From Fibrobacter sp. (GTDB taxonomy: Bacteria; Fibrobacterota; Fibrobacteria; Fibrobacterales; Fibrobacteraceae), in the NCBI GenBank assembly GCA_024398875.1, contig JAKSIJ010000016.1:1-64000 (forward strand): a stretch of 64,000 bases of DNA. The letters run 5' to 3'. Shown one piece after another: positions 1-64,000 of the stretch; the first letter of the stretch is position 1; each line of letters begins with the position of its first letter. Under the pieces are notes generated by a model. The model ran no database searches. It was not told the origin of the DNA and saw nothing but the letters and a program-made list of their open reading frames with translations. The translations under genes were made by a program, and so were the position numbers.

Positions 1-120
1 CTTCATCTTCCTCCATCAAGTTGAGTTCTTCAAGTGCGAAACAATCAAGTTCCAGCGAACCTTCATCTTCCTCCATCAAGGCGAGTTCCTCAAGTGCGAA
101 ACAATCAAGTTCCAGCGAGG
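1..120 (+). repeat. 60-bp tandem repeat encoding Ser-rich linker
   Basis: Bases 1-60 and 61-120 are nearly identical and encode two copies of a Ser/Lys/Ala linker unit (IKxSSSSAKQSSSSE). The array probably continues upstream of the window. The unit length is a multiple of three, so copy-number changes would keep the frame. Confidence 0.85.
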
Positions 121-866
121 TTGCCTCTAGTAGTTCACAAAATGTCATCCCAGCAGAGGTGATGAAATGGGGTTACTACGATTGCGAAGAATATGATTGC
201 GTTGATACCACATATCTGAACGATGCAAAACGCATTGCAGGTGCATATGGAGAAATTCTCGATGTCCGTGATAATAAGGTTTACAAGGTAATCACTATTG
301 GCGAGGGTGCTTATGCTCAGACCTGGATGGCGCAGAACTTGAACTATGCGTATAGTGTGGGGGCGGCAGAGAGCTATTGCAGCAATTGCGGTAAGTATGG
401 TCGACTTTATACATGGTCTGCAGCTATGGATTCAGCCAAGGTGTTTTCCGCAAGTGGGGAAGGGTGTGGCTATGGCTTAATTTGTTCAGTTAGTGGAATG
501 GTTCGTGGCGTTTGCCCTGCCGGTTGGCATTTGCCTAGTCATGATGAGTGGGAGGCTTTATTTACCAATGTGGGCGGTTTAGATGTTGCTGGAACGGAAC
601 TGAAAACTGTCAAGGGCTGGTCCTCACAAACGGGAAATCCTGCAGACATGGATGCTTATGGTTTTTCTGCGCTTCCTGCTGGTTTTAGAAACTACGATAA
701 TTTCTTCTCCAATGCTGGTAAATACGCATATTTGTGGTCTTCCTCTCAGAAGGAGGGAGATAGTCGTTATGCGTTCAATGTGACTCTGAACAATGAGAGA
801 GCTCATGCCGGCATATACGATGGTAATAAGCGCTTAGCCTTCTCCGTTCGGTGTGTTCAGGATTAA
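3..866 (+). CDS. FISUMP-domain secreted protein, 5' end outside window
   Basis: The open frame runs in from before the first base, so the N-terminus and any signal peptide are missing. The visible part starts with a serine-rich linker built from two almost identical 60-bp tandem units (1-60 and 61-120). A FISUMP domain of roughly 200 residues follows. Its family hallmarks are visible in order: QTWMAQNLNYA, GRLYTWSAAM, CPAGWHLPSHDEWEAL, YGFSALPAGFR, LWSSSQ and the terminal SVRCVQD. FISUMP proteins are an expanded Fibrobacter family of surface or secreted proteins with no established biochemical role. Paired cysteines in the domain suggest disulfides outside the cytoplasm. Identification as a FISUMP protein is firm; the function is unknown. 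Confidence 0.9.
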   Translation, partial: SSSSIKLSSSSAKQSSSSEPSSSSIKASSSSAKQSSSSEVASSSSQNVIPAEVMKWGYYDCEEYDCVDTTYLNDAKRIAGAYGEILDVRDNKVYKVITIGEGAYAQTWMAQNLNYAYSVGAAESYCSNCGKYGRLYTWSAAMDSAKVFSASGEGCGYGLICSVSGMVRGVCPAGWHLPSHDEWEALFTNVGGLDVAGTELKTVKGWSSQTGNPADMDAYGFSALPAGFRNYDNFFSNAGKYAYLWSSSQKEGDSRYAFNVTLNNERAHAGIYDGNKRLAFSVRCVQD

Positions 867-887
867 ATGTAGTGGACTTTGGCCACA

Positions 888-1901
888 TTAATACCTAATC
901 TTCTTCAGCTTATCCAGAACTTCTTGAAGTTCCTTGGGCAGAGGGGCTTCCTGGACGGTATTCTTGCCTTCCCACACATATTCCAAGCGGTGGCTGTGGA
1001 GGAACAGGCGATGGAGCCCAAGTTCTTTTTTCGCCTCACGGTTGAGGGCGAAATCGCCGTAGCGGGTATCGCCTAGTAGCGGGTGCCCGATGCTTGCGAA
1101 GTGGGCGCGAATCTGGTGCATGCGGCCTGTTTCCAGATTGATTTTCACCAGGTCGTAGCCCTCGTAATGCTGTTTCACGGAGTAGTGGGTGATGGAGGCT
1201 TTTCCGCCGTCTTCGCCCACTTTCATCTTGCTGCCTTTGGCGTCATCGGTGCGGGTGAGGCTAGCGTTGATGGTGCCTTTCTCTTTCTTGAGGTTCCCCT
1301 TCACCAGCGCGAGGTAGAATTTTTTGACTTCGTGCTCCCGAATCATGCGGGTAAGGTCCCGCAGGGTGTCGCCGTGAAGCGCCACCAGAAGGAGGCCGGA
1401 GGTTTCCTGGTCCAGGCGGTGGGCGATGGTGGGCTTGAAATCCAGATGCTCTTCGCGGCCCCATTCCCAGAGGTATTCCACCAGACTTTCGCCGGGCCGC
1501 GTTCCGCTGCCGGGTTGGCTGGCAAGGCCCGAAGGTTTGTTCACTACCAGATAGTCTTCCGTTTGGAGAATGATGTCCAATGCTTTGGATTTCCAGGTCT
1601 TGTTTTTGCTGCTCCAACCTTTTGCGGGCTTTTCTTCTGCAGCTTTTTCTGCCTGCGGAATGGTATCGTTGAGGGAAACGCCTTGTTCTTCTACGGGAAC
1701 ACTCTTGAAGTTCTCGTAGATGTTGATGAGGTCCCCTTCGGCAAGCATCTGATTCGCCTTTCCAACCACACCATTAACTCGGATTTTCTTCTTCCGGAGT
1801 ACCGCAAAGAATACGGACAGGGGTTCGTCGGGGAAGGCTTTTCTCAAATAGCGATCCAATCGCATGTTGGCAAAATTTCTGTCAATAAGGCGTGTAATCA
1901 T
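888..1901 (-). CDS. RluA-family 23S rRNA/tRNA pseudouridine synthase
   Basis: Isomerises specific uridines to pseudouridine in structured RNA. An S4-like RNA-binding segment covers about residues 1-65 (RLDRYLRKAF, IRVNG). The catalytic domain starts near residue 110 and carries the RluA signature HRLDQETSGLL with the catalytic Asp at about residue 164, plus the later GRMHQIRAH motif. At 337 aa it has the usual size for RluC/RluD-type enzymes. The linker at residues 75-105 is rich in Glu, Lys and Ala. The gene starts 4 bp after the stop of the large lipoprotein gene upstream on the same strand, so the two are probably cotranscribed. Which uridines it modifies (RluC, RluD or another) cannot be settled here. 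Confidence 0.88.
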   Translation of the reverse strand: MITRLIDRNFANMRLDRYLRKAFPDEPLSVFFAVLRKKKIRVNGVVGKANQMLAEGDLINIYENFKSVPVEEQGVSLNDTIPQAEKAAEEKPAKGWSSKNKTWKSKALDIILQTEDYLVVNKPSGLASQPGSGTRPGESLVEYLWEWGREEHLDFKPTIAHRLDQETSGLLLVALHGDTLRDLTRMIREHEVKKFYLALVKGNLKKEKGTINASLTRTDDAKGSKMKVGEDGGKASITHYSVKQHYEGYDLVKINLETGRMHQIRAHFASIGHPLLGDTRYGDFALNREAKKELGLHRLFLHSHRLEYVWEGKNTVQEAPLPKELQEVLDKLKKIRY

Positions 1902-1905
1902 GGGC

Positions 1906-6895
<4,990 letters not shown>

Positions 6896-6950
6896 TCTAA
6901 ACGCTTGCGCAAGCAAGTGCTTTAGCTACTAGAAGTTGATTCTAAAGGAA

Positions 6951-6975
6951 ACCCCGCTCTTTGAGCGGGGTTTTC
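6951..6975 (+). terminator. Rho-independent terminator after gapA
   Basis: A 9-bp GC-rich stem (ACCCCGCTC / GAGCGGGGT) with a 3-nt loop, followed by a T-rich run, lies about 55 bp after the gapA stop. Confidence 0.9.
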
Positions 6976-7013
6976 TTGTGCGCTCCGTGAAAACGGGGCC
7001 TTTCTTTTTTATT

Positions 7014-7044
7014 TTGTCGACGGCAAAAATTTTAAAGGTATATT
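7014..7044 (+). promoter_or_regulatory. Putative promoter of the partner-switching cluster
   Basis: TATATT at 7039-7044 sits 17 bp before the first STAS gene. A weak TTGTCG at 7014-7019 is 19 bp upstream of it. The same TATATT hexamer occurs at several other likely promoters in this window (29683, 30805, 33665 minus strand, 37418). Confidence 0.4.
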
Positions 7045-7061
7045 TGGAGTAGAGGTTTATT

Positions 7062-7358
7062 ATGAAAATTGATTCTAAAGTTGAAGAAGGAAACCTGAGC
7101 ATTGTTCTGGATGGTCGTCTGGATTCTATGACTTCCGGAGAATTGGAAGCCCATTTGGAAAAGGAACTGACGGACTCCATTCAGTCCCTGTCCATTGACC
7201 TTGGTGCCGTTGATTTCATTTCTTCCAAGGGGCTCCGCGTAATGGTGGCTACCTATAAGAAGATGAACGGTCGCCCGATGAATCTCTTGAATGCCAACGC
7301 TTCGGTGAAGGAAGTTTTTCGCCTTTCCGGCCTGCAGAAGTTTTTTGATCTCAAGTAG
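7062..7358 (+). CDS. STAS-domain anti-sigma factor antagonist (SpoIIAA/RsbV-like)
   Basis: A 98-aa single-domain STAS protein. The segment VDFISSKGLRVM matches the loop that carries the phosphorylated serine in SpoIIAA/RsbV, and the serine is present. In partner switching the unphosphorylated antagonist binds the anti-sigma kinase, while kinase phosphorylation and PP2C dephosphorylation set its state. It opens a run of four signalling genes on the same strand: a phosphatase-kinase fusion follows after 22 bp, then a second phosphatase and a second STAS protein. No sigma factor is encoded nearby, so the output is unknown. Confidence 0.9.
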   Translation: MKIDSKVEEGNLSIVLDGRLDSMTSGELEAHLEKELTDSIQSLSIDLGAVDFISSKGLRVMVATYKKMNGRPMNLLNANASVKEVFRLSGLQKFFDLK

Positions 7359-7380
7359 TACAGCCCGCTTTGGTTGCTAG

Positions 7381-9177
7381 ATGAGCGATAAGTCTAAAGA
7401 AGAAGTTTTATCTCCGCTGATGGCGGAGATGTTCCGTAAGAACGAACATACCAGCAATGTGTTGGTTGGTTATGTGATGCTTCTTATGGGTCTTTTCTGT
7501 GCCTGTGTGGCCTTTGTGGGTGTTCTTGGAATTTATGATGTGGGTTCGTTATTTTCCAGGGTGCTTATTGTCATAGAGGGCGTTTTTCTTCTTCTGAGCT
7601 ATGTTATTGTCCGCAAACACGGCTTTGATGGCCCGTGGGTGAAGTGGTTTTTGATATCGGCCGTTATTGCAGCGATTTCTGTCAACAGACTTTTGTTCTA
7701 TGCCACCTATTCCTTTGTTACCCTGATACCCGTTTTCATTAGCACCCGCTATTACAACAAGTCTTTTGCCAAGTGGGTGGCTATCATTTCGTGGTTCAGT
7801 TATGTGCTTACTTGTACGGCAAGTGTTTTACTCGAAAAGTATAGCGTTTTCTTTAAAGAATACCACTCCTATATGGGGATTGCCATCTGGCGTTTACCTG
7901 GTGAAGTTTATTTGTACGAGGTCTTGCCCATAACGTTTGCGTTCCTTTTGGCGGGCTTTATTTGCGTCAACGTGGCCAGAAACGGATGGAATCTGGTGCA
8001 GAATCTCGCCGATTCCGCCAAGACTATTTCTTCCATGGAATCAGAAATTGCTCTTGCCGCTAAAATCCAGAGTGGAGCCCTTCCGCCGGCAGAATACAAG
8101 ACTCTCAATGGGGAATTTTCCTTGAAGGCTGCTATGACTCCTGCCAAGGAAGTTGCAGGCGACTTCTATGACTATTTCATGATGAATAAGGATACTCTTG
8201 TCATCATTATGGCTGACGTCTCCGATAAGGGTATTCCCGCTGCCATGTTCATGATGGCTGCAAAAAAATCCATCCGTTTTGCGTTGCAGAGCGCGCACAC
8301 CTTGGAAGAGGCTACGTCCCTTGCCAATAAGTTCCTGCTACAGAATAATGATAACGACATGTTTGTGACGGTTTGGCTGGGGGCCGTGAATATCCACACG
8401 GGTTATGGCAAGTTTGTCAATTCCGGCCATCTGCCTCCCATATTGAAGCATGCGGATGGAGGAGTCCGCATTCTTGAAAACGAGCCGGAGGTATTCCTAG
8501 GAATGTTCAAGGATATTGAACCAAAGAGTTATCCCTTCAAGATGGAGAAGGGGGATATGTTGCTCCTTTATACGGATGGTGCGACTGATGCCCTCAATAA
8601 GGCCGGGGATTCCTTTGACTTGGATGGCATCGTCCGTGTAGTCCGGGAAAAACATGGCTCGCCTCAGGAATTTTGTGACGGCTTGGTGGATTCCATTCAA
8701 AAGTTCTCCAAGGGAACGGAACCTTTTGATGACACGACGGTTCTTGCATTGCAGTGCAACGTGGAGCCGTTCTTCAACAGCCAGATATTTAAGGTGCCAG
8801 CGAAAACGGAAAATATCCAGACCATCATGGATGGTGTGAATGCAATGATGGAAGCGGAAAAGTGTTCTGAAGATGATCGCCGCACCATAGATGTTGTTTT
8901 GGATGAGCTTTGCGCCAACATCGTAGATTATGCCTACGATGGAAAAGATGGTAATTTGGAAGTCGTTTGTCGAATGACGAACAATTACATCCAGTTGCAT
9001 TTTATTGATAGTGGCAATCCATTTAACCCATTAAAAGTGGAGGAGCCTAAACCGGGTACAGAACTGGAAATTGGTGGCTTGGGGATTTACTTTGTGCGGA
9101 ATATGGTGGATGAAATGGCTTACGAGTATAAGAATGGGCAGAATGTTCTGACGGTCTCCAAGGTACTTGGCTTGTAG
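7381..9177 (+). CDS. Membrane SpoIIE-type phosphatase fused to RsbW-like kinase domain
   Basis: 598 aa. About six hydrophobic segments occupy residues 25-205. A PP2C/SpoIIE phosphatase domain follows at roughly 220-450, with the metal-binding motifs EVAGDFYDYF, MADVSDKGIPAAM and YTDGATDA. A C-terminal HATPase_c module (about 465-598) has an N-box (DELCANIVDYAY), an FIDSG box and a GGLGIYFV glycine box, as in the anti-sigma kinases RsbW and SpoIIAB. One membrane polypeptide therefore carries opposing phosphatase and kinase activities, presumably acting on the neighbouring STAS proteins. What the membrane domain senses is not visible. Domain calls are firm; partner choice is inferred from neighbourhood. 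Confidence 0.9.
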   Translation: MSDKSKEEVLSPLMAEMFRKNEHTSNVLVGYVMLLMGLFCACVAFVGVLGIYDVGSLFSRVLIVIEGVFLLLSYVIVRKHGFDGPWVKWFLISAVIAAISVNRLLFYATYSFVTLIPVFISTRYYNKSFAKWVAIISWFSYVLTCTASVLLEKYSVFFKEYHSYMGIAIWRLPGEVYLYEVLPITFAFLLAGFICVNVARNGWNLVQNLADSAKTISSMESEIALAAKIQSGALPPAEYKTLNGEFSLKAAMTPAKEVAGDFYDYFMMNKDTLVIIMADVSDKGIPAAMFMMAAKKSIRFALQSAHTLEEATSLANKFLLQNNDNDMFVTVWLGAVNIHTGYGKFVNSGHLPPILKHADGGVRILENEPEVFLGMFKDIEPKSYPFKMEKGDMLLLYTDGATDALNKAGDSFDLDGIVRVVREKHGSPQEFCDGLVDSIQKFSKGTEPFDDTTVLALQCNVEPFFNSQIFKVPAKTENIQTIMDGVNAMMEAEKCSEDDRRTIDVVLDELCANIVDYAYDGKDGNLEVVCRMTNNYIQLHFIDSGNPFNPLKVEEPKPGTELEIGGLGIYFVRNMVDEMAYEYKNGQNVLTVSKVLGL

Positions 9178-9187
9178 GTGAATTTGG

Positions 9188-10681
9188 ATGAGCAGACTTC
9201 TTAAAACAATTCTGTTTGGTATTGTGGGCGGTGTCATTGGCATTGTTCTTACGACGTGTTTCAGCGTTGTGGTTCCAGAGACAGGTTCTCTCGTAAGCGT
9301 TCGCGATACGCCAGCCATTCTTCTCGCCTTTTATGTTGGCAGTTGGCCTGCTTTTATTGCGGGTGCACTGACGGCAGTGGGTCGTGCCATAGTTGGAATT
9401 TGCGGCTCTGCAGGTACGGCAAACTGGATTGAAAGTTCTCTTGCCACCTTATTTGCCACATTCGTTGCTATCGGTGTCCGCAAATTCATTTTTGTAAAAA
9501 AACGCCCCGGCTTTATGGCTGCGGGGATGATGGCGTTTATTGCAGAAATCATGCACATGGAGGCGGTGCTTCTGGTGGGGATAAACCTTTCCCAAAGTTT
9601 TGCCATTGTGATGTACGCTCTTCCCTTGCAGTGTGGCGGCACCGCTTTTATTGTTGCTGTTGCCTCGTTTATATTTCGCGTTAAGCAAAATATGCGGGAA
9701 AATGTAAGGCTCGCTCTCGTTACCTTGCTGATACTTGTTTTGGTGGGCTTGGGATGGTATTCTATGGAACTTGCGGCTCAGGAGGTTGCATCGTCAACGG
9801 TGACGCAGGCATATTCCGCGGAACAGTATCAGCGGGATCTTTCCATGGTACTGATGACCATCATTCTTGCTTTTTTGTGGTTGGTTCTTTCCTTTGTCTC
9901 TGGCAAGGCGTATCGTCAGCGCGCTCTCATTGCGGAAATGAACAAGAAGGATGAGGAAAGAATTAAGCAGGAAATGAAGTTGGCAGCTTCTATCCAGCGC
10001 TCCGCCTTGCCTTATGCCTTGCCTTCTGTGGCCTGCGATATTCATGCGGTGATTCGCGAGGCTCGGGAAGTTGGTGGAGATTTTTACGATTTCTTTGAAG
10101 TGATGCCTGGTCGCTTGTTCTTCTTGATTGCAGACGTGAGTGGAAAGGGAATTCCGGCTTCTCTGTTTATGATGCGCTCCAAGATGGAATTCCGTTCCAT
10201 CGCCGAACATTGCGATAATTTGGAAGAGATTGCATACGATGTGAATAATCGGTTGTGCCGTCATAATGAGGCCATGATGTTTTTGACGGCCTGGATGGGA
10301 ATTTATGATGAATCTACGGGAATTTTGGAATACATTTCTGCAGGCCATAATCCACCCTTTATCAAGCATAAGGATGGGAGTGTCGAACGGATTAGTGATG
10401 CCTGCGGATGTTTGATGGGCAGTGCAGAAGAGTTGAAATATGCTTCTTCCCGAATGGAATTTAAAGCCGGAGACGCCCTGTTCCTTTATACGGATGGGGT
10501 GACGGAAGCGCGAAATTCTTCCCGCGATTTCTTTGGCGAAAAGCGTTTGGAAACGAAAATTCGCGATATGGAAGATAAATCTTCGGCGGAATTTTGTGAT
10601 GAAATCGTGAAAGCGGTAGATTCCTTTGCGGCAGGAGTTCCCCAGGCAGACGATATTACGGTTCTAGTAATAAAGAAGTGA
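9188..10681 (+). CDS. Membrane SpoIIE-type serine phosphatase with 5TM-like sensor
   Basis: 497 aa. The first ~175 residues form about five hydrophobic helices resembling the 5TMR-LYT sensor module (early GSWPAFIAGALTAVGRA). A further membrane hairpin at about 170-245 flanks a short extracytoplasmic loop. The C-terminal PP2C/SpoIIE domain has EVGGDFYDFF, IADVSGKGIPASLFM and YTDGVTEA, so metal ligands are retained. It lacks the kinase module of its upstream neighbour. The stop overlaps the GTG at 10678, and the second STAS gene follows directly. It probably dephosphorylates one or both adjacent STAS proteins in response to a membrane signal. Confidence 0.88.
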   Translation: MSRLLKTILFGIVGGVIGIVLTTCFSVVVPETGSLVSVRDTPAILLAFYVGSWPAFIAGALTAVGRAIVGICGSAGTANWIESSLATLFATFVAIGVRKFIFVKKRPGFMAAGMMAFIAEIMHMEAVLLVGINLSQSFAIVMYALPLQCGGTAFIVAVASFIFRVKQNMRENVRLALVTLLILVLVGLGWYSMELAAQEVASSTVTQAYSAEQYQRDLSMVLMTIILAFLWLVLSFVSGKAYRQRALIAEMNKKDEERIKQEMKLAASIQRSALPYALPSVACDIHAVIREAREVGGDFYDFFEVMPGRLFFLIADVSGKGIPASLFMMRSKMEFRSIAEHCDNLEEIAYDVNNRLCRHNEAMMFLTAWMGIYDESTGILEYISAGHNPPFIKHKDGSVERISDACGCLMGSAEELKYASSRMEFKAGDALFLYTDGVTEARNSSRDFFGEKRLETKIRDMEDKSSAEFCDEIVKAVDSFAAGVPQADDITVLVIKK

Positions 10682-10695
10682 TTTTAAGTGAGGAA

Positions 10696-10992
10696 ATGAT
10701 GGAAGTCTTGAAAAAGAATGAAAATGGAAAGTTGTTGGTGCAGATTATTGGCGAAATGGACGCTATCACTGCTCCTAAGGTAGAAGAGGCCATCGGTTCG
10801 TTGGAAGGCGTCTCTGAATTGGTTCTGGACCTCGCTCAGGTTCCCTATCTTTCTTCGGCAGGCATTCGTGCTATTCTTACTACTCGAATGCGCTTCGGGA
10901 AAAACGATAAATTCTCTATCGTCAATATCCAACCAATGGTTAAGGAAATCCTGGATATGACGGGAACGTCTAAAATTTTGGGCTTGAAGTAA
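10696..10992 (+). CDS. Second STAS-domain anti-sigma factor antagonist
   Basis: A STAS protein of about 98 aa. The phosphoacceptor loop VPYLSSAGIRAIL keeps the serine pair. A GTG at 10678 overlaps the preceding stop and would add six residues. The ATGs at 10696 and 10699 sit behind GAGG at 10690-10693, so a start in that pair is preferred. It closes the partner-switching cluster. The cobA-hemD fusion begins only 6 bp downstream, so the signalling and sirohaem genes may share a transcript. Confidence 0.88.
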   Translation: MMEVLKKNENGKLLVQIIGEMDAITAPKVEEAIGSLEGVSELVLDLAQVPYLSSAGIRAILTTRMRFGKNDKFSIVNIQPMVKEILDMTGTSKILGLK

Positions 10993-10998
10993 TTTAAA

Positions 10999-12726
10999 GT
11001 GTCTCAAGACGTTGGTAAAGTCTATCTCATTGGAGCGGGTCCCGGGGATCCGGGGCTTCTCACCCTGCGTGGAAAATCCATTCTGGAGTCTGCAGACGTG
11101 GTGGTCTATGACCGTTTGGTTTCTCCTTCTATTCTTGCATTTTGCAATGCAAACGCCCAGATGGTGGATGTGGGGAAGATGCCGACTCATCATAAGGTGA
11201 AGCAGTCTGAAATCAACAAGCTCCTAGTTCAATTTGCAAAAGAACATCCAGATGGTGTAATCGCGCGCCTTAAAGGGGGTGACCCTTTTGTATTTGGTCG
11301 CGGTGGAGAAGAGGCTCTGGAGTTGAAGGCTGCCGGCGTGGAATACGAAGTTGTACCGGGCGTGACATCTGCCATTGCTGTGCCTGCATACGCGGGAATT
11401 CCTGTAAGCCATCGGGGAATTGCCACAAGTTTCCATATTGTGACGGGACATGAGAGGGACAATTCACAATTCACAATTCAAAATTCAAAATTGAATGATA
11501 GCGGGAAGGGCAATTCACAATTTATAATTCAAAATTCAAAATTGAATGATAGTGGGAAGGGCAATTCTGAATTCACAATTCACAATTCAGAATTAAATGT
11601 TGATGAAAGTTGTACAGAGGATGTCATTGCGAGGGAGCAAAGCGACCGAAGCAATCTATCTTCAGTAGCGGGTTTGGATTTCCCGGCGCTCGCGAAGTGC
11701 CCGGGAACCCTCATCTTCCTCATGGGAATCGCCAATATGGATTCCATTGCTCGTCATTTGATGGAATGCGGCAAAGATCCACAAACTCCTCTAGCATTTA
11801 TTGAAAAAGGAACTACTCCTTTCCAGCGCACCGTGATGGCGACTCTTGAAACGGCGGGGGAGACCATTGTTCGTGAAAATGTGACGGCTCCCGCCATTAC
11901 CATCATGGGTGACGTTGTGGAGTTGGGCAAGAGCCTGGCTTGGAAGCAGAATCTTCCCTTGAGTGGAAAGCGCCTGGTGGTGACCCGTAGCGCAAAACAG
12001 TCCAGCGGAATTACCTCCCGATTGACGGCCTTGGGTGCCGAAGTCATTGAGACTCCCATGATTGAGACTCGGGGGCTTGCGGAGATGGTCTCGGCTGATT
12101 TTGCAAATCTCAAAAATTTTGATGTGCTTGCGTTTACCAGTGCCAATGGCGTGGAACACTTCTTTACGGCACTTCGCCATCAAAATCTGGATGTTCGTAT
12201 TTTGGCGGGGAAGAAAATCGCGAGCGTAGGGAAGATTACCGAAAAGAAACTTCTGGAATACGGCATCCTGTGCGATTACGTTCCAGAAGATCATACCGGC
12301 GAAGGCCTGGGTAAACTGCTGGCGGAGAAAGTTTCTTGCGCAGAAATTATGCCGGACAGAATTCTTCTTCTGCAGGGGAATTTGGCGGATGAGACGCTTC
12401 TGAAGTTATTGCCTGCTGCAACCCGGTGGATTGTGTATGAAACGCTGCCTGCGAAGGGTATTCCTGCGTGGAAGCGTGAAGCAATTGGCACAGCAGATGC
12501 TGTAGTCTTTGCCAGTTCCAGCGCGGTAGAGGCTTTCGTGGCGAATACCATGGCCAGCGATGAGAATGCCGCAGAAGATGTTGCGGCAGGTATCCCGAAA
12601 CTGGCCTTCTGCATTGGCCGTTTAACCGAAGCTACTGCTCGTAAGAATGGTTTTGAAACCATTACCTCTGACGAAACATCTATGGATTCTCTGGTGAAGA
12701 AAATCGCCGAGTTCTATAGCCGCTAG
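10999..12726 (+). CDS. Uroporphyrinogen-III C-methyltransferase / uroporphyrinogen-III synthase fusion
   Basis: 575 aa. The N-terminal ~310 residues are SUMT/CobA, methylating uroporphyrinogen III at C2 and C7 towards sirohaem and cobalamin. Visible motifs are VYLIGAGPGDPGLLTLRG, ARLKGGDPFVFGRGGEE and VPGVTSA. The last ~255 residues are HemD (uroporphyrinogen-III synthase; starts near LSGKRLVVTRS). The fusion is common in several phyla. The odd part is an insert of about 70 residues after SFHIVTGHERD and before LDFPALAKCPGTLIFLMG, where E. coli CysG has about six residues. The insert is encoded by intergenic-type repeats read in frame. The start is GTG with a weak ribosome site. Function is likely retained because the insert falls in a loop. 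Confidence 0.9.
   Translation: MSQDVGKVYLIGAGPGDPGLLTLRGKSILESADVVVYDRLVSPSILAFCNANAQMVDVGKMPTHHKVKQSEINKLLVQFAKEHPDGVIARLKGGDPFVFGRGGEEALELKAAGVEYEVVPGVTSAIAVPAYAGIPVSHRGIATSFHIVTGHERDNSQFTIQNSKLNDSGKGNSQFIIQNSKLNDSGKGNSEFTIHNSELNVDESCTEDVIAREQSDRSNLSSVAGLDFPALAKCPGTLIFLMGIANMDSIARHLMECGKDPQTPLAFIEKGTTPFQRTVMATLETAGETIVRENVTAPAITIMGDVVELGKSLAWKQNLPLSGKRLVVTRSAKQSSGITSRLTALGAEVIETPMIETRGLAEMVSADFANLKNFDVLAFTSANGVEHFFTALRHQNLDVRILAGKKIASVGKITEKKLLEYGILCDYVPEDHTGEGLGKLLAEKVSCAEIMPDRILLLQGNLADETLLKLLPAATRWIVYETLPAKGIPAWKREAIGTADAVVFASSSAVEAFVANTMASDENAAEDVAAGIPKLAFCIGRLTEATARKNGFETITSDETSMDSLVKKIAEFYSR
11461..11609 (+). repeat. Three ~51-nt AT-rich repeats inside the cobA coding frame
   Basis: Units at 11461-11511, 11512-11562 and a degenerate third at 11563-11609 are made of aattcacaatt/aattcaaaatt strings. 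The same strings occur between genes elsewhere in the window (19703-19735, 22217-22234, 29428-29481, 61898-61931). Units of 17 codons keep the frame. Confidence 0.9.
11619..11720 (+). repeat. Palindromic REP-like element inside the cobA coding frame
   Basis: A dyad-rich stretch starts with gtcattgcgagggagcaaag and closes with gaagcaatc (ATTGC...GCAAT arms). A second dyad follows, TTCCCGG...CCGGGAA at about 11680-11707. Elements of the 'cattgcgag...gaagcaatc' type are widespread bacterial palindromes, normally intergenic. Here both are translated. Confidence 0.7.
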
Positions 12727-12728
12727 CC

Positions 12729-14027
12729 TTATTTGACAACGGAAGAAACGCTTCCATCCTTGAAACGGGTCGTCAGGATGTCTCCGAACTTCAGGTCTTT
12801 TGCATTCCGGATAAATTTTCCGTGACTATCCAGTGTGAGGGTGAAGCCTTTGTTGATGGCGGTTTGTGGGTCCGCATTCTTTGTCCGAACCTCCAGCAAA
12901 GAGAATTTGCTCTTGGCCAGGTCCAGAATTTTTCGGGAACCTTGACGCAAACCCTCTTCATTGCGGGAAATCCGAGAATCTTCGGCCTTGAAAATAAACT
13001 GGGTGTTTTTTTGCAGAGATGCGGCCATCATGGAGTGGCGATTCTTTTCTTTTTCCACCCGGAAAAGAACTTCTCGCTGAAGGTCGTTTCCCATTTGGGA
13101 AAGTTTTCGATTGTTCTCCACAAGTGTGGATTTGGAACGTTCTGCAATTTTACGGGCGGTAAAGAGCATTTCGTTCCAGCTTTCCTCCACTCGCTCCACA
13201 AGTCGCTTGGCGCAATCCGTAGGCGTGATGCAGGAAAGGTAAGCCACCTCGTCCAGAAGGCTCTTGTCGATTTCGTGCCCGATGCCCGTAAAGACAGGGA
13301 GAGGGAAGTTCGCCACTGCTCTGCACAAGGCTTCGCTGTCGAAATAGTTCAAGTCGGTTTTGGAGCCGCCACCGCGGACAATGCAGACCACATCGATGTC
13401 GCAATCCTCGCGGAGTTTTTCCAGAGCCTCCAGAACGCTTGCTTCCGTTTCATTTCCTTGCATCTTGGCGTAGGCGGTCACTATCTGGAACTTGAAGGGG
13501 GAGGTTTCTAGCCTTGTGGTGAAATCCTTGTAGGCGGCGGTGGTTTCGCCAGTGATGAGCCCTACACGCAGGGGAACTTTTGCTAGCTCCAACTGCTTGT
13601 TCTTTTCCAGAAGGCCTTCCACAGCCAGCTTTTTGAGAATGGCACTCTTGGTGATGGCCAGTTCCCCCAAAGTGTAGATGGGGTCTACGTCCAGAATCTG
13701 GCCCTGCAACTTGCCGGCTGGAATATAGACGTCCGCCTTTATCTGGAAACAGACCTTCATCTGTTCCTTGAGAGCGAAGGGCTTGGGGGCATTTTCTGTT
13801 TTGGCCCTTATGGCAATGTATTTCCCGGTAAAACAGCTGAGGCTGATGGTGGCGATGGGTTTTACGTCGCCTTCCTCGAAATCCGCAATTGTGATGTAGA
13901 CGATTTTTGGTTTCTCTACGATTTGTGTGATGACACCGTGAACCCACACAGCAGGTGTCTCGCTGAGCTTGTTTTTGATGGAGGTCAGGTATTTTTGCAC
14001 CGAATAGGAGCGGATTTCTTGTTCCAT
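12729..14027 (-). CDS. xseA: Exodeoxyribonuclease VII large subunit
   Basis: 432 aa. XseA with XseB forms ExoVII, a processive single-strand DNA nuclease used in repair. The N-terminal OB-fold covers about residues 1-110. The conserved catalytic core follows, with VGLITGETTAAYKDF, VCIVRGGGSKTDLNYFDSE, FPLPVFTGIGHEIDKSLLD and the CITPTDCA segment. A helical region follows, then a beta C-terminus (INKGFTLTLDSHGKFI). xseB is not next to it. It converges on cobA-hemD with 2 bp between the stops and no obvious terminator. Assignment is secure. Confidence 0.95.
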   Translation of the reverse strand: MEQEIRSYSVQKYLTSIKNKLSETPAVWVHGVITQIVEKPKIVYITIADFEEGDVKPIATISLSCFTGKYIAIRAKTENAPKPFALKEQMKVCFQIKADVYIPAGKLQGQILDVDPIYTLGELAITKSAILKKLAVEGLLEKNKQLELAKVPLRVGLITGETTAAYKDFTTRLETSPFKFQIVTAYAKMQGNETEASVLEALEKLREDCDIDVVCIVRGGGSKTDLNYFDSEALCRAVANFPLPVFTGIGHEIDKSLLDEVAYLSCITPTDCAKRLVERVEESWNEMLFTARKIAERSKSTLVENNRKLSQMGNDLQREVLFRVEKEKNRHSMMAASLQKNTQFIFKAEDSRISRNEEGLRQGSRKILDLAKSKFSLLEVRTKNADPQTAINKGFTLTLDSHGKFIRNAKDLKFGDILTTRFKDGSVSSVVK

Positions 14028-14121
14028 ATCACACTTTAAAAAAGATTTGTCATTTCAAAAATAATTTTTTTATTTTATTTGGTTGGATGGGTGGTAACGA
14101 TTAGAGACCCAAGGAGTCTAT

Positions 14122-14505
14122 ATGAAGTTTACACATTTAATGATTGGCCTGGCTGGCTTTGCCCTTGTGGGCTGTGCAACCACGCAGCAGGCTATGGACC
14201 GTTCCATGATGCAGGCGGAAGGTTCAAAGACCATCGCTACCGATGTTGGTCTGGATTCCGCCTCTACTCAGGCTGCCGCTGCCCATTTGGATTCAGCCAA
14301 CGCCTATAAGGCCGCTAAAAAGCAGCAGGAGGCTACTAATGCCGCTTCGCTCAGCGTTTTGGAATATCGCTTGGCCCTTATCAATGCGGAGCGTGATTCC
14401 CTGCAGAAGGAAGACGCTCGCCTAGAAGAGAATTTACGTAACGATGTGGAACGCAAAATTCTCTATCAGAATATCTTGGATAACGAAGGCAAGGAGGGCA
14501 AATAA
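14122..14505 (+). CDS. Small lipoprotein, DUF4398-like
   Basis: 127 aa with a lipoprotein signal (lipobox ALVGCATT). The ATG at 14122 follows AAGGAG at 14111-14116. The mature part is a helical segment, HLDSANAYKAAKKQQEATNAASLSVLEYRLAL, resembling DUF4398, which in other bacteria sits beside OmpA-type proteins. Its stop overlaps the start of the OmpA gene by one base, indicating translational coupling. It probably works with that protein at the outer membrane or periplasm; no enzymatic role is apparent. Confidence 0.8.
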   Translation: MKFTHLMIGLAGFALVGCATTQQAMDRSMMQAEGSKTIATDVGLDSASTQAAAAHLDSANAYKAAKKQQEATNAASLSVLEYRLALINAERDSLQKEDARLEENLRNDVERKILYQNILDNEGKEGK

Positions 14506-15707
14506 TGAAAACATTACATGTTACGGCTCTCGCTTTGCTGGCTGCTAGTGCCGCTTTTGCCGCGGATAACGCTAAATCGCAGAAGATTCCCTCTCTTTAT
14601 GATATGTGCTCCGACTCCCTCGCGGCGGTGGAGAAGAATATCCCTAAGAATGCTTTGGATGCAAAACTCACTTTGCTGGAGGCACAGGGGAAGGCGTTTG
14701 ATTTGAAGAATGCTGTGGCTGCAGATCCCATTTCTGTGAAGGCCCAGGGGCTTGCGGCGGAATGCGCCCTCTATGTGCAAATCATCCGCTCTCAGTCCGA
14801 AGTGCAGGAACATCGCAACAAGATTGCGGAAAATTGGGAAAAGCGAAATGCTACCAACCGCTCCATCGAAGCGATTCAAGAAGAGATAGCCAATGCCCGC
14901 AGCGGGAAAATGTCCAATTTGGCTGCAGATTTGGCGGCTGAAAAGGCTCGCTTGGCAGAGACCAGTGAGGCTATGAAGGCACAGGAAGAGCGCTTGCAGG
15001 CAGAAATGCAGCAGGACCGTGAAAAATTCCAGGCGGAGGCTCAGGAGCGCGAGGCCGCGTTGAAGGCTGCCGCTGCACGAGAAGATTCGCTGAAAGCTCG
15101 TGAAGCGGAATTGAAGGCCCATGAGGCAGAACTTCAGAAGCAGCTGGAAGAAGAACGGAAGGCTCTGGCTGAGGAACGCGCTAAGGCGGAACAGCGCCAG
15201 AAAGAGGCCATGGACAAGCTGAATGAACTTCAGTCCAAGTTGATTCAGGTGTCTAAAGATGCCCGCGGTATTATTCTCTCTATGTCCGACATTCTCTTTG
15301 ATGTGGACAAGGCAACTCTGAAGCAGGATTTGAAGACCAGCCTTGCGAAAGTGGCTGGCATTTTGACGGTATACCAGCAGTTCAATGTCTCCATTGAAGG
15401 AAATACGGACAATACGGGTTCCGAAGAGCACAATATGAAGCTTTCGGAACAGCGTGCCAACAATGTGAAGGACTTCTTGGTGGAACAAGGCATAGATGCT
15501 TCTCGCCTCACGGCAAAGGGGCTTGGCATGACCATGCCTATTGCCGACAACAAGACGAAGGAAGGTCGCCAGAAGAATCGTCGTGTGGACTTGGTGATTC
15601 AGGACAAGGCCCTCTTGGAGCCTGCTCCCGAAGCAGCGTCAGGCGCTAATACTGATGGCGCGGCTACCGGTAGTTCAGCCGCCGAAGCCCCGGTGGAGGC
15701 AAAATAG
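14505..15707 (+). CDS. OmpA-family peptidoglycan-associated protein with coiled coil
   Basis: 400 aa. A Sec signal peptide (to about residue 20, ASAAFA|AD) is followed by a helical region. A long Glu/Ala/Lys-rich coiled coil covers residues ~110-250. The OmpA C-terminal peptidoglycan-binding domain covers ~255-370 (ILFDVDKATLKQ, IEGNTDNTGSEEHNMKLSEQRA, NRRVDLVI). An Ala-rich tail ends the protein. There is no beta-barrel, so it probably tethers the outer membrane or its lipoprotein partner to the wall across the periplasm. It is coupled to the lipoprotein gene upstream and followed directly by a Phd-like gene. Confidence 0.9.
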   Translation: MKTLHVTALALLAASAAFAADNAKSQKIPSLYDMCSDSLAAVEKNIPKNALDAKLTLLEAQGKAFDLKNAVAADPISVKAQGLAAECALYVQIIRSQSEVQEHRNKIAENWEKRNATNRSIEAIQEEIANARSGKMSNLAADLAAEKARLAETSEAMKAQEERLQAEMQQDREKFQAEAQEREAALKAAAAREDSLKAREAELKAHEAELQKQLEEERKALAEERAKAEQRQKEAMDKLNELQSKLIQVSKDARGIILSMSDILFDVDKATLKQDLKTSLAKVAGILTVYQQFNVSIEGNTDNTGSEEHNMKLSEQRANNVKDFLVEQGIDASRLTAKGLGMTMPIADNKTKEGRQKNRRVDLVIQDKALLEPAPEAASGANTDGAATGSSAAEAPVEAK

Positions 15708-15708
15708 T

Positions 15709-15909
15709 ATGGCGAAAATCGTCACCGCAATGGAAGCCCGCCAGAATTTTGGCTCTCTCCTGAACCAGGTATCACTCCAGCAGGAAGAGGTTGTCATTGA
15801 GAGGGCGGGGAAGCCTCTTGCCCGGCTTGTGAATGTCCAATCATCAACTTCTGGCGGAAAACTGGATTTTCGGGATATAGGGAAGCTTCCCAACAGCATT
15901 TGGGAGTGA
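15709..15909 (+). CDS. Orphan Phd/YefM-like antitoxin
   Basis: 66 aa. VTAMEARQNFGSLLNQV and VVIERAGKPLARLV are typical of the Phd/YefM DNA-binding N-terminus. These proteins normally bind their own promoter and neutralise a Doc or YoeB toxin through the C-terminal tail. Here the start is 1 bp after the OmpA stop and only a terminator and tRNA follow, so no partner toxin is adjacent. It may be a solitary regulator or the remnant of a module. Confidence 0.8.
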   Translation: MAKIVTAMEARQNFGSLLNQVSLQQEEVVIERAGKPLARLVNVQSSTSGGKLDFRDIGKLPNSIWE

Positions 15910-15927
15910 AATTCGTCGATTTTGGGA

Positions 15928-15961
15928 TAAAAAAAGACTCGGTTAAACCGAGTCTTTTTTA
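15928..15961. terminator. Bidirectional terminator between phd-like gene and tRNA
   Basis: A perfect stem (GACTCGGTT / AACCGAGTC) is flanked by an A-run on the left and a T-run on the right. It can stop both the rightward phd-like transcript and the leftward tRNA transcript. Confidence 0.9.
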
Positions 15962-15962
15962 G

Positions 15963-16036
<74 letters not shown>

Positions 16037-16102
16037 TCGAGGTAGCCCATATATAGTAAATTTTTTGAAAACTGGCAAGGGAACTTGTGAAATTCGGCGA
16101 AA

Positions 16103-17257
16103 TTACACGAATTTCTTAAGAATATGCTTGCTGGAAACGAAATAATCTACACCGCTGATGAGGGTGATTGCGGTAATTACACCCATGACAGCCGTGGGGA
16201 ACATTCCCCAAATGCTTTCGAATCCGGGAATTAAAGCGCGGATAGGATCGATGGCTCCCAGGAGGATGGCTACAATGCCGATGCCTTGAAGGGCTGTTTT
16301 CCATTTACCGCTACGACGTGCAGGCATGATCATGCCCTCACTTGCCGCAAGAGTCCGGAGCGTTTCTACGCTGGATTCCCGGAAGTAGATGAGGGCCACC
16401 ATCCATACGGGGGCGTATCCTGTGGCAATGAAGCACATGAAGATGGTCATGTTGGAAATCTTGTCGCTGAAGGGGTCCAGATATTTGCCGAGGGTACTCA
16501 CTTCACCCATGGCGCGGGCAAGTTTCCCGTCCAGAAAATCGGTAAGCATGAACCCTAGCACCATGATGAGGGCGAGGGCCTTGAAGACGATGCTGTTGTT
16601 GCTGTAATCCAAATCGTTGTCGTAGAAGAACACCCACAAGAAGAAGGGGGTAAGCACGATGCGGCTCATGGTGAGCTGACTTGCGATGGAAAGAGGTTTG
16701 CGGTGAGCCGGGTCGCGGTAATACCAGTAGGCGTATGCCACGGTGCTAGCCACCATCAAGAGAATAGAGGTCACCATGCAGATTTGTTGGTAATGTTCCA
16801 GATTCAGCAGGTAAACGCCCATGGTGATGGTAACGGCAAGGTTAGCGAGTTTACTCCAGCGGCGTTTGTTGGAAAGCTGTTTACCCTCGCGAAGAACGCC
16901 CAGAGAGAACAGGGTAAAGGCGATAAGGCGGGCCAAAAGGAATGCGCAACCAACACCTAGAATGATTTCTGCATCTTCGGATTTGATTAAATCTCGAACG
17001 AAAATGCTGGTCATCACCACGAAAGAGAGGAATCCATCTACAATGGTGAGCCACAATTTGTAGTAGGGCTTTTCAATTTCCAGAAATTTTAGTTTGTACT
17101 GGCTGACCCAGCCCATGGCAAGGGCTGCAACCACTAGGGCTATGGCCGTTTTCGTCATGCCAAGCCAGATAAACGCAATTACGCAAACAAACACAATGGC
17201 TCGGAGCACGCTCCAAATGCGGGAACGCAACCTTATGTTTGATGGACTATCAGTCAT
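16103..17257 (-). CDS. pgsA: CDP-alcohol phosphatidyltransferase (PgsA-like)
   Basis: 384 aa. The signature DG-x2-AR-x8-G-x3-D-x3-D is present in the segment FLDGKLARAMGEVSTLGKYLDP. It is the catalytic motif of CDP-alcohol phosphotransferases, which make phosphatidylglycerophosphate and similar lipids. About five helices precede the catalytic core, so it is roughly twice the size of ordinary PgsA (about 180-200 aa). The N-terminal ~180 residues form an extra membrane domain. The start overlaps the recN stop by 4 bp, so the pair is cotranscribed. PgsA is the best guess, but phosphatidylserine synthase or a related enzyme is not excluded. Confidence 0.75.
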   Translation of the reverse strand: MTDSPSNIRLRSRIWSVLRAIVFVCVIAFIWLGMTKTAIALVVAALAMGWVSQYKLKFLEIEKPYYKLWLTIVDGFLSFVVMTSIFVRDLIKSEDAEIILGVGCAFLLARLIAFTLFSLGVLREGKQLSNKRRWSKLANLAVTITMGVYLLNLEHYQQICMVTSILLMVASTVAYAYWYYRDPAHRKPLSIASQLTMSRIVLTPFFLWVFFYDNDLDYSNNSIVFKALALIMVLGFMLTDFLDGKLARAMGEVSTLGKYLDPFSDKISNMTIFMCFIATGYAPVWMVALIYFRESSVETLRTLAASEGMIMPARRSGKWKTALQGIGIVAILLGAIDPIRALIPGFESIWGMFPTAVMGVITAITLISGVDYFVSSKHILKKFV

Positions 17258-18912
17258 TTATTCGCCTCAAGGAGTTGCCTTGCGTGTTCCCGGACGGTTT
17301 CTGTCTCACCACCCAGCATCCGCACCAACTCGTCAATTCTTCCTTGTTGGTCTAACGATTCAACAATAGTAAATGTTCTGCCCTCAGATTCCTTCTTGCT
17401 GACAGAAATCTGGTTGTTTGCACGACTTGCCACCTGATGGAGGTGGGTGATGGTGAGCACTTGATGGTGCTTTCCCAGGTTTCGGAGGGCGGAACCGATG
17501 GTATTGCCCACTTCGCCCGAGATTCCGGAGTCCACTTCGTCAAAGATGAGGAGTGGTACTTTGTCCAGCTCCGCCATGACAGTCTTGATGGAGAGGAGAA
17601 GTCTGGAAAGTTCACCGCCAGAGACCGCTTTCTGGAGGCTACGTTCTCCTTCGCCGGAGTTGGGAGCCAACTTGAACTCGATGTGGTCCTTCCCGTTGGC
17701 GGATGGGGCCTGAGGTTCAATGGCCGTCTTGAAAATGGCCTTGGGCATTCCCAAGGTGTGGAGAACGCCTTGGACTGCAGTATCGAACTTGTCCGCTGCT
17801 TTTAGACGGACTTCCGTAAGGGCGATGGCGATTTGCATCATTTCGTCATGAGCCTTGGCGCCTTGTCGTTCCAATTCTTCCAGATCGGCATCCAGATTCT
17901 CCAGACTGTCCAGTTCCTTTTTTCTTTGTGCGGTAAGTGCGATAAGCCCTGCAACATCCGTGCGGTACTTCCGCTTCAACTTTTGGATGAGGGCGATTCG
18001 GGCGTTTGCCTTGTCGATTTCAACTGCGCTGAGGACTTGGGAGGGACTGAGTCTCAGAATGTCGCGGCACACGCTGTCAAAGGGGTCTACAACTTCTTCA
18101 AGCGATTTCAGCTCTTCTTCATAGCGGGGAAGCTTTATGGAAAGAGCGCGCATTTTGGAGACGAGAATCTGAATCTGGTCCAGTACACCGTTTTCTCCAT
18201 TGAGGGAGTTCTGGATTTCATCCAGATAGCGGTGTTCCGCCTCGCTCTTGTTGGCGGCATTGACTTTATCTTCCAGTTCTTCCTCTTCGCCTTCACGGAG
18301 GTTTGCCTTGGAGAGTTCATCGAACTGGAATTTCAGAAAATCTTTTTGAGCCGCCAGATTCTTGGCCCGCTCTTCAGTCTCTTCGATTTTTGCCTTGATG
18401 CTATTCCACAGGTTCCATTTTTCAGAATAGTCGGCAAGTAGTTTACCGTCTTGGGCGTAGTCGTCCAGCATCTGGGCGTGGCTGCGAATGTCCCGCAGTA
18501 GCAGTTGTTCGCTCTGACCATGCATCTGGATGAGTTCTTCTCCGATGGCCTGAAGGTCTGCCTGGTTTACCACAGTCCCGTTGATGCGGGCGCGGCTTTT
18601 ACCGGAATCGGAAATCTCACGCCTAATAACGAGTTCCTCGTCGCCTTCGGAAGCGTCAATTTCAAACTTTTCAAGAAGAGCCTTTATCTGAGGCTCGTCG
18701 GAGATATCGAAGATGGCTTCGACAGTAGCTTTTGTTTCGCCAGTCCGCACAAGGTTCGCTGTAACCTTATCGCCGCAGACAATGCGGAGCGCTTTCATCA
18801 AAACGGATTTGCCGGCTCCAGTTTCGCCGGTGATAGCCGTGAATCCTTTGTCGAAGCAGATGTTTGCCTCGGCAATGAGTGTAAAACCTTTGATGGTAAG
18901 TTGCTTTAACAT
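17254..18912 (-). CDS. recN: DNA repair protein RecN
   Basis: 552 aa SMC-like ATPase that acts at double-strand breaks. The Walker A motif GETGAGKS is near residue 33, two long coiled-coil arms occupy the middle, and the ABC signature and Walker B are at the C-terminus (KAVSGGELSRLLLSIK, LLIFDEVDSGISGEVG, ITHLHQVAS). The order and length match RecN. No TGCA-N6-TGCA box like those at lexA is visible in the 60 bp before it. It overlaps the downstream pgsA by 4 bp. Confidence 0.95.
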   Translation of the reverse strand: MLKQLTIKGFTLIAEANICFDKGFTAITGETGAGKSVLMKALRIVCGDKVTANLVRTGETKATVEAIFDISDEPQIKALLEKFEIDASEGDEELVIRREISDSGKSRARINGTVVNQADLQAIGEELIQMHGQSEQLLLRDIRSHAQMLDDYAQDGKLLADYSEKWNLWNSIKAKIEETEERAKNLAAQKDFLKFQFDELSKANLREGEEEELEDKVNAANKSEAEHRYLDEIQNSLNGENGVLDQIQILVSKMRALSIKLPRYEEELKSLEEVVDPFDSVCRDILRLSPSQVLSAVEIDKANARIALIQKLKRKYRTDVAGLIALTAQRKKELDSLENLDADLEELERQGAKAHDEMMQIAIALTEVRLKAADKFDTAVQGVLHTLGMPKAIFKTAIEPQAPSANGKDHIEFKLAPNSGEGERSLQKAVSGGELSRLLLSIKTVMAELDKVPLLIFDEVDSGISGEVGNTIGSALRNLGKHHQVLTITHLHQVASRANNQISVSKKESEGRTFTIVESLDQQGRIDELVRMLGGETETVREHARQLLEANK

Positions 18913-18972
18913 AGTGGCGATAAACTAGCAAAAACGAATGACGAAAGATGTCAATTTAGGGAATGCCAAAAA

Positions 18973-19689
18973 TTATTTTTCAAATTCGATGACACTTCTA
19001 TAAATGGGGCGTCCTTCCTTGCGGTACTTTCGTTCAAAGCCGGTGGTGATTCCATCGGTAGGTTCTGCGGTGTTCCTTTCCAGAACTTTGCAGCCTGGGA
19101 ATGCATCAAATGTCTCGAGGGCGATTTCGTTGTATTCCTTGTGGTCTGTTCCCCAGTAGAAGAGCCGCTTGCCAGGCTTGAGGGTGCGGGCAACTTCGGT
19201 AAGGAAGTCCGGGCGGAGAAGGCGATTCTTGTGGTGCCGTTCCTTGGGCCACGGGTCCGGGAAATACATGTGGAAAGCGTCGATGCAGTTGTCCTTCACC
19301 ACATCCCGAAGGAAGTAGAACACGTCGCCACGGAGCATGGCGGAATTTCCAAGAACGCTGCGTTTGTTCATGCGGCTTAGGGCGAAGGCGGCCCAGGTGT
19401 AATCCCATTCGCTTCCCATGATGAAGTAGTCCGGGTGCATCTCGGCGTAATCGGTAATGAAGTTGCCTTTGCCGCTTCCGATTTCAATTTCGATGTGCCC
19501 ATTATGAGTTGGGAACATTTGTTTCCAATCAAAATCCAACTTATGGGGAAGTCCGTTCTCCGTCTTGATGGGTTTTCGGTCCCCATTGGTGCGGAAAATG
19601 TAATGCCATAGCCCTTTATCTTTTGGGTCTTCGTTTAAATCCCTGTAAAATTCCGGGATAACAACTTCTTCTTTCTTCTCTTCACACAT
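18973..19689 (-). CDS. trmB: tRNA (guanine-N7-)-methyltransferase
   Basis: 238 aa. TrmB makes m7G46 in the tRNA variable loop using SAM. The SAM-binding motif IEIEIGSGKGNFITDYA, the substrate motif DAFHMYFPDPWPKERHHKNRLL and the C-terminal TGFERKYRKEGRPIYR are all present. The N-terminal ~45 residues form an acidic, basic-patched extension seen in many TrmB proteins. It reads toward recN with a 60-bp gap. Confidence 0.95.
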   Translation of the reverse strand: MCEEKKEEVVIPEFYRDLNEDPKDKGLWHYIFRTNGDRKPIKTENGLPHKLDFDWKQMFPTHNGHIEIEIGSGKGNFITDYAEMHPDYFIMGSEWDYTWAAFALSRMNKRSVLGNSAMLRGDVFYFLRDVVKDNCIDAFHMYFPDPWPKERHHKNRLLRPDFLTEVARTLKPGKRLFYWGTDHKEYNEIALETFDAFPGCKVLERNTAEPTDGITTGFERKYRKEGRPIYRSVIEFEK

Positions 19690-19702
19690 TTTTCGCGCGA
19701 TT

Positions 19703-19735
19703 TATTTTTGAATTGTGAATTTTGAATTGTGAATT
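19703..19735. repeat. aattgtgaatt-type intergenic repeat
   Basis: Short AT-rich direct/inverted string (gaattgtgaattttgaattg) between trmB and the MBL-fold gene. It belongs to the family that is also inserted in the cobA frame. Confidence 0.75.
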
Positions 19736-20624
19736 ACAAGAACGCTACCACCCGGTCTTTGAATGCTTCGGGGATGTTCTTCTCCAGCATTTCCTGGATG
19801 TGCTTTTCTGAATACTTCATGGAGAAGTGGTTCAGAATGATTTTTTCGCATGTCACGTCACTGCCAAGTTCGTTTAATGCTTTTACGATGTGCTGTAGAT
19901 GGGTGTGGCCTTTTTTATGGCTCATGGGCTCGTCTTCGTCATCTACGAAAGTACATTCGGCAATGAGCACCTTGGACTTGAACACCTCTGGATTCTCCAG
20001 AAGATTTTCTCCTAGGGAATCTCCCATGAAGCTGAGGAGAGGCTCGAAGACTTCGCGAGAAATCTCAACGCCATTCTGCCGGAGGGCGATGATTTCTTCG
20101 GCGGATTTTCCGAGAAATTCGTCTTTCAGTTTTTTCTTGTGGAGAAGCAACGTGCCGCCCATGGTGGGGACGGAGTGCTTCACATTGAAAGGCTCGAGAA
20201 CCAAATCCTTCCGGTATTTGAGGGTGATGCGTTCCTTGTGTTTCAGGGGAACCAAATCCGGATAGCGGAACTTTCCTTCGGGAACGCCCTCAAACATGGC
20301 CTCGGAATGAATCCATCCCTTCGCTCCCTCGTAGATAGCCTCGGGAACGTAGTAGACGCTGTCTTTTTCAACGCCCATCATCTTTCGAAGGCTGTGGTGC
20401 CGCATGAGGCAGCGGGCGTGGTCACCGTGGGCGTGGGTCAGGAACACATGGTCCAGAGGGATTGCACTGAGAGGGCATTCTCCCATATCAACAGCGAAAT
20501 TCAGTTCCGAAAACTGCAAATACGTGGCCAAGCCTGAAATAGAAAAACCCGCCACAGAAGTGGGAGAGGTCACCAGGCGAACCTGTTTCAGGGCGTTGTG
20601 AATGTACTTGCTTTGATCAGTCAC
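19734..20624 (-). CDS. Metallo-beta-lactamase-fold hydrolase, RNase Z-like
   Basis: 296 aa. The metal-binding motif THAHGDHARCL (HxHxDH) is near residue 70, with further ligand-type residues in KHSVPTMGG and LIAECTF and a terminal ILNHFSMKYS histidine. The layout resembles RNase Z and related phosphodiesterases. However, the lid arm typical of tRNase Z is not evident, so another MBL-fold phosphodiesterase is possible. The start is preceded by a short gap to the lipoprotein gene upstream on the same strand. Confidence 0.75.
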   Translation of the reverse strand: MTDQSKYIHNALKQVRLVTSPTSVAGFSISGLATYLQFSELNFAVDMGECPLSAIPLDHVFLTHAHGDHARCLMRHHSLRKMMGVEKDSVYYVPEAIYEGAKGWIHSEAMFEGVPEGKFRYPDLVPLKHKERITLKYRKDLVLEPFNVKHSVPTMGGTLLLHKKKLKDEFLGKSAEEIIALRQNGVEISREVFEPLLSFMGDSLGENLLENPEVFKSKVLIAECTFVDDEDEPMSHKKGHTHLQHIVKALNELGSDVTCEKIILNHFSMKYSEKHIQEMLEKNIPEAFKDRVVAFL

Positions 20625-20656
20625 GATGTTGAAAGTGCTGTTCTTTATTTTCCCAC

Positions 20657-21253
20657 TTATTTCTTCTTTTTCTTGGCCAAATCGTCGGCAACAAGCTGAT
20701 CGAAATCCTCGCAGGTCATGGCTTCGATATGGTTACCCATGGCCACGCTACGGGTTCTGTCGTTTCCCTTCTTTTCGGGAATGCGGAAGCAGTAGTCGTA
20801 GCTTGTTCCTGCGTCGGTGGGAATGTTCATCTTGAAAATGCGGATTCTCTGCTTGCCACTGTAGATTTCGTGGTAGTCGTAAGTATTTTTGATTTTCTCT
20901 AAACGCTTATCCTGATTGAACTGAATTTCTTTCACGATGGCGCCATCCAGATAGAGCGGCAGGGAATTCTGGAAACGGAGTTCCAGACGGTTGCCCGTTT
21001 TTACAATGGATGTCTCGCTGGGCTTGATAAGGTAGCGCTGTTGCGGGATGTTCTTATAAGCCTTGTTGTGGACGCGACGGACACCACACATTTCACGCAT
21101 GTCTGGGTTAGCCACAAAATCGATGTCTCTGCAGATAGGGGGGAGGTTGGTGGGAACTTCCAGGTCTTCGCCGTTGGAGGAGCCAGCACAACTTGCGAGA
21201 AGTGCTGCCAGGGGAATCATGGAGAGAAATTTTGCGACTTTTAGGATTTTCAT
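20657..21253 (-). CDS. Uncharacterised lipoprotein
   Basis: 198 aa with a clear lipobox (ALLASCAGS). The mature part carries four cysteines that could form two disulfides (PPICRDI, REMCGVR, YDYCFRI, AMTCEDF). The C-terminus ends in a run of lysines. No known domain is recognised. It lies upstream of the MBL-fold gene on the same strand. Confidence 0.7.
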   Translation of the reverse strand: MKILKVAKFLSMIPLAALLASCAGSSNGEDLEVPTNLPPICRDIDFVANPDMREMCGVRRVHNKAYKNIPQQRYLIKPSETSIVKTGNRLELRFQNSLPLYLDGAIVKEIQFNQDKRLEKIKNTYDYHEIYSGKQRIRIFKMNIPTDAGTSYDYCFRIPEKKGNDRTRSVAMGNHIEAMTCEDFDQLVADDLAKKKKK

Positions 21254-21409
21254 ACTTCAAATATAAAATTTGTAGCACCTTCGCTACCGCTTATTTGCCC
21301 TTTTCCTCTCATTTTGCGCTGTTTTGCAGGGTTTTATTCTTATGAATTTGTTTATGCTTGATTTTGGCCGTAAAAAAACTATCTTTGTTGGTGTAAAGAA
21401 TGGTATGTA

Positions 21410-22219
21410 ATGAAAATCTATAGTTGGAATGTGAATGGAATCCGCTCTGCCCTCAAGAAGGGTTTCGAGGATTGGTTCCATGCGGAAAAACCGGAGATTC
21501 TCTGCCTGCAGGAAGTTCGTGCGGAAGGAGACCAGATTCCGGAAAGCCTGCGTAGTCCTGAAGGTTATTTCACCTACTGGAATCCCTGCCGTCGTAAGAA
21601 AGGTTACAGCGGCGTGGGCGTCATGACCCAGATTGAGCCGGATGCCGTGAACTATGGATTTGACATTGAAGAATTTGACGAAGAGGGCCGCGTAATCCAG
21701 CTGGTATTTCCGGATTGGGTGCTCAATTCCATCTATTTCCCCAATGGGGGGAGTGGTGATGACCGCCTGGATTACAAGCTCCGTTTTTATGATGCCTTCC
21801 TTGAAAATTGCCATCACTGGCTAGACGATGGAAAGCATGTGGTGACGGTTGGCGATTACAATACCTGCCATAAGGAAATAGATATCGCGCGCCCCAAGGA
21901 AAATGAGAATATCAGCGGCTTCTTGCCAATTGAACGCGCCTGGATGGACAAGTATGTGGAGCATGGTTTCGTGGATTCGTTCCGCGTGCTGCATCCGGAT
22001 GAACGTGATGCTTATTCCTGGTGGAGTAATCGCTTTGGCGCGAGAGCGAGGAACGTGGGCTGGCGCTTGGACTACGCTTTCGTGGATGAGGGCCTGGTTC
22101 CTAATATCGTGAGTTCAGATATCCATACCAAGGTGATGGGTTCGGATCATTGTCCCATCAGTATTGAACTGGAACCGCCTTTTGCTCCGCTCCCCATAGA
22201 ACCCGCAGATGGCAATTAA
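21410..22219 (+). CDS. xth: Exodeoxyribonuclease III (Xth family)
   Basis: 269 aa AP endonuclease / 3'-5' exonuclease of the EEP fold. The catalytic motifs are intact: KIYSWNVNGIRSAL, EILCLQEVRAE, NSIYFPNGGSGDDRL, TVGDYNTCHKEID, NVGWRLDYAFVDE and the terminal GSDHCPISIEL. The length matches bacterial ExoIII. It stands alone with a strong terminator. Confidence 0.95.
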   Translation: MKIYSWNVNGIRSALKKGFEDWFHAEKPEILCLQEVRAEGDQIPESLRSPEGYFTYWNPCRRKKGYSGVGVMTQIEPDAVNYGFDIEEFDEEGRVIQLVFPDWVLNSIYFPNGGSGDDRLDYKLRFYDAFLENCHHWLDDGKHVVTVGDYNTCHKEIDIARPKENENISGFLPIERAWMDKYVEHGFVDSFRVLHPDERDAYSWWSNRFGARARNVGWRLDYAFVDEGLVPNIVSSDIHTKVMGSDHCPISIELEPPFAPLPIEPADGN

Positions 22220-22236
22220 TAATTCATAATTAATAC

Positions 22237-22268
22237 AAAAAAGTTCCGCAATCGCGGAACTTTTTTTT
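22237..22268 (+). terminator. Terminator after xth
   Basis: A stem AAAAAAGTTCCGC / GCGGAACTTTTTT with an AATC loop is followed by a T-run. A short attcataattaat repeat precedes it. Confidence 0.9.
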
Positions 22269-22270
22269 GT

Positions 22271-22395
22271 GTTAAAACACGTGTTAGCGTGTTTTAACTG
22301 TGAGCAAAAGGGCCTCGGTATTAACCGAGGCTCGTTGCGAGAGGGCTGGCCGACCATAAAAGATTTGCTTGATTCTAGCCGGCCCGGTCTCGTAA
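22271..22395 (-). ncRNA. Candidate structured small RNA between terminators
   Basis: Three hairpins are packed between two convergent genes: GTTAAAACAC/GTGTTTTAAC (22271-22300), GCCTCGGT/ACCGAGGC, and a longer arm with outer CGAGA/TCTCG and inner GGGC/GCCC plus GGC/GCC. Read on the minus strand the long hairpin comes first and GCCTCGGT...ACCGAGGC then CCTTTT could serve as its terminator. No promoter was identified and strand is a guess. Confidence 0.3.
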
Positions 22396-22434
22396 AAAGA
22401 TTGTAAAGCTCGCTTTAGCGAGTCTTTACAATCG
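22396..22434 (-). terminator. Terminator overlapping the potD stop
   Basis: A long inverted repeat GATTGTAAAG-x-CTCGC / GCGAG-x-TTTACAATC is followed on the minus strand by TTTTTAC. It includes the last codons of potD. Confidence 0.85.
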
Positions 22435-23479
22435 TCCATGCTTCATCAAAGAGCTTGGCTGCATCACCTGGATCAGAGAGGAACACCATACGCTTGATTT
22501 CGGATTCGGTAGGATTGATGACGCGGTTTTCCTTGAAATCCTGGTCGATGACTTCAAGAGCGGCCTTGTTGGGTGTTGCGTAGAAGACGAACTTGGCGAG
22601 CTGAGCACCAGCCTGTCCATCCAGAATGTAGTTCATGAAGGCATAAGCACCTTCCACATTGGGAGCCTTGGAGCTAAGGGTCATAGCGTCCAGCCACATG
22701 AAGGAACCTTCCTTCGGAATCACATACTGGAGTGTGGAATCTTCGTCGATGGCAACAGCGGCTTCGCCATTGAAGACGATGGCTGCCCAGTCCATCTTGG
22801 AGAGGACCTTGTCCTTACCGCCCACAGAGCCGTCGAAGCCCAAGAAGTTCTTGTCCTTCTTTGCCTGGAGAATGAGTTCCACTGCCTTGTTGATTTCTTC
22901 CTGCTTCACGCTGTTGGCGTCAAAACCGAGAGCCTGGAGAGCCATGGAGAGCATGGAGCGGCTTTCTTCCAAGAGGCTGAAGCTGCCCTTGGTTTGAGAA
23001 GCATCAAAGAGCATGCTGTAGCTTACGCTATCCGGGTCCACTTCGTCACCGCGGAAGAGAATGCCGGTGGTGCCCCACAGGTAGGGAATAGTGTAGGTGT
23101 TGGTGGGGTCAAAGGCCTGGTTCAGGAACTGGGGCGCAATGTTCTTGCGGTTGGGAACCTTAGTGGTATCAATGGGGGCAATCAATCCCAGATGCACCAT
23201 CTGCTGAATCACCACGTCGCTAGCGATGACCACGTCATACTGGCTCGTGCCGGCAGCCTGGAGCTTGCCAATCATTTCCTCTTGGGCTTCGTAGAGTTCC
23301 AACTGGACTTTGTAACCAGTCTTCTTCTCAAAGTCTTCGAGCATGGCCGGGTCAATGTATTCACTGTAAATCATCACAGTGACGGTCTTTGTCTCGGCCT
23401 TTTGTTCTTGGGATTGCTCGTTGCAGGCAGTGAGAGCCATGACAGCGAGGAGGGAAAGTGCAAGGAGGAATTTTTTCAA
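22415..23479 (-). CDS. potD: Spermidine/putrescine ABC transporter substrate-binding lipoprotein
   Basis: 354 aa. The lipobox LTACNEQ shows lipid anchoring. The fold is that of PotD: an early VTVMIYSEYIDPAMLEDFEKKTGY strand-helix, then YDVVIASDVVIQQM, PYLWGTTGI and a late FMNYILDGQ region. It captures polyamine in the periplasm for PotBC. It is the last gene of potA-potB-potC-potD on the minus strand, separated from potC by 44 bp. The exact ligand (spermidine, putrescine or a related cation) is not predictable here. Confidence 0.9.
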   Translation of the reverse strand: MKKFLLALSLLAVMALTACNEQSQEQKAETKTVTVMIYSEYIDPAMLEDFEKKTGYKVQLELYEAQEEMIGKLQAAGTSQYDVVIASDVVIQQMVHLGLIAPIDTTKVPNRKNIAPQFLNQAFDPTNTYTIPYLWGTTGILFRGDEVDPDSVSYSMLFDASQTKGSFSLLEESRSMLSMALQALGFDANSVKQEEINKAVELILQAKKDKNFLGFDGSVGGKDKVLSKMDWAAIVFNGEAAVAIDEDSTLQYVIPKEGSFMWLDAMTLSSKAPNVEGAYAFMNYILDGQAGAQLAKFVFYATPNKAALEVIDQDFKENRVINPTESEIKRMVFLSDPGDAAKLFDEAWTIVKTR

Positions 23480-23523
23480 TTTATTTATCCTTACGGGGTT
23501 GATTGTTGATGTTTGTTGAAAAA

Positions 23524-24354
23524 TTATTTCTTTTGGAGGGCTTTGGGGGCCTTAATTTTATTTTTCATGGCCACGAGAAGCATTACAAACAACGTAATTG
23601 AGAAAATCAATGTGGAGAGGGCATGAATTTGAGGAGAAATTCCGCGCTTTAGGGAGCCGTAAATGTACAGCGGGAGCGTGGTGGATTTGGGGCCGCTGAC
23701 AAAGAAACTGATGATGAAATCGTCTAGGGAGAGGGTGAAGGCGAGAAGCGCACCGGCGATGATGGCAGTGGATAACTGGGGGATGATTACTCTGAACCAG
23801 GCTCCGGCGGTTGTGGCGTAGAGGTCTCGGGCGGCTTCAATCTGTTCGCTGCCGATGCTAACCAGGCGGCTCTGAACCACAAGCACCACAAAGCTGATTT
23901 CAAACGTCACGTGGGCGATGATAAGGGTAAGCATTCCCGGGTCAAAAATCGAAGTGAAACTGCGGAAGAGGGCGAATACGGAAACCAGGGCGATGGCCAT
24001 CAAAATGTCTGGCGTCACCACAGGGATGTTGATGCTCATGTCGAAGAAGTTCTGCATCTTCTTGCCCCAGGGGGTGCGGTGGATGCCAATGGCGAGAATC
24101 GTTCCGAGCACTGTGGAAATGATGGTGCTGACTACGGCCAGAATGACGGTATTCACCGTGGCGGTTTGCACTAGCACGTTATCGAAGAGTTTTGTGTACC
24201 AGTCGAAGGTAAAACCGCCCCAGGTCTGCCCATGTTTGTTTGCGTTGAAACTCTGAATCAAAACCAGAATCAGCGGCACGTAGAGGAGTAGAATCCCTGC
24301 GTAGGCGAGGATGCGGGAGAAGAGCGGAAGCGGTCTATTGGAATATCTAGACAA
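23524..24354 (-). CDS. potC: Polyamine ABC transporter permease PotC
   Basis: Inner-membrane permease with six hydrophobic segments. The EAA loop is recognisable at QIEAARDLYATTAGAWFRVIIPQL. A TTG start at 24354 (LSRYSNRPLP) has GGAGGGA just upstream. A TTG at 24384 would extend the protein by 10 residues and is less likely. The start overlaps the potB stop by a few bases, implying coupling. It pairs with PotB to form the channel. Confidence 0.9.
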   Translation of the reverse strand: MSRYSNRPLPLFSRILAYAGILLLYVPLILVLIQSFNANKHGQTWGGFTFDWYTKLFDNVLVQTATVNTVILAVVSTIISTVLGTILAIGIHRTPWGKKMQNFFDMSINIPVVTPDILMAIALVSVFALFRSFTSIFDPGMLTLIIAHVTFEISFVVLVVQSRLVSIGSEQIEAARDLYATTAGAWFRVIIPQLSTAIIAGALLAFTLSLDDFIISFFVSGPKSTTLPLYIYGSLKRGISPQIHALSTLIFSITLFVMLLVAMKNKIKAPKALQKK

Positions 24355-25261
24355 AATTCTTCCCTCCCACCTTTTGGAAGGCAACGAGACTTAGCACGCT
24401 GGAAATAATCAGCACGATTCCAAGCATGGCGCCGAAGGGCCAATCTAGAGCGGTTCCAAAGAACTGCTGCTGAATCATATTGCCAATCAAAATGTATTTG
24501 GCTCCGCCAAGAAGATCGCTCACCACATACATGCCGAGGGTGGGCACCAAAGTCAAAACGACGCTAGCCACAATGCCTGGCATCATCTGGGAGAGAATGC
24601 CGTGATAGAAAACGCGGACGGGCTTTGCGTACAAATCCTTGGCGGCTTCCACAATGCCCCAGTCCAAACGCTCCACGCTGGTGTAGAGGGGGAGGACTGC
24701 AAAGGGAAGCATGCAACTCACCATGCCGATGTAGACGGCGAATGTTCCCGGATAGAGGGCTTCGTTTTCGCCAATGATTCCGAGAAATCTTGCAATCCAG
24801 GTGGGGGGCATCTGGGAACCGAGGAGAATCATCCAGGCATAGGTGCGAATGACCAGGTTTGTGCAGCTGGGAACCATGACGAGAGCGAGCAAAAGTGTGC
24901 GCATGGATTTGCCGTGAGAGCCAATCCAGAAGGCCATGGGAATGCCTACCACGAGGCAGAGAATGGTGGTGATGACAGCGATTTTGAAGCTTCGCCAGAT
25001 GATGAGAAGATTGTCTGCAGACCAGCCAAAACTGCTGTAGCCCAAAAGTTTCTTCACGTTGTCGAGGCTGAACGTCCAGTCGATGGTGCCGTAGGAGCCG
25101 CGCTGGGCAAAAGCCATCACCAAAAGGAAGATGGTTGGCAGGAGCAAGAAAACTAGAAGCCAGAGCATGCCGGGGCCCGTGAGCAAAAGCCCGAACTTCC
25201 GCATTCTGCTGCGTGTGGTGAGCTTGCCTTCAAAGACTTCTGTTGTGTTGCTGTTTGCCAT
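24347..25261 (-). CDS. potB: Polyamine ABC transporter permease PotB
   Basis: 304 aa with about six transmembrane helices. The EAA loop appears as GIVEAAKDLYAKPVRVFYHGIL. The N-terminal ~25 residues are hydrophilic. The ATG overlaps the potA stop by one base (TAATG), and its own 3' end overlaps potC, so potABC are translationally coupled. It forms the heterodimeric channel with PotC. Confidence 0.92.
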   Translation of the reverse strand: MANSNTTEVFEGKLTTRSRMRKFGLLLTGPGMLWLLVFLLLPTIFLLVMAFAQRGSYGTIDWTFSLDNVKKLLGYSSFGWSADNLLIIWRSFKIAVITTILCLVVGIPMAFWIGSHGKSMRTLLLALVMVPSCTNLVIRTYAWMILLGSQMPPTWIARFLGIIGENEALYPGTFAVYIGMVSCMLPFAVLPLYTSVERLDWGIVEAAKDLYAKPVRVFYHGILSQMMPGIVASVVLTLVPTLGMYVVSDLLGGAKYILIGNMIQQQFFGTALDWPFGAMLGIVLIISSVLSLVAFQKVGGKNFV

Positions 25262-26328
25262 TAGTCGCTTAGCACTTGCAGATACTGAGGCTCCATGTAG
25301 AGCTCCACTTCATCGCCAGGATTGTAAATCTGGTCCGGGTCCGTCATGACGCGGAGGGTGAGCGGCCCGAAGTCGGCGTGCAGTTCCCAATAGTCCCCAC
25401 GGAAAATTCTCTCGAGAATTTTCGCATGGAAGACATTGTTTTCGAAATGTTCGCCCGGAGTGCACACATGGATGTCTTCCATGCGGATGGCCACCCCGCC
25501 GCAGCACTTGCCGCCCGCATCGGCCATCCACGCGGGGATTTTCTCCACCACGAGATTTCCGAAGGCCGCCTTGACGCAGGTGTCCGAAACTTTTTCGCAT
25601 TCCAGAATGTTGCATTCGCCCATGAAGGTCGCTACAAAGCGGTTCACCGGATGTTCGTAAACATCTTCCGGCGTTCCATCCTGTACCAGCTTGCCCTTGT
25701 ACATCACGAGGATTCGGTCGCTCACGGCAATGGCTTCGTCCTGATCGTGGGTCACCATGATAAAGGTGGTGTCCGTCTTCTTCTGAATCTCACGAAGTTC
25801 CACCTGCAGTTTTTTGCGGAGGTTTGCGTCCAAAGCGCTGAGGGGTTCGTCCAGCAAAAGAATGTCGGGTTCGTTCACTAGGGCCCGTGCTAAAGCCACG
25901 CGCTGCTTCTGGCCACCGCTCAATGTGGAGGGCATCTCGGACGCGAGATCCGTGATGTTCACCAGTTCGAGCATCGCCTGTACACGCCTATCAATCTCAT
26001 CCTTGGGAACCTTCTTGCTCTTGAGACCGAAGGCAACATTCTTATACACGTTCAAGTGCGGGAACAGGGCGTAGTTTTGGAACACCGTGTTGATGTCGCG
26101 CTTGTCGGGAGACTTTTTGGAAATATCCTCATTCCCAAGAAACACACGACCTTCGTCGGCCTTCGCAAAACCACCGATGATGCGGAGAAGCGTTGTCTTG
26201 CCGCAGCCGGAGGGCCCCAGTAGCGTTACAAACTCCCCATCCTTGATGGTGACTTCAATTCCCTTTAGAACTTCTTTACCGGCAAAGCTCTTCTTGATGC
26301 CATTGATGTGGAGGTCTACGCTTTCCAT
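25261..26328 (-). CDS. potA: Polyamine ABC transporter ATPase PotA
   Basis: 355 aa. Walker A GPSGCGKTTLL, signature LSGGQKQRVALARAL and Walker B ILLLDEPLSALD are complete. The C-terminal ~110 residues form a TOBE-like regulatory domain. A run of cysteine and glycine (GGKCCGG) within it is unusual for PotA. It energises PotBC import. It starts 9 bp after the aminotransferase stop, so the operon may begin with that gene. Confidence 0.93.
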   Translation of the reverse strand: MESVDLHINGIKKSFAGKEVLKGIEVTIKDGEFVTLLGPSGCGKTTLLRIIGGFAKADEGRVFLGNEDISKKSPDKRDINTVFQNYALFPHLNVYKNVAFGLKSKKVPKDEIDRRVQAMLELVNITDLASEMPSTLSGGQKQRVALARALVNEPDILLLDEPLSALDANLRKKLQVELREIQKKTDTTFIMVTHDQDEAIAVSDRILVMYKGKLVQDGTPEDVYEHPVNRFVATFMGECNILECEKVSDTCVKAAFGNLVVEKIPAWMADAGGKCCGGVAIRMEDIHVCTPGEHFENNVFHAKILERIFRGDYWELHADFGPLTLRVMTDPDQIYNPGDEVELYMEPQYLQVLSD

Positions 26329-26337
26329 TAGCCCTTT

Positions 26338-27639
26338 CTAGCTCTTGACGTATGCCTTGATGGCATCGCGGATGGAGGTGAACACGTGGCGGAGTTCCGT
26401 TTCATCTTCTTCCAGAAGGGTAATGCGGAATCCTTGCAAATCACTGCAGAAGCTGGAGCTTGGCACAACGCAGATGCCAGTGGCCCCCAGGAGGTAATAC
26501 ACAAAGCGGTAGTCCGGGTTGGGGGCGGCGTCAGCCCATTTTTCCACCAGTTCGCGAATCTTCTTGTCCTGGATTTCCAACTTCTGCTTCATGTTGAGCA
26601 CGCCATCCTTGAAGACGATGGTGTTGTAGAATGCACCATAGGTGGGGTTGAAGTAGAGTTCAGGAACGTCGCTCAAGATTTCGTTGATGAGGGCGCTTCT
26701 GCGGCCAATCTTTTCGTTCAGGGCCTTGCGGTGTTCCGCAAAGCGGGTGTCACCCAGTACCTGAGGAATGGTGAGCTGAGGAATGGTGGTGGAGCACACT
26801 TCAATCATCTTAGCGTTGTCTAGAGCGCGGCAGAATTCATCGAACTGAGGGTCCTTATCGCGGTTGTAGTATTCCGCCCAACCGCAGCGGGCACCTGGCC
26901 ACGGGTATTCCTTGGAGATGCCCTTCAAGGCAATGCCCGGAACTTCGCCGATGACTTCAGCCAAGGCGATGGCGTGAGCGCCATTGTACACAATCTTGTT
27001 GTAGATTTCGTCGCAGATGATGAAGAGCCCGTAACGGCGGGCGATGTCCACAATCTTTTCCAGGTGTTCACGAGTGTAGACCATGCCTGTCGGATTATCG
27101 GGGTTGATAATCAAAATGCCCGCGATGCTGGGATTGAACTTCACCTTGTTTTCCAGTTCTTCCAAATCCGGATACCAGTGGTCCTCGGGCTTCAGTCGAT
27201 AGGTGATGGGAGCCGTGTGGGCATGGGCCGCTTCTGCAGAGCTGTGGGTGCTATAGGCAGGGGAGGGGCCGATAATGCGGGTTGTCAAAGAAAGCAGCCC
27301 GTAAATGGTGGCGATGGCATCACCCAACCCGTTAAAGAACAGAATGTCGTCGGCTGTAATCTGGGCTCCGCCCAACTTGTTGGTCTGGGTGGCAATGTAT
27401 TCACGAGTGGAAAGCACGCCTTTGGAGGGGCAATAGCCGTAGCTCGGGTTCTGCTGGACGATGTTGGAGACGATGTCCTTGATCCAGCCCGGAAGCTGGC
27501 ACTTCTTTTCGATGGGGTCGCCGATGTTTTCCCAGTGAATCTTGAGCCCCAATGCCTTTAACTGATTTGCCTTCTTCACAATCTCGCGGATTTCGTACGA
27601 GAGTTCCTTGGCACCTTCAGTTAACAAACGCTTTCTCAT
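26338..27639 (-). CDS. Class I/II PLP-dependent aminotransferase
   Basis: 433 aa. Fold type I aminotransferase: the substrate segment NIGDPIEK, the cofactor motif IINPDNPTGMVY, the DEIYNKIVY motif and the PLP-lysine region LKGISKEYPWPGARCGW are present. The family includes aspartate, alanine and aromatic aminotransferases. The sequence alone does not give the substrate. Position immediately before potABCD with a 9-bp gap suggests cotranscription and a possible link to amine or amino-acid metabolism, but this is only inference. Confidence 0.85.
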   Translation of the reverse strand: MRKRLLTEGAKELSYEIREIVKKANQLKALGLKIHWENIGDPIEKKCQLPGWIKDIVSNIVQQNPSYGYCPSKGVLSTREYIATQTNKLGGAQITADDILFFNGLGDAIATIYGLLSLTTRIIGPSPAYSTHSSAEAAHAHTAPITYRLKPEDHWYPDLEELENKVKFNPSIAGILIINPDNPTGMVYTREHLEKIVDIARRYGLFIICDEIYNKIVYNGAHAIALAEVIGEVPGIALKGISKEYPWPGARCGWAEYYNRDKDPQFDEFCRALDNAKMIEVCSTTIPQLTIPQVLGDTRFAEHRKALNEKIGRRSALINEILSDVPELYFNPTYGAFYNTIVFKDGVLNMKQKLEIQDKKIRELVEKWADAAPNPDYRFVYYLLGATGICVVPSSSFCSDLQGFRITLLEEDETELRHVFTSIRDAIKAYVKS

Positions 27640-27692
27640 TTTGAGACTCCTCTAAAAAATTTTACGGGAGAAATGTAGTTATCTTTGAGGTG

Positions 27693-28094
27693 ATGTTTGA
27701 CCCGATTCGCAAAAAAGAAGTCCCTGATACCCCCGAAGAGCAGGTGCGCCAGGCCACTATCCGTTTTCTCCTGGATGTGGTGAAGGTTCCGGAGGGTGAA
27801 ATTAGCGTGGAGTTCGAGCTCATGCGGGTGGACCCGAAGACGGAAGACCGGGCGGACATCGTGGTGCACAACTTTCGGGCGGGGGAGCCTTTGAGCAAAC
27901 CCTGGCTCCTGGTGGAATGCAAGGCTCCCGGGGAATACACCTGGGAAGGGCTCCAGGTACAGCTCAATAAATACTTGAAGATTCTTACACCCAAGTACGT
28001 GATGCTTGCCCTGGGCGATGCTACGCGTTACTTTGTTCTAAATCCAGAAACAAAGCGCTTTACAAAGATTGAGACGCTGCCGGAATACGGCTAG
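27693..28094 (+). CDS. HsdR N-terminal-like nuclease-fold protein
   Basis: About 133 aa. The sequence RADIVVH...PWLLVECKAPGEY has the D-x(n)-ExK pattern of PD-(D/E)xK nucleases, as in the stand-alone 'type I restriction enzyme R N-terminal domain' (HSDR_N) proteins. There is no helicase, methylase or specificity gene, so this is not a restriction system. The start is uncertain (GTG 27690 or ATG 27693). Its 3' end overlaps the convergent trmFO by 35 bp. Confidence 0.75.
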   Translation: MFDPIRKKEVPDTPEEQVRQATIRFLLDVVKVPEGEISVEFELMRVDPKTEDRADIVVHNFRAGEPLSKPWLLVECKAPGEYTWEGLQVQLNKYLKILTPKYVMLALGDATRYFVLNPETKRFTKIETLPEYG

Positions 28095-29406
28095 CAATCC
28101 ATTCCCGCAGGGCGCGCTCGGCGTTTGCGGCAAGGATTTCCTTCTTGTTCTTCTTTTTCAATCCCTCTTGGTGAGGGAGCAATCCGAAGTTGAAGTTCAT
28201 GGGCTGGAAGTCTTCGTTTTCTTCCACCAGGCGGTTCATCAATGCGGCGATGCAGCACTCGTCAGGGAGTGGGTCGGCATGACCGTGGAGAATGGTCTGG
28301 GCCATATTCCAGGCGGCATACCAGCCTGTGGCAACGGCTTCCGTATAGCCCTCGGAACCCGTAATCTGCCCCGCAAACCAGGTAGGGGGAATTCCCTTGG
28401 CGCAATCCAGTTCAGGCCTTAGGCGAAGTGTCGCATCCAGAAATTTCGGGCTTTCGATGAAGGTGTTCCGGTGCATGCAACCCAGGCGTGCGAACTTGGC
28501 GTTTTTCAACGCCGGCACCATGGTGAAAATCTCTTTCTGGGTGCCCCATTTGAGGCGGGTCTGGAAGCCCACCATGTTGTAGAGGGTCTTCTGCTTGTTC
28601 TCGGCACGGAGTTGAATTACCGCATACCACAAGTGTCCATTGTTCCCCAGGCCAAGACCGATGGGGCGCATGGGTCCGTGGCGGAGGGTTTCGTAGCCAC
28701 GGCGGGCCAATTCTTCCACGGGCAAACAGCCTTCAAAAAGTTCATGCTTTTCAAAGGGGCGAGGCTCGATGCCTTCCGCTTCGCAGAGGGCCGCCACAAA
28801 CTTCTCGTAAGTTTCCCTATCCAGAGGGCAGTTGATGAAATCGGCGGTTTCGCCCTTCTCCCAGCGGTTCATGTAGAAGGCATGGTCAAAGTCGATGCTG
28901 TCCGTTTCCACCACCGGGGCGATGGCGTCAAAAAAATGCAGGCGGTTGCTGCCCAGGCGCTTGAAGATGTCGTCGGCCAAAGCGTCGCTGGCCAAGGGCC
29001 CTGCGGCAACCAGGGTGGGGCAGTCCCCTTCCAGGCTCGTGACTTCTTCTCGCTTGAGGTGGATGTTCGGAGATTCGGCGATTTTCCGCTCCACGGATTC
29101 GCTAAAAATGTCCCGGTTCACGGTGAGGGAATCGCCGGCAGGGACAGCTGCCTCCCGGGCGCTATCCAGGAGGAAACTCCCAAGCATGGTGAGTTCCTGC
29201 TTCAGAAGACCGTGGGCGCTTGTGACGCCTAAGGCTTTAAAACTGTTGGAGCAGACCAGTTGGGCCAAGTGTCCGTCGCGGTGCGCCGGAGTCTGCTTGA
29301 CGGGGCGCATCTCGTAGAGATCCACCTGAAAACCGCGACTTGCCAACTGCAAAGCCGCCTCGCAGCCTGCAAGACCACCACCGATAACGCGCACCTTTTC
29401 GTTCAT
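28060..29406 (-). CDS. trmFO: Folate/FAD-dependent tRNA m5U54 methyltransferase
   Basis: 448 aa from ATG at 29406. It starts MNEKVRVIGGGLAGCEAALQLA, the canonical FAD-binding motif. TrmFO makes ribothymidine at tRNA position 54 using methylenetetrahydrofolate. Other hallmarks are YEMRPVKQTPAH, LVCSNSFKAL, GLGNNGHLWYAVIQLRAEN, GFQTRLKWGTQ and QITGSEGYTEA. An ATG nine codons upstream is possible but would precede the conserved start. The enzyme is typical of bacteria lacking TrmA. Confidence 0.94.
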   Translation of the reverse strand: MNEKVRVIGGGLAGCEAALQLASRGFQVDLYEMRPVKQTPAHRDGHLAQLVCSNSFKALGVTSAHGLLKQELTMLGSFLLDSAREAAVPAGDSLTVNRDIFSESVERKIAESPNIHLKREEVTSLEGDCPTLVAAGPLASDALADDIFKRLGSNRLHFFDAIAPVVETDSIDFDHAFYMNRWEKGETADFINCPLDRETYEKFVAALCEAEGIEPRPFEKHELFEGCLPVEELARRGYETLRHGPMRPIGLGLGNNGHLWYAVIQLRAENKQKTLYNMVGFQTRLKWGTQKEIFTMVPALKNAKFARLGCMHRNTFIESPKFLDATLRLRPELDCAKGIPPTWFAGQITGSEGYTEAVATGWYAAWNMAQTILHGHADPLPDECCIAALMNRLVEENEDFQPMNFNFGLLPHQEGLKKKNKKEILAANAERALREWIASRIPAASQSL

Positions 29407-29660
29407 AGGGGGAAATGTAGTAATTGAGGGCAATTCACAATTTAAAATTCAAAATTCATAATTCAAAATTCATAATTAGTGCTTCGCACTCATTTTGACA
29501 TCGGCTCGGAAGTGCCCGAGCAAGCTCGGTCGCTGCACTCGCCTCGACAAAATTCAAAATTAGGTCGCTGGCGCAATACTCGCCAGATATGATTCACAAT
29601 ATGAAATTTTACCAAAAAAACTTCGTAAACATTGCTTTACGCAAAATTTAGGAAAAATAC
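29407..29660. repeat. Intergenic repeat block (no gene seen)
   Basis: The first part (29428-29481) is a string of aattcaaaatt/aattcataatt units. It is followed by a dyad-rich segment (gaagtgcccgagcaagctcg) and more aattcaaaatt. No convincing coding frame was found here. Confidence 0.7.
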
Positions 29661-29688
29661 TTGACATTTTTTTTTGGGGGGGTATATT
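29661..29688 (+). promoter_or_regulatory. Strong sigma-70-type promoter upstream of FISUMP gene
   Basis: A perfect TTGACA at 29661-29666, a 16-bp spacer containing T9 and G7 runs, and TATATT at 29683-29688. Transcription would start near 29695 and run into the small frame and the FISUMP gene. Confidence 0.6.
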
Positions 29689-29722
29689 TGGTATAAGAAA
29701 ATTGCGAGTTTTTTTGGAACTG

Positions 29723-29881
29723 ATGCGCCTAAAACGCAAATCCTTTATGTTTGAAGGAGAAGTTCGCATCATGATTTATGTGGCTATAACCAAAGATAAA
29801 GTCCTATCTGATATAGGAAATATGGTCAAGGTGAATCAGTCAAAGCTCAATGCCAAGGCCAGTCCTTTTAGATTGAAATAA
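29723..29881 (+). CDS. Possible 52-aa small protein, unknown
   Basis: The frame begins MRLKRKSFMFEGEVRIM and ends SPFRLK. A good GAAGGAG lies inside it at 29753-29759 and could serve an internal ATG at 29771 (36 aa). The stop is 11 bp before the FISUMP ATG and overlaps its ribosome-binding region. It lies directly downstream of a good promoter. No family is recognised. It could be an upstream leader frame or chance. Confidence 0.3.
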   Translation: MRLKRKSFMFEGEVRIMIYVAITKDKVLSDIGNMVKVNQSKLNAKASPFRLK

Positions 29882-29892
29882 GGAACAAATGC

Positions 29893-30543
29893 ATGAAAAA
29901 GAAAATTTGTATCGGAATGTTATTCGCGGCAATGACACTTGCTGCCTGCGGTGGCTCCGGCGCAACGGATCCGGATGATGTTTCTTCCTCAAATTCAATG
30001 GCAAACGGAACGGATCTTGCTGCGGAAGAGGATTGTTCCGTCGTTACGGATGCCTGTGAAGGTCAAAAGTACAAGACCACAACCATAGGTGACCAAGTCT
30101 GGATGGCTCAGAACCTGAATATCGCCACGGAAGAATCCTGGTGCTACGATGATGACCCAGCCAACTGCGAAACATATGGCCGCCTGTACACTTGGTATGC
30201 CGCACAAACGGTATGCCCCGCTGGCTGGCACCTGCCAAGCAAGGGGGAATTTGAAACGCTGTTGGAGAGTGTTGGGTCAAGTGCTGAGGAACGCTCAGAC
30301 AATCTAAGGGATTCGTCTTGGAGTTTTCACCAGGATAAGTATGGCTTCTCTGCGCTCCCTGCTGGCTACTACTTCACCTACTACAAGGAGTTCCACGATT
30401 TGGGCAACGACGCCTACTTTTGGTCTTCTACGATGGATAATGAGAGCAATGTTTACGCCTTGGGCGTAAACAACCTCATTTCGTATGTCCGCATCTTCGC
30501 TAGGACCAATGGCTGCTCGGTGCGTTGTATCAAGGACAACTAG
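29893..30543 (+). CDS. FISUMP-domain lipoprotein
   Basis: 216 aa. The lipobox LAACGGSG shows a lipid-anchored exported protein. A short Ser/Asp-rich linker leads to a FISUMP domain with QVWMAQNLNIA, GRLYTWYAAQ, CPAGWHLPSKGEFETL, YGFSALPAGYY, FWSSTM and a terminal CSVRCIKDN. Unlike two of the other FISUMP genes here, it lacks long poly-Ser repeats. Function of the family is unknown. Confidence 0.9.
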   Translation: MKKKICIGMLFAAMTLAACGGSGATDPDDVSSSNSMANGTDLAAEEDCSVVTDACEGQKYKTTTIGDQVWMAQNLNIATEESWCYDDDPANCETYGRLYTWYAAQTVCPAGWHLPSKGEFETLLESVGSSAEERSDNLRDSSWSFHQDKYGFSALPAGYYFTYYKEFHDLGNDAYFWSSTMDNESNVYALGVNNLISYVRIFARTNGCSVRCIKDN

Positions 30544-30804
30544 GCACCCACCGAAGGTGGTGGCCTAGCAGGGGCCAAGCGAAGCCGGGCCCCACAAAAA
30601 GATTTTCCCCAGGCGCAGCCCCAGTGTTCTGCCCTTCGCGATGACGTAGAATTGACATTGCCATAATTTGATTCAATTTTGCACATTCTCGGCTTGCCTG
30701 GAAAAAACTGGCATTCCTGCAAACAGTTGTTAGCAAAAAGACAACGATTGTTTGCAAAATGCAAATTTTGAAGATAAAATTAGCGGAACCATACAAATTT
30801 TTAT
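30544..30804. other. Intergenic region with hairpins, no gene seen
   Basis: GC-rich dyads directly after the FISUMP stop (CCACCGAAGGTGG; GGGGCC...GGGCCCC) followed by CCACAAAAAGATTTT may act as a terminator. The rest is AT-rich and leads to the TATATT of the antitoxin RNA. Confidence 0.5.
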
Positions 30805-30810
30805 TATATT
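30805..30810 (+). promoter_or_regulatory. -10 element for type III antitoxin RNA
   Basis: TATATT ends 4 bp before the first repeat unit, placing the transcript start at about 30816-30818, at the beginning of the repeat array. No good -35 is seen. Confidence 0.45.
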
Positions 30811-30814
30811 ATGC

Positions 30815-30922
30815 ATTGATGACAGGGTGACAGAGCCGCCACCTGAGACAAAAAAGAAAGCTCAAATTGATGACAGGGTGGTAGAGCGACCACCTGAGAC
30901 AAAAAAGAAAGCTCATTAGATG
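30815..30922 (+). ncRNA. Type III antitoxin RNA repeats (TenpI/ToxI-like)
   Basis: Two 51-nt direct repeats with no spacer (30815-30865 and 30866-30916) and the first bases of a third. In each unit GGTG...CACC can form a stem whose loop carries GAGC, and GAGC is complementary to GCTC near the unit's 3' end, giving an H-type pseudoknot. An A-rich linker (gacaaaaaagaaa) separates the parts. In unit 2 the stem gains a fifth G:C pair. Direct repeats, a terminator and a ToxN-fold gene in this order are the hallmark of type III toxin-antitoxin loci, where the toxin cuts the RNA into units that then inhibit it. Confidence 0.8.
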
Positions 30923-30961
30923 ACGCTGTTTCTTATATCAAGTAAGGAACAGCGTTTTTTT
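30923..30961 (+). terminator. Terminator between antitoxin RNA and toxin gene
   Basis: A 13-bp stem (ACGCTGTTTCTTA / TAAGGAACAGCGT, one G:T) is followed by TTTTTTT. In type III systems this leaky terminator sets the excess of antitoxin RNA over toxin mRNA. Confidence 0.9.
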
Positions 30962-30983
30962 ATTTGCCCAAAAAAGAAATCAA

Positions 30984-31418
30984 ATGAGCGAAGTAAAATT
31001 ACGATTGCTGTCAGAGCTGTTCTATGAAAGGAATGCCGCAAACCACGAAATTCTGTCTAAGCATAATAGACCATATTTAGTCCTTATAGTCTTGTATCGG
31101 GGGCTGACATTCGCAATTCCCTTTAGATCTAATATTCACCATACTCATGCGTATAAATTCCAAGATGAAAGTTCAAAACGGACGTCGTCGGGTTTGGATT
31201 TTAGTAAAAGCGTTATTATTCAGAACGAAGATGAAATCGGTGATGCTGCGCATATTGACTCTGCGGAAAGAAAGGAACTTTTGAAACGTTATGAATTCAT
31301 CGTTGAAAAATTTCAACGCTACGTTGACGATTTTATAGCGGGACTGAAAAAGGAACCGTTGCCAGCGAAATACAAATTCTCTGCTTTGACTTATTACAAA
31401 GAGATTCTATTGAGATAA
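30984..31418 (+). CDS. Type III toxin, ToxN/TenpN-like endoribonuclease
   Basis: 144 aa. The N-terminal half has the ToxN/AbiQ/TenpN pattern: a short start (VKLRLLSELFYERN), then RPYLVLIVLYRGLTFAIPFR followed by SNIHHTHAYKF, then GLDFSKSVII and a helical C-terminus. TenpN-type toxins keep 'FAIPfRSNI' and 'glDysKaVvI'. These toxins are sequence-preferring endoribonucleases, often protecting against phage. Placement right after the repeat RNA and terminator supports the call strongly. Assignment to TenpN rather than ToxN or CptN rests on memory of family motifs. The gene ends in a region with no further module genes. Confidence 0.8.
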   Translation: MSEVKLRLLSELFYERNAANHEILSKHNRPYLVLIVLYRGLTFAIPFRSNIHHTHAYKFQDESSKRTSSGLDFSKSVIIQNEDEIGDAAHIDSAERKELLKRYEFIVEKFQRYVDDFIAGLKKEPLPAKYKFSALTYYKEILLR

Positions 31419-31487
31419 TAGTGTAATAGTTGAACGCTAAATCCGTATTTTCTGGATTCTCGTCATCGAGGATGGAGAAGGAATTTT

Positions 31488-31907
31488 TTATTTGTCTTTG
31501 GACCAGGATTCAGGCACAGGCTGGATGACGATGTCGTCCACTTTGGCCACAATCTGATACTTGTCTTCGTAGACGATTTCGCCTGGAGTGTTGGTGTAGA
31601 CCAGATAATAGGGGATGTCGTAGCGGTCCAATAGCCAAAGCGCTGGCTTAATCCATTTTAGCATCTCGCCGGCGTTCTCTGTTTTGAAGTAGCAGACCAC
31701 GCTTTCCTGCCTTTTGCATTGTTCTGGCCAGGGGAGGTTTTCTGCAAACCAGGAATCGATTTCCATGTATAAATCGACGTCTTCCTGCTCCATTTTTTTA
31801 CTGCGAATCAATTCCATACATAAGCCGAAAACACCCTTCCCGGTAAGGGTGTTCACCACGAGGTTCCGGCCTTGGATTCTCACATATTTGTACTGATCGA
31901 TGTTCAT
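31488..31907 (-). CDS. Uncharacterised 139-aa protein
   Basis: A soluble, acidic protein with no signal peptide and no recognised family. Visible are an early strand-rich part (KYVRIQGRNLVVNTLTG), a helical middle (MELIRSKKMEQEDVDLYMEIDSWF) and a strand-rich end. The start ATG at 31907 lies a short distance from a hairpin at 31979-32012. It converges on the type III toxin gene with a 70-bp gap and could be part of the same accessory patch. Confidence 0.6.
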   Translation of the reverse strand: MNIDQYKYVRIQGRNLVVNTLTGKGVFGLCMELIRSKKMEQEDVDLYMEIDSWFAENLPWPEQCKRQESVVCYFKTENAGEMLKWIKPALWLLDRYDIPYYLVYTNTPGEIVYEDKYQIVAKVDDIVIQPVPESWSKDK

Positions 31908-31978
31908 GTCAAAACTCTAATCTCAATAATACAAATTGTGTTGTTTTGGGAATTCCATTTTTTTCAATGTTTATACAA

Positions 31979-32012
31979 GAAAGCCTCGCAACCATAGTGG
32001 CTGCGAGGCGTT
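31979..32012 (-). terminator. Terminator after trpB2
   Basis: The minus strand reads GCCTCGCAGCCAC - tatg - GTTGCGAGGC followed by TTTCTTG. A second hairpin (GCCGCCTGCGAC.../...AGTCGCCTCCGGC) lies at about 32043-32086, between it and the trpB2 stop. Confidence 0.75.
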
Positions 32013-32088
32013 TAAGTTTTTTTGCGCGCGATTAAACCGTGAGCCGGAGGCGACTTATCTTTATGAGTCGTCGCAGGCGGCCCGTAGA

Positions 32089-33468
32089 TTAAACCTTAGG
32101 CATTTTTGCGAAGCTCGCAGCCAGCTCCTCGTCGGTGGGGATGTAGTCACTCATCGTCCCGTCGTTGAACCTGGCATAGCTCATCATGTCGAAGTAGCCT
32201 GTGCCGGTAAGACCGAACACGATGTTCTTCGCTTCGCCGGTCTTCTTGCATTCCAGGGCTTCGTCCATGGCGACGCGGATGGCGTGGCTGCTTTCCGGAG
32301 CGGGGAGGATGCCTTCGGTACGTGCGAACGTTTCTGCGGCTTCGAACACCTTGGTTTGTTCCACGGAGCGGGCTTCCATGACCTTCTGGTCGTACAATTC
32401 CGAAAGAATTGTGCTCATGCCGTGGTAGCGGAGTCCGCCGGCATGGCTTGCAGAAGGCATGAACTTGCTACCGAGAGTGTACATCTTGGCCATGGGGCAG
32501 ATGCAACCCGTATCGCAGAAGTCGTAGGCATAGCGGCCGCGGGTGAGGCTCGGGCAACTGGCTGGTTCTACAGCGATAAAGCGGTAGTCGGCTTCGCCGC
32601 GGAGTTTTTCGCCCACGAACGGGCTGATGAGACCGCCCAGGTTACTGCCACCACCGGCGCAACCGATGATGATGTCTGCCTTCACTCCCAGCTTCTTGAG
32701 AGCTGTCTGGGTTTCGAGCCCGATGATGGTCTGGTGCAAAAGCACCTGGTTCAGCACGGAACCCAGCACGTAGCGGAAGCCTTCCTGGGCCTGCGCTGCT
32801 TCCACAGCCTCAGAAATGGCACATCCAAGACTTCCCGTAGCGCCAGGAAATTCGGCGTTAATCTTGCGGCCAACTTCGGTGGTCATGGAGGGCGACGGAG
32901 TCACCTTGCCGCCGTAGGTGCGCATCACTTCGCGACGGAAGGGCTTCTGTTCGTAACTGCACTTGACCATGTACACCTGGCATTCCAGGTCGAAGAAGGC
33001 ACAGGCCATGCTGAGGGCGGTGCCCCACTGGCCGGCTCCGGTTTCCGTGGTGACGCCCTTGAGGCCCTGCTGCTTGGCGTAGTAGGCCTGGGCGATGGCG
33101 GAGTTCAGCTTGTGGCTGCCGCTGGTGTTGTTGCCTTCGAACTTGTAGTAGATGTGGGCCGGGGTCTCCAGGGCCTGCTCCAAAAAGTAGGCGCGAACCA
33201 GCGGACTGGGGCGGTACATCTTGTAGAATGTAAGGATGTCTTCCGGAATGGGGAAGTAGGCGGTATTCTCGTCCAATTCCTGCTTGATGAGTTCATCGCA
33301 GAACACCGGGCGAAGATCTTCGAAGGTCACAGGCTTCAGAGTCTTAGGATTGAGAAGGGGGGCCGGCTTCTTCTTCATATCGGCGCGGACATTGTACCAC
33401 GCCTTCGGGAGTTCCGCTTCGGTGAGGTAGGTCTTGCATGGTCCGTCGATTTTGAGAGATGTTCTCAT
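32089..33468 (-). CDS. trpB2: Tryptophan synthase beta chain, TrpB2 type
   Basis: 459 aa from ATG at 33468 (MRTSLKIDGP), with AAAGGA upstream. It is longer than classical TrpB (about 400 aa) and has the TrpB2-type N-terminal extension. The PLP lysine lies in GNNTSGSHKLNSAIAQ and the phosphate-binding loop is CAGGGSNLGG. The enzyme condenses serine with indole. No trpA or other trp gene is adjacent, as expected for TrpB2, which may salvage indole. Control is clear from the sequence: a leader peptide with three Trp codons and an attenuator precede it. Confidence 0.92.
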   Translation of the reverse strand: MRTSLKIDGPCKTYLTEAELPKAWYNVRADMKKKPAPLLNPKTLKPVTFEDLRPVFCDELIKQELDENTAYFPIPEDILTFYKMYRPSPLVRAYFLEQALETPAHIYYKFEGNNTSGSHKLNSAIAQAYYAKQQGLKGVTTETGAGQWGTALSMACAFFDLECQVYMVKCSYEQKPFRREVMRTYGGKVTPSPSMTTEVGRKINAEFPGATGSLGCAISEAVEAAQAQEGFRYVLGSVLNQVLLHQTIIGLETQTALKKLGVKADIIIGCAGGGSNLGGLISPFVGEKLRGEADYRFIAVEPASCPSLTRGRYAYDFCDTGCICPMAKMYTLGSKFMPSASHAGGLRYHGMSTILSELYDQKVMEARSVEQTKVFEAAETFARTEGILPAPESSHAIRVAMDEALECKKTGEAKNIVFGLTGTGYFDMMSYARFNDGTMSDYIPTDEELAASFAKMPKV

Positions 33469-33542
33469 GGTAAATCCTTTTTTTAGAGGTGAACACAAAC
33501 AGGTCTTCGTCCGGTGCCTAGATTGGCTTAATCCACAAAAAT

Positions 33543-33602
33543 AGGCTCCTTTCGAGGAGCCTGCATCTTTGTGAAAAACTGAATGAAAAGTACCAGACTC
33601 CT
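33543..33602 (-). promoter_or_regulatory. trp attenuator: competing terminator and antiterminator
   Basis: On the minus strand the terminator stem AGGCTCCT-cgaa-AGGAGCCT (33562-33543) is followed by ATTTTTG. Its left arm can instead pair over 9 bp with AGGAGTCTG (33602-33594 pairs with 33563-33555; one G:U), forming an antiterminator. A third option pairs CAGAC inside the leader peptide (33616-33612) with GTCTG (33598-33594), freeing the terminator. This is the classical three-way choice driven by ribosome stalling at the Trp codons. Confidence 0.9.
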
Positions 33603-33604
33603 TG

Positions 33605-33652
33605 TTATAGGGTCTGCCACCACCAGAATTTGATGCTCATCGCGCTTTTCAT
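33605..33652 (-). CDS. trpL: trp leader peptide (15 aa, three Trp codons)
   Basis: Reads MKSAMSIKFWWWQTL then TAA. The three consecutive TGG codons are at 33625-33617, just before the CAGAC that forms the 1:2 hairpin. When charged tRNA-Trp is scarce the ribosome should stall there, leave AGGAGTCTG free and favour the antiterminator. The -10 element is so close that the transcript starts almost at the ATG, so translation may be leaderless or start at the internal ATG (33640). Confidence 0.88.
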   Translation of the reverse strand: MKSAMSIKFWWWQTL

Positions 33653-33659
33653 GGCCTAT

Positions 33660-33688
33660 AATATACCATTTTTACCCTTTTTTGGCAA
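33660..33688 (-). promoter_or_regulatory. Promoter of trpL-trpB2
   Basis: TTGCCA (33688-33683), a 17-bp spacer and TATATT (33665-33660) on the minus strand. The expected start point falls at about 33652-33656. Confidence 0.75.
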
Positions 33689-33730
33689 GATTATTCGCTT
33701 TTTCCTTGAAAATTTCTTAAATTTGCCCCC

Positions 33731-33887
33731 GTGACTGCCCCCTGTTTTTCGCCTAGCGGAGAACACCTTGTTTCGTCGTTCAGTCAGCCGAAGTCGTAAA
33801 GTAGGCCTACGTCCCGCGAAACCCTTTTGCCGTCAAGCCTATGTGGCGCTATAAAGATGGCACTTAATTAACCCTAATCGCAGTCAC
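33731..33887 (+). ncRNA. Candidate structured RNA or leader, unclassified
   Basis: GTGACTGC at 33731-33738 is exactly complementary to GCAGTCAC at 33880-33887, closing a ~157-nt GC-richer segment. Inside, GTTTCG/CGAAAC and GTAGGC/GCCTAT can pair. TAAATT at 33718-33723 would put a transcript start at about 33731. The segment does not match tmRNA, 6S, SRP, RNase P or a riboswitch known to me. It could be an independent RNA or the 5' leader of the next gene. Confidence 0.4.
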
Positions 33888-33948
33888 CCCGCCTGCCGGT
33901 CTTTTCCAGCTTGCAGATGTGGTCAACCCTTACTTATGAGGTGCCCAG

Positions 33949-34578
33949 ATGGAATACATTGCTCCTGCACTCTCACTCATCGCAGTGATTCTGTGCATTG
34001 TTATCCTCTCGAAGGTAAACAAGATTCTTGACAATCTTCACACTCCTATTGTGAAAAAGCTTTCTCCCGACATGAACCTCAAGCCAGGTTCTCGCCGCCC
34101 TGTTTCTCAGCAGGATATGGCCGCTCGCGGTGACCGCAACAACAATAAGGATCACAACAAGGATCGTCAGAATAAAGAAAACCGCGGTAAAGACGGACAG
34201 GCCCAGGGCCAGAACCGTGACCGCAATGAACGTCAGGACCGTGGTCCTCGTCGTGATCGCCGTGATGGTCGTCCCGACCGTCCCCGTCGTGAATTCAATA
34301 ACGCCGAAGCTCCTGCTGCACAGGCTGCTCCTGCCGCTGAAGTTGCTGCCTCTGCAGCACCGGCCGCCGAAGCTCCCGCAGTTGAAGCCCGTCGTCCTCT
34401 TGCTCCTCGCGTTCCGGTTGAAACTCCGGCCGCACCTGCAGCCCCCGCCCCGGCTCCTGCCGCCGCTCCTGCTGCAGAAGCACCGGCAACTGCCGCCGCT
34501 GAATTCGACCCCAGCAAGGTTCGCTATGGACGTCGCAATGTGATTAAGAAGCTCCCTGAACTCGGGGACGACGCTTAA
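33949..34578 (+). CDS. Membrane-anchored Ala/Pro-rich, Arg/Asp-rich protein
   Basis: 209 aa. One N-terminal hydrophobic helix (residues ~5-22, PALSLIAVILCIVILSKV) is followed by a positively charged Arg/Asp/Asn-rich stretch (about 58-118: repeats of RD, DR, RR). An Ala/Pro-rich stretch follows (122-190), then a short conserved-looking tail (FDPSKVRYGRRNVIKKL). It is low complexity, so homology is hard to judge. The RD/RG-like region could bind RNA or membranes. A strong terminator follows. Confidence 0.65.
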   Translation: MEYIAPALSLIAVILCIVILSKVNKILDNLHTPIVKKLSPDMNLKPGSRRPVSQQDMAARGDRNNNKDHNKDRQNKENRGKDGQAQGQNRDRNERQDRGPRRDRRDGRPDRPRREFNNAEAPAAQAAPAAEVAASAAPAAEAPAVEARRPLAPRVPVETPAAPAAPAPAPAAAPAAEAPATAAAEFDPSKVRYGRRNVIKKLPELGDDA

Positions 34579-34599
34579 TTCTTCGCGATAAAGCATTCA

Positions 34600-34631
34600 A
34601 AAAGCCTCTGTCTTCGGACAGAGGCTTTTTG
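34600..34631. terminator. Bidirectional terminator (TTCG tetraloop)
   Basis: AAAAGCCTCTGTC - TTCG - GACAGAGGCTTTT between the convergent Ala/Pro-rich gene and rpiA. Confidence 0.92.
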
Positions 34632-34647
34632 TATAGAGAAAAAATAT

Positions 34648-35337
34648 TTAGAACTCAATCAATCCCTTCTCGGCATCGGCCAGAATGACCTTGGTGGCCA
34701 TCCCGATGAAGAGGCCGTGGCCTACGATGCCCACGATGTGCTCCAGGTCTCGGGCAAGTTTGTCCGGGTTCTCAATAATGCCAAAGCGGGCGTCTGCGAT
34801 GAGGTTTCCGCTATCGCTGATGACGGGGCCATCCTTGCCGGGAGCGCCCATGCGGACCTTGAGTTCTCCGCCCAATTTTTTCACGCGTTCAGTAACGACG
34901 GCGATTGCGCCCGGAATGATTTCCAGAGGTACCGCGAATTTCTCGCCCAACTTGTTCACCTTCTTGCCGGAGTCGGCGATGATGACATAGTTGTCTGTCA
35001 TGGAGGCGACAATTTTTTCCAGAAGGTGGGCTGCACCGCGGCCCTTGATGAGGTTACGGTCGCTGTCAATTTCGTCGGCGCCGTCAATCACCATGTCTAG
35101 GTGGGAAACTTCACCCATTTCTTTGAGAGGAATTCCGAGACTGCGGCATTGGAGGGTGGTGCTCCAACTGGTGCTGACACCTGTCACCTTGATGCCTTCC
35201 TTCTGGATGCGCTCTGCCAAACGGTTCACCATGTGGGCGGCAGTGCTTCCGGTACCAAGACCGACGGTCATGCCGTCCTTGATCATGTCGGCGGCGCGAA
35301 CACCTGCAGCCTTTTTCAGTTCATCCATGTTAGCCAT
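34648..35337 (-). CDS. rpiA: Ribose-5-phosphate isomerase A
   Basis: 229 aa. Interconverts ribose-5-P and ribulose-5-P in the pentose phosphate pathway. Motifs: TVGLGTGSTAAHMVNRLAE, HLDMVIDGADEID, LIKGRGAAHLLEKIVA, IIADSGKKV. The ATG at 35337 overlaps the upstream PPIase stop (TGATG), so the pair is coupled. An ATG three codons upstream is possible but less likely. Confidence 0.95.
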   Translation of the reverse strand: MANMDELKKAAGVRAADMIKDGMTVGLGTGSTAAHMVNRLAERIQKEGIKVTGVSTSWSTTLQCRSLGIPLKEMGEVSHLDMVIDGADEIDSDRNLIKGRGAAHLLEKIVASMTDNYVIIADSGKKVNKLGEKFAVPLEIIPGAIAVVTERVKKLGGELKVRMGAPGKDGPVISDSGNLIADARFGIIENPDKLARDLEHIVGIVGHGLFIGMATKVILADAEKGLIEF

Positions 35338-35948
35338 CAGTTCCATCTCCTGTCGTTGTTGGGGTTGAAATTCTCGTCAAAGTTGTTGAATTCTTCGTCT
35401 TCCGGGTCGGGGTACCCAGTCTCCAGCTCCGTAATGCTGGGGGATTCGATGGACACCACTTCCACTTCAAAAATCAGGTCTTTTCCTGCAAACGGGTGAT
35501 TCCCGTCCACCACCACGGAATCCTTGTAGATTTCCTTGATGATGTAGATGCCGTCGCTTTCGTCCTCGTCATCCCTATCCAGATTGATTCCGTCCACGAA
35601 CTCGTCGGCAGTATCCGGCAGCTGGAATTCCCGCATGTCCTCTTCCTGGAACATCTCCAGTTCCATGCCAAGCCAGAGTTCGCCCACATCCCGCAGTTCC
35701 TCCTTGGGAACATCGATGACCAGGTCCTCCCGATAGGGGCCGTATCCAATGTCGGCGGGAATGTCGAGGGAGAATTTTTCGCCCAAGGCGCGGCCGGCAA
35801 GTCCGTCTTCCAGCCCAGGAATAATGTTGTTGTAGCCGTGGATGTAGACAAAGGGGTGGCTTGCAGGGATTTCTTCCAGAATGCGTCCGGATTTTTCCTT
35901 GAGTACGTAGGCGATTGCCACCTTGGTTTTGTCTTGAATGACTTCCAT
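35337..35948 (-). CDS. SlyD-like FKBP-type peptidyl-prolyl isomerase
   Basis: 203 aa from ATG at 35948 (MEVIQDKTKVAIAYVLK). It has the FKBP core split by an insert-in-flap, as in SlyD: YIHGYNNIIPGLEDGLAGRALGEK, then DIPADIGYGPYREDLV and a later VVDGNHPFAGKDLIFEVEVVSIE. The C-terminal ~45 residues are acidic (Glu/Asp/Asn rich) rather than the His-rich metal tail of E. coli SlyD. It assists folding in the cytoplasm. Confidence 0.85.
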   Translation of the reverse strand: MEVIQDKTKVAIAYVLKEKSGRILEEIPASHPFVYIHGYNNIIPGLEDGLAGRALGEKFSLDIPADIGYGPYREDLVIDVPKEELRDVGELWLGMELEMFQEEDMREFQLPDTADEFVDGINLDRDDEDESDGIYIIKEIYKDSVVVDGNHPFAGKDLIFEVEVVSIESPSITELETGYPDPEDEEFNNFDENFNPNNDRRWN

Positions 35949-35987
35949 ACGGCATCCAAATCTAGAAAACTTTGTTAAATTACGGCT

Positions 35988-36716
35988 ATGCTCTACGGTA
36001 TTTGTTCTGATATTCATTCCAACGGCACGGCTTTCGAGGCGGTGCTTCATTCCATGGATGATAATGGTGTTGATCGTCGTATTTGCTTAGGTGATTTGGT
36101 GGGTTATGGTGTGGATGCTGATGAATGCGTGCAGATGGCCAAGGAAAATATGGACATTTGCCTCATTGGAAACCACGATAGCGTGGCCATCAAGTATGAA
36201 TCCAGTGTTGGGTTCAATCCGTATGCCAAGCAGGCCATCGAGTGGACCCAGGAACATCTATCTGCAGATTCCCTGAGCTACATGAAGAATTTGGCGTTCC
36301 TCCATGAGGAGAACGATATTACGTTCGTTCACGCATCGCCCCTTTCACCGGCGGATTGGATTTACATCACCGATTTGGAAGATGCATTGGACGCTTTTGA
36401 CCATTTTGACAATCGCTACTGTTTTGTAGGGCACACCCATAGTCCCGTGATTGTGGCGAGTCGCCCTATGGCCATTCCCAAGATTCTGGATGAATACGAG
36501 TATTCCATTGTGGATACGGAGCGTTTGTTGGTGAATGTGGGTAGTGTGGGTCAGCCCAGGGATCGCGACCCTCGCGCCAGTTGGTGCCTTTTGGATACGG
36601 AAAAGAAGAGCGTGCGCATTGTTCGGGTGGAATACGATGTGTTCAAGACCCAGGAACGGATGCGCAAAGCTGGAATGCCGGATTTTCTCGTTGAACGCTT
36701 GGCGGTTGGCCGCTAA
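35988..36716 (+). CDS. Calcineurin-like metallophosphoesterase (YfcE/ApaH-like)
   Basis: 242 aa. Metal-binding motifs of the family in order: GICSDIHSN (DxH), CLGDLVGYG (GDxxxxG), LIGNHDSVA (GNHD), FVHASP and FVGHTHSP (GHTH). The 'GDLVGYG..P/DECV' layout is seen in the YfcE/MJ0936-like diadenosine or nucleotide phosphoesterase group; the substrate is unknown. Its stop overlaps the rlmH start (TAATG). Confidence 0.88.
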   Translation: MLYGICSDIHSNGTAFEAVLHSMDDNGVDRRICLGDLVGYGVDADECVQMAKENMDICLIGNHDSVAIKYESSVGFNPYAKQAIEWTQEHLSADSLSYMKNLAFLHEENDITFVHASPLSPADWIYITDLEDALDAFDHFDNRYCFVGHTHSPVIVASRPMAIPKILDEYEYSIVDTERLLVNVGSVGQPRDRDPRASWCLLDTEKKSVRIVRVEYDVFKTQERMRKAGMPDFLVERLAVGR

Positions 36717-37177
36717 TGAAGTGGGTTTTAGCGGTTTTCGGCAAGGCGGGCTCTCCCTTCATTGCCGATGAAGTTGAAAAATACGTGAAGCGGTTGCGCG
36801 GTTCCGCCATGCCTTTAGAAGTGGTGGAGTTGAAGGAGTCCAAACTGGATGACCGCGTGCAGTCCCTGGCCCAGGAAGCGGCTCTTTTTGAAAAGAAGTT
36901 CCCAAAGCACGAGTACAAACGCGTTATTTTGTCTGAAGAAGGCAAGCTGATGGACACGGTGAAACTCTCCGACACCTTGCGGGACCGTTTTCAGGGGAAC
37001 ATTGTTTTCCTCATCGGTAGCGCCTACGGTATTGACGAGAATTTGAAGAAGTCTGCCGATTTGCTCTTATCGCTTTCACCGCTTACGTTCACACATGACC
37101 ATGCGCGAGTGATAACGGTGGAGCAACTGTATAGAGTCCAGATGGTGATGCAGAATCACCCTTATCACCACCGCTAG
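36716..37177 (+). CDS. rlmH: 23S rRNA (pseudouridine1915-N3)-methyltransferase RlmH
   Basis: 153 aa SPOUT enzyme that methylates pseudouridine 1915 in helix 69 of the 70S ribosome. Motifs: ILSEEGKLMDTVKLSD, IVFLIGSAYGID and the terminal LTFTHDHARVITVEQLYRVQ plus NHPYHHR. The last codons (CAC CAC CGC TAG) are the first bases of a 93/94-bp repeat that follows downstream. It is coupled to the phosphoesterase upstream. Confidence 0.93.
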   Translation: MKWVLAVFGKAGSPFIADEVEKYVKRLRGSAMPLEVVELKESKLDDRVQSLAQEAALFEKKFPKHEYKRVILSEEGKLMDTVKLSDTLRDRFQGNIVFLIGSAYGIDENLKKSADLLLSLSPLTFTHDHARVITVEQLYRVQMVMQNHPYHHR

Positions 37178-37404
37178 CGCTAGAATCATAAAATTTCGTC
37201 TGGCCTGCGCTAGCTCTCGCTTCAATGGCTCGTTAATACTCGCCATATTCAGCTCACGGCACCACCGCTAGCGCTAGAATCATAAAATTTCGTCTGGCTT
37301 GCGCTAGCTCTCGCTTCAATGGCTCGTTAATACTCGCCATATTCAGCTCACACACCACCGCTAGCGCTAGAATCATAAAATTTCGTCTGGTCTGCGCTAG
37401 CTTT
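37166..37404 (+). repeat. Tandem 93/94-bp repeat seeded from the rlmH 3' end
   Basis: Copies begin at 37166, 37260 and 37353 (third truncated at about 37404). Each starts caccaccgctagcgctagaa and contains inverted arms GCTAGCGC...GCGCTAGC about 20 bp apart. The first copy includes the last codons and stop of rlmH. Confidence 0.9.
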
Positions 37405-37417
37405 TACCGCATTTTTC

Positions 37418-37495
37418 TATATTATGCCGCCGTCAGGGCCTATCATCCAGGTAGGTTCCTAGTCCGGCCCGACATGGCCGTAAAGGATATTTGAA
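37418..37495 (+). promoter_or_regulatory. Promoter and leader of glyQS
   Basis: TATATT at 37418-37423 lies directly after the repeat array. The 70-nt leader contains GGGCC...GGCCC arms that could form a hairpin just before AAAGGATATTTGAA and the ATG. Whether the hairpin is regulatory is unknown. Confidence 0.4.
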
Positions 37496-38908
37496 ATGGC
37501 AAAGAAAGTTCAAGATGCTCTCAAAGACATCATCTCCCTCTGCAAGCGCCGCGGATTCATTTTCCCGGGTTCTGAAATTTATGATGGCCTCGCCAACACA
37601 TGGGACTACGGTCCGTATGGCGTGGAACTGAAGCGCAACATCAAGAATCTCTGGTGGAAGAAGTTTGTGACTTCCCGTAAGGATGTGCTGGGCCTCGATA
37701 GCTCCATCCTTTTGAATCCTCGCGTTTGGAAGGCCTCTGGCCACGTGGGCAATTTCAGTGACCCGCTGGTGGACTGCCTCGATTGCCATGAACGCTTCCG
37801 CGCTGACCACCTCTTGGAAGACAAGTTGGGTGAAGGCTGTGCTGCCGGCAAGAACTTTGATGAAATCCACCAGATGATGCTGGACAACAAGATTGAATGC
37901 CCCACATGCGGTAAGGTCAACTGGACCAAGCCTCGCGCCTTCAATCTCATGTTCCAGACGGAAATCGGCGTGATTGAAGGCGAAGGCAATAAGGTTTACC
38001 TCCGTCCGGAAACAGCCCAGGGCATTTTCGTTGACTTCAAGAACATCGTTGACAACGTGCGCCCCCGTATCCCGTTTGGTGTGGGTCAGATTGGTAAGAG
38101 CTTCCGCAATGAAATCACTCCGGGTAACTTCATCTTCCGTACCCGCGAGTTTGAACAGATGGAACTGGAATTCTTCTGTGAACCGGGCACGGAACTGGAT
38201 TGGTACAACTTCTGGCGCAAATACTGCTTTGACTGGCTGGTGAACGACCTCCATGTTACCAAGGAAAAGCTCCGCCTCCGCGAACACGCCAAGGAAGAAC
38301 TGAGCCACTACTCCAATGGTACCACCGATGTGGAATATGACTTCCCGTTTGGTTGGGGCGAACTCTGGGGCATTGCAAGCCGTACCAACTACGACCTCAC
38401 GCAGCACCAGAACGAATCCAAGGTGAAACAGGAATTCATCGACCCGGTGAACAACAAGCGCTATATTCCGTATGTTGTGGAACCGTCCCTCGGTGTGGAA
38501 CGCTTGCTCCTCGTGCTTCTCTGCGATGCTTACGAAGTCCAGAAGCTTGAAAACGATGAACGCACTGTTCTCCACTTTGATCCGAAGATTGCTCCGGTGA
38601 AGGTTGCTGTTCTTCCTTTGGTGAAGAAGGGCAAGGTGAAGGAACAGGCTGAAGAAATTTACAACAAACTTCTCGGTCGCTGGAACGTGGAATATGACGA
38701 AACGCAGTCCATCGGTAAGCGCTATCGCCGTCAGGACGAACTGGGAACGCCGTTCTGCGTCACTGTGGACTTCGACACTGTTGGTGAAGGCGAATGCGAT
38801 CCGGCCAAACTCGGCTTTGTCACTGTTCGTGAACGCGATTCAATGAAGCAGGAACTGGTGAAGATTGACGAACTGGAAGCATACCTGGCTGCAAAGCTCG
38901 GTTGCTGA
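37496..38908 (+). CDS. glyQS: Glycyl-tRNA synthetase, dimeric class II type
   Basis: 470 aa. Class II aaRS of the eukaryote/archaeal-like alpha2 form. Motifs: FIFPGSEIYDGLANTWDYGP, NPRVWKASGHVGNFSDP, LRPETAQGIFVDFKN, GQIGKSFRNEITPGNFIFRT, the class II motif 3 VVEPSLGVERLLL and a C-terminal anticodon-binding domain (~360-470). Two CxxC pairs (DCLDCHERF, CPTCGKVN) mark the zinc-like insertion. Codon use suggests high expression. A terminator follows the stop. Confidence 0.96.
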   Translation: MAKKVQDALKDIISLCKRRGFIFPGSEIYDGLANTWDYGPYGVELKRNIKNLWWKKFVTSRKDVLGLDSSILLNPRVWKASGHVGNFSDPLVDCLDCHERFRADHLLEDKLGEGCAAGKNFDEIHQMMLDNKIECPTCGKVNWTKPRAFNLMFQTEIGVIEGEGNKVYLRPETAQGIFVDFKNIVDNVRPRIPFGVGQIGKSFRNEITPGNFIFRTREFEQMELEFFCEPGTELDWYNFWRKYCFDWLVNDLHVTKEKLRLREHAKEELSHYSNGTTDVEYDFPFGWGELWGIASRTNYDLTQHQNESKVKQEFIDPVNNKRYIPYVVEPSLGVERLLLVLLCDAYEVQKLENDERTVLHFDPKIAPVKVAVLPLVKKGKVKEQAEEIYNKLLGRWNVEYDETQSIGKRYRRQDELGTPFCVTVDFDTVGEGECDPAKLGFVTVRERDSMKQELVKIDELEAYLAAKLGC

Positions 38909-38928
38909 TACGACGCAGAGGAAACTGA

Positions 38929-38960
38929 GAAAAATCTCTCGCTTCGGCGGGAGATTTTTT
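38929..38960. terminator. Terminator after glyQS
   Basis: AAATCTCTCGC - TTCG - GCGGGAGATTT with T-run on the right; also usable by the leftward ogt gene. Confidence 0.88.
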
Positions 38961-39505
38961 TATTCTAGCGCAAGTTCCTGGGGAATGGCTCCTTCCATGC
39001 AGAGCAGACGCCGCTTCAAATCTTGCCCCAGGGTGTAACCGCCAATGTCTCCGCTGCTGCTCACCACGCGGTGACAGGGGAGGATAATCTGTACGGGATT
39101 CTGGTGGAGTGCGTTGCCGACGGAGCGCTCCGCATTAGGGTGCTTGACGTAGTTTGCCAGTTCCTTGTAGGTCCAGGTTTTTCCGTAGGGAATGTCGCGG
39201 ATGGCTTCCAGAACATCACGCTGGAATTCCGTGCCGTAGATTTTCACCGGCACGGTGAACTTCTTCAGCTTTCCTTCCAGATATTGATTCAGTTCCTTCA
39301 CCACCTTGCGGTAGGCGCGGACAACTTTTGCGGGGAGGCCCTTCTCCACATCGGCGCCAGAGTAGACGCTGGCCTTCACGCTGCTGGGAACCACGGGTCC
39401 CGTAAACTTCAAACTACACAAGTCCGACCCTTCGAAAACGAAGGTCCATTCGCCCCACATGTTGCGGTGGTGTATCGTAGTGAATTCGGGTGTGCTGAAG
39501 TCCAT
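38960..39505 (-). CDS. ogt: Methylated-DNA--protein-cysteine methyltransferase
   Basis: 181 aa suicide DNA repair protein removing O6-alkyl groups from guanine. The acceptor motif is ILPCHRVVSSSG with Cys144. FQRDVLEAIRDIPYGKTWTYKELA and the Asn hinge (SVGNALHQNP) are present. It stands between glyQS and the signal-peptidase-like gene. No Ada regulatory domain is fused. Confidence 0.94.
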   Translation of the reverse strand: MDFSTPEFTTIHHRNMWGEWTFVFEGSDLCSLKFTGPVVPSSVKASVYSGADVEKGLPAKVVRAYRKVVKELNQYLEGKLKKFTVPVKIYGTEFQRDVLEAIRDIPYGKTWTYKELANYVKHPNAERSVGNALHQNPVQIILPCHRVVSSSGDIGGYTLGQDLKRRLLCMEGAIPQELALE

Positions 39506-39520
39506 AGCCTTAATATAGCA

Positions 39521-40471
39521 CTAATGTTCGGCAGGTTTCAAAGTCTGTTCGTTGAACTTTAACTTCTTGAACAAGAAATTTCGGGTGCTTTGAGTGGTGA
39601 GTAGGAAATTTCGTGTATTTTTTGTGGCTTTTTTGGAAGAAGCCTTATAAATGCCCAAAATACGGCTTTTGGGGAAGTATCCTAGTTCTCTAGAGTCGGG
39701 GCAGTGGGCCCCCTGTTCGCATACCAAAAAATAGTAGTCCTCGTTTGCCACAACGTATTCGATGGAGGTGGAGTCGCTTGCGCGGTAGAAGTTGCGCTTG
39801 ATTTTATAGGGCTGGGTTCCGGACTCCCGCCTGAAAATCTGGAGTTCCAAAAGGTAGCGATCTTGCCAGGGGAGGGTACTTACCTCCTGCAGGCTCACCT
39901 GGCGGTTCCCCAGTTTGCATGCGCCGATTTTTTCCAGAGGCATTTCCTTCTCGCCTTGCCACAGGCTGGTTTGGATGTAGAAGTCTTCGCCCTGGTCGCT
40001 GAGAATGCTGAGGAAGTAGTCCTCTTCAATGTCATTCAGTTTGTTGTGCCAGAGGGTATCGCCTTTTTGTGGAATGCGGAAGGCTCTGGATTCGATGAAG
40101 ATGTTTTCCTCTTTCCAGCGGAAGGAGGTTCGCTTGGATTTAAAGCGACCTTTGTTTGAAATGGAAATTTTATCTCCAGGCATACCCACAATTTTTCGAA
40201 TCATGGATTCTTCGTTGCGGAGTTCCGCCCAGACAAAGTCGTTTACGTTCAGCTTTTCAAGGCAGAGGGGAAGCTTGCACATCCACACGATTTCGTGTTC
40301 GTGGAATTTGGGATACATAGTGCCGTCGTTCAAACGCAGGGGCTCAAAGGCATAGTAACGCAGCGCCATGGCCACTCCAAAAAACAAAATCACCACAAAT
40401 CCCAAAAACATCACATGGGACTTGGAACTTTTCCGCTGGAGTTTCTTGACAATGCGTTTTAGACTGGCCAT
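39521..40471 (-). CDS. Signal peptidase I-like protein lacking the Ser/Lys dyad
   Basis: 316 aa. One N-terminal membrane helix (~20-37) leads into an S26-type fold. Box B, normally PSGSMxPTL, reads NDGTMYPKF, so the nucleophilic Ser is Thr51. Box D, normally KRxxGLPGD, reads RKIVGMPGD, so the catalytic Lys position is Arg92 (Lys93 is one residue later). Later family segments (YFLVCEQGAHCPDSRELGYFP) are recognisable but also altered. It lies 23 bp after lepA, the classical lepB position. It may be an inactive paralogue, a variant protease, or use a shifted Lys; another signal peptidase is expected elsewhere in the genome. Confidence 0.8.
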   Translation of the reverse strand: MASLKRIVKKLQRKSSKSHVMFLGFVVILFFGVAMALRYYAFEPLRLNDGTMYPKFHEHEIVWMCKLPLCLEKLNVNDFVWAELRNEESMIRKIVGMPGDKISISNKGRFKSKRTSFRWKEENIFIESRAFRIPQKGDTLWHNKLNDIEEDYFLSILSDQGEDFYIQTSLWQGEKEMPLEKIGACKLGNRQVSLQEVSTLPWQDRYLLELQIFRRESGTQPYKIKRNFYRASDSTSIEYVVANEDYYFLVCEQGAHCPDSRELGYFPKSRILGIYKASSKKATKNTRNFLLTTQSTRNFLFKKLKFNEQTLKPAEH

Positions 40472-40494
40472 AAAGGAATGCCCCGCATTGGCTG

Positions 40495-42315
40495 TTAATC
40501 GCCGCTACCGTTGGAATCGTCGGAGAGGGAGAGGACTGCCAGGAACGCCTTCTGCGGCACTTCCACGCTACCGATGCTCTTCATGCGCTTCTTGCCTTCC
40601 TTCTGCTTTTCAAGGAGCTTCCTCTTACGGGTGATGTCGCCGCCGTAGCACTTGGCCAGCACGTCCTTACGCACAGCCTTCACGGTACTGCGGCTGATGA
40701 TTTTACCGCCGATGGCACCCTGGATGGCCACGTCGAACTGCTGGCGCGGAATGAGGTCCTTCAGCTTCACGCAGATGGCGTTGGCGTAGGTGGTGGCCTT
40801 GTCCCGATGGATGATGACGGAGAAGGCGTCCACCGGGTCTCCGTTCAGGAGGATGTCCAGCTTCACCAGATTGTTCTGGCGGTATTCGCTGGGGGCGTAG
40901 TCCAAGCCTGCGTAGCCGCGGCTTACGGACTTGAGCCTGTCATAGAAGTCGAACATGATTTCGGCCAGGGGAAGATCGTACTTGAGGATGACCTTCTGTT
41001 CGTCGATGTATTCCATGGTCTCGAACTCACCGCGCTTTTCGGTGCAGAGCGTCATGAGGGCACCCACATAATCCTTAGGTGTGAAAATCTGAGCTTTCAC
41101 ATAAGGCTCTTCAATGTGGTCGTAGCGGCTGGCGTCGGGGAGCTTGGAGGGGCTTTCGATGCGGACCATGGTACCATCGCTCATGAACACGTGGTATTCC
41201 ACGTTGGGGACGGTGGTGATGATGTCCACATTGAATTCGCGGTCCAGGCGCTCCTGCACGATTTCCATGTGGAGAAGTCCCAGGAAGCCGGTACGGAATC
41301 CAAAGCCCAAAGCCTCGGAGGTTTCGGGTTCCCAAGTGAGGGCGGAGTCGTTCAAGCGCAACTTCTCCAGAGCCTCGCGCAAGTTTTTGTAATCTTCCGG
41401 ATCAATGGGGTAGATGCCGGAATAGATCATGGGGAGGATGTCTTTGTAGCCGGGGAGAGCTTCTGTTGCCGGGTTGGCGGCGTCCGTCAGGGTGTCGCCG
41501 ATTTTTACATCGCTGATGGTCTTCACGTTGGCAAGCACATAGCCTACCATGCCTTCCGTGAGTTCCGGTCTCGGGTCCCGGCGCATGCTGAAGGTTCCAA
41601 CCTCGGTCACCACATACTCGCCGCCGGTCTTCATCATGCGGATTTTCATGCCGGCCTTGAGGCTGCCTTCTACAATGCGGATGTAGTTAATCACGCCACG
41701 GTAGCTGTCGTAGACGGAGTCAAAAATCAGGGCCTTCAAGGGCTTTCCACTATCGCCCTTGGGTGCGGGAATCTCGTCCACAATCTTGTCCAGCACGGAT
41801 TCCACATTGAGACCAGTCTTTGCGGAAATGCGGGGGATGGAATCCGGGTCGTAACCCAGCAAATCTCCCACCAATTGGGCCACATGGTCAGGCTGTGCAC
41901 CTGGCAGGTCCACCTTGTTCAAAACAGGAATGATGGTCAAATCGTTTTCGATGGCGAGGTACAGATTACTGAGGGTCTGGGCCTCGATGCCTTGGCTCGC
42001 GTCCACTACCAGGATTGCTCCTTCGCAGGCCGCCAGGGAGCGGCTCACCTCGTAGGTGAAGTCCACATGCCCCGGAGTGTCAATCATGTTCAGGATATAT
42101 TCCTGCCCATCTTTCTCGTACACCATACGGATGGCGTGAGCCTTGATGGTGATGCCCCTTTCCCTTTCCAAATCCATATCGTCCAGGAGCTGGTTGGTCA
42201 TTTCGTTTTTCGAAACGGTCTTGGTCAGTTCGATAAGGCGGTCGGCCAGGGTGGATTTGCCATGGTCGATGTGGGCGATAATGCTGAAATTTCGAATGTT
42301 GTTGTTCTGGGGCAT
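40495..42315 (-). CDS. lepA: Elongation factor 4 (LepA)
   Basis: 606 aa translational GTPase. G1 [15 protein letters not shown]2/G3 region ([20 protein letters not shown]), G4 NKVDLPGA. The LepA-specific C-terminal domain is present ([40 protein letters not shown]). It is thought to back-translocate or remodel stalled ribosomes. It is followed on the same strand by the signal-peptidase-like gene. Confidence 0.96.
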
Positions 42316-42363
42316 AAGATAACGCTAGAATTTTTCTCCAAATATAAAAAAAGCTATATTCTG

Positions 42364-42392
42364 TTGACATTTTAGGAATCCAATTCGATAAA
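42364..42392 (+). promoter_or_regulatory. Promoter of the cyclophilin gene
   Basis: TTGACA (42364-42369), 17-bp spacer, GATAAA (42387-42392), then GTAGGA before the ATG. Confidence 0.6.
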
Positions 42393-42403
42393 AAAGTAGG
42401 ATT

Positions 42404-42943
42404 ATGGTTTTATTGAGAAGAACGTTGGTTGCTTCGGTGCTTTTGCTCTCACTGGGGTGCTCTTTGGCTTTTGCCGAAGGGAAAGTTTTCAATAAGGACT
42501 ATTCCGGCGTTTCTGAAATTCAGGCGGTCATCACCACCCATGAAGGGGAGATTGTGGTGAGTTTGGATTTTAAGGCCGCACCCAATACAGTTGCGAATTT
42601 TGTGGAGCTTGCGAATAAGGGATTTTATGATGGGCTCACGTTCCATCGCGTGATACCGGGTTTCATGATTCAGGGGGGAGACCCGGAAGGAAATGGCACC
42701 GGTGGCCCAGGATATACGATTGATGACGAGATTAGCGAATTGAAGCATGAGACTGGTGTGATTGCCATGGCCAATCGTGGCCCCAATACCAACGGCTCCC
42801 AGTTCTATATTACCCAGACGTCTCAGCCTCATCTGGATGGCAAGTATACTGTTTTCGGCAAAGTTTTGAGCGGTCATGATGTTGTTTGCCGCATTGAGCC
42901 GAACGATCCGATTTTAACAATCAAGATAGTGGAAAAGAAGTGA
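42404..42943 (+). CDS. Exported cyclophilin-type peptidyl-prolyl isomerase
   Basis: 179 aa. A signal peptide precedes the domain ([15 protein letters not shown]; the Cys makes a lipobox-like reading possible, but AFA|E cleavage is also plausible). The cyclophilin core is intact: [30 protein letters not shown], then [24 protein letters not shown]. It probably folds proteins in the periplasm. The next gene begins 1 bp after its stop. Confidence 0.9.
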
Positions 42944-42944
42944 T

Positions 42945-44120
42945 ATGAGTTCTAAGAAAGTGAGTCCTGCAAAGAAACCCGCAAAGGCAGTGCCGGCTAA
43001 GAAGGCCGCTCCTGCAAAGAAAGCTCCGGTGAAAGCTGCTGCAAAAACTGCGCCAGCGAAGAAGGCTCCGGCTAAGAAGGCTGCTCCCGCGAAGAAGGTT
43101 TCGGCGAAATCAGCTGCAAAACCTGCGCCAGCTAAGAAGGCTCCGGCGAAGTCTGCGGCAAAGGCTGCTCCGGCCAAAAAGGCTGCGGCAAAGCCTGCTC
43201 CCGCGAAAAAGGCTCCGGCGAAGAAGGCTCCGGCAAAGGTCGCTCCTGCAAAAAAGGCTCCAGCTAAGAAAGTTGTTGCTCCTGCAAAAAAGGCTGCCGC
43301 TCCGGTGAAGAAATCCGCTGCGGTGAAGGCTTCGCCGGCTAAAAAGGCTCCTGCGAAGAAACCTGTGGTGCCCGCCAAGAAGGCTGCTCCTGCAAAGGCA
43401 GTTCCTGCGAAAAAGGCTCCGGTAAAGGCAGCGCCAGCAAAAAAAGTAGAGGCTCCTGCTAAGAAGTCAGCTCCGGTCAAGGCAGTGCCTGCGAAGGTTA
43501 CTCCTGCCAAGAAAGCTGCTGCAAAGGTGGCTCCAGCTAAAGCTGCTACAATTGAGGAACCCGTCGTAGACAATAAGGATAAGGCTGGCAAGAAGGCTCC
43601 CAAGGTTCTTCCCCCGTTCTCCATCTTGCTGGAAGGTGCCAATTACAGGCTTGCAAAGTCCATCATGTTCTATGAAGTGGATGAGCACGAAGATGGTGCC
43701 AACAAGAAGAAGGTTTCTTCTGAACTGAAGCAGCTTGAAAAGAAGCCTACGTCTTCCATCCGTCGCAAGGCCTCCCTTGCCGAAGAAACTCAGGAAGAGT
43801 TGACGGAACGTATTCTTAAGGAATTGGAAGAACAGAATTTGGCTTTCACTCGCGAAGCTGCAACTCAGATTTGCACGCGTTGCAACAAGAATCTTGTTTC
43901 TCCAGAATTCTGGGTGGACAAGCACTTGGGCTATTGCGAAGAATGTGCCGCCATCCTCAAACTCGGTCAATCCAAAGAAGCTCGCAAGGTGGAATACCAG
44001 TTGGGTGCCATGAATGGTGATTCTCTGGATGAAGCTGAGGATGAAGAAGATTTCGGCGCAGGTCCTGATGCTGCAGATTTGAGAGAAGCGGAAGAGGATC
44101 TGGAAGAAATGGACGATTAA
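42945..44120 (+). CDS. Histone H1-like Lys/Ala/Pro repeat protein with zinc-finger C-terminus
   Basis: 391 aa. About residues 1-205 are a repetitive AKKAP / PAKK / APAK array, very basic like the tail of histone H1 or bacterial HC1/AlgP. The C-terminal half is acidic to neutral. It has a predicted coiled coil ([16 protein letters not shown]) and a four-Cys finger, CTRCNKN...CEEC, in the region resembling DksA/TraR zinc fingers, and ends in a Glu/Asp-rich tail. This suggests nucleoid or rRNA/RNAP-related binding, but function is unproven. No DksA-type acidic hairpin tip is evident. A terminator follows. Confidence 0.8.
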
Positions 44121-44186
44121 TCGTCATGCTTTAATGCCGCGCGATATTCTGTGCGATATAGCATGCGTTAGTTTAGATAAAATTTA

Positions 44187-44221
44187 AAGACCGGGCAGTT
44201 GAATACTGGACCCGGCCTTTT
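44187..44221 (+). terminator. Terminator after the H1-like gene
   Basis: AGACCGGG ... CCCGGCCT with a 15-nt loop, followed by a T-run. A few bases beyond the stem could extend it. Confidence 0.75.
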
Positions 44222-44286
44222 TGTGTTGTGGAATGACGCAAGCGGCTTGGGTTGCCGCAGCGACATTTAGTTTAGTTGCTGCGGAG

Positions 44287-44934
44287 TTAGTTTACCTTGC
44301 GCATTACGCCGATGACACGCCCGGCAATGGAGAAATCCTTCTCCTTGTTCACGATGATGGGGCGGTATTTGGGGTTTGCAGGACGCAGCTCAATATGGTC
44401 GGAGAGAGGCTGATAGTATTTTACGGTAGCCTCATTGTCAATCTGGGCAACAATGATTTCACCCCGTTCAGCGGACTTCTGCTGGCGTGCAAAAATCAAG
44501 TCGCCATCAAAAATACCGGCGTTGATCATGGAATCACCGCGGACGCGGAGGGCGAACACATCGCTACGGCAGGCGAGGAAGTCTCTGTCGATGGTGACGG
44601 TGCCTTCCAGGTTCTGTACCGCGAGAATCGGCGTACCTGCGGCCACGCGGCCCACGATGGGAATCTCGATGGTGTTGGTGGGAGTCTGGGCGGCCTTTGC
44701 GTCTTCTTCATTCACGATTTCGATGCCGCGGCTCAGGCGAGGGGAGCGGTTGATGTAGCCCTTCTTGATGAGGGCGGCGAGAATGGAGCGGACGCCATTG
44801 GTGGAGGAAATTTCGAAGCGGTTGCCGATTTCGCGGACGGTAGGCGGCATCCGGTTTTCCTGGGAATACTGCTTGATGTATTCGTAGATTTCTTCCTGGC
44901 GAGCGGTGAGCTCTTTCTTCTTGTTCTGTTCCAT
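44287..44934 (-). CDS. lexA: LexA repressor
   Basis: 215 aa SOS repressor/autoprotease. N-terminal winged helix ([24 protein letters not shown]), cleavage site Ala99-Gly100 in VGRVAAGTP, catalytic Ser135 ([10 protein letters not shown]) and Lys172. When RecA is activated, self-cleavage lifts repression. Two TGCA-N6-TGCA boxes at 44983 and 45014 in its upstream region match the type described for Fibrobacter LexA, so it is presumably self-regulated. Confidence 0.95.
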
Positions 44935-44982
44935 AATGAACCTCCCAAAATCGGGCTAAATTGTTGTCATTTATAAATATAG

Positions 44983-44996
44983 TGCAATTTTGTGCA
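44983..44996 (-). promoter_or_regulatory. LexA box 1
   Basis: TGCAATTTTGTGCA, a 14-bp near-palindrome. From memory, the published F. succinogenes LexA site is TGCNC-N4-GTGCA, which this closely resembles. It lies about 50 bp before lexA. Confidence 0.75.
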
Positions 44997-45013
44997 ATTG
45001 TCAATAGGTTCAC

Positions 45014-45027
45014 TGCACAAAAATGCA
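45014..45027 (-). promoter_or_regulatory. LexA box 2
   Basis: TGCACAAAAATGCA; its reverse complement TGCATTTTTGTGCA differs from box 1 by one base. It is centred 31 bp (about three helical turns) from box 1. Confidence 0.75.
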
Positions 45028-45103
45028 TTTTCTTGGATGGCTCTGTCAAGCCAATTCGTACGCGGGCCCACTTCGCATCCATAAGTTTGCATAGGAGGGG
45101 CGC

Positions 45104-45275
45104 GCTCTGTCGGGCCTGGCTGTACATTCCTAAAACCGGTCCGCTAATAAAGATTTGCGGAAATCCAACCAAAAATGCGGTTTTGTTTATAAATATCTAC
45201 GGAAAGGGAGCTTACGAAACAGGAAACATTTGCTATGGCGCCCGATTTGTACAGATTGGCCTAGCAGAGCCGGTT
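45104..45275 (+). repeat. Structured repeat copy A (large inverted repeat)
   Basis: The arms 45104-45125 and 45249-45270 pair in three blocks separated by 3-nt internal loops: GCTCTG/CAGAGC, GGCC/GGCC and CTGTAC/GTACAG. The right-hand portion (about 45229-45275) recurs almost unchanged at 48474-48520 (copy B). The 123-nt loop has no recognised gene. Confidence 0.75.
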
Positions 45276-45469
45276 GCATAACTGACGTTGTCACCATTAG
45301 AAGTTAAAAATCTCATGTAACTGGACACGAAATCGACCGTTGGTGTGGGATACCGTTAGCTATAGGCTGAGCCATATGCCCTTAACACTTGGCTTGAACT
45401 AAGAGATGTTCGAAGGAACTTTGTTCGGCTTTGATATTGGACTCCATTTAGGTATTTTGCGACGATGAA
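45276..45469. other. Intergenic region, nothing recognised
   Basis: Runs from repeat copy A to the end of the LysR gene. No convincing coding frame, terminator or RNA gene was seen. Confidence 0.5.
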
Positions 45470-46360
45470 TTAAATGTTCTTTTGCTTCCAGCGCTTCTTG
45501 GGATCGTATTTCAGCAAGAAGTTGAAGAACTCGTCTGTACACGTACTGTCCTGCTTGTTCTTGCGATAGGAAATCACGATATCGCGCTTGAAGTTACTGT
45601 CTGTAATTTCAAGAAGTTTGACTTTCTTGTGATCCATCTTTCCCCAGGTGACTTCAGGCCAGAAACAAACTCCGATGCCTCCGGCGACGGCTTCCTTGAT
45701 TGCTGCGGAACTGTCGCTTTCGAAGGTGATTTGAGGATTGAACCCGATCTTTTCGCAAAGTTCATTGCAAATTTTACGATATTGCTTGGAACCATAGAGA
45801 CGTATGAACTTTTCCTCAACGTCAAACAAGGAAACGGAGGACATCTTCTTGTACTTCGCTGTGTTAGGAACGGCTAGATAAATTTTTTCGGAACGGACGA
45901 AAAGTTCGTCGTTCTTGTAACTGTCAAGTTCCGGCTTGTATGTACTGAACGTTCTTACGCAAAAATCATACAGGTCGGTTTCCTTATTTTGCAACATGTC
46001 AATGTTGATGTAGGGGTGTGTTTGCTTGTACTCAATAACGACGTTTGTAATAAGGGCCGATGCTGCAAGAACGTTCAGTTTGATGTTGTTTTTCTGCTTA
46101 TTGGATATTTCCTGCAGTTTGACAGGAAGAGCAATCATCTCGTTGTAGATGGGTTGCAACTGCTCGTAGAAATACTTTCCGCTTTCGGTAAGTTTGATGT
46201 TTCGACCGGATGTTTTGAACAATGATACTCCCAGTTCGTCTTCAAGTTTGTGTATAGCTTGAGTAAGAGCGGGCTGTACGATGCAAAGTTTCTTGGCACT
46301 TTGGGTCACGTGCTCGTTCTTTGCGACTTCTAGAAAATATTTGAGCTGCGTAAGTTCCAT
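45470..46360 (-). CDS. LysR-family transcriptional regulator
   Basis: 296 aa from ATG at 46360 (MELTQLKYFLEVAKNEH). The N-terminal winged helix (VTQSAKKLCIVQPALTQAIHKLEDELGVSLF) is canonical. The remaining ~230 residues form the periplasmic-binding-protein-like effector domain. A 15-codon extension is possible but lacks support. It is divergent from a transporter gene; two dyads (46417-46434 and 46472-46486) lie between them. It probably senses a metabolite and controls the transporter. Confidence 0.9.
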   Translation of the reverse strand: MELTQLKYFLEVAKNEHVTQSAKKLCIVQPALTQAIHKLEDELGVSLFKTSGRNIKLTESGKYFYEQLQPIYNEMIALPVKLQEISNKQKNNIKLNVLAASALITNVVIEYKQTHPYINIDMLQNKETDLYDFCVRTFSTYKPELDSYKNDELFVRSEKIYLAVPNTAKYKKMSSVSLFDVEEKFIRLYGSKQYRKICNELCEKIGFNPQITFESDSSAAIKEAVAGGIGVCFWPEVTWGKMDHKKVKLLEITDSNFKRDIVISYRKNKQDSTCTDEFFNFLLKYDPKKRWKQKNI

Positions 46361-46416
46361 GCTAACAAATATAGGCAAATGTGATTGATTCTCAAGAGTA
46401 ATCAATTATAAAATCA

Positions 46417-46486
46417 TTTTATCAATTGATAAAAATAAATGATGGATTGTAAAAATACATATCATAAAAAGTTATCAATATGATAA
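46417..46486. promoter_or_regulatory. Two LysR-type operator dyads
   Basis: A perfect 18-bp palindrome TTTTATCAATTGATAAAA at 46417-46434 and a related TTATCA-ATA-TGATAA at 46472-46486, both containing the TTATCAAT core. The region is very AT-rich. Confidence 0.6.
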
Positions 46487-46503
46487 AAACAAAATATTAG
46501 TCA

Positions 46504-46541
46504 AAAAAGACAAATCCAACTAGATTTGGCTTGTCTTTAAA
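46504..46541 (+). terminator. Hairpin with T-run in the lysR-aspT spacer
   Basis: AAAGACAA-ATCC ... GATTTG-gc-TTGTCTTT, followed by T/A-rich sequence. It could be an attenuator or terminator upstream of the small lipoprotein frame. Confidence 0.4.
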
Positions 46542-46571
46542 AACAGCCGATAGCTAAATAAGGATTAAAAA

Positions 46572-46676
46572 ATGAAAAAAATGTTTTTCCTTGCCACTGC
46601 AACTGTTGCTCTCGCTCTTACCGCTTGCGATAAGGCTAATTCCTGTTTTTATAACGAAACAGCAAATACCCTATGA
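46572..46676 (+). CDS. 34-aa lipoprotein frame, possibly truncated
   Basis: Reads MKKMFFLATATVALALTACD as a clean lipoprotein signal and lipobox, then only 14 more residues before TGA. TAAGGA precedes the ATG. The frame ends just where a 'gagttatgaattacgag' repeat begins (46680-46695), so a once longer lipoprotein may have been cut short by repeat insertion or deletion. A real small lipoprotein is the alternative. Confidence 0.5.
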   Translation: MKKMFFLATATVALALTACDKANSCFYNETANTL

Positions 46677-46735
46677 GGTATGAGTTATGAATTACGAGAG
46701 TGATAATAAATCATAATAAAAATCGGGGTTTTCCT

Positions 46736-48403
46736 ATGCAATGGTTTCTAGAGCTCTTTACAGGAACTTCCGTTGCTCAACAGGTTGTTGTGCTGTCCTT
46801 CACTGCTGCCGTAGGCCTTATGGTCGGAAAAATTTCGGTCAAGGGCATTAGTCTTGGTGGTGCGGGCGCTCTGTTTGTTGGCATTCTGATGAGCCATCTT
46901 GGCTTGAGAATTGAACCTAACGTCTTGCACTTCATGCAGGAATTTGGCTTGATTCTGTTTGTCTATACCATCGGTATGCAAGTGGGGCCTGGCTTTATTG
47001 ACTCTATTCGTCGTCATGGCCTGGTGCTGAACATTCTTGCCGTAAGCATTGTGCTTATGGGCGTGATTGTTACTCTCTGCCTATACTTCTTTACGGATAT
47101 GCATAACAACGTACCCGTGCTCATTGGGATGCTTTGTGGCGCTGTCACAAATACGCCTTCTCTTGGTGCCGCAAATTCAGCTTTTGTCGCGGCCGGAGCA
47201 GACACGTCCCTAACGGGTATCGGGTACGCTGTTGCATACCCCTTCGGTGTCATGGGTATCATTCTGGTAATGATTCTTATTCGTGTATTCTTCAGGCAGG
47301 ATCCCCAGAAGTCTGCTGAAGACTACGCCGCCGAAATTGCTGTTGCCCGCAAGGATATTGTTTCTGCCAGCCTTTCGTTGGATAACAAGAATCTGTTCGG
47401 CGTCATGATTAAGGAAATCCCCGGGATCCGTTCCAGCGGAGTTGTCATTACTCGACTTCTTCGCGATGGGAATGTCTCTATGCCTAATGGGAAAGTCGTA
47501 CTTCAGCAAGGCGACTGCCTTCATATTGTGGGTTTCCCCGAAGCAGTGGCCGAGATGGAAAAAATCATTGGAACGCGCCTCGCAAAACCCATTACGGAAG
47601 CAGACTCCAAGATTGAAACCCGCAGTATTCTTGTGACAAACAAGAAGTTGCTTGGGATGACCCTTGGCGAACTGGCTCTTGAACGCTATGGCGTTACCGC
47701 AAGCCGCGTCGTCCGTGGAGAATTCAAGTTTACCGGACGTCTAGATCTTCGCCTGAAGTTTGCCGACAAGATTCTTGTGGTAGGTTCTAGGGAAAGTATT
47801 GACGCTGCGGCTCACAAGCTAGGTGACTCCCTGAAAGCTTTGGAACATCCTGAAATTATTCCCGCCTTTGTAGGAATCTTCTTGGGAATTATTGTCGGGT
47901 CCATTCCGCTAGCAATTCCTGGTATGCCCACTCCGTTAAAGCTTGGTCTTGCTGGCGGTCCCTTGGTGGTTTCCATCCTTCTTTCCCGTAAGCGTAAAAT
48001 TGGTCCTCTGAACTTCTTCATGGCGGCAAGCGCAAATCTGATGCTTCGCGAACTTGGCATTACGTTGTTCTTGACGTGCGTAGGTTTGAACGCAGGCATT
48101 CAATTCTTTAACGTATTGCTGAATGGCGATGGCTTCTACTATATGGGTCTAGCTGTTCTTATCACGTTCGTTCCCTTGATGATTGCAGGCATCGTTGGCT
48201 GCGTTGTGTTCAAGGTAAATTACTTGAGCCTCTGCGGAGCCATTGCGGGCTCCATGACGGACCCTCCGGCACTCGCCTTTGCAAATAGACTTTCCAATTC
48301 CGAGGCGGTGAACGTGGGCTACGCTTCTGTTTACCCACTGACGATGCTTCTCAGAATTTTAAGCGGCCAGATTTTGGCGATACTTCTGTACGCCGCCTTA
48401 TAG
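46736..48403 (+). CDS. AspT/YidE-type antiporter with RCK domains
   Basis: 555 aa from ATG at 46736 (MQWFLELFTGTSVAQQ); an upstream ATG at 46700 is less likely. It has two sets of about five membrane helices (~10-185 and ~380-555), each with the family motif region (GAVTNTPSLGAANSAF and GSMTDPPALAFANRL). A soluble middle with two TrkA-C/RCK-like domains lies at ~200-370 (VTRLLRDGNVSMPNGKVVLQQGD). This is the aspartate:alanine exchanger (AAEx) family. Direction and substrate are unknown; the divergent LysR gene suggests substrate-induced control. Confidence 0.85.
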   Translation: MQWFLELFTGTSVAQQVVVLSFTAAVGLMVGKISVKGISLGGAGALFVGILMSHLGLRIEPNVLHFMQEFGLILFVYTIGMQVGPGFIDSIRRHGLVLNILAVSIVLMGVIVTLCLYFFTDMHNNVPVLIGMLCGAVTNTPSLGAANSAFVAAGADTSLTGIGYAVAYPFGVMGIILVMILIRVFFRQDPQKSAEDYAAEIAVARKDIVSASLSLDNKNLFGVMIKEIPGIRSSGVVITRLLRDGNVSMPNGKVVLQQGDCLHIVGFPEAVAEMEKIIGTRLAKPITEADSKIETRSILVTNKKLLGMTLGELALERYGVTASRVVRGEFKFTGRLDLRLKFADKILVVGSRESIDAAAHKLGDSLKALEHPEIIPAFVGIFLGIIVGSIPLAIPGMPTPLKLGLAGGPLVVSILLSRKRKIGPLNFFMAASANLMLRELGITLFLTCVGLNAGIQFFNVLLNGDGFYYMGLAVLITFVPLMIAGIVGCVVFKVNYLSLCGAIAGSMTDPPALAFANRLSNSEAVNVGYASVYPLTMLLRILSGQILAILLYAAL

Positions 48404-48440
48404 CTGTTTTCCTGTCCTCCAATCCTCAAAGTCTTGATTG

Positions 48441-48525
48441 GGCCTGGTCGTACTTTTATAAAACCAGAATTTATTGCTATGGCGCCCGATTTGTACAAAC
48501 TGGCCTAGCAGAGCCTGATGCAGGA
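48441..48525 (+). repeat. Structured repeat copy B
   Basis: GGCC-tgg-tcGTAC (48441-48453) pairs with GTACaa-act-GGCC (48493-48505), and outer AATCCT/AGGATT (48421 and 48522) add to it. The right arm is almost identical to copy A. Together A and B flank the LysR-transporter unit. Confidence 0.7.
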
Positions 48526-48642
48526 TTCTTTTTGTATGGAGATATCTCACATAATGTGTGCAAAAATTTACAAACGGGGGGGGTAAAGATAATTTGTTTG
48601 TGTAAAATGAGTTATATTTGAGAAAAATGAGGAGTCCACAAA

Positions 48643-49917
48643 ATGAAAAAAAATTTAATCCCTTTATTGGCTTTTGTTCCACTTGCATTTGCTGATGTGT
48701 TGATTGAAGACTTTGAAAAAGATGACCGAGTTTCTCTTTTGAGTGAGAAAGATGTGTGGTTCATTTATACTGACTCCGCTGATGTAGGATGCACTACTTA
48801 CTTTGATTTTGATGAAGAGAAAATCATGTTCAAGGAATATGAAGAACCATGTTCTGTAATCAACACTATATATTACGATGGCCTTTTTTCAAACTGGTCT
48901 TTTGAACCGCGAAAATTTTCTTATGAAAACGATGATGGTGAGTATGTGGATACCACTATGTATTTCCCATTAAGAACAACAAGCCCATTTACCGCTAAAG
49001 ATCGTCAAGCGGAAGGTCCTGCTGTGCAGACTCTTACCGTTAATGAAACTATGGTTGGTGGTTTTTATTATGAATTTGGAGACTCTCAATTAATGCTTCG
49101 CGCGACTCCAAATGGTTACAATATCGCCGAGCCAAATTATTGGTTTGTCCCCTATGTGGCTATGGGTTTAAAAACTAATGGGAATGGCAAAGAATACGAT
49201 TTGAGTAAATGCAAGGGTATTTCGTATAAATATCGTGGTGAGGGTCATCGTTTTCGCGCTGATATAAGCACGGTGTACGATGACAATTACCATGCCACAA
49301 AAGTAAATCCATCCTATGCATTGAGCAATCAGGCCTATGGTGGTTCGACAAGAACCGTTCAAGGCTATAGCACCGTGACTATTCTTTGGAGTCAGTTGGC
49401 TCAAGAAAGTTGGGGTGCAAGAAAAGCTTTTGATGCAACAAAAATAAAGCAATTGGTATGGGAATTGAAGGGAAGCAATTATAATGATGTCGATTATGAT
49501 CCCAGTTCTCCTGGTTTATGGGGACAGCTGATTCCTGGTATTTCTTCTGATTTTGGTGATTTAGTCATTGACGATGTCACTTGTCTCACAATTGTTTCGT
49601 CAGACACGGAGATTCCTGTTGGCCCAAGTAGTAGTTCTGTTATGCCTGCTTCAAGTTCTTCTGTTACGGAAGCTGTCCAAACGAATGTGGCAAAGTCGCA
49701 TGTTTCTATTCAGGTTCAAGATGACGGGCTTGCGGTTCAAGTTCGGACACCTGCAAAAGTTATGTTTTTTGATCAGCAGGGAAGAACCATTGGTAACATC
49801 ATCGATGTAAATGCCGGTTCAAGTTTTGTTTCATTTGATGGTCTGTCTAGGGGAATGTATATCGCTGTTTTGAAAACTGAGGGTACTTCTCAAAGTATGA
49901 AGGTGCTTGTCAAGTAA
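48643..49917 (+). CDS. Secreted protein with Ser-rich linker and T9SS-like C-terminal domain
   Basis: 424 aa. Signal peptide MKKNLIPLLAFVPLAFA. The first ~310 mature residues are beta-rich and open with DVLIEDFEKDD, as in some carbohydrate-binding or CBM11-like secreted proteins of Fibrobacter; an exact family is not claimed. A Ser-rich linker (PSSSSVMPASSSS) follows. A C-terminal ~75-residue domain ends GMYIAVLKTEGTSQSMKVLVK, resembling type IX secretion sorting domains. A terminator lies 50 bp downstream. It is likely exported to the cell surface. Confidence 0.75.
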   Translation: MKKNLIPLLAFVPLAFADVLIEDFEKDDRVSLLSEKDVWFIYTDSADVGCTTYFDFDEEKIMFKEYEEPCSVINTIYYDGLFSNWSFEPRKFSYENDDGEYVDTTMYFPLRTTSPFTAKDRQAEGPAVQTLTVNETMVGGFYYEFGDSQLMLRATPNGYNIAEPNYWFVPYVAMGLKTNGNGKEYDLSKCKGISYKYRGEGHRFRADISTVYDDNYHATKVNPSYALSNQAYGGSTRTVQGYSTVTILWSQLAQESWGARKAFDATKIKQLVWELKGSNYNDVDYDPSSPGLWGQLIPGISSDFGDLVIDDVTCLTIVSSDTEIPVGPSSSSVMPASSSSVTEAVQTNVAKSHVSIQVQDDGLAVQVRTPAKVMFFDQQGRTIGNIIDVNAGSSFVSFDGLSRGMYIAVLKTEGTSQSMKVLVK

Positions 49918-49960
49918 GTACGGCAATCAAAAGTCCTTGTGATTTGATTATATCAATCTT

Positions 49961-49996
49961 ATGCAAAGCCTCTTTTTAGGGGCTTTTTTTGCATAA
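49961..49996 (+). terminator. Terminator
   Basis: ATGCAAAGCC...GGGGCTTTTTTTGCAT: a stem with T-run downstream of the secreted protein gene. Confidence 0.85.
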
Positions 49997-50040
49997 TTGC
50001 TGTAAAAGAATTATTTTATGTGTAGCCCTGGGAGGTGAAA

Positions 50041-51732
50041 ATGAGGAATAAAATCCTACTTGCTTTAGGTTTTGCTTTGGCAGCCGCTCAAGCGTTTGGT
50101 TCCGTTTACTATGTGGCGACCGACGGAAAAGACACAAACGCAGGCTCAAAGGAAAAGCCCTTCGCGACTCTCAACAAGGCAAATGCTGTTGTTCAGGCCG
50201 GCGATACGGTTTGGATCCGTGGGGGAGTCTACAACCTAAAGGACACGGTTTACTACCAGCGCTACCAGATGACGGCGGGCATTCTTTTGACCGCGAGTGG
50301 CGAAAGCGACGACAAGCGAATTTATTACTTCGCCTATCCTGGCGAGCGTCCGATTTTTGACGGGGCAAATCTCCTCATCGGGCAGGCCTGCAAGAATAAG
50401 GGGACTATTGATAGCGTCATGACGACTTCGCCTATCGTTGTTGCAGCAAAGTACCTGCATCTGAAAGGTTTCGAAGTCCGTAACACCCCCATGAAGTGCA
50501 ACTCCAATTCCGGAATTTTCCTTTACGCAAGTAAGCATATTATTCTGGAACAAATCGACAGCCATCATAATGCGGGCCCGGGAATTTTCATTCATGACGG
50601 AGCCTCTGGAGGCGGTGGCCATCTTGTGTTGAACTGCGACGCCCACGACAATTACGACCCCACGGGCTGGCAGGGCGATGGCGAAAACGCCGATGGCTTT
50701 GGCGTACATTATCAGCACGACGGCGATACTACAAGATTTGTGGGATGCCGTTCCTGGTGGAACAGCGACGACGGCTATGACGTTCTTGCGCAGGAATTCC
50801 CTGTCATTGTAGAAAACAGCTATGCCATGGGCAATGGTTATATCAAGTATGGAACTGCAACGCCTCCGGGAGTAAATGGCCACGGCTTTAAGATGGGTTA
50901 CAGTCGCACAGGTGCCGGCCATCATATCATTAAAAATTGTGTGGCCTGGAAAAACGTAGCTAACGGTTTCTATTCCAATTATACCAATGCTGGCTGCACT
51001 TGGATCAACAACACCGCTTATAAAAATGGAGACCGCTCATTCGGTATGGCCTCCACTACTTATGATGCAGATCTGAATCGCACCGCAGATGTGATGCCCT
51101 TGTTTGGCGATAACGCCCACGTGCTGAAGAACAACATCGCCATCCCGAATAAGAATTCCCAGATTGGATCTTGCTGGATGAAGGATGCAACTCATGATGA
51201 GTATGTGGATTGTCCTACCGGCGAAAACAACACCTGGAACTTTAAGCTGGATTTGACGGAAGACGACTTCATGAGTCTTGAGGACCCCAGCTTGACAGTG
51301 ACGGGCGAGGACCTCTCCAAAATTCCTGGAATTTTGGGTCCGCGAAATCCTGATGGCAGTGTTCCCGATTTGGACTTTCTGAAACTGAAGGAGGGAAGTC
51401 GCGCTATCGACAAGGGCGTAGACGTGGGCATGCCTTTTGCTGGTGCCGCTCCGGATTTGGGCGCATACGAATTCGGAATGCCGGTTTCCAGCAGTTCTGC
51501 CGCAGCGTCAAGCAGTTCTGGAACAACCGCCATTGCTGTAAATCCGGCGCTGACCGCGGAATATTTTGGCACGGCGAGCGTATTCGATTTGCAGGGTCGC
51601 TATTTGGGAACTCTGCAAGCGGAACAACTTCGCAATGGTAACCTCGCAGAAGTATTGCGTAAACAACTTCAAAATCCCGGTGCCTACCTGGTGCACTACG
51701 GGAATAAACTCCAAAGAGTGAACGTTAAGTAA
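50041..51732 (+). CDS. Secreted parallel beta-helix protein, PL9-like polysaccharide lyase candidate
   Basis: 563 aa. Signal peptide (MRNKILLALGFALAAAQAFG). ATG at 50041 follows GGGAGG; a GTG two codons earlier is less likely. The opening VYYVATDGKDTNAGSKEKPFATLNKANAVVQAGDTVWIRGG is typical of right-handed beta-helix pectate-lyase-like (PL9) proteins. Repeats of N-x-G/D turns (HHNAGPGIF, CVAWKNVANGFYSNYTNAG) continue to about residue 400. A Ser/Ala linker and a C-terminal domain ending VHYGNKLQRVNVK follow. It probably degrades pectin or another plant polysaccharide; active-site residues cannot be assigned with confidence. Confidence 0.8.
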   Translation: MRNKILLALGFALAAAQAFGSVYYVATDGKDTNAGSKEKPFATLNKANAVVQAGDTVWIRGGVYNLKDTVYYQRYQMTAGILLTASGESDDKRIYYFAYPGERPIFDGANLLIGQACKNKGTIDSVMTTSPIVVAAKYLHLKGFEVRNTPMKCNSNSGIFLYASKHIILEQIDSHHNAGPGIFIHDGASGGGGHLVLNCDAHDNYDPTGWQGDGENADGFGVHYQHDGDTTRFVGCRSWWNSDDGYDVLAQEFPVIVENSYAMGNGYIKYGTATPPGVNGHGFKMGYSRTGAGHHIIKNCVAWKNVANGFYSNYTNAGCTWINNTAYKNGDRSFGMASTTYDADLNRTADVMPLFGDNAHVLKNNIAIPNKNSQIGSCWMKDATHDEYVDCPTGENNTWNFKLDLTEDDFMSLEDPSLTVTGEDLSKIPGILGPRNPDGSVPDLDFLKLKEGSRAIDKGVDVGMPFAGAAPDLGAYEFGMPVSSSSAAASSSSGTTAIAVNPALTAEYFGTASVFDLQGRYLGTLQAEQLRNGNLAEVLRKQLQNPGAYLVHYGNKLQRVNVK

Positions 51733-51746
51733 CGGGAAAGAAGCCT

Positions 51747-53225
51747 TTACTTCTTTTCTTTATGGCAGGGGCACTCGCCGCCTTCGCAGGGGCAGTGGTA
51801 GCAATCGCCATTCACGGCGTAGTCCTTGCCGCTCCAACAGTAGGTGCAAAGCTGGTCTTCCGGGAGACCGATAGCGTGAACCAAGTCGTCAATCCGCTGG
51901 AAGGCAAGTGTTGTCAAATTCAGGTTCTTGCGGATGTAATCCACCATTCCCTTGTAGGCTTCGCTATCCGGGTCCGTGTATTTGGCAATGTCGGCATTTT
52001 CCCCTTCCATTTCGCGAATGTAGCGGCGGGTAATGAGGTCGTATTCGCTCTTGGAACGGGAGAAGTTGATGAACTTGCACGGATAAATTAACGGCGGGCA
52101 TGCAATGCGCATGTGGGTCTCGCTACAGCCGAGGGAATAGAGCTTTTTCGCCTGCTTGCCAAGCTGTGTTCCGCGGACAATGGAATCATCGCAGAATACC
52201 AGGCGGCGGTCCTTGATGAGGCCAGGAACCGGAATGAGCTTCATGGAGGCCACGTGCTCGCGCTGGCGTTGGTCCTGAGGCATGAAGGAACGTGCCCAAG
52301 TTGGCGTGTACTTCACGAAGGGGCGGGCGAACTTGATGCCTGCCTCGTGAGCGTAGCCGAGGGCGTGAGACGTTCCGGAATCCGGAATACCGCAGGCGGC
52401 GTCCGCTTCCGTAGGCGTGCGCTTTGCAAGGGCGCTTCCGCAGCGGTAGCGCATCATCTCCACATTGCGGCCTTCGTAGCTGGAGGCGGGGAAGCCATAG
52501 TACACCCAGAGGAAGGAGCAGATGGCCATTTTCTTCCCCGGTTCAACAAGAGTTGTGTCTCCATCGGGCGTGAGTTCGACCACCTCTCCAGGACCCAGGT
52601 CGCGCACATATTCGTAACCCAGATTGTAGAGAGCGCAGCTCTCTTGCAGGGCAATCATGGAACCATCTTTTTTGCCGAGGATAATGGGCGTGCGGCCCCA
52701 TTTGTCGCGGCTGGCGTAGAACTTTCCATTTTTATCGACCAGGAGCACGGAGCAACTGCCCTTCACTTTTTCGTGAACGTACTTGAGGCCATCGACGATG
52801 GAATCCTGTGTCGCAATGAGGGCGGAAACCACTTCCGTGGGGCCAACCATTCCACTGGTGGTGGAATACTGCAACTGCATGCAGTTGTTCTTGAAGAGTT
52901 CGTCCTTCAGTTCCTCGATGTTGGTGATGAGGCCGAGGGTCACGATGGCGAAGGTGCCCAGTTTGCAGCACATCACAAGAGGCTGCGGGTCAGTGTCCGA
53001 GATGACGCCGATGCCCACATTGCCCGCGAAACTAGCCAGATCGTGTTCAAACTTACTGCGGAAAGGAGTATTCTGGATGTTGTGGATGGAGCGGTGAAAG
53101 CTTCCGTCGGGCTTCAAGACGGCTAGACCGCCGCGGTGTGTTCCAAGATGTGAATGATAATCAGTGCCGAAGAAGAGATCGCATACGCAATCATCTTTGG
53201 AAATAACGCCGCAAAAGCCGCCCAT
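51747..53225 (-). CDS. purF: Amidophosphoribosyltransferase
   Basis: 492 aa. First step of purine synthesis. It starts MGGFCGVISK, so the Ntn nucleophile is Cys5, exposed after removing four residues. RGGLAVL in the glutaminase half and PRTase motifs VFCDDSIVRGTQLGKQAKKLY are present. The C-terminus carries a Cys/His-rich tail (CTYCWSGKDYAVNGDCYHCP and CEGGECPC) of unknown metal content. Some Bacteroidota homologues, as I recall, have MGGFFG with no Cys, whereas this one keeps it. Confidence 0.88.
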   Translation of the reverse strand: MGGFCGVISKDDCVCDLFFGTDYHSHLGTHRGGLAVLKPDGSFHRSIHNIQNTPFRSKFEHDLASFAGNVGIGVISDTDPQPLVMCCKLGTFAIVTLGLITNIEELKDELFKNNCMQLQYSTTSGMVGPTEVVSALIATQDSIVDGLKYVHEKVKGSCSVLLVDKNGKFYASRDKWGRTPIILGKKDGSMIALQESCALYNLGYEYVRDLGPGEVVELTPDGDTTLVEPGKKMAICSFLWVYYGFPASSYEGRNVEMMRYRCGSALAKRTPTEADAACGIPDSGTSHALGYAHEAGIKFARPFVKYTPTWARSFMPQDQRQREHVASMKLIPVPGLIKDRRLVFCDDSIVRGTQLGKQAKKLYSLGCSETHMRIACPPLIYPCKFINFSRSKSEYDLITRRYIREMEGENADIAKYTDPDSEAYKGMVDYIRKNLNLTTLAFQRIDDLVHAIGLPEDQLCTYCWSGKDYAVNGDCYHCPCEGGECPCHKEKK

Positions 53226-53295
53226 AAAAGACTCCTAAAATAGAGGATGCTGTGTTCTCAGCTGCCCGATAAGATAGAAATCTATTGCGAAAAAT

Positions 53296-53751
53296 CTACA
53301 GAAGCTCGCCGATTTTGGGGTTCCAGTAGTTGGTCCTTTCCGCGAGGATTTTTGCACCGTTTTGGAAGCCGCAGAGGAACCATTCCTCGTTCACGATTTC
53401 GTAGTCGGAGCCCCCGTTGAACACATTGGCGTTGCCGTAGGTTTCGGCCCCTTTGCACATGAAAATCTTGCAGGAATTTTTCTCGGAAAAATCGCGACAA
53501 AATTCTTCTAACTCTTTTTCTGACAAGTCATTACACGCATCTCCCGGTTTCTCGGATTGGTATGCGTTGGGGAGGGTTAGGGTCGCTTTTTCACCAAATT
53601 TTAAGATGAATTGGTAGCCTTTGTAAGGAATTTTGAACGTTTCCGTTCCATGATTGGGTTGGCTGATGAAACCCCTATCGCGGAGGTGCCGCAGGAACGC
53701 CTCCTTATCTTCAAAAACAACTCGTCCGTTTACGCTGTATTCCGTTTCCAT
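53296..53751 (-). CDS. Uncharacterised 151-aa protein
   Basis: No known domain is recognised. METEYSVNGRVVFEDKEAFLRHLRDRGF and the later FKIPYKGYQFILKFGEKATL suggest an alpha/beta fold with a CYTH-like flavour, but this is weak. Four Cys residues are scattered. Its ATG overlaps the flavin reductase stop by one base (TAATG), so the two are translationally coupled. Confidence 0.65.
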   Translation of the reverse strand: METEYSVNGRVVFEDKEAFLRHLRDRGFISQPNHGTETFKIPYKGYQFILKFGEKATLTLPNAYQSEKPGDACNDLSEKELEEFCRDFSEKNSCKIFMCKGAETYGNANVFNGGSDYEIVNEEWFLCGFQNGAKILAERTNYWNPKIGELL

Positions 53752-54257
53752 TAGCGGGCAAGGATTTTCTCGATTTCACCGATATACAGGGAGTGCATGG
53801 AGTCGCGGCTGTAGCATTGCTCCAAAATCTTCTTGTCAATGAAGTAGTTTTCGTCCAGCTTTTGCACATAGAGTTTTTTGCAGACAATGACCTTCTTGGC
53901 TGCATCAAAGATGGGGAGGCCTTCTTGAAGACTGACTTCCATGCCTGTGGTGCGGATTTTGTCCTCGTCGCGGCCGGAAACCTTGCCCAGATAGCTCATT
54001 TCCTTCTTGAAATCGCCCTCAAAGAAGTTCAGGGTGAAGTGGGTATTGGCGTCCACGAATTCTTTGGTGTAGCGCGTCTGGCGGATGAAGGCGAAGGCCA
54101 CGGGTTTGTTCCAGAGGATTCCGAGACCGCCCCAGCTGGCTGTCATGGCGTTGATTTTGCCTTCTTTCTCGGCAGCGATGAGCATCCATTCCGAGCCAAT
54201 CATTTTGAAGGGGTTGTTGGTCAGTTCTTCGGGGGTAATTGTCTTGAAATCGGTCAT
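53751..54257 (-). CDS. Flavin reductase-like FMN-binding protein
   Basis: 168 aa. WMLIAAEKEGKINAMTASWGGLGILWNKPVAF fits the flavin-reductase/FMN-binding split-barrel family. FIRQTRYTKEFVDANTHFTLNFF and SYLGKVSGRDEDK are typical of the family. Many members reduce FMN or support a partner monooxygenase; the partner is unknown. It is coupled to a small unknown gene downstream. Confidence 0.85.
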   Translation of the reverse strand: MTDFKTITPEELTNNPFKMIGSEWMLIAAEKEGKINAMTASWGGLGILWNKPVAFAFIRQTRYTKEFVDANTHFTLNFFEGDFKKEMSYLGKVSGRDEDKIRTTGMEVSLQEGLPIFDAAKKVIVCKKLYVQKLDENYFIDKKILEQCYSRDSMHSLYIGEIEKILAR

Positions 54258-54333
54258 GGTTTCCTCTTTTTTTGTGGAATATAACTTATTTCAGGTTGAT
54301 ATATAGGGCCTCTTTTATTATATTTGGCGTGCT

Positions 54334-54407
54334 CGGGGTGTAGCTCAGCCTGGTAGAGCGTCTGCTTTGGGAGCAGAATGTCGTCAGTTCGAATCTGGCT
54401 ACCCCGA
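54334..54407 (+). tRNA. tRNA-Pro (TGG)
   Basis: The 74-nt cloverleaf starts CGGGGTGTAGCTCAG, has anticodon arm TCTGC-TTTGGGA-GCAGA (TGG), T loop TTCGAAT and ends ACCCCGA. CCA is not encoded. A terminator (AAAGAACCC...GGGTTCTTTTT) follows. Confidence 0.95.
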
Positions 54408-54410
54408 TAC

Positions 54411-54443
54411 GAAAAGAACCCTCCTTGTGGGGGTTCTTTTTGT
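54411..54443 (+). terminator. Terminator after tRNA-Pro (TGG)
   Basis: AAAAGAACCCTCC / GGGGGTTCTTTTT-like stem with a short loop and T-run. Confidence 0.85.
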
Positions 54444-54475
54444 ATATGTATAGTCATTCGAACTGACCAGTTCGA

Positions 54476-54630
54476 TTAAAATTTGCAGAGAGCGAAGCGA
54501 ACAAGCAAATTTTAAGCCTTGACTTGAGCAAAGCTCAAGCAAGCCCGTAGGGCAAAACTTGAAACGAAGTGAAAGTTTTGGCCATCTGGCTACCCCCAAA
54601 ACGAAGTTTTGCCATGCCAGATCAGCTTTC
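54476..54630. repeat. REP-like repeats reusing the tRNA-Pro 3' end
   Basis: Contains inverted arms AAAATTTGC/GCAAATTTT, CTTGAGC/GCTCAAG and AAAACTT.../AAGTTTT. atctggctacccc at 54584-54596 repeats the last part of the adjacent tRNA (54393-54405). The block cccgtagggcaaaa-cttgaaacgaagtg is the reverse complement of the repeat family at 57592-57774. Confidence 0.75.
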
Positions 54631-54686
54631 GCGACAGGTCTCATTTTATTAAATTTTTCATAGAATTTTTAGCAAAAGGTTTTCCC

Positions 54687-56108
54687 ATGAAAATAAATTT
54701 TCATTCTGCTGTATTTTTTGCAGTATTCATTATTTTCTCTGCCTGTGGCGATGATTCCGGCAGTGGGTCTGATGAATCCCAGATTTCTATGGGGGATGAT
54801 GTTTTCGTCAATTCTGTGGATGATTTGCCCAATTGCATGACAAATTGCGAGGGTATGGAAGCATACGTGAAAGAAGAGAAAACTGTTTACGTATGCAAGG
54901 ATGGCGATTGGATTTCAGATGCGGAATCCGGCGAAAGTTCCTCTAGTATCAATGAGGGTTCTTCTGAAGACTCCAAGAACTCTTCTGAATCGAAACAGTC
55001 TTGTTCAAGTGTAGATGCGTCCAGCAGCAGTACAATATCGTCCAGTAGTGCTGGAGATAGTTCTTCTAGAGAGGTGAATAGCAGTTCAAGTGAAGGCGAA
55101 AGTTCCTCTAGTATCAATGAGGGTTCTTCTGAAGACTCCAAGAACTCTTCTGAATCGAAACAGTCTTGTTCAAGTGTAGATGCGTCCAGCAGCAGTACAA
55201 TATCGTCCAGTAGTGCTGGAGATAGTTCTTCTAGAGAGGTGAATAGCAGTTCAAGTGAAGGCGAAAGTTCCTCCAGTGAGGTGAATGGCAGTTCAAGTGA
55301 AGGAAAAAGTTCGTCCAGTGAGGTGGGCTCACTTTCTAGTGCTACGGCAGCTGATGTGGAACCGGTGGGGTACTATGCAGATAATTGTCCGGCTCCGGCG
55401 GGTTTCACGTGTACAAATGCATCTCCGCTCCCCCAAGATTATTTGAACCAGGAAATGCTGGCAGATGGTAAGTATGGCGAAATTTTGGATACTCGTGATT
55501 ATCAGGTATATAAAGTGGTGACTATTGGCGAAGGTGAAAAAGCCCAGACATGGATGGCTCAGAATCTGAACCTTGAATTAAGGACTACTAAAATTTTCGA
55601 TGATTGGAGCGATTGCTTCGAAGAGGATTGTGATGAATATGAAAAGCTTGGGTTTGGCCGATTGTATACTTGGAAGCTTGCAATGAACGACCCGGCTTGT
55701 ACCAGAGGTGGAAAAGAATGCAACTCTACTGGAGTTGTGCAGGGAATTTGTCCCGAAGGATGGCACTTGCCTAGTGTTGAGGAGTGGAAAGTCTTGATAA
55801 AAAATGTAGGTGGAACCGATGTTGCTGGGAAGGTGTTGTGTTCCTCTCATTATTGGATCCAAAATGGATGGACAAAAGACGATAAATATGGTTTTTCTGC
55901 TCTTCCGGGTGGCTATAGGTATTATAATGGTGTATTTTCTGAATCGTACGTGCATGGCTATTTCTGGTCGTCTACAGAGGTTTATTCTGAATATGACTAT
56001 ACCCAAGCCTATTATATGAGGTTAGAACACACTTGGGATAATGCCCCCAACTACTCAAATGGGGATAAGCAGAATGCGTACTCTGTGCGTTGCCTTAAGG
56101 ACAACTAA
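54687..56108 (+). CDS. FISUMP-domain lipoprotein with duplicated Ser-rich linker
   Basis: 473 aa from ATG at 54687 (MKINFHSAVFFAVFIIFSACG; lipobox FSACGDD). A short globular part follows. A poly-Ser linker at about residues 82-220 contains a near-perfect 165-bp tandem duplication (54931-55095, 55096-55260). Then the FISUMP domain: QTWMAQNLNLE, GRLYTWKLAM, CPEGWHLPSVEEWKVL, YGFSALPGGYRYY, FWSSTE and YSVRCLKDN. As with the other family members the role is unknown, probably surface-exposed. Confidence 0.9.
   Translation: MKINFHSAVFFAVFIIFSACGDDSGSGSDESQISMGDDVFVNSVDDLPNCMTNCEGMEAYVKEEKTVYVCKDGDWISDAESGESSSSINEGSSEDSKNSSESKQSCSSVDASSSSTISSSSAGDSSSREVNSSSSEGESSSSINEGSSEDSKNSSESKQSCSSVDASSSSTISSSSAGDSSSREVNSSSSEGESSSSEVNGSSSEGKSSSSEVGSLSSATAADVEPVGYYADNCPAPAGFTCTNASPLPQDYLNQEMLADGKYGEILDTRDYQVYKVVTIGEGEKAQTWMAQNLNLELRTTKIFDDWSDCFEEDCDEYEKLGFGRLYTWKLAMNDPACTRGGKECNSTGVVQGICPEGWHLPSVEEWKVLIKNVGGTDVAGKVLCSSHYWIQNGWTKDDKYGFSALPGGYRYYNGVFSESYVHGYFWSSTEVYSEYDYTQAYYMRLEHTWDNAPNYSNGDKQNAYSVRCLKDN
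54931..55260 (+). repeat. 165-bp tandem duplication within a FISUMP gene
   Basis: Two copies of 165 bp (55 codons) encode the Ser-rich linker. A partial third unit begins at 55261. Near-identity suggests a recent duplication. Confidence 0.95.
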
Positions 56109-56281
56109 AAGAATTTATTTGAATTTAGGTGATTATGAAATGCATAATCATAATATGTTCCTCGTGGGACCTTTTTCGCTTGAGGGAAATTCTTCCGCTT
56201 CTTAGGTAGCCCTATCAGCTTTCGTGTCCTTATCACTTTACTATAATGTTTTGCAAAGTTCATACAAAAGGAATCGTTTTT

Positions 56282-57049
56282 ATGAAAAAATTTCTCCTCT
56301 CTACAACTTTTGTCGCGACTTTCGCACTTCTTGCCGCCTGTAGTGATGATTCTGGTGTTTCCGGTAACTCGGGTGCCTGTAGTGATGATTCTTGTGTTTC
56401 CAGTAGCTCGAGTGCAGAGGGAGATGACATGATTGACCCTCGTGATGGCCAAACATACAAGACAGTGACCATCGGTACCCAGACCTGGATGGCACAGAAC
56501 TTGAACTATGCGCCAGACGAAAATCATGTGCACTCCTTGGGTGATTATGCCTGGAGCGGCTGCTATGATAATGAAATATCTAATTGCGCCAAGTACGGTC
56601 ACCTGTACACCTGGGAAGTGGCCATGGATAAGGCTGGTTGCGATTTTTTTAACGATTGCATGAACAGCAATGAAGGCTCTCAGGGTATTTGCCCTGTCGG
56701 CTGGCACCTGCCAAGCAAAGAGGAGTGGGAGACTCTGTTTGCAGTGAGTGGCGGGTTTGTCGCCTGCAAGAATCTAAAGTCCGCCAGTGGTTGGAGAGAA
56801 GGTGGCAATGGCACTGATGCCTACGGCTTTTCGGCTCTCCCTGCAGGCAAAGGCTACGGCTTTTCGGCTCTCTCTGCAGGCAACGTCTATTTCAACAGTG
56901 TTGACTACATCACCCACTTCTGGTCGTCTAGCGAGTTCAATAGCACCCTAGCCTATATCATAGCCTTGGTCTACAACTCCGAGAGTGCCCTCCTGGTCTA
57001 CGAGGATAAGAATCTCGCGCGCTCCGTACGTTGCCTTAAGGACAACTAA
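56282..57049 (+). CDS. FISUMP-domain lipoprotein with internal nine-residue duplication
   Basis: 255 aa from ATG at 56282. Lipobox LAACSDD. A tandem 'CSDDS' pair lies after it. The FISUMP domain has QTWMAQNLNYA, GHLYTWEVAM, CPVGWHLPSKEEWETL and HFWSSSE. The conserved YGFSALPAG motif is duplicated in tandem (YGFSALPAGKGYGFSALSAG), which is unusual and may disturb or extend a loop. It ends SVRCLKDN. Confidence 0.9.
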   Translation: MKKFLLSTTFVATFALLAACSDDSGVSGNSGACSDDSCVSSSSSAEGDDMIDPRDGQTYKTVTIGTQTWMAQNLNYAPDENHVHSLGDYAWSGCYDNEISNCAKYGHLYTWEVAMDKAGCDFFNDCMNSNEGSQGICPVGWHLPSKEEWETLFAVSGGFVACKNLKSASGWREGGNGTDAYGFSALPAGKGYGFSALSAGNVYFNSVDYITHFWSSSEFNSTLAYIIALVYNSESALLVYEDKNLARSVRCLKDN

Positions 57050-57070
57050 AAGTTGAACGTAGGGCAAATA

Positions 57071-57523
57071 TTATTCCAATTGACTTCCTATTGCAAAAAA
57101 TAAAGCAATCGCGGCAATGGTGCATACCATGCCAAATATTCCAATAACCAGGTAGAGGATGAACAACATTTTGGCGGAATTCGTGCTGCCAACTAGTCGT
57201 TTCTTGGTTGTGGGGTAGGTTTGCTTCCAAATGTGGTATAGGTCTACCATAATCCAAATCATTAGGGGAAATATTGGAATGAAAGTGAATGCTCCAACAA
57301 GCCCTAGAATGATTTTTGAAATTCCGCGTCCGGGTCTTTCAAGAAGAAAGTCGTGTATTCCAAAATAGCCAAGAAAGAAGGCAAATAGCGCTGCATGGGT
57401 TGTTTCGACTGTCGCAACCATGTTTGACGGGAAAATGCCTTTTGTTTCTGTTAGGCTTGATCCGCAATAAGCGCAAAAATCGCCCTCGCCAACGTGCTCT
57501 TTTCTACATTTTGGACAGAACAT
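57071..57523 (-). CDS. TM2-domain protein with N-terminal zinc ribbon
   Basis: 150 aa. Two CxxC pairs at the start (MFCPKCRKEH, FCAYCGSS) form a zinc ribbon. The TM2 domain follows: ALFAFFLGYFGIHDFLLERPGRGI, then ILGLVGAFTFIPIFPLMIWIMVDLY with the family D/R-F motif. A third hydrophobic helix ends the protein. Function of the bacterial family is unknown. Confidence 0.85.
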   Translation of the reverse strand: MFCPKCRKEHVGEGDFCAYCGSSLTETKGIFPSNMVATVETTHAALFAFFLGYFGIHDFLLERPGRGISKIILGLVGAFTFIPIFPLMIWIMVDLYHIWKQTYPTTKKRLVGSTNSAKMLFILYLVIGIFGMVCTIAAIALFFAIGSQLE

Positions 57524-57591
57524 ACTACTCCTAATAAAATACGATGATGTGTATAAGATAAATTATTTATTTGAATTTAGGAGCTTTTGGA

Positions 57592-57774
57592 GCGAGATGA
57601 GACAAAAGTCTCACTTCGTTTCGACTTTTGCCCTACGGGTTACATTTACGCGAGATAGACGCCTATCGGCGTCACCGGCTTCGGCTCGGTCATATTGTTT
57701 ATCGGGCAGCGAGATAAGACAAAAGTCTCACGTTGTTTCGACTTTTGCCCTACGGGTTACATTTACGCGAGATT
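57592..57774. repeat. Two 66-bp repeats of the tRNA-associated family
   Basis: Copies at 57592-57657 and 57709-57774 contain the hairpin AAAAGTC...GACTTTT and the block ccctacggg. Both begin and end with gcgagat-type sequence, which also occurs at the 3' end of the neighbouring tRNA-Pro(CGG). The spacer up to 57903 holds further dyads and no gene. Confidence 0.8.
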
Positions 57775-57903
57775 GATGCCCTACGGGCATCCGCAACTTC
57801 GGCTCGGCAATGTCGGTGAGCAAGCTCACCGCCGCTGCGCTCGCCTCGTGTGCTTTCGAACTCACTCCCTACGGTCGTGAATTCTCAAAATCTCGCGTTA
57901 TGA

Positions 57904-57941
57904 CGATACGAAAAGGGACCCATAAAGGGTCCCTTTCCGTA
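57904..57941 (-). terminator. Terminator after tRNA-Pro (CGG)
   Basis: GATACGGAAAGGGACCC / GGGTCCCTTTTCGTATC: a long, nearly perfect stem directly adjoining the tRNA 3' end. Confidence 0.85.
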
Positions 57942-58015
57942 TCGGAATAGCGAGATTCGAACTCACGACCTCTTGCTCCCGAAGCAAGCGCTCTACCAGG
58001 CTGAGCTATATTCCG
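57942..58015 (-). tRNA. tRNA-Pro (CGG)
   Basis: On the minus strand CGGAATATAGCTCAG..., anticodon arm CTTGC-TTCGGGA-GCAAG (CGG), T loop TTCGAAT, end TATTCCGA. The acceptor stem pairs fully; CCA is not encoded. It faces tRNA-Pro(TGG) 3.6 kb away. Confidence 0.95.
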
Positions 58016-58070
58016 TTCTGTGAGGCCAATAATAGTTAAAAAATGGGCTTTTTTAAAGGGGAACGGGTAA

Positions 58071-58523
58071 TTATTTCCGTTTTTTGTCGATTTGGGGCCT
58101 TGGTTTCCCGATTTTTAGAATGCTGGACCCCGCGTTATCGGGTTCTGTGCGGTAGTAGACCACCTTGTTGCTCCACTCGGACCGGACTTTACGGTCGATG
58201 ATTTTCTTCACGTTCCCGTAGCTTGGATTTCCGCCACCGTGGATGATGCGGAGTACGGAAAGCCCTGCGATAATCAGGTCGTCGATGCGGCGTTCTACGG
58301 CTTCGGCGGCTTCATCGGCTGTCATGCCATGGAGGTCGATTTCGTCCTCCGGATTTGGCATTTCCCAGGCTGCCGGATTCCGGCCCATTTTCCGCCCTTT
58401 TTGCTTTATTTTCGGATTGTTTTCGAATTCCTTCGCATTTTTAGCGGCTTCGGCGTCCTTGTCCACAATATGGTGGTTCTTGAGCCACTCCAGCTGCAGG
58501 GATTCTTCTTCATTGTATTCCAT
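58071..58523 (-). CDS. Smr-domain protein
   Basis: 150 aa. The Smr (MutS2 C-terminal-like) domain is shown by EIDLHGMTADEAAEAVERRI and the second motif LRIIHGGGNPSYG, where the usual HGxGxG is changed. A charged N-terminal helix precedes it. Smr domains nick or cut nucleic acid. It may be involved in RNA or DNA turnover; the altered motif leaves activity uncertain. Confidence 0.85.
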   Translation of the reverse strand: MEYNEEESLQLEWLKNHHIVDKDAEAAKNAKEFENNPKIKQKGRKMGRNPAAWEMPNPEDEIDLHGMTADEAAEAVERRIDDLIIAGLSVLRIIHGGGNPSYGNVKKIIDRKVRSEWSNKVVYYRTEPDNAGSSILKIGKPRPQIDKKRK

Positions 58524-58537
58524 ATCGCAATTATACC

Positions 58538-59401
58538 TTAATTTTCAATGCAGAAATTTCGATGGTAGTTCCAGCACCACTGCTCGGGATGTTTCTTTAT
58601 CCAGCCTTCGATTTCCCGCGCGATGCCTTGCACGAGATCCATTTCGCCTGCTTCCGAGGCAGCTGTTTTGGGCGGGTAGTAGTTTTCGAACTGCACCACA
58701 TGCTGTCGTTTTTTTCGGCCCTTTTCGTCAGTCGCCATTTCGCAGAAGGTGCGGAAGGTGACGATTCCAGCGCCCATTTGGTTCGCCTTGACGGGGAGCC
58801 GGAGGTAGAGGGTGGTTTCTTGTCCGAAAAGTTCGACGGTGTTTCCGCGGGCGTCCTTGGCCTGATCCACCACCATGGCCAGGATTCCCTTGGTCTTGAA
58901 GAGGCTGCGGAGGACGGAGGAAACTTCATCGGTGCTGTACTCGTGAAGGTTTGAATCTTGCCGAAAATTTTGGAGGATGCGGGTGAGTGCCTTGTTTTTG
59001 AATGGGTTAGTAACGAGGTGCACATGCTGGCTGTAGCGGCAAAGACTCCGGTGGAGGTTCTCAAATGCTCCTTGGTGGATGCTGAGGGCGACGATGGGCC
59101 CCTGGGCGAGGGCTTCCCGAATTACATCCTCATTTTCATAACGAACCCGCTTTATGGCGCTTGGCATCCGTGCAAGCAACCGGTAGCTATCGATTCCGTT
59201 CCAGTAAAGAGATTTGAAGACTTCTTTTGCAGAAACATCATCAAAACCGCATTTCTTCAAGTGCTTTTCTACACGGCCGTAGGCACGTCTTTTATGGGTG
59301 GCTTTATAGATGGGGTGAAAAATCGTAAAAAGAAGATTAAGAATGGCGTCGGGTAGCCGCAGAAAGAAATGAAATGTTAATTTATACAAAATCCATTTCA
59401 T
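58538..59401 (-). CDS. LpxL/HtrB-like lysophospholipid acyltransferase
   Basis: 287 aa. SIHQGAFENLH carries the acyltransferase HX4(D/E) motif; AMVVDQAKDARGN and VELFG follow as in the lipid A late acyltransferases. The N-terminus is a hydrophobic, membrane-associated segment. It would transfer a secondary acyl chain to lipid A or a related lipid at the inner membrane. The start overlaps the pyrophosphorylase stop by 4 bp. Confidence 0.85.
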   Translation of the reverse strand: MKWILYKLTFHFFLRLPDAILNLLFTIFHPIYKATHKRRAYGRVEKHLKKCGFDDVSAKEVFKSLYWNGIDSYRLLARMPSAIKRVRYENEDVIREALAQGPIVALSIHQGAFENLHRSLCRYSQHVHLVTNPFKNKALTRILQNFRQDSNLHEYSTDEVSSVLRSLFKTKGILAMVVDQAKDARGNTVELFGQETTLYLRLPVKANQMGAGIVTFRTFCEMATDEKGRKKRQHVVQFENYYPPKTAASEAGEMDLVQGIAREIEGWIKKHPEQWCWNYHRNFCIEN

Positions 59402-60735
59402 TCATCAAATTCCAGAATGCCTCTTCCCAGTTCTCTCTCGAACAATCTGCGGGTCAATCCTTCGCCAGCGTAGCTGAGGGAAGGAGAAATCTCGTAGAGC
59501 TTGTGGGGGTTCACTTCCACATGTGCTTTCTCCAACCATTCCCGATGGAGTTTTCCAATCATGATGCGGGCGGTCTTGGGAGAATCTACGCCCTCGGCAT
59601 TTTTCACGGGGGAGAATTCCTCTTCGCGGACTACGCCGAAGGGCAGCATGGACCCGAGAAGCGGGAATGCGTCGAACAGGAACTGCTCGAACTTCCAGCA
59701 ATTATCGATGCCGCAGACTTTTTTGCGGGCGGTGTGCCACGGGAGGCGGGAGGTCTGGAGTTTCCGGATGCCTTCAATCTTGAAGAGATGTACGGCGATG
59801 TTGCCGCCATCAAACGTGAGGCTTCCGTCGGCGTTCGTCATGTCGCGGAAGTTATCGGGAAGGTCGCTGTATTCCACAACGCCGGGCTTCCCGTCCTGGA
59901 AGGCGAAAATGCCCACCCGTTCCTGAGGGCCAGCCTTATGAACTACCTTTGAGGCGCTGATGGCGTGGCCGTCGGCTGCGAGCGCGCCGATGAATGCAGG
60001 GTCGCAGATGCGGCAGAGGGCGTTATCCACGCTGTAGAGGAACAGATAGCGGATGCCTTTTTCCACAAGCCAAGCGAGAGTTCCGCTTTGGGCGAGGGCT
60101 CGGAAACATCCACCGTTTCCATCGGGCACCAGTGCCAGATGGTCTTCTCCATCCAGGACCGCTTTCCCATTGGGGTCCAGAGCGCAGATGGTTCCCTGCT
60201 CGAAGAATCGAATGTCATCCCGGTCCATTCCAAAGAAGGAGTTCTCCTCAAAGAAATTGACGGTAGCCTTATGATTCAGTGGGCTCGTCATGATGCACCA
60301 GGGAATGGGGTGGCCGACTTGTGCTCCCAGATTCTTGATGCGTTCCGCCTGCAACTGGAACAAACTCTTATGGCTGGGGAGACCAATGTCGAACATGCCC
60401 TTGGGACCTTCAAAGCCTAGTCGGGAACCTTGTCCTCCAGCAACCAGGAATGCTGCCACCTGTCCCTTGCCTAAAACAACTTCTCCGGTCTCTTTCCAGA
60501 AATCGTAGCGGAGGTCGTCTTCTGCGATTTTCCAAGGCATGGGGCGAAGTTCGCCTGCTACATTCTTGCTTAAATCCGCAGTGGATTTTTCTGCATGGAG
60601 TTGCTTCAGTTCTTCCCAATCCTGGGAGGCGATGTCCCGTTCCAAGTTTGCGCGGGCGTCTCCACTTAATGTCTCTAAATGAGCCGCTAGAGCGTCTTGC
60701 CCAGCCGCTTTCAGGGTTTTAATCAAATCACTCAT
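59398..60735 (-). CDS. UDP-sugar pyrophosphorylase (UAP1/UGPase-like)
   Basis: 445 aa, eukaryote-type UDPGP family rather than GlmU or GalU. Motifs: FLVAGGQGSRLGFEGPKGMF, the substrate loop LALVPDGNGGCFRAL and the SVDNALCRICDP segment. Such enzymes make UDP-GlcNAc, UDP-Glc or similar nucleotides. Its place between mraY and an LPS-type acyltransferase suggests envelope precursor supply, which is inference. The substrate is not determined. Confidence 0.85.
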   Translation of the reverse strand: MSDLIKTLKAAGQDALAAHLETLSGDARANLERDIASQDWEELKQLHAEKSTADLSKNVAGELRPMPWKIAEDDLRYDFWKETGEVVLGKGQVAAFLVAGGQGSRLGFEGPKGMFDIGLPSHKSLFQLQAERIKNLGAQVGHPIPWCIMTSPLNHKATVNFFEENSFFGMDRDDIRFFEQGTICALDPNGKAVLDGEDHLALVPDGNGGCFRALAQSGTLAWLVEKGIRYLFLYSVDNALCRICDPAFIGALAADGHAISASKVVHKAGPQERVGIFAFQDGKPGVVEYSDLPDNFRDMTNADGSLTFDGGNIAVHLFKIEGIRKLQTSRLPWHTARKKVCGIDNCWKFEQFLFDAFPLLGSMLPFGVVREEEFSPVKNAEGVDSPKTARIMIGKLHREWLEKAHVEVNPHKLYEISPSLSYAGEGLTRRLFERELGRGILEFDE

Positions 60736-60747
60736 AAATAAACTCTA

Positions 60748-61896
60748 CTACCGGATGCCGAAGAAGATGACCATGCTGAAGATGAGGGCGAAAACACTCA
60801 CCAGATGCATGCGCCACACGATTTTGGAATTCATCAGTGGCTTGCTGGGGAAGTTGCCTTCCCACTTTTTCTGATAATGGTGGTGGAGCGGGGCGCAGAG
60901 GAAAATGCGCCGGCCGGTTCCCGTGGTCTTCTTGGTGAACTTGAACCATAGAATCTGAAGTAGCACGGAACAAGCCTCAGCAATGATGATGATGCACACG
61001 ATGGGGAGGAATAGCCCGGCCTGAACCAAGATGAACATGATGCCGATGGCTGCACCAAAACCCACGGAACCTGCGTCACCCATGTAGATTTCTGCCGGAG
61101 GGCTGTTGAACCACAGGTAGGCGAGGAGTGCCCCTGCAATGGACATGGCGAGAGGGAACAATTCGTCACAGCCTGGGAGGTAGGGAACGCTCAGGTATTG
61201 TGTGAAGATGAAGTTTCCGCTGACATAAGCCACTGCGCCAACAAAGACCATGCTGGTAAGAATTGGCACGGAAACAAGGCTGTCCAGACCATCAGTAAAG
61301 TTGGTTCCATTGGCGGAAGCCGCGATGACGAAGGTCATGAACGCGACGAATATCCAGTTGGGGAGGTGCAGCTGGAACACTTCAATGGGGCAGAAGGGAA
61401 TGGTCAAATCGCCCTTGAGTTCAGGAATGAACTTGTAGCAGAGAATGGCCACCACTAGGCTGAACAGGAAATAGAGGAAAAGGCGCAGACTGCTGGAAAT
61501 GCCGTCCGCCTTGTCCATGTAATCGGCGGCTTTCAGCTTTCCAAGCTTAATCAGGCGTTTTGCTTTCACTTTGGCAATATCATCAATGGCACCAACGGCG
61601 CTAAACAACGCGAGAATCACTAGCGTTGGGATGGTGTAGTTGTTCATCTGGCACACCAGCAGGGATACAACTTCTACAACCACAACCAGAAGGAGACCTC
61701 CCATAATCGGAGGAGACTTGGTTTTCCCATCCTTATCAAAATCGCTGGTGGCGTCCAGTTTCTGCAGGCAGCGGATGTACTTGGGCATAAAGAACAGCAC
61801 CAAGACGATGGAGAGCATGGCTGCTACGCCGGCGCGGAATAGACGGCCATCGAAAAGATCAATACTTGTGATATGATAAAGCCAATGACAGAGCAT
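60748..61896 (-). CDS. mraY: Phospho-N-acetylmuramoyl-pentapeptide-transferase
   Basis: 382 aa with about ten membrane helices. Forms lipid I from UDP-MurNAc-pentapeptide and undecaprenyl phosphate. Motifs: SDFDKDGKTKSPPIMGGLL, SANGTNFTDGLDSL, AEIYMGDAGSVGFGAAIG and the C-terminal PLHHHYQKKW. It is away from the usual dcw cluster in this window. Directly upstream is an aattatgaatt repeat. Confidence 0.95.
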   Translation of the reverse strand: MLCHWLYHITSIDLFDGRLFRAGVAAMLSIVLVLFFMPKYIRCLQKLDATSDFDKDGKTKSPPIMGGLLLVVVVEVVSLLVCQMNNYTIPTLVILALFSAVGAIDDIAKVKAKRLIKLGKLKAADYMDKADGISSSLRLFLYFLFSLVVAILCYKFIPELKGDLTIPFCPIEVFQLHLPNWIFVAFMTFVIAASANGTNFTDGLDSLVSVPILTSMVFVGAVAYVSGNFIFTQYLSVPYLPGCDELFPLAMSIAGALLAYLWFNSPPAEIYMGDAGSVGFGAAIGIMFILVQAGLFLPIVCIIIIAEACSVLLQILWFKFTKKTTGTGRRIFLCAPLHHHYQKKWEGNFPSKPLMNSKIVWRMHLVSVFALIFSMVIFFGIR

Positions 61897-61897
61897 A

Positions 61898-61931
61898 ATA
61901 CTAATTATGAATTATGAGTTATGAATTATGA
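61898..61931. repeat. aattatgaatt-type intergenic repeat
   Basis: Alternating aattatgaattatgagtt units just 5' of mraY; same family as the others in the window. Confidence 0.75.
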
Positions 61932-62023
61932 GAATGGTTTCTAACGAAATTTTTTCAAGTAAAAAATAAAATAAAGCTGTTTTTTTGGCTTGTTTTGGGC
62001 CTAGATTTGCTAAATTATAGGGT

Positions 62024-62374
62024 ATGAGTGAATTGCATATTGATTGCCCCCACTGCGGCTCCAGTTTTAATGTGGATATTGACGGGGAACCCTCCAGCAT
62101 GATGGTGTTTTCCTGCGCAAAATGCCAAACGCCATTGATGTACTTTAACGGAGAGACTGCGGAACTGGATCGGGAGGAGTTTGCTCACCTGCGGAAGCGG
62201 CTTTCCAAGGTGCTGGATGTGGTGATGCGTCAGGATGGCTCCGTTAGCGAGGTCGCTCAGTCCCTGAAGAAGATGGTGGATGCGTCCAATCACGAAATTA
62301 CGGATGAGGCACTGGAAAAACTTCAGAAGGACTTGGCCGAGATGGATGCGGACAGTTTTTTGGAAAAACTGTAG
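62024..62374 (+). CDS. Zinc-ribbon protein, unknown
   Basis: 116 aa. An N-terminal finger with CPHC...CAKC resembles the MJ0042-type zinc ribbon. The rest is helical and charged (EEFAHLRKRLSKVLDVVMRQ, EITDEALEKLQKDLAEM). No catalytic motif was seen. It starts 127 bp from mraY, divergently, and lies 47 bp before the LysE-type gene. Confidence 0.75.
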   Translation: MSELHIDCPHCGSSFNVDIDGEPSSMMVFSCAKCQTPLMYFNGETAELDREEFAHLRKRLSKVLDVVMRQDGSVSEVAQSLKKMVDASNHEITDEALEKLQKDLAEMDADSFLEKL

Positions 62375-62421
62375 AATTTATGATGGCGCTGTAAATTGCG
62401 TCGCACAGATGGTTCGTCAAC

Positions 62422-63141
62422 ATGATTGAATTTTTCATTGCGGCTCTTGTTGTGGCCATCGCGCCTGGACCGGACAATCTTTTTGTCTTGGCCCAAAGTG
62501 CTACCTACGGCGCCAAGGCCGGATTTTCCATCATTGCGGGGCTTTGTACCGGGATTTTCTTCCAGACGTGTTTTTTGGTGGCGGGGGTTTCTGCACTGCT
62601 TGCCGCAAGTCCCAAGGCTTTTTTTGCGCTCCAGTGTCTCGGAGCCGCATACCTTCTATATCTTGCCTACAAAAGTTTTACGGTGCGCACAGGAACCATC
62701 AGCAGCGATAGAATGACGGTGAGTGAGACGTCTACTGCGGGCGTGGCAGCCTCGCCGGAGGGCTGTGCTGCAACTGCATCGGACGAGGAAACTGCGTCGG
62801 ACGTTACTGCCGCGTCGAACAGTGCTGCTGCGGAGATTTCAAAATGCCGGCTTTACGCTCGCGGAATCATCATGAACATGACGAACCCGAAGGCGGTCCT
62901 CTTTGTGCTTTCCTTCATTCCGCCGGCAGTGGATTTGAACCGGAAAATCCATCCGGCCCTTCAGACGTTCATTTTGGGCGGTGAATTCATCTGCGCCACA
63001 TTCATCATCTTCGGAAGTGTGGCTCTGTTGGCCGGTGCTGTGAAAAGGTTCCTACTGAATAGCCCTAAGGCGAACCGCAATCTGAACTGGTTCAGCGGTG
63101 TCGTCTTTATTTTCCTGGCTGTGACACTGTTCGTGTTGTAG
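62422..63141 (+). CDS. LysE/RhtB-family amino-acid exporter with charged insert
   Basis: 239 aa. The N-terminal FIAALVVAIAPGPDNLFVLAQS is the LysE/RhtB signature, and the last helices (YARGIIMNMTNPKAVLFVLSFIPP) fit. About 40 residues in the middle (roughly 95-140) are rich in Ala, Ser, Thr and Glu, making it longer than typical family members (about 205-210 aa). The insert falls in a cytoplasmic loop. The substrate is unknown. Confidence 0.85.
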   Translation: MIEFFIAALVVAIAPGPDNLFVLAQSATYGAKAGFSIIAGLCTGIFFQTCFLVAGVSALLAASPKAFFALQCLGAAYLLYLAYKSFTVRTGTISSDRMTVSETSTAGVAASPEGCAATASDEETASDVTAASNSAAAEISKCRLYARGIIMNMTNPKAVLFVLSFIPPAVDLNRKIHPALQTFILGGEFICATFIIFGSVALLAGAVKRFLLNSPKANRNLNWFSGVVFIFLAVTLFVL

Positions 63142-63207
63142 AAGGAATGGCTTCGGGACAGATTTTGCCAGAGGCTTTGCTGCTTTCTGCTTGAGTTCCT
63201 GTGGATT

Positions 63208-63999
63208 TTACAGTTGCTTGGCTACTAAATCCAGAATTTTCTGGATGGCGACTTCTGGCGCTTCCTCGGTATCACCGCCTGCAGCGCGGGTATGGCCGCC
63301 ACCGCCGAATTCCTTGGCAATGGCGTTCACATCTACCACATAGTTGCTGCGGAGGCTGATTTTATACTTCCCGTTTACGGGATAAAGGAAGATGGTGACT
63401 TCTGTGCCGCCCACTTCACGCAGGGTGTCGATGACGTTGCTGAGTTCCACCGGAGTGACACTGAAGCGGTCCATGTCCGCTTGGGAGATGTAGCTGTAGA
63501 CGACTTTTCCATCAAGACCTAGTTTGCAATTTTGCAGTACAAATCCTGTGACCAGAGTTTGTTTGTAGGTGCGGGTGTAGTAGGTTTCGTTCACGATTTT
63601 TGCGAAGTCCACGCCCTTTTCGATGAGGTCGCCCACAACTTGCATAGTGCGTTTCCCTGTGCAGCTGTATTTGAAGGCTCCGGTATCGTGTACGATGCCG
63701 AGATAGAGGCAACTTGCAGTTTCCTTGCTTATTTTTGCAGGGTCTAGCTGGAAGTAGAGAACTTCGCTTGCAGAACTGGCGTTTGGCTCCACGATGTTTG
63801 TGTTGCAGAGATTTAGCGGGTTACTGATGTGATGGTCGATGTTGCAAGTGATGCGGGCCTTTTTGATACAATCCGCACCATTGGCGCCAACTCGTTCAAA
63901 AGAAGGCGTATCCAGAAGGAATGCCAAGTCGTAAATTCCGTCGTTGTTGGCACAATTTTCGCCACCGTCGCAACTTTTTTCGCCGCAGTCGCCTGCGCT
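63208..63999 (-). CDS. nrnA: DHH-family NrnA-like phosphoesterase, 5' end outside window
   Basis: The C-terminal ~260 residues are in the window and the frame remains open to the edge. The DHH motif reads CNIDHHISN; the DHHA1 domain ends in KEFGGGGHTRAAGG. NrnA degrades nanoRNA and hydrolyses pAp. An unusual Cys-rich stretch (about GDCGEKSCDGGENCANND) lies before the LAFLLDTPSF strand, where other NrnA proteins have a short loop; it is an insert or extended linker. Active-site residues in the missing part cannot be checked. Confidence 0.85.
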   Translation of the reverse strand, partial: SAGDCGEKSCDGGENCANNDGIYDLAFLLDTPSFERVGANGADCIKKARITCNIDHHISNPLNLCNTNIVEPNASSASEVLYFQLDPAKISKETASCLYLGIVHDTGAFKYSCTGKRTMQVVGDLIEKGVDFAKIVNETYYTRTYKQTLVTGFVLQNCKLGLDGKVVYSYISQADMDRFSVTPVELSNVIDTLREVGGTEVTIFLYPVNGKYKISLRSNYVVDVNAIAKEFGGGGHTRAAGGDTEEAPEVAIQKILDLVAKQL

Positions 64000-64000
64000 G

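Follow-up and report, generated by a model that had tools for sequence, protein, structure and literature searches.

A complete trp attenuator precedes a stand-alone trpB2 gene in the 64,000-nucleotide stretch of Fibrobacter sp. DNA that was analysed (contig JAKSIJ010000016.1, positions 1 to 64,000; hereafter the window), which confirms the observation made in an earlier note on this sequence. The best explanation of the locus is a ribosome-mediated transcription attenuator, which very probably ties the expression of trpB2 to charged tRNA-Trp. On the minus strand, positions 33688 to 33537 hold, in order, the hexamer TTGCCA, a 17-nt spacer, the hexamer TATATT, 7 nt, the leader open reading frame (ORF), and the terminator hairpin with its U-run. 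Every part that had been named before, i.e., the promoter, the 15-residue Trp leader, the 9-bp antiterminator and the U-run terminator, was found in place. The features of the locus are the following:

33683-33688, minus strand: -35 hexamer TTGCCA, sigma-70-like, from the promoter scan
33660-33665, minus strand: -10 hexamer TATATT, spacer of 17 nt, leader ATG 7 nt downstream
33605-33652, minus strand: leader ORF of 15 residues, MKSAMSIKFWWWQTL and a stop codon (ATG at 33652, TAA ending at 33605), translation predicted
33617-33625, minus strand: three consecutive Trp codons (TGG x3), TGGTGGTGG, invariant in 14 aligned trpB2 leaders
33590-33620, minus strand: 1:2 hairpin, GUG.CAGAC.CCU with AGG.GUCUG.UAC, from folding and covariation
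33594-33602, minus strand: antiterminator strand 2, AGGAGUCUG, from duplex energy and comparative pairing
33555-33563, minus strand: antiterminator strand 3, which is also the 5' arm of the terminator, CAGGCUCCU, from duplex energy, comparative pairing and nascent folding
33543-33562, minus strand: intrinsic terminator stem AGGCUCCU-CGAA-AGGAGCCU, followed by AUUUUU at 33542-33537
33475-33480, minus strand: Shine-Dalgarno-like AAAGGA of trpB2, read in the sequence
32089-33468, minus strand: trpB2, TrpB-like PLP enzyme of 459 aa, matching the profiles NF009057 and TIGR01415
31983-32009, minus strand: terminator-like hairpin 3' of trpB2, from the terminator scan

The sigma-70-like promoter at 33688-33660 was the sole promoter-like match in the 4.5 kb scanned. 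The antiterminator formed by strand 2 (AGGAGUCUG) and strand 3 (CAGGCUCCU) has 9 bp, one of which is G-U, and the core of the 1:2 hairpin, CAGAC/GUCUG, is lengthened by CCU/AGG and GUG/UAC. Sequence and folding showed that the 1:2, 2:3 and 3:4 pairings are mutually exclusive at this locus. The earlier note had claimed exclusive pairings; its 2:3 and 3:4 stood as described, and the 1:2 pairing, which it had left unspecified, is nevertheless present. Since the terminator-like hairpin at 32009-31983 comes after trpB2, the gene reads as a one-gene unit.

In the proposed mechanism, RNA polymerase would start at or beside the leader AUG and a ribosome would translate the nascent leader. When charged tRNA-Trp is scarce, the ribosome would stall on UGG-UGG-UGG and cover strand 1; strands 2 and 3 would then pair, the terminator would be blocked and trpB2 would be transcribed. 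When Trp is plentiful, the ribosome would reach the stop codon and keep strand 2 unpaired, so that the 3:4 terminator would form and transcription would end before trpB2. A leader left untranslated would fold into the 1:2 hairpin, and transcription would likewise end.

The nascent RNA of the window locus was folded up to strand 3 with different positions of the ribosome. With the ribosome masked on the Trp codons, strand 3 was sequestered by strand 2. With the ribosome at the stop codon, strand 3 was largely free in the predicted fold, i.e., the stalled and the finished ribosome gave opposite folds. The fold predicted without a ribosome contained the 1:2 hairpin and a free strand 3. In some relatives, the fold without a ribosome already had strand 3 paired, which makes the untranslated state less clear-cut in them. 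Meanwhile, the equilibrium folding of the complete transcript with the ribosome masked gave no antitermination, and the terminator formed in nearly all cases at any ribosome position. As a stalled ribosome does not shift the full-length equilibrium away from the terminator, the switch would have to act co-transcriptionally, like known attenuators.

The product of trpB2 scored 671 bits against NF009057 (cut-off 366) and 573 bits against TIGR01415 (cut-off 518.85), both above the curated cut-off. The other trp genes were sought by profile searches, in which every trp family profile gave matches in 14 of 14 reference genomes. In the genome of the window (G000, a 90-contig draft, 99.3% complete), these searches detected aroC and left trpE, trpD, the trpC domain, trpA and trpB1 undetected. 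The searches likewise left trpE, trpD, trpC, trpA and trpB1 undetected in G007 (85% complete), and trpE and trpB1 undetected in G162 (98% complete, another genus); both carry the trpB2 attenuator. It should be noted that the compared genomes are drafts and metagenome-derived. The Fibrobacter species of the window appears to have lost the Trp biosynthesis pathway.

With trpE, trpD, trpC, trpA and trpB1 undetected and aroC kept, trpB2 could make Trp only from indole. The control of either indole salvage or Trp synthesis had been proposed before, and of these salvage now has the stronger support, because the de novo genes were undetected in a 99.3% complete genome in which aroC is present. As the de novo pathway is missing in G000, TrpB2 most likely combines serine with indole taken from the gut community, and in this genome the switch would turn indole salvage on only under Trp starvation.

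The missing pathway would also suit a lineage that lives on free Trp or peptides, in which the attenuator is real but a relic and trpB2 together with its switch is either decaying or serving another role, such as serine deamination. We consider this unlikely, given that trpB2 is intact by its 671 bits against the TrpB-like family, the TrpB2 of the window is 94% identical to that of G007, and both pathway-less lineages retain the leader, the Trp codons, the position of the stop and the three pairings.

Two further observations were made in these genomes. An indolepyruvate:ferredoxin oxidoreductase alpha-like gene is located at G000:C88:52082-53632 (509 bits, under the family cut-off). It was also found in the four other attenuator-bearing Fibrobacter tested, and there was no full-length match in the attenuator-less G003 or in the genomes of genus g15. 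Positions 29893-30543 of the window (plus strand) encode a protein with a lipoprotein-like start, and G018 has two tandem copies of its relatives close to trpB2 (L213).

Transcription normally starts about 7 nt past the -10 box. For the comparison of promoters, the best one was chosen for each leader, and a distance of 3-13 nt from the -10 box to the ATG was allowed. In all 53 leaders, 6 or 7 nt separated the two, and the spacer was 17 nt long in 51 of them; all 18 trpB2 leaders had a -35 hexamer of TTGCCA (or TTGTCA/TTGTCG). Given a distance of 6-7 nt and the usual start distance, transcripts are expected to start on the leader AUG or right beside it. This makes the leader ORF probably leaderless, with a transcription start predicted from promoter spacing at or beside the A of the ATG.

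The Sinorhizobium meliloti RNA rnTrpL also begins at the ATG (PMC7298713). The two systems are alike in that the leader RNA runs from the start codon, which was reported for S. meliloti and is predicted here from promoter spacing; they differ in that S. meliloti trpL precedes trpE(G) and belongs to another phylum and sequence (PMC7298713). The leader RNA or peptide might also act in trans, beyond its role in cis, as do rnTrpL and the peptide peTrpL of S. meliloti (PMC7298713). Such a function would fit the probably leaderless ORF and a peptide conserved past the Trp codons (MKFVASINFWWWQAQ/L in most genomes); however, the RNA pairings partly force this conservation, and we regard trans action as quite improbable.

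The window was also searched against Rfam. No family reached the gathering score, and no trp leader family was among the matches up to E = 10. There was no match to the T-box family RF00230 in the window, though Firmicute trpB2 loci do match it. The comparison covered 79 further trpB2 loci. In the eight loci of gut Firmicutes examined, a T-box match lies just upstream of the stand-alone trpB2 (L049 at 3674-3915; L085, L110, L050, L108, L096, L056 and L097 near 3600-3930). Three of these matches (L049, L085 and L110) are above the Rfam cut-off, and the specifier reads GAA-UGG, i.e., Trp, in 8 of 8. The presence of Trp T-boxes on close trpB2 homologues supports tRNA-Trp control of the TrpB2 enzyme. 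The Firmicute loci share with Fibrobacter the gene (protein about 80% identical), the signal of tRNA-Trp charging and control at the level of transcription; unlike the Firmicute RNA, which binds tRNA directly, Fibrobacter uses a translated leader. In spite of the T-boxes of its Firmicute relatives, it is highly improbable that a different Trp device (a T-box, TRAP or a TrpR operator) is in control of the window trpB2, since neither a T-box nor any other Rfam family was found at the gathering score at the locus and the leader-peptide architecture accounts for the whole region.

Three Bacteroidales trpB2 loci (L082 at 41, L089 at 3819 and L092 at 3680) have WWW leaders, after which come strong hairpins and U-runs; no clear antiterminator was seen in these three. 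Their TrpB2 proteins form a separate clade on the tree. In view of the Firmicute T-boxes and the Bacteroidales WWW leaders with terminators, a lone trpB2 seems to have come under tRNA-Trp control on more than one occasion, and the same enzyme appears to be under this control in three phyla.

The attenuator of the window was then compared with chance. Folding the minus-strand leader RNA with its competing hairpins, a check suggested in the earlier note, gave a z of -4.36 for the 116-nt leader, and none of the 200 shuffles was equally stable. The 2:3 duplex (-15.6 kcal/mol vs. -7.1 ± 2.2 in shuffles) beat all 200 as well. The energy of 1:2 was -12.5 vs. -7.8 in shuffles (7/200), and that of the terminator was -12.8. 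Short in-frame WWW ORFs are expected 0.02 times per random window of the same dinucleotide content; one further in-frame WWW match, at 35515 on the minus strand, lies within a longer overlapping frame.

The first comparison revealed the same leader before trpB2 in four other genomes of the genus. The covariance model R2 was built from these four leaders and that of the window, with the named 1:2 and 3:4 pairings as its structure. It replaced the model R1, the RNAalifold structure of which was dominated by a long-range pairing between the leader start and the 2:3 linker; this outer pairing occurs in single-sequence folds of the first five leaders and is absent from the consensus of 14. R2 matched 40 of the 168 Fibrobacterota genomes at E ≤ 0.1, and the gene after the match was trpB2 in about 15 genomes of the window's genus and in two of genus g15. 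The Trp codons and the hairpin pairings, the conservation of which the earlier note had proposed to check, are kept before trpB2 in about 17 Fibrobacteraceae genomes of two genera, with the exclusive pairings and compensatory changes preserved.

In 14 distinct trpB2 leaders, 93.8% of the 1:2 and 3:4 pairs are standard, compared with 38-54% in slid controls, and for the 2:3 pairs the values are 95.9% vs. 21-55% when slid. Three of the 1:2 and 3:4 pairs are changed on both sides, and 0 of 500 shuffles reached the covariation score, a significance that shuffles overstate because the sequences are related, whereas the slid controls preserve relatedness. For 1:2 alone, 97.9% of the cells are paired over the 14 sequences and two pairs have compensatory changes, the clearest being CAGAC/GUCUG vs. 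CAGGC/GCCUG. Although terminator-like sites are frequent in the region (10 found vs. 5.0 expected), a constitutive terminator next to a chance Trp-rich ORF, with no regulation, has next to no probability and is for practical purposes refuted by the comparative data, as the Trp codons, the promoter-to-ATG spacing and the three mutually exclusive pairings are kept across two genera and so few such ORFs are expected per window.

The leader is absent from ten of the Fibrobacter trpB2 genes sampled, which are about 83% identical to that of the window, so attenuator control is inessential to the enzyme. The usual stop is lost from the trpB2 leader of G092 (L169 1501), which reads MKIVTSINFWWWQIPSVMESGV, while the pairings remain. 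G101 has two copies of trpB2 (L156 and L210), each with an attenuator; this bin is 77% complete and 5% contaminated, and so it may be mixed.

The earlier note had contrasted this locus with attenuators that usually precede trpE or full trp operons. The lone trpB2 case stands, and the family turned out to be wider, spanning trpE, trpC, trpB1 and trpB2 in Fibrobacteraceae. The gene after the R2 match is trpE in several other genera and trpB1 in genus g10, whose TrpB1 shares about 30% identity with TrpB2. A related leader of the type MMNFVTSATxNRRWWRGL precedes most Fibrobacter trpE genes, and the automatic 2:3 pairing test was not significant for these RRWWRGL leaders. The g15 leaders before trpE (MKNANFAIRFWWWQAL) and trpB2 (MKNVTSINFWWWQAL) are alike, which suggests, by likeness rather than from a tree, that they are of common descent. 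Because related leaders precede trpE, trpC and trpB1, the trpB2 attenuator is probably descended from a trp-operon attenuator.

In the g10 Fibrobacteraceae (L170, L172, L175, L176, L177 and L179, around 1501), the leader MKNVKNNNRWWRRA and a terminator are located before trpB1, not trpE. In G160 (L209 1470, minus strand), which gave another R2 match, the leader MKNAFSAFWWWQAL and a terminator precede a gene read as trpC from its first residues; as the leader precedes this apparent trpC, the genome would have separate trpE and trpC attenuators.

On the tree, the TrpB2 proteins of G000, G007, G161 and G162 group together in a single clade, whose sister comprises the remaining Fibrobacter TrpB2. 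The attenuator accompanies all four of these genes, but only some members of the sister group. A single clade of attenuator-bearing TrpB2 was rejected, the distribution taking 4 changes on the tree; it fits either a gain early on that was followed by several losses, or capture on repeated occasions. Fibrobacter TrpB2 adjoins that of Lachnospiraceae (support of 96/93 for the Fibrobacter clade and 87/93 for the join). Conserved gene order around trpB2 was not found, and the neighbourhoods differ among the genomes compared. The Lachnospiraceae placement and the differing neighbourhoods suggest that Fibrobacter trpB2 was acquired horizontally.

The chances seem to us evenly balanced for a wider scenario, in which a module of promoter and leaderless attenuator was copied among trpE, trpC, trpB1 and trpB2 and captured a horizontally acquired indole-salvage enzyme. 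After the loss of the pathway, the module would survive only on trpB2, as a starvation-triggered salvage switch for a Trp auxotroph, and the control in Firmicutes and Bacteroidales would be independent.

Ribosome-mediated trp attenuation, known from E. coli trpL, is a textbook class. The mechanism class found here is classical, and the family is absent from Rfam. It shares with E. coli trpL and the actinobacterial attenuators the adjacent Trp codons, the 1:2, 2:3 and 3:4 pairings, the U-run and a trp gene downstream. To our knowledge, the stand-alone trpB2 as a target, the pathway-less context and the leader family were not known before. A literature search, most subscription papers being outside it, revealed nothing on Fibrobacter attenuators or on trpB2 with leader peptides beyond the case of Corynebacterium diphtheriae, where an attenuator was predicted before trpB2A (PMC1262725). 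That genome also has a trpB1EDGC operon, and its trpB2 is joined to trpA (PMC1262725), whereas the Fibrobacter target is a lone trpB2 in a pathway-less genome. The trpRBA operon of Chlamydia trachomatis is a tryptophan salvage operon, similar in that tryptophan synthase is retained for salvage under Trp-dependent control; as far as the available text of the sources goes, it differs in its control by TrpR and YtgR and in keeping trpA, with no stand-alone trpB2 bearing a leader attenuator (PMC6504234, PMC7755916). Indole salvage by TrpB2 of Thermococcus kodakarensis (Hiyama et al. 2014, cited in PMC11085991) is similar in that a TrpB acts without TrpA and takes up indole; unlike Fibrobacter, this is an archaeon with both TrpB1 and TrpB2, and the available text of the citing paper mentions no attenuator (PMC11085991).

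These results add a probably leaderless attenuator family to a phylum for which our literature search, with most subscription papers outside it, gave none. They also provide an example in which an attenuator seems to have moved from gene to gene, and another in which three phyla use different RNA devices to bring one enzyme under tRNA-Trp control. It has long been guessed that stand-alone trpB2 serves indole salvage, and this role becomes directly testable in organisms without other trp genes. If Trp starvation induces trpB2 there, the job of TrpB2 in gut bacteria would be salvage.
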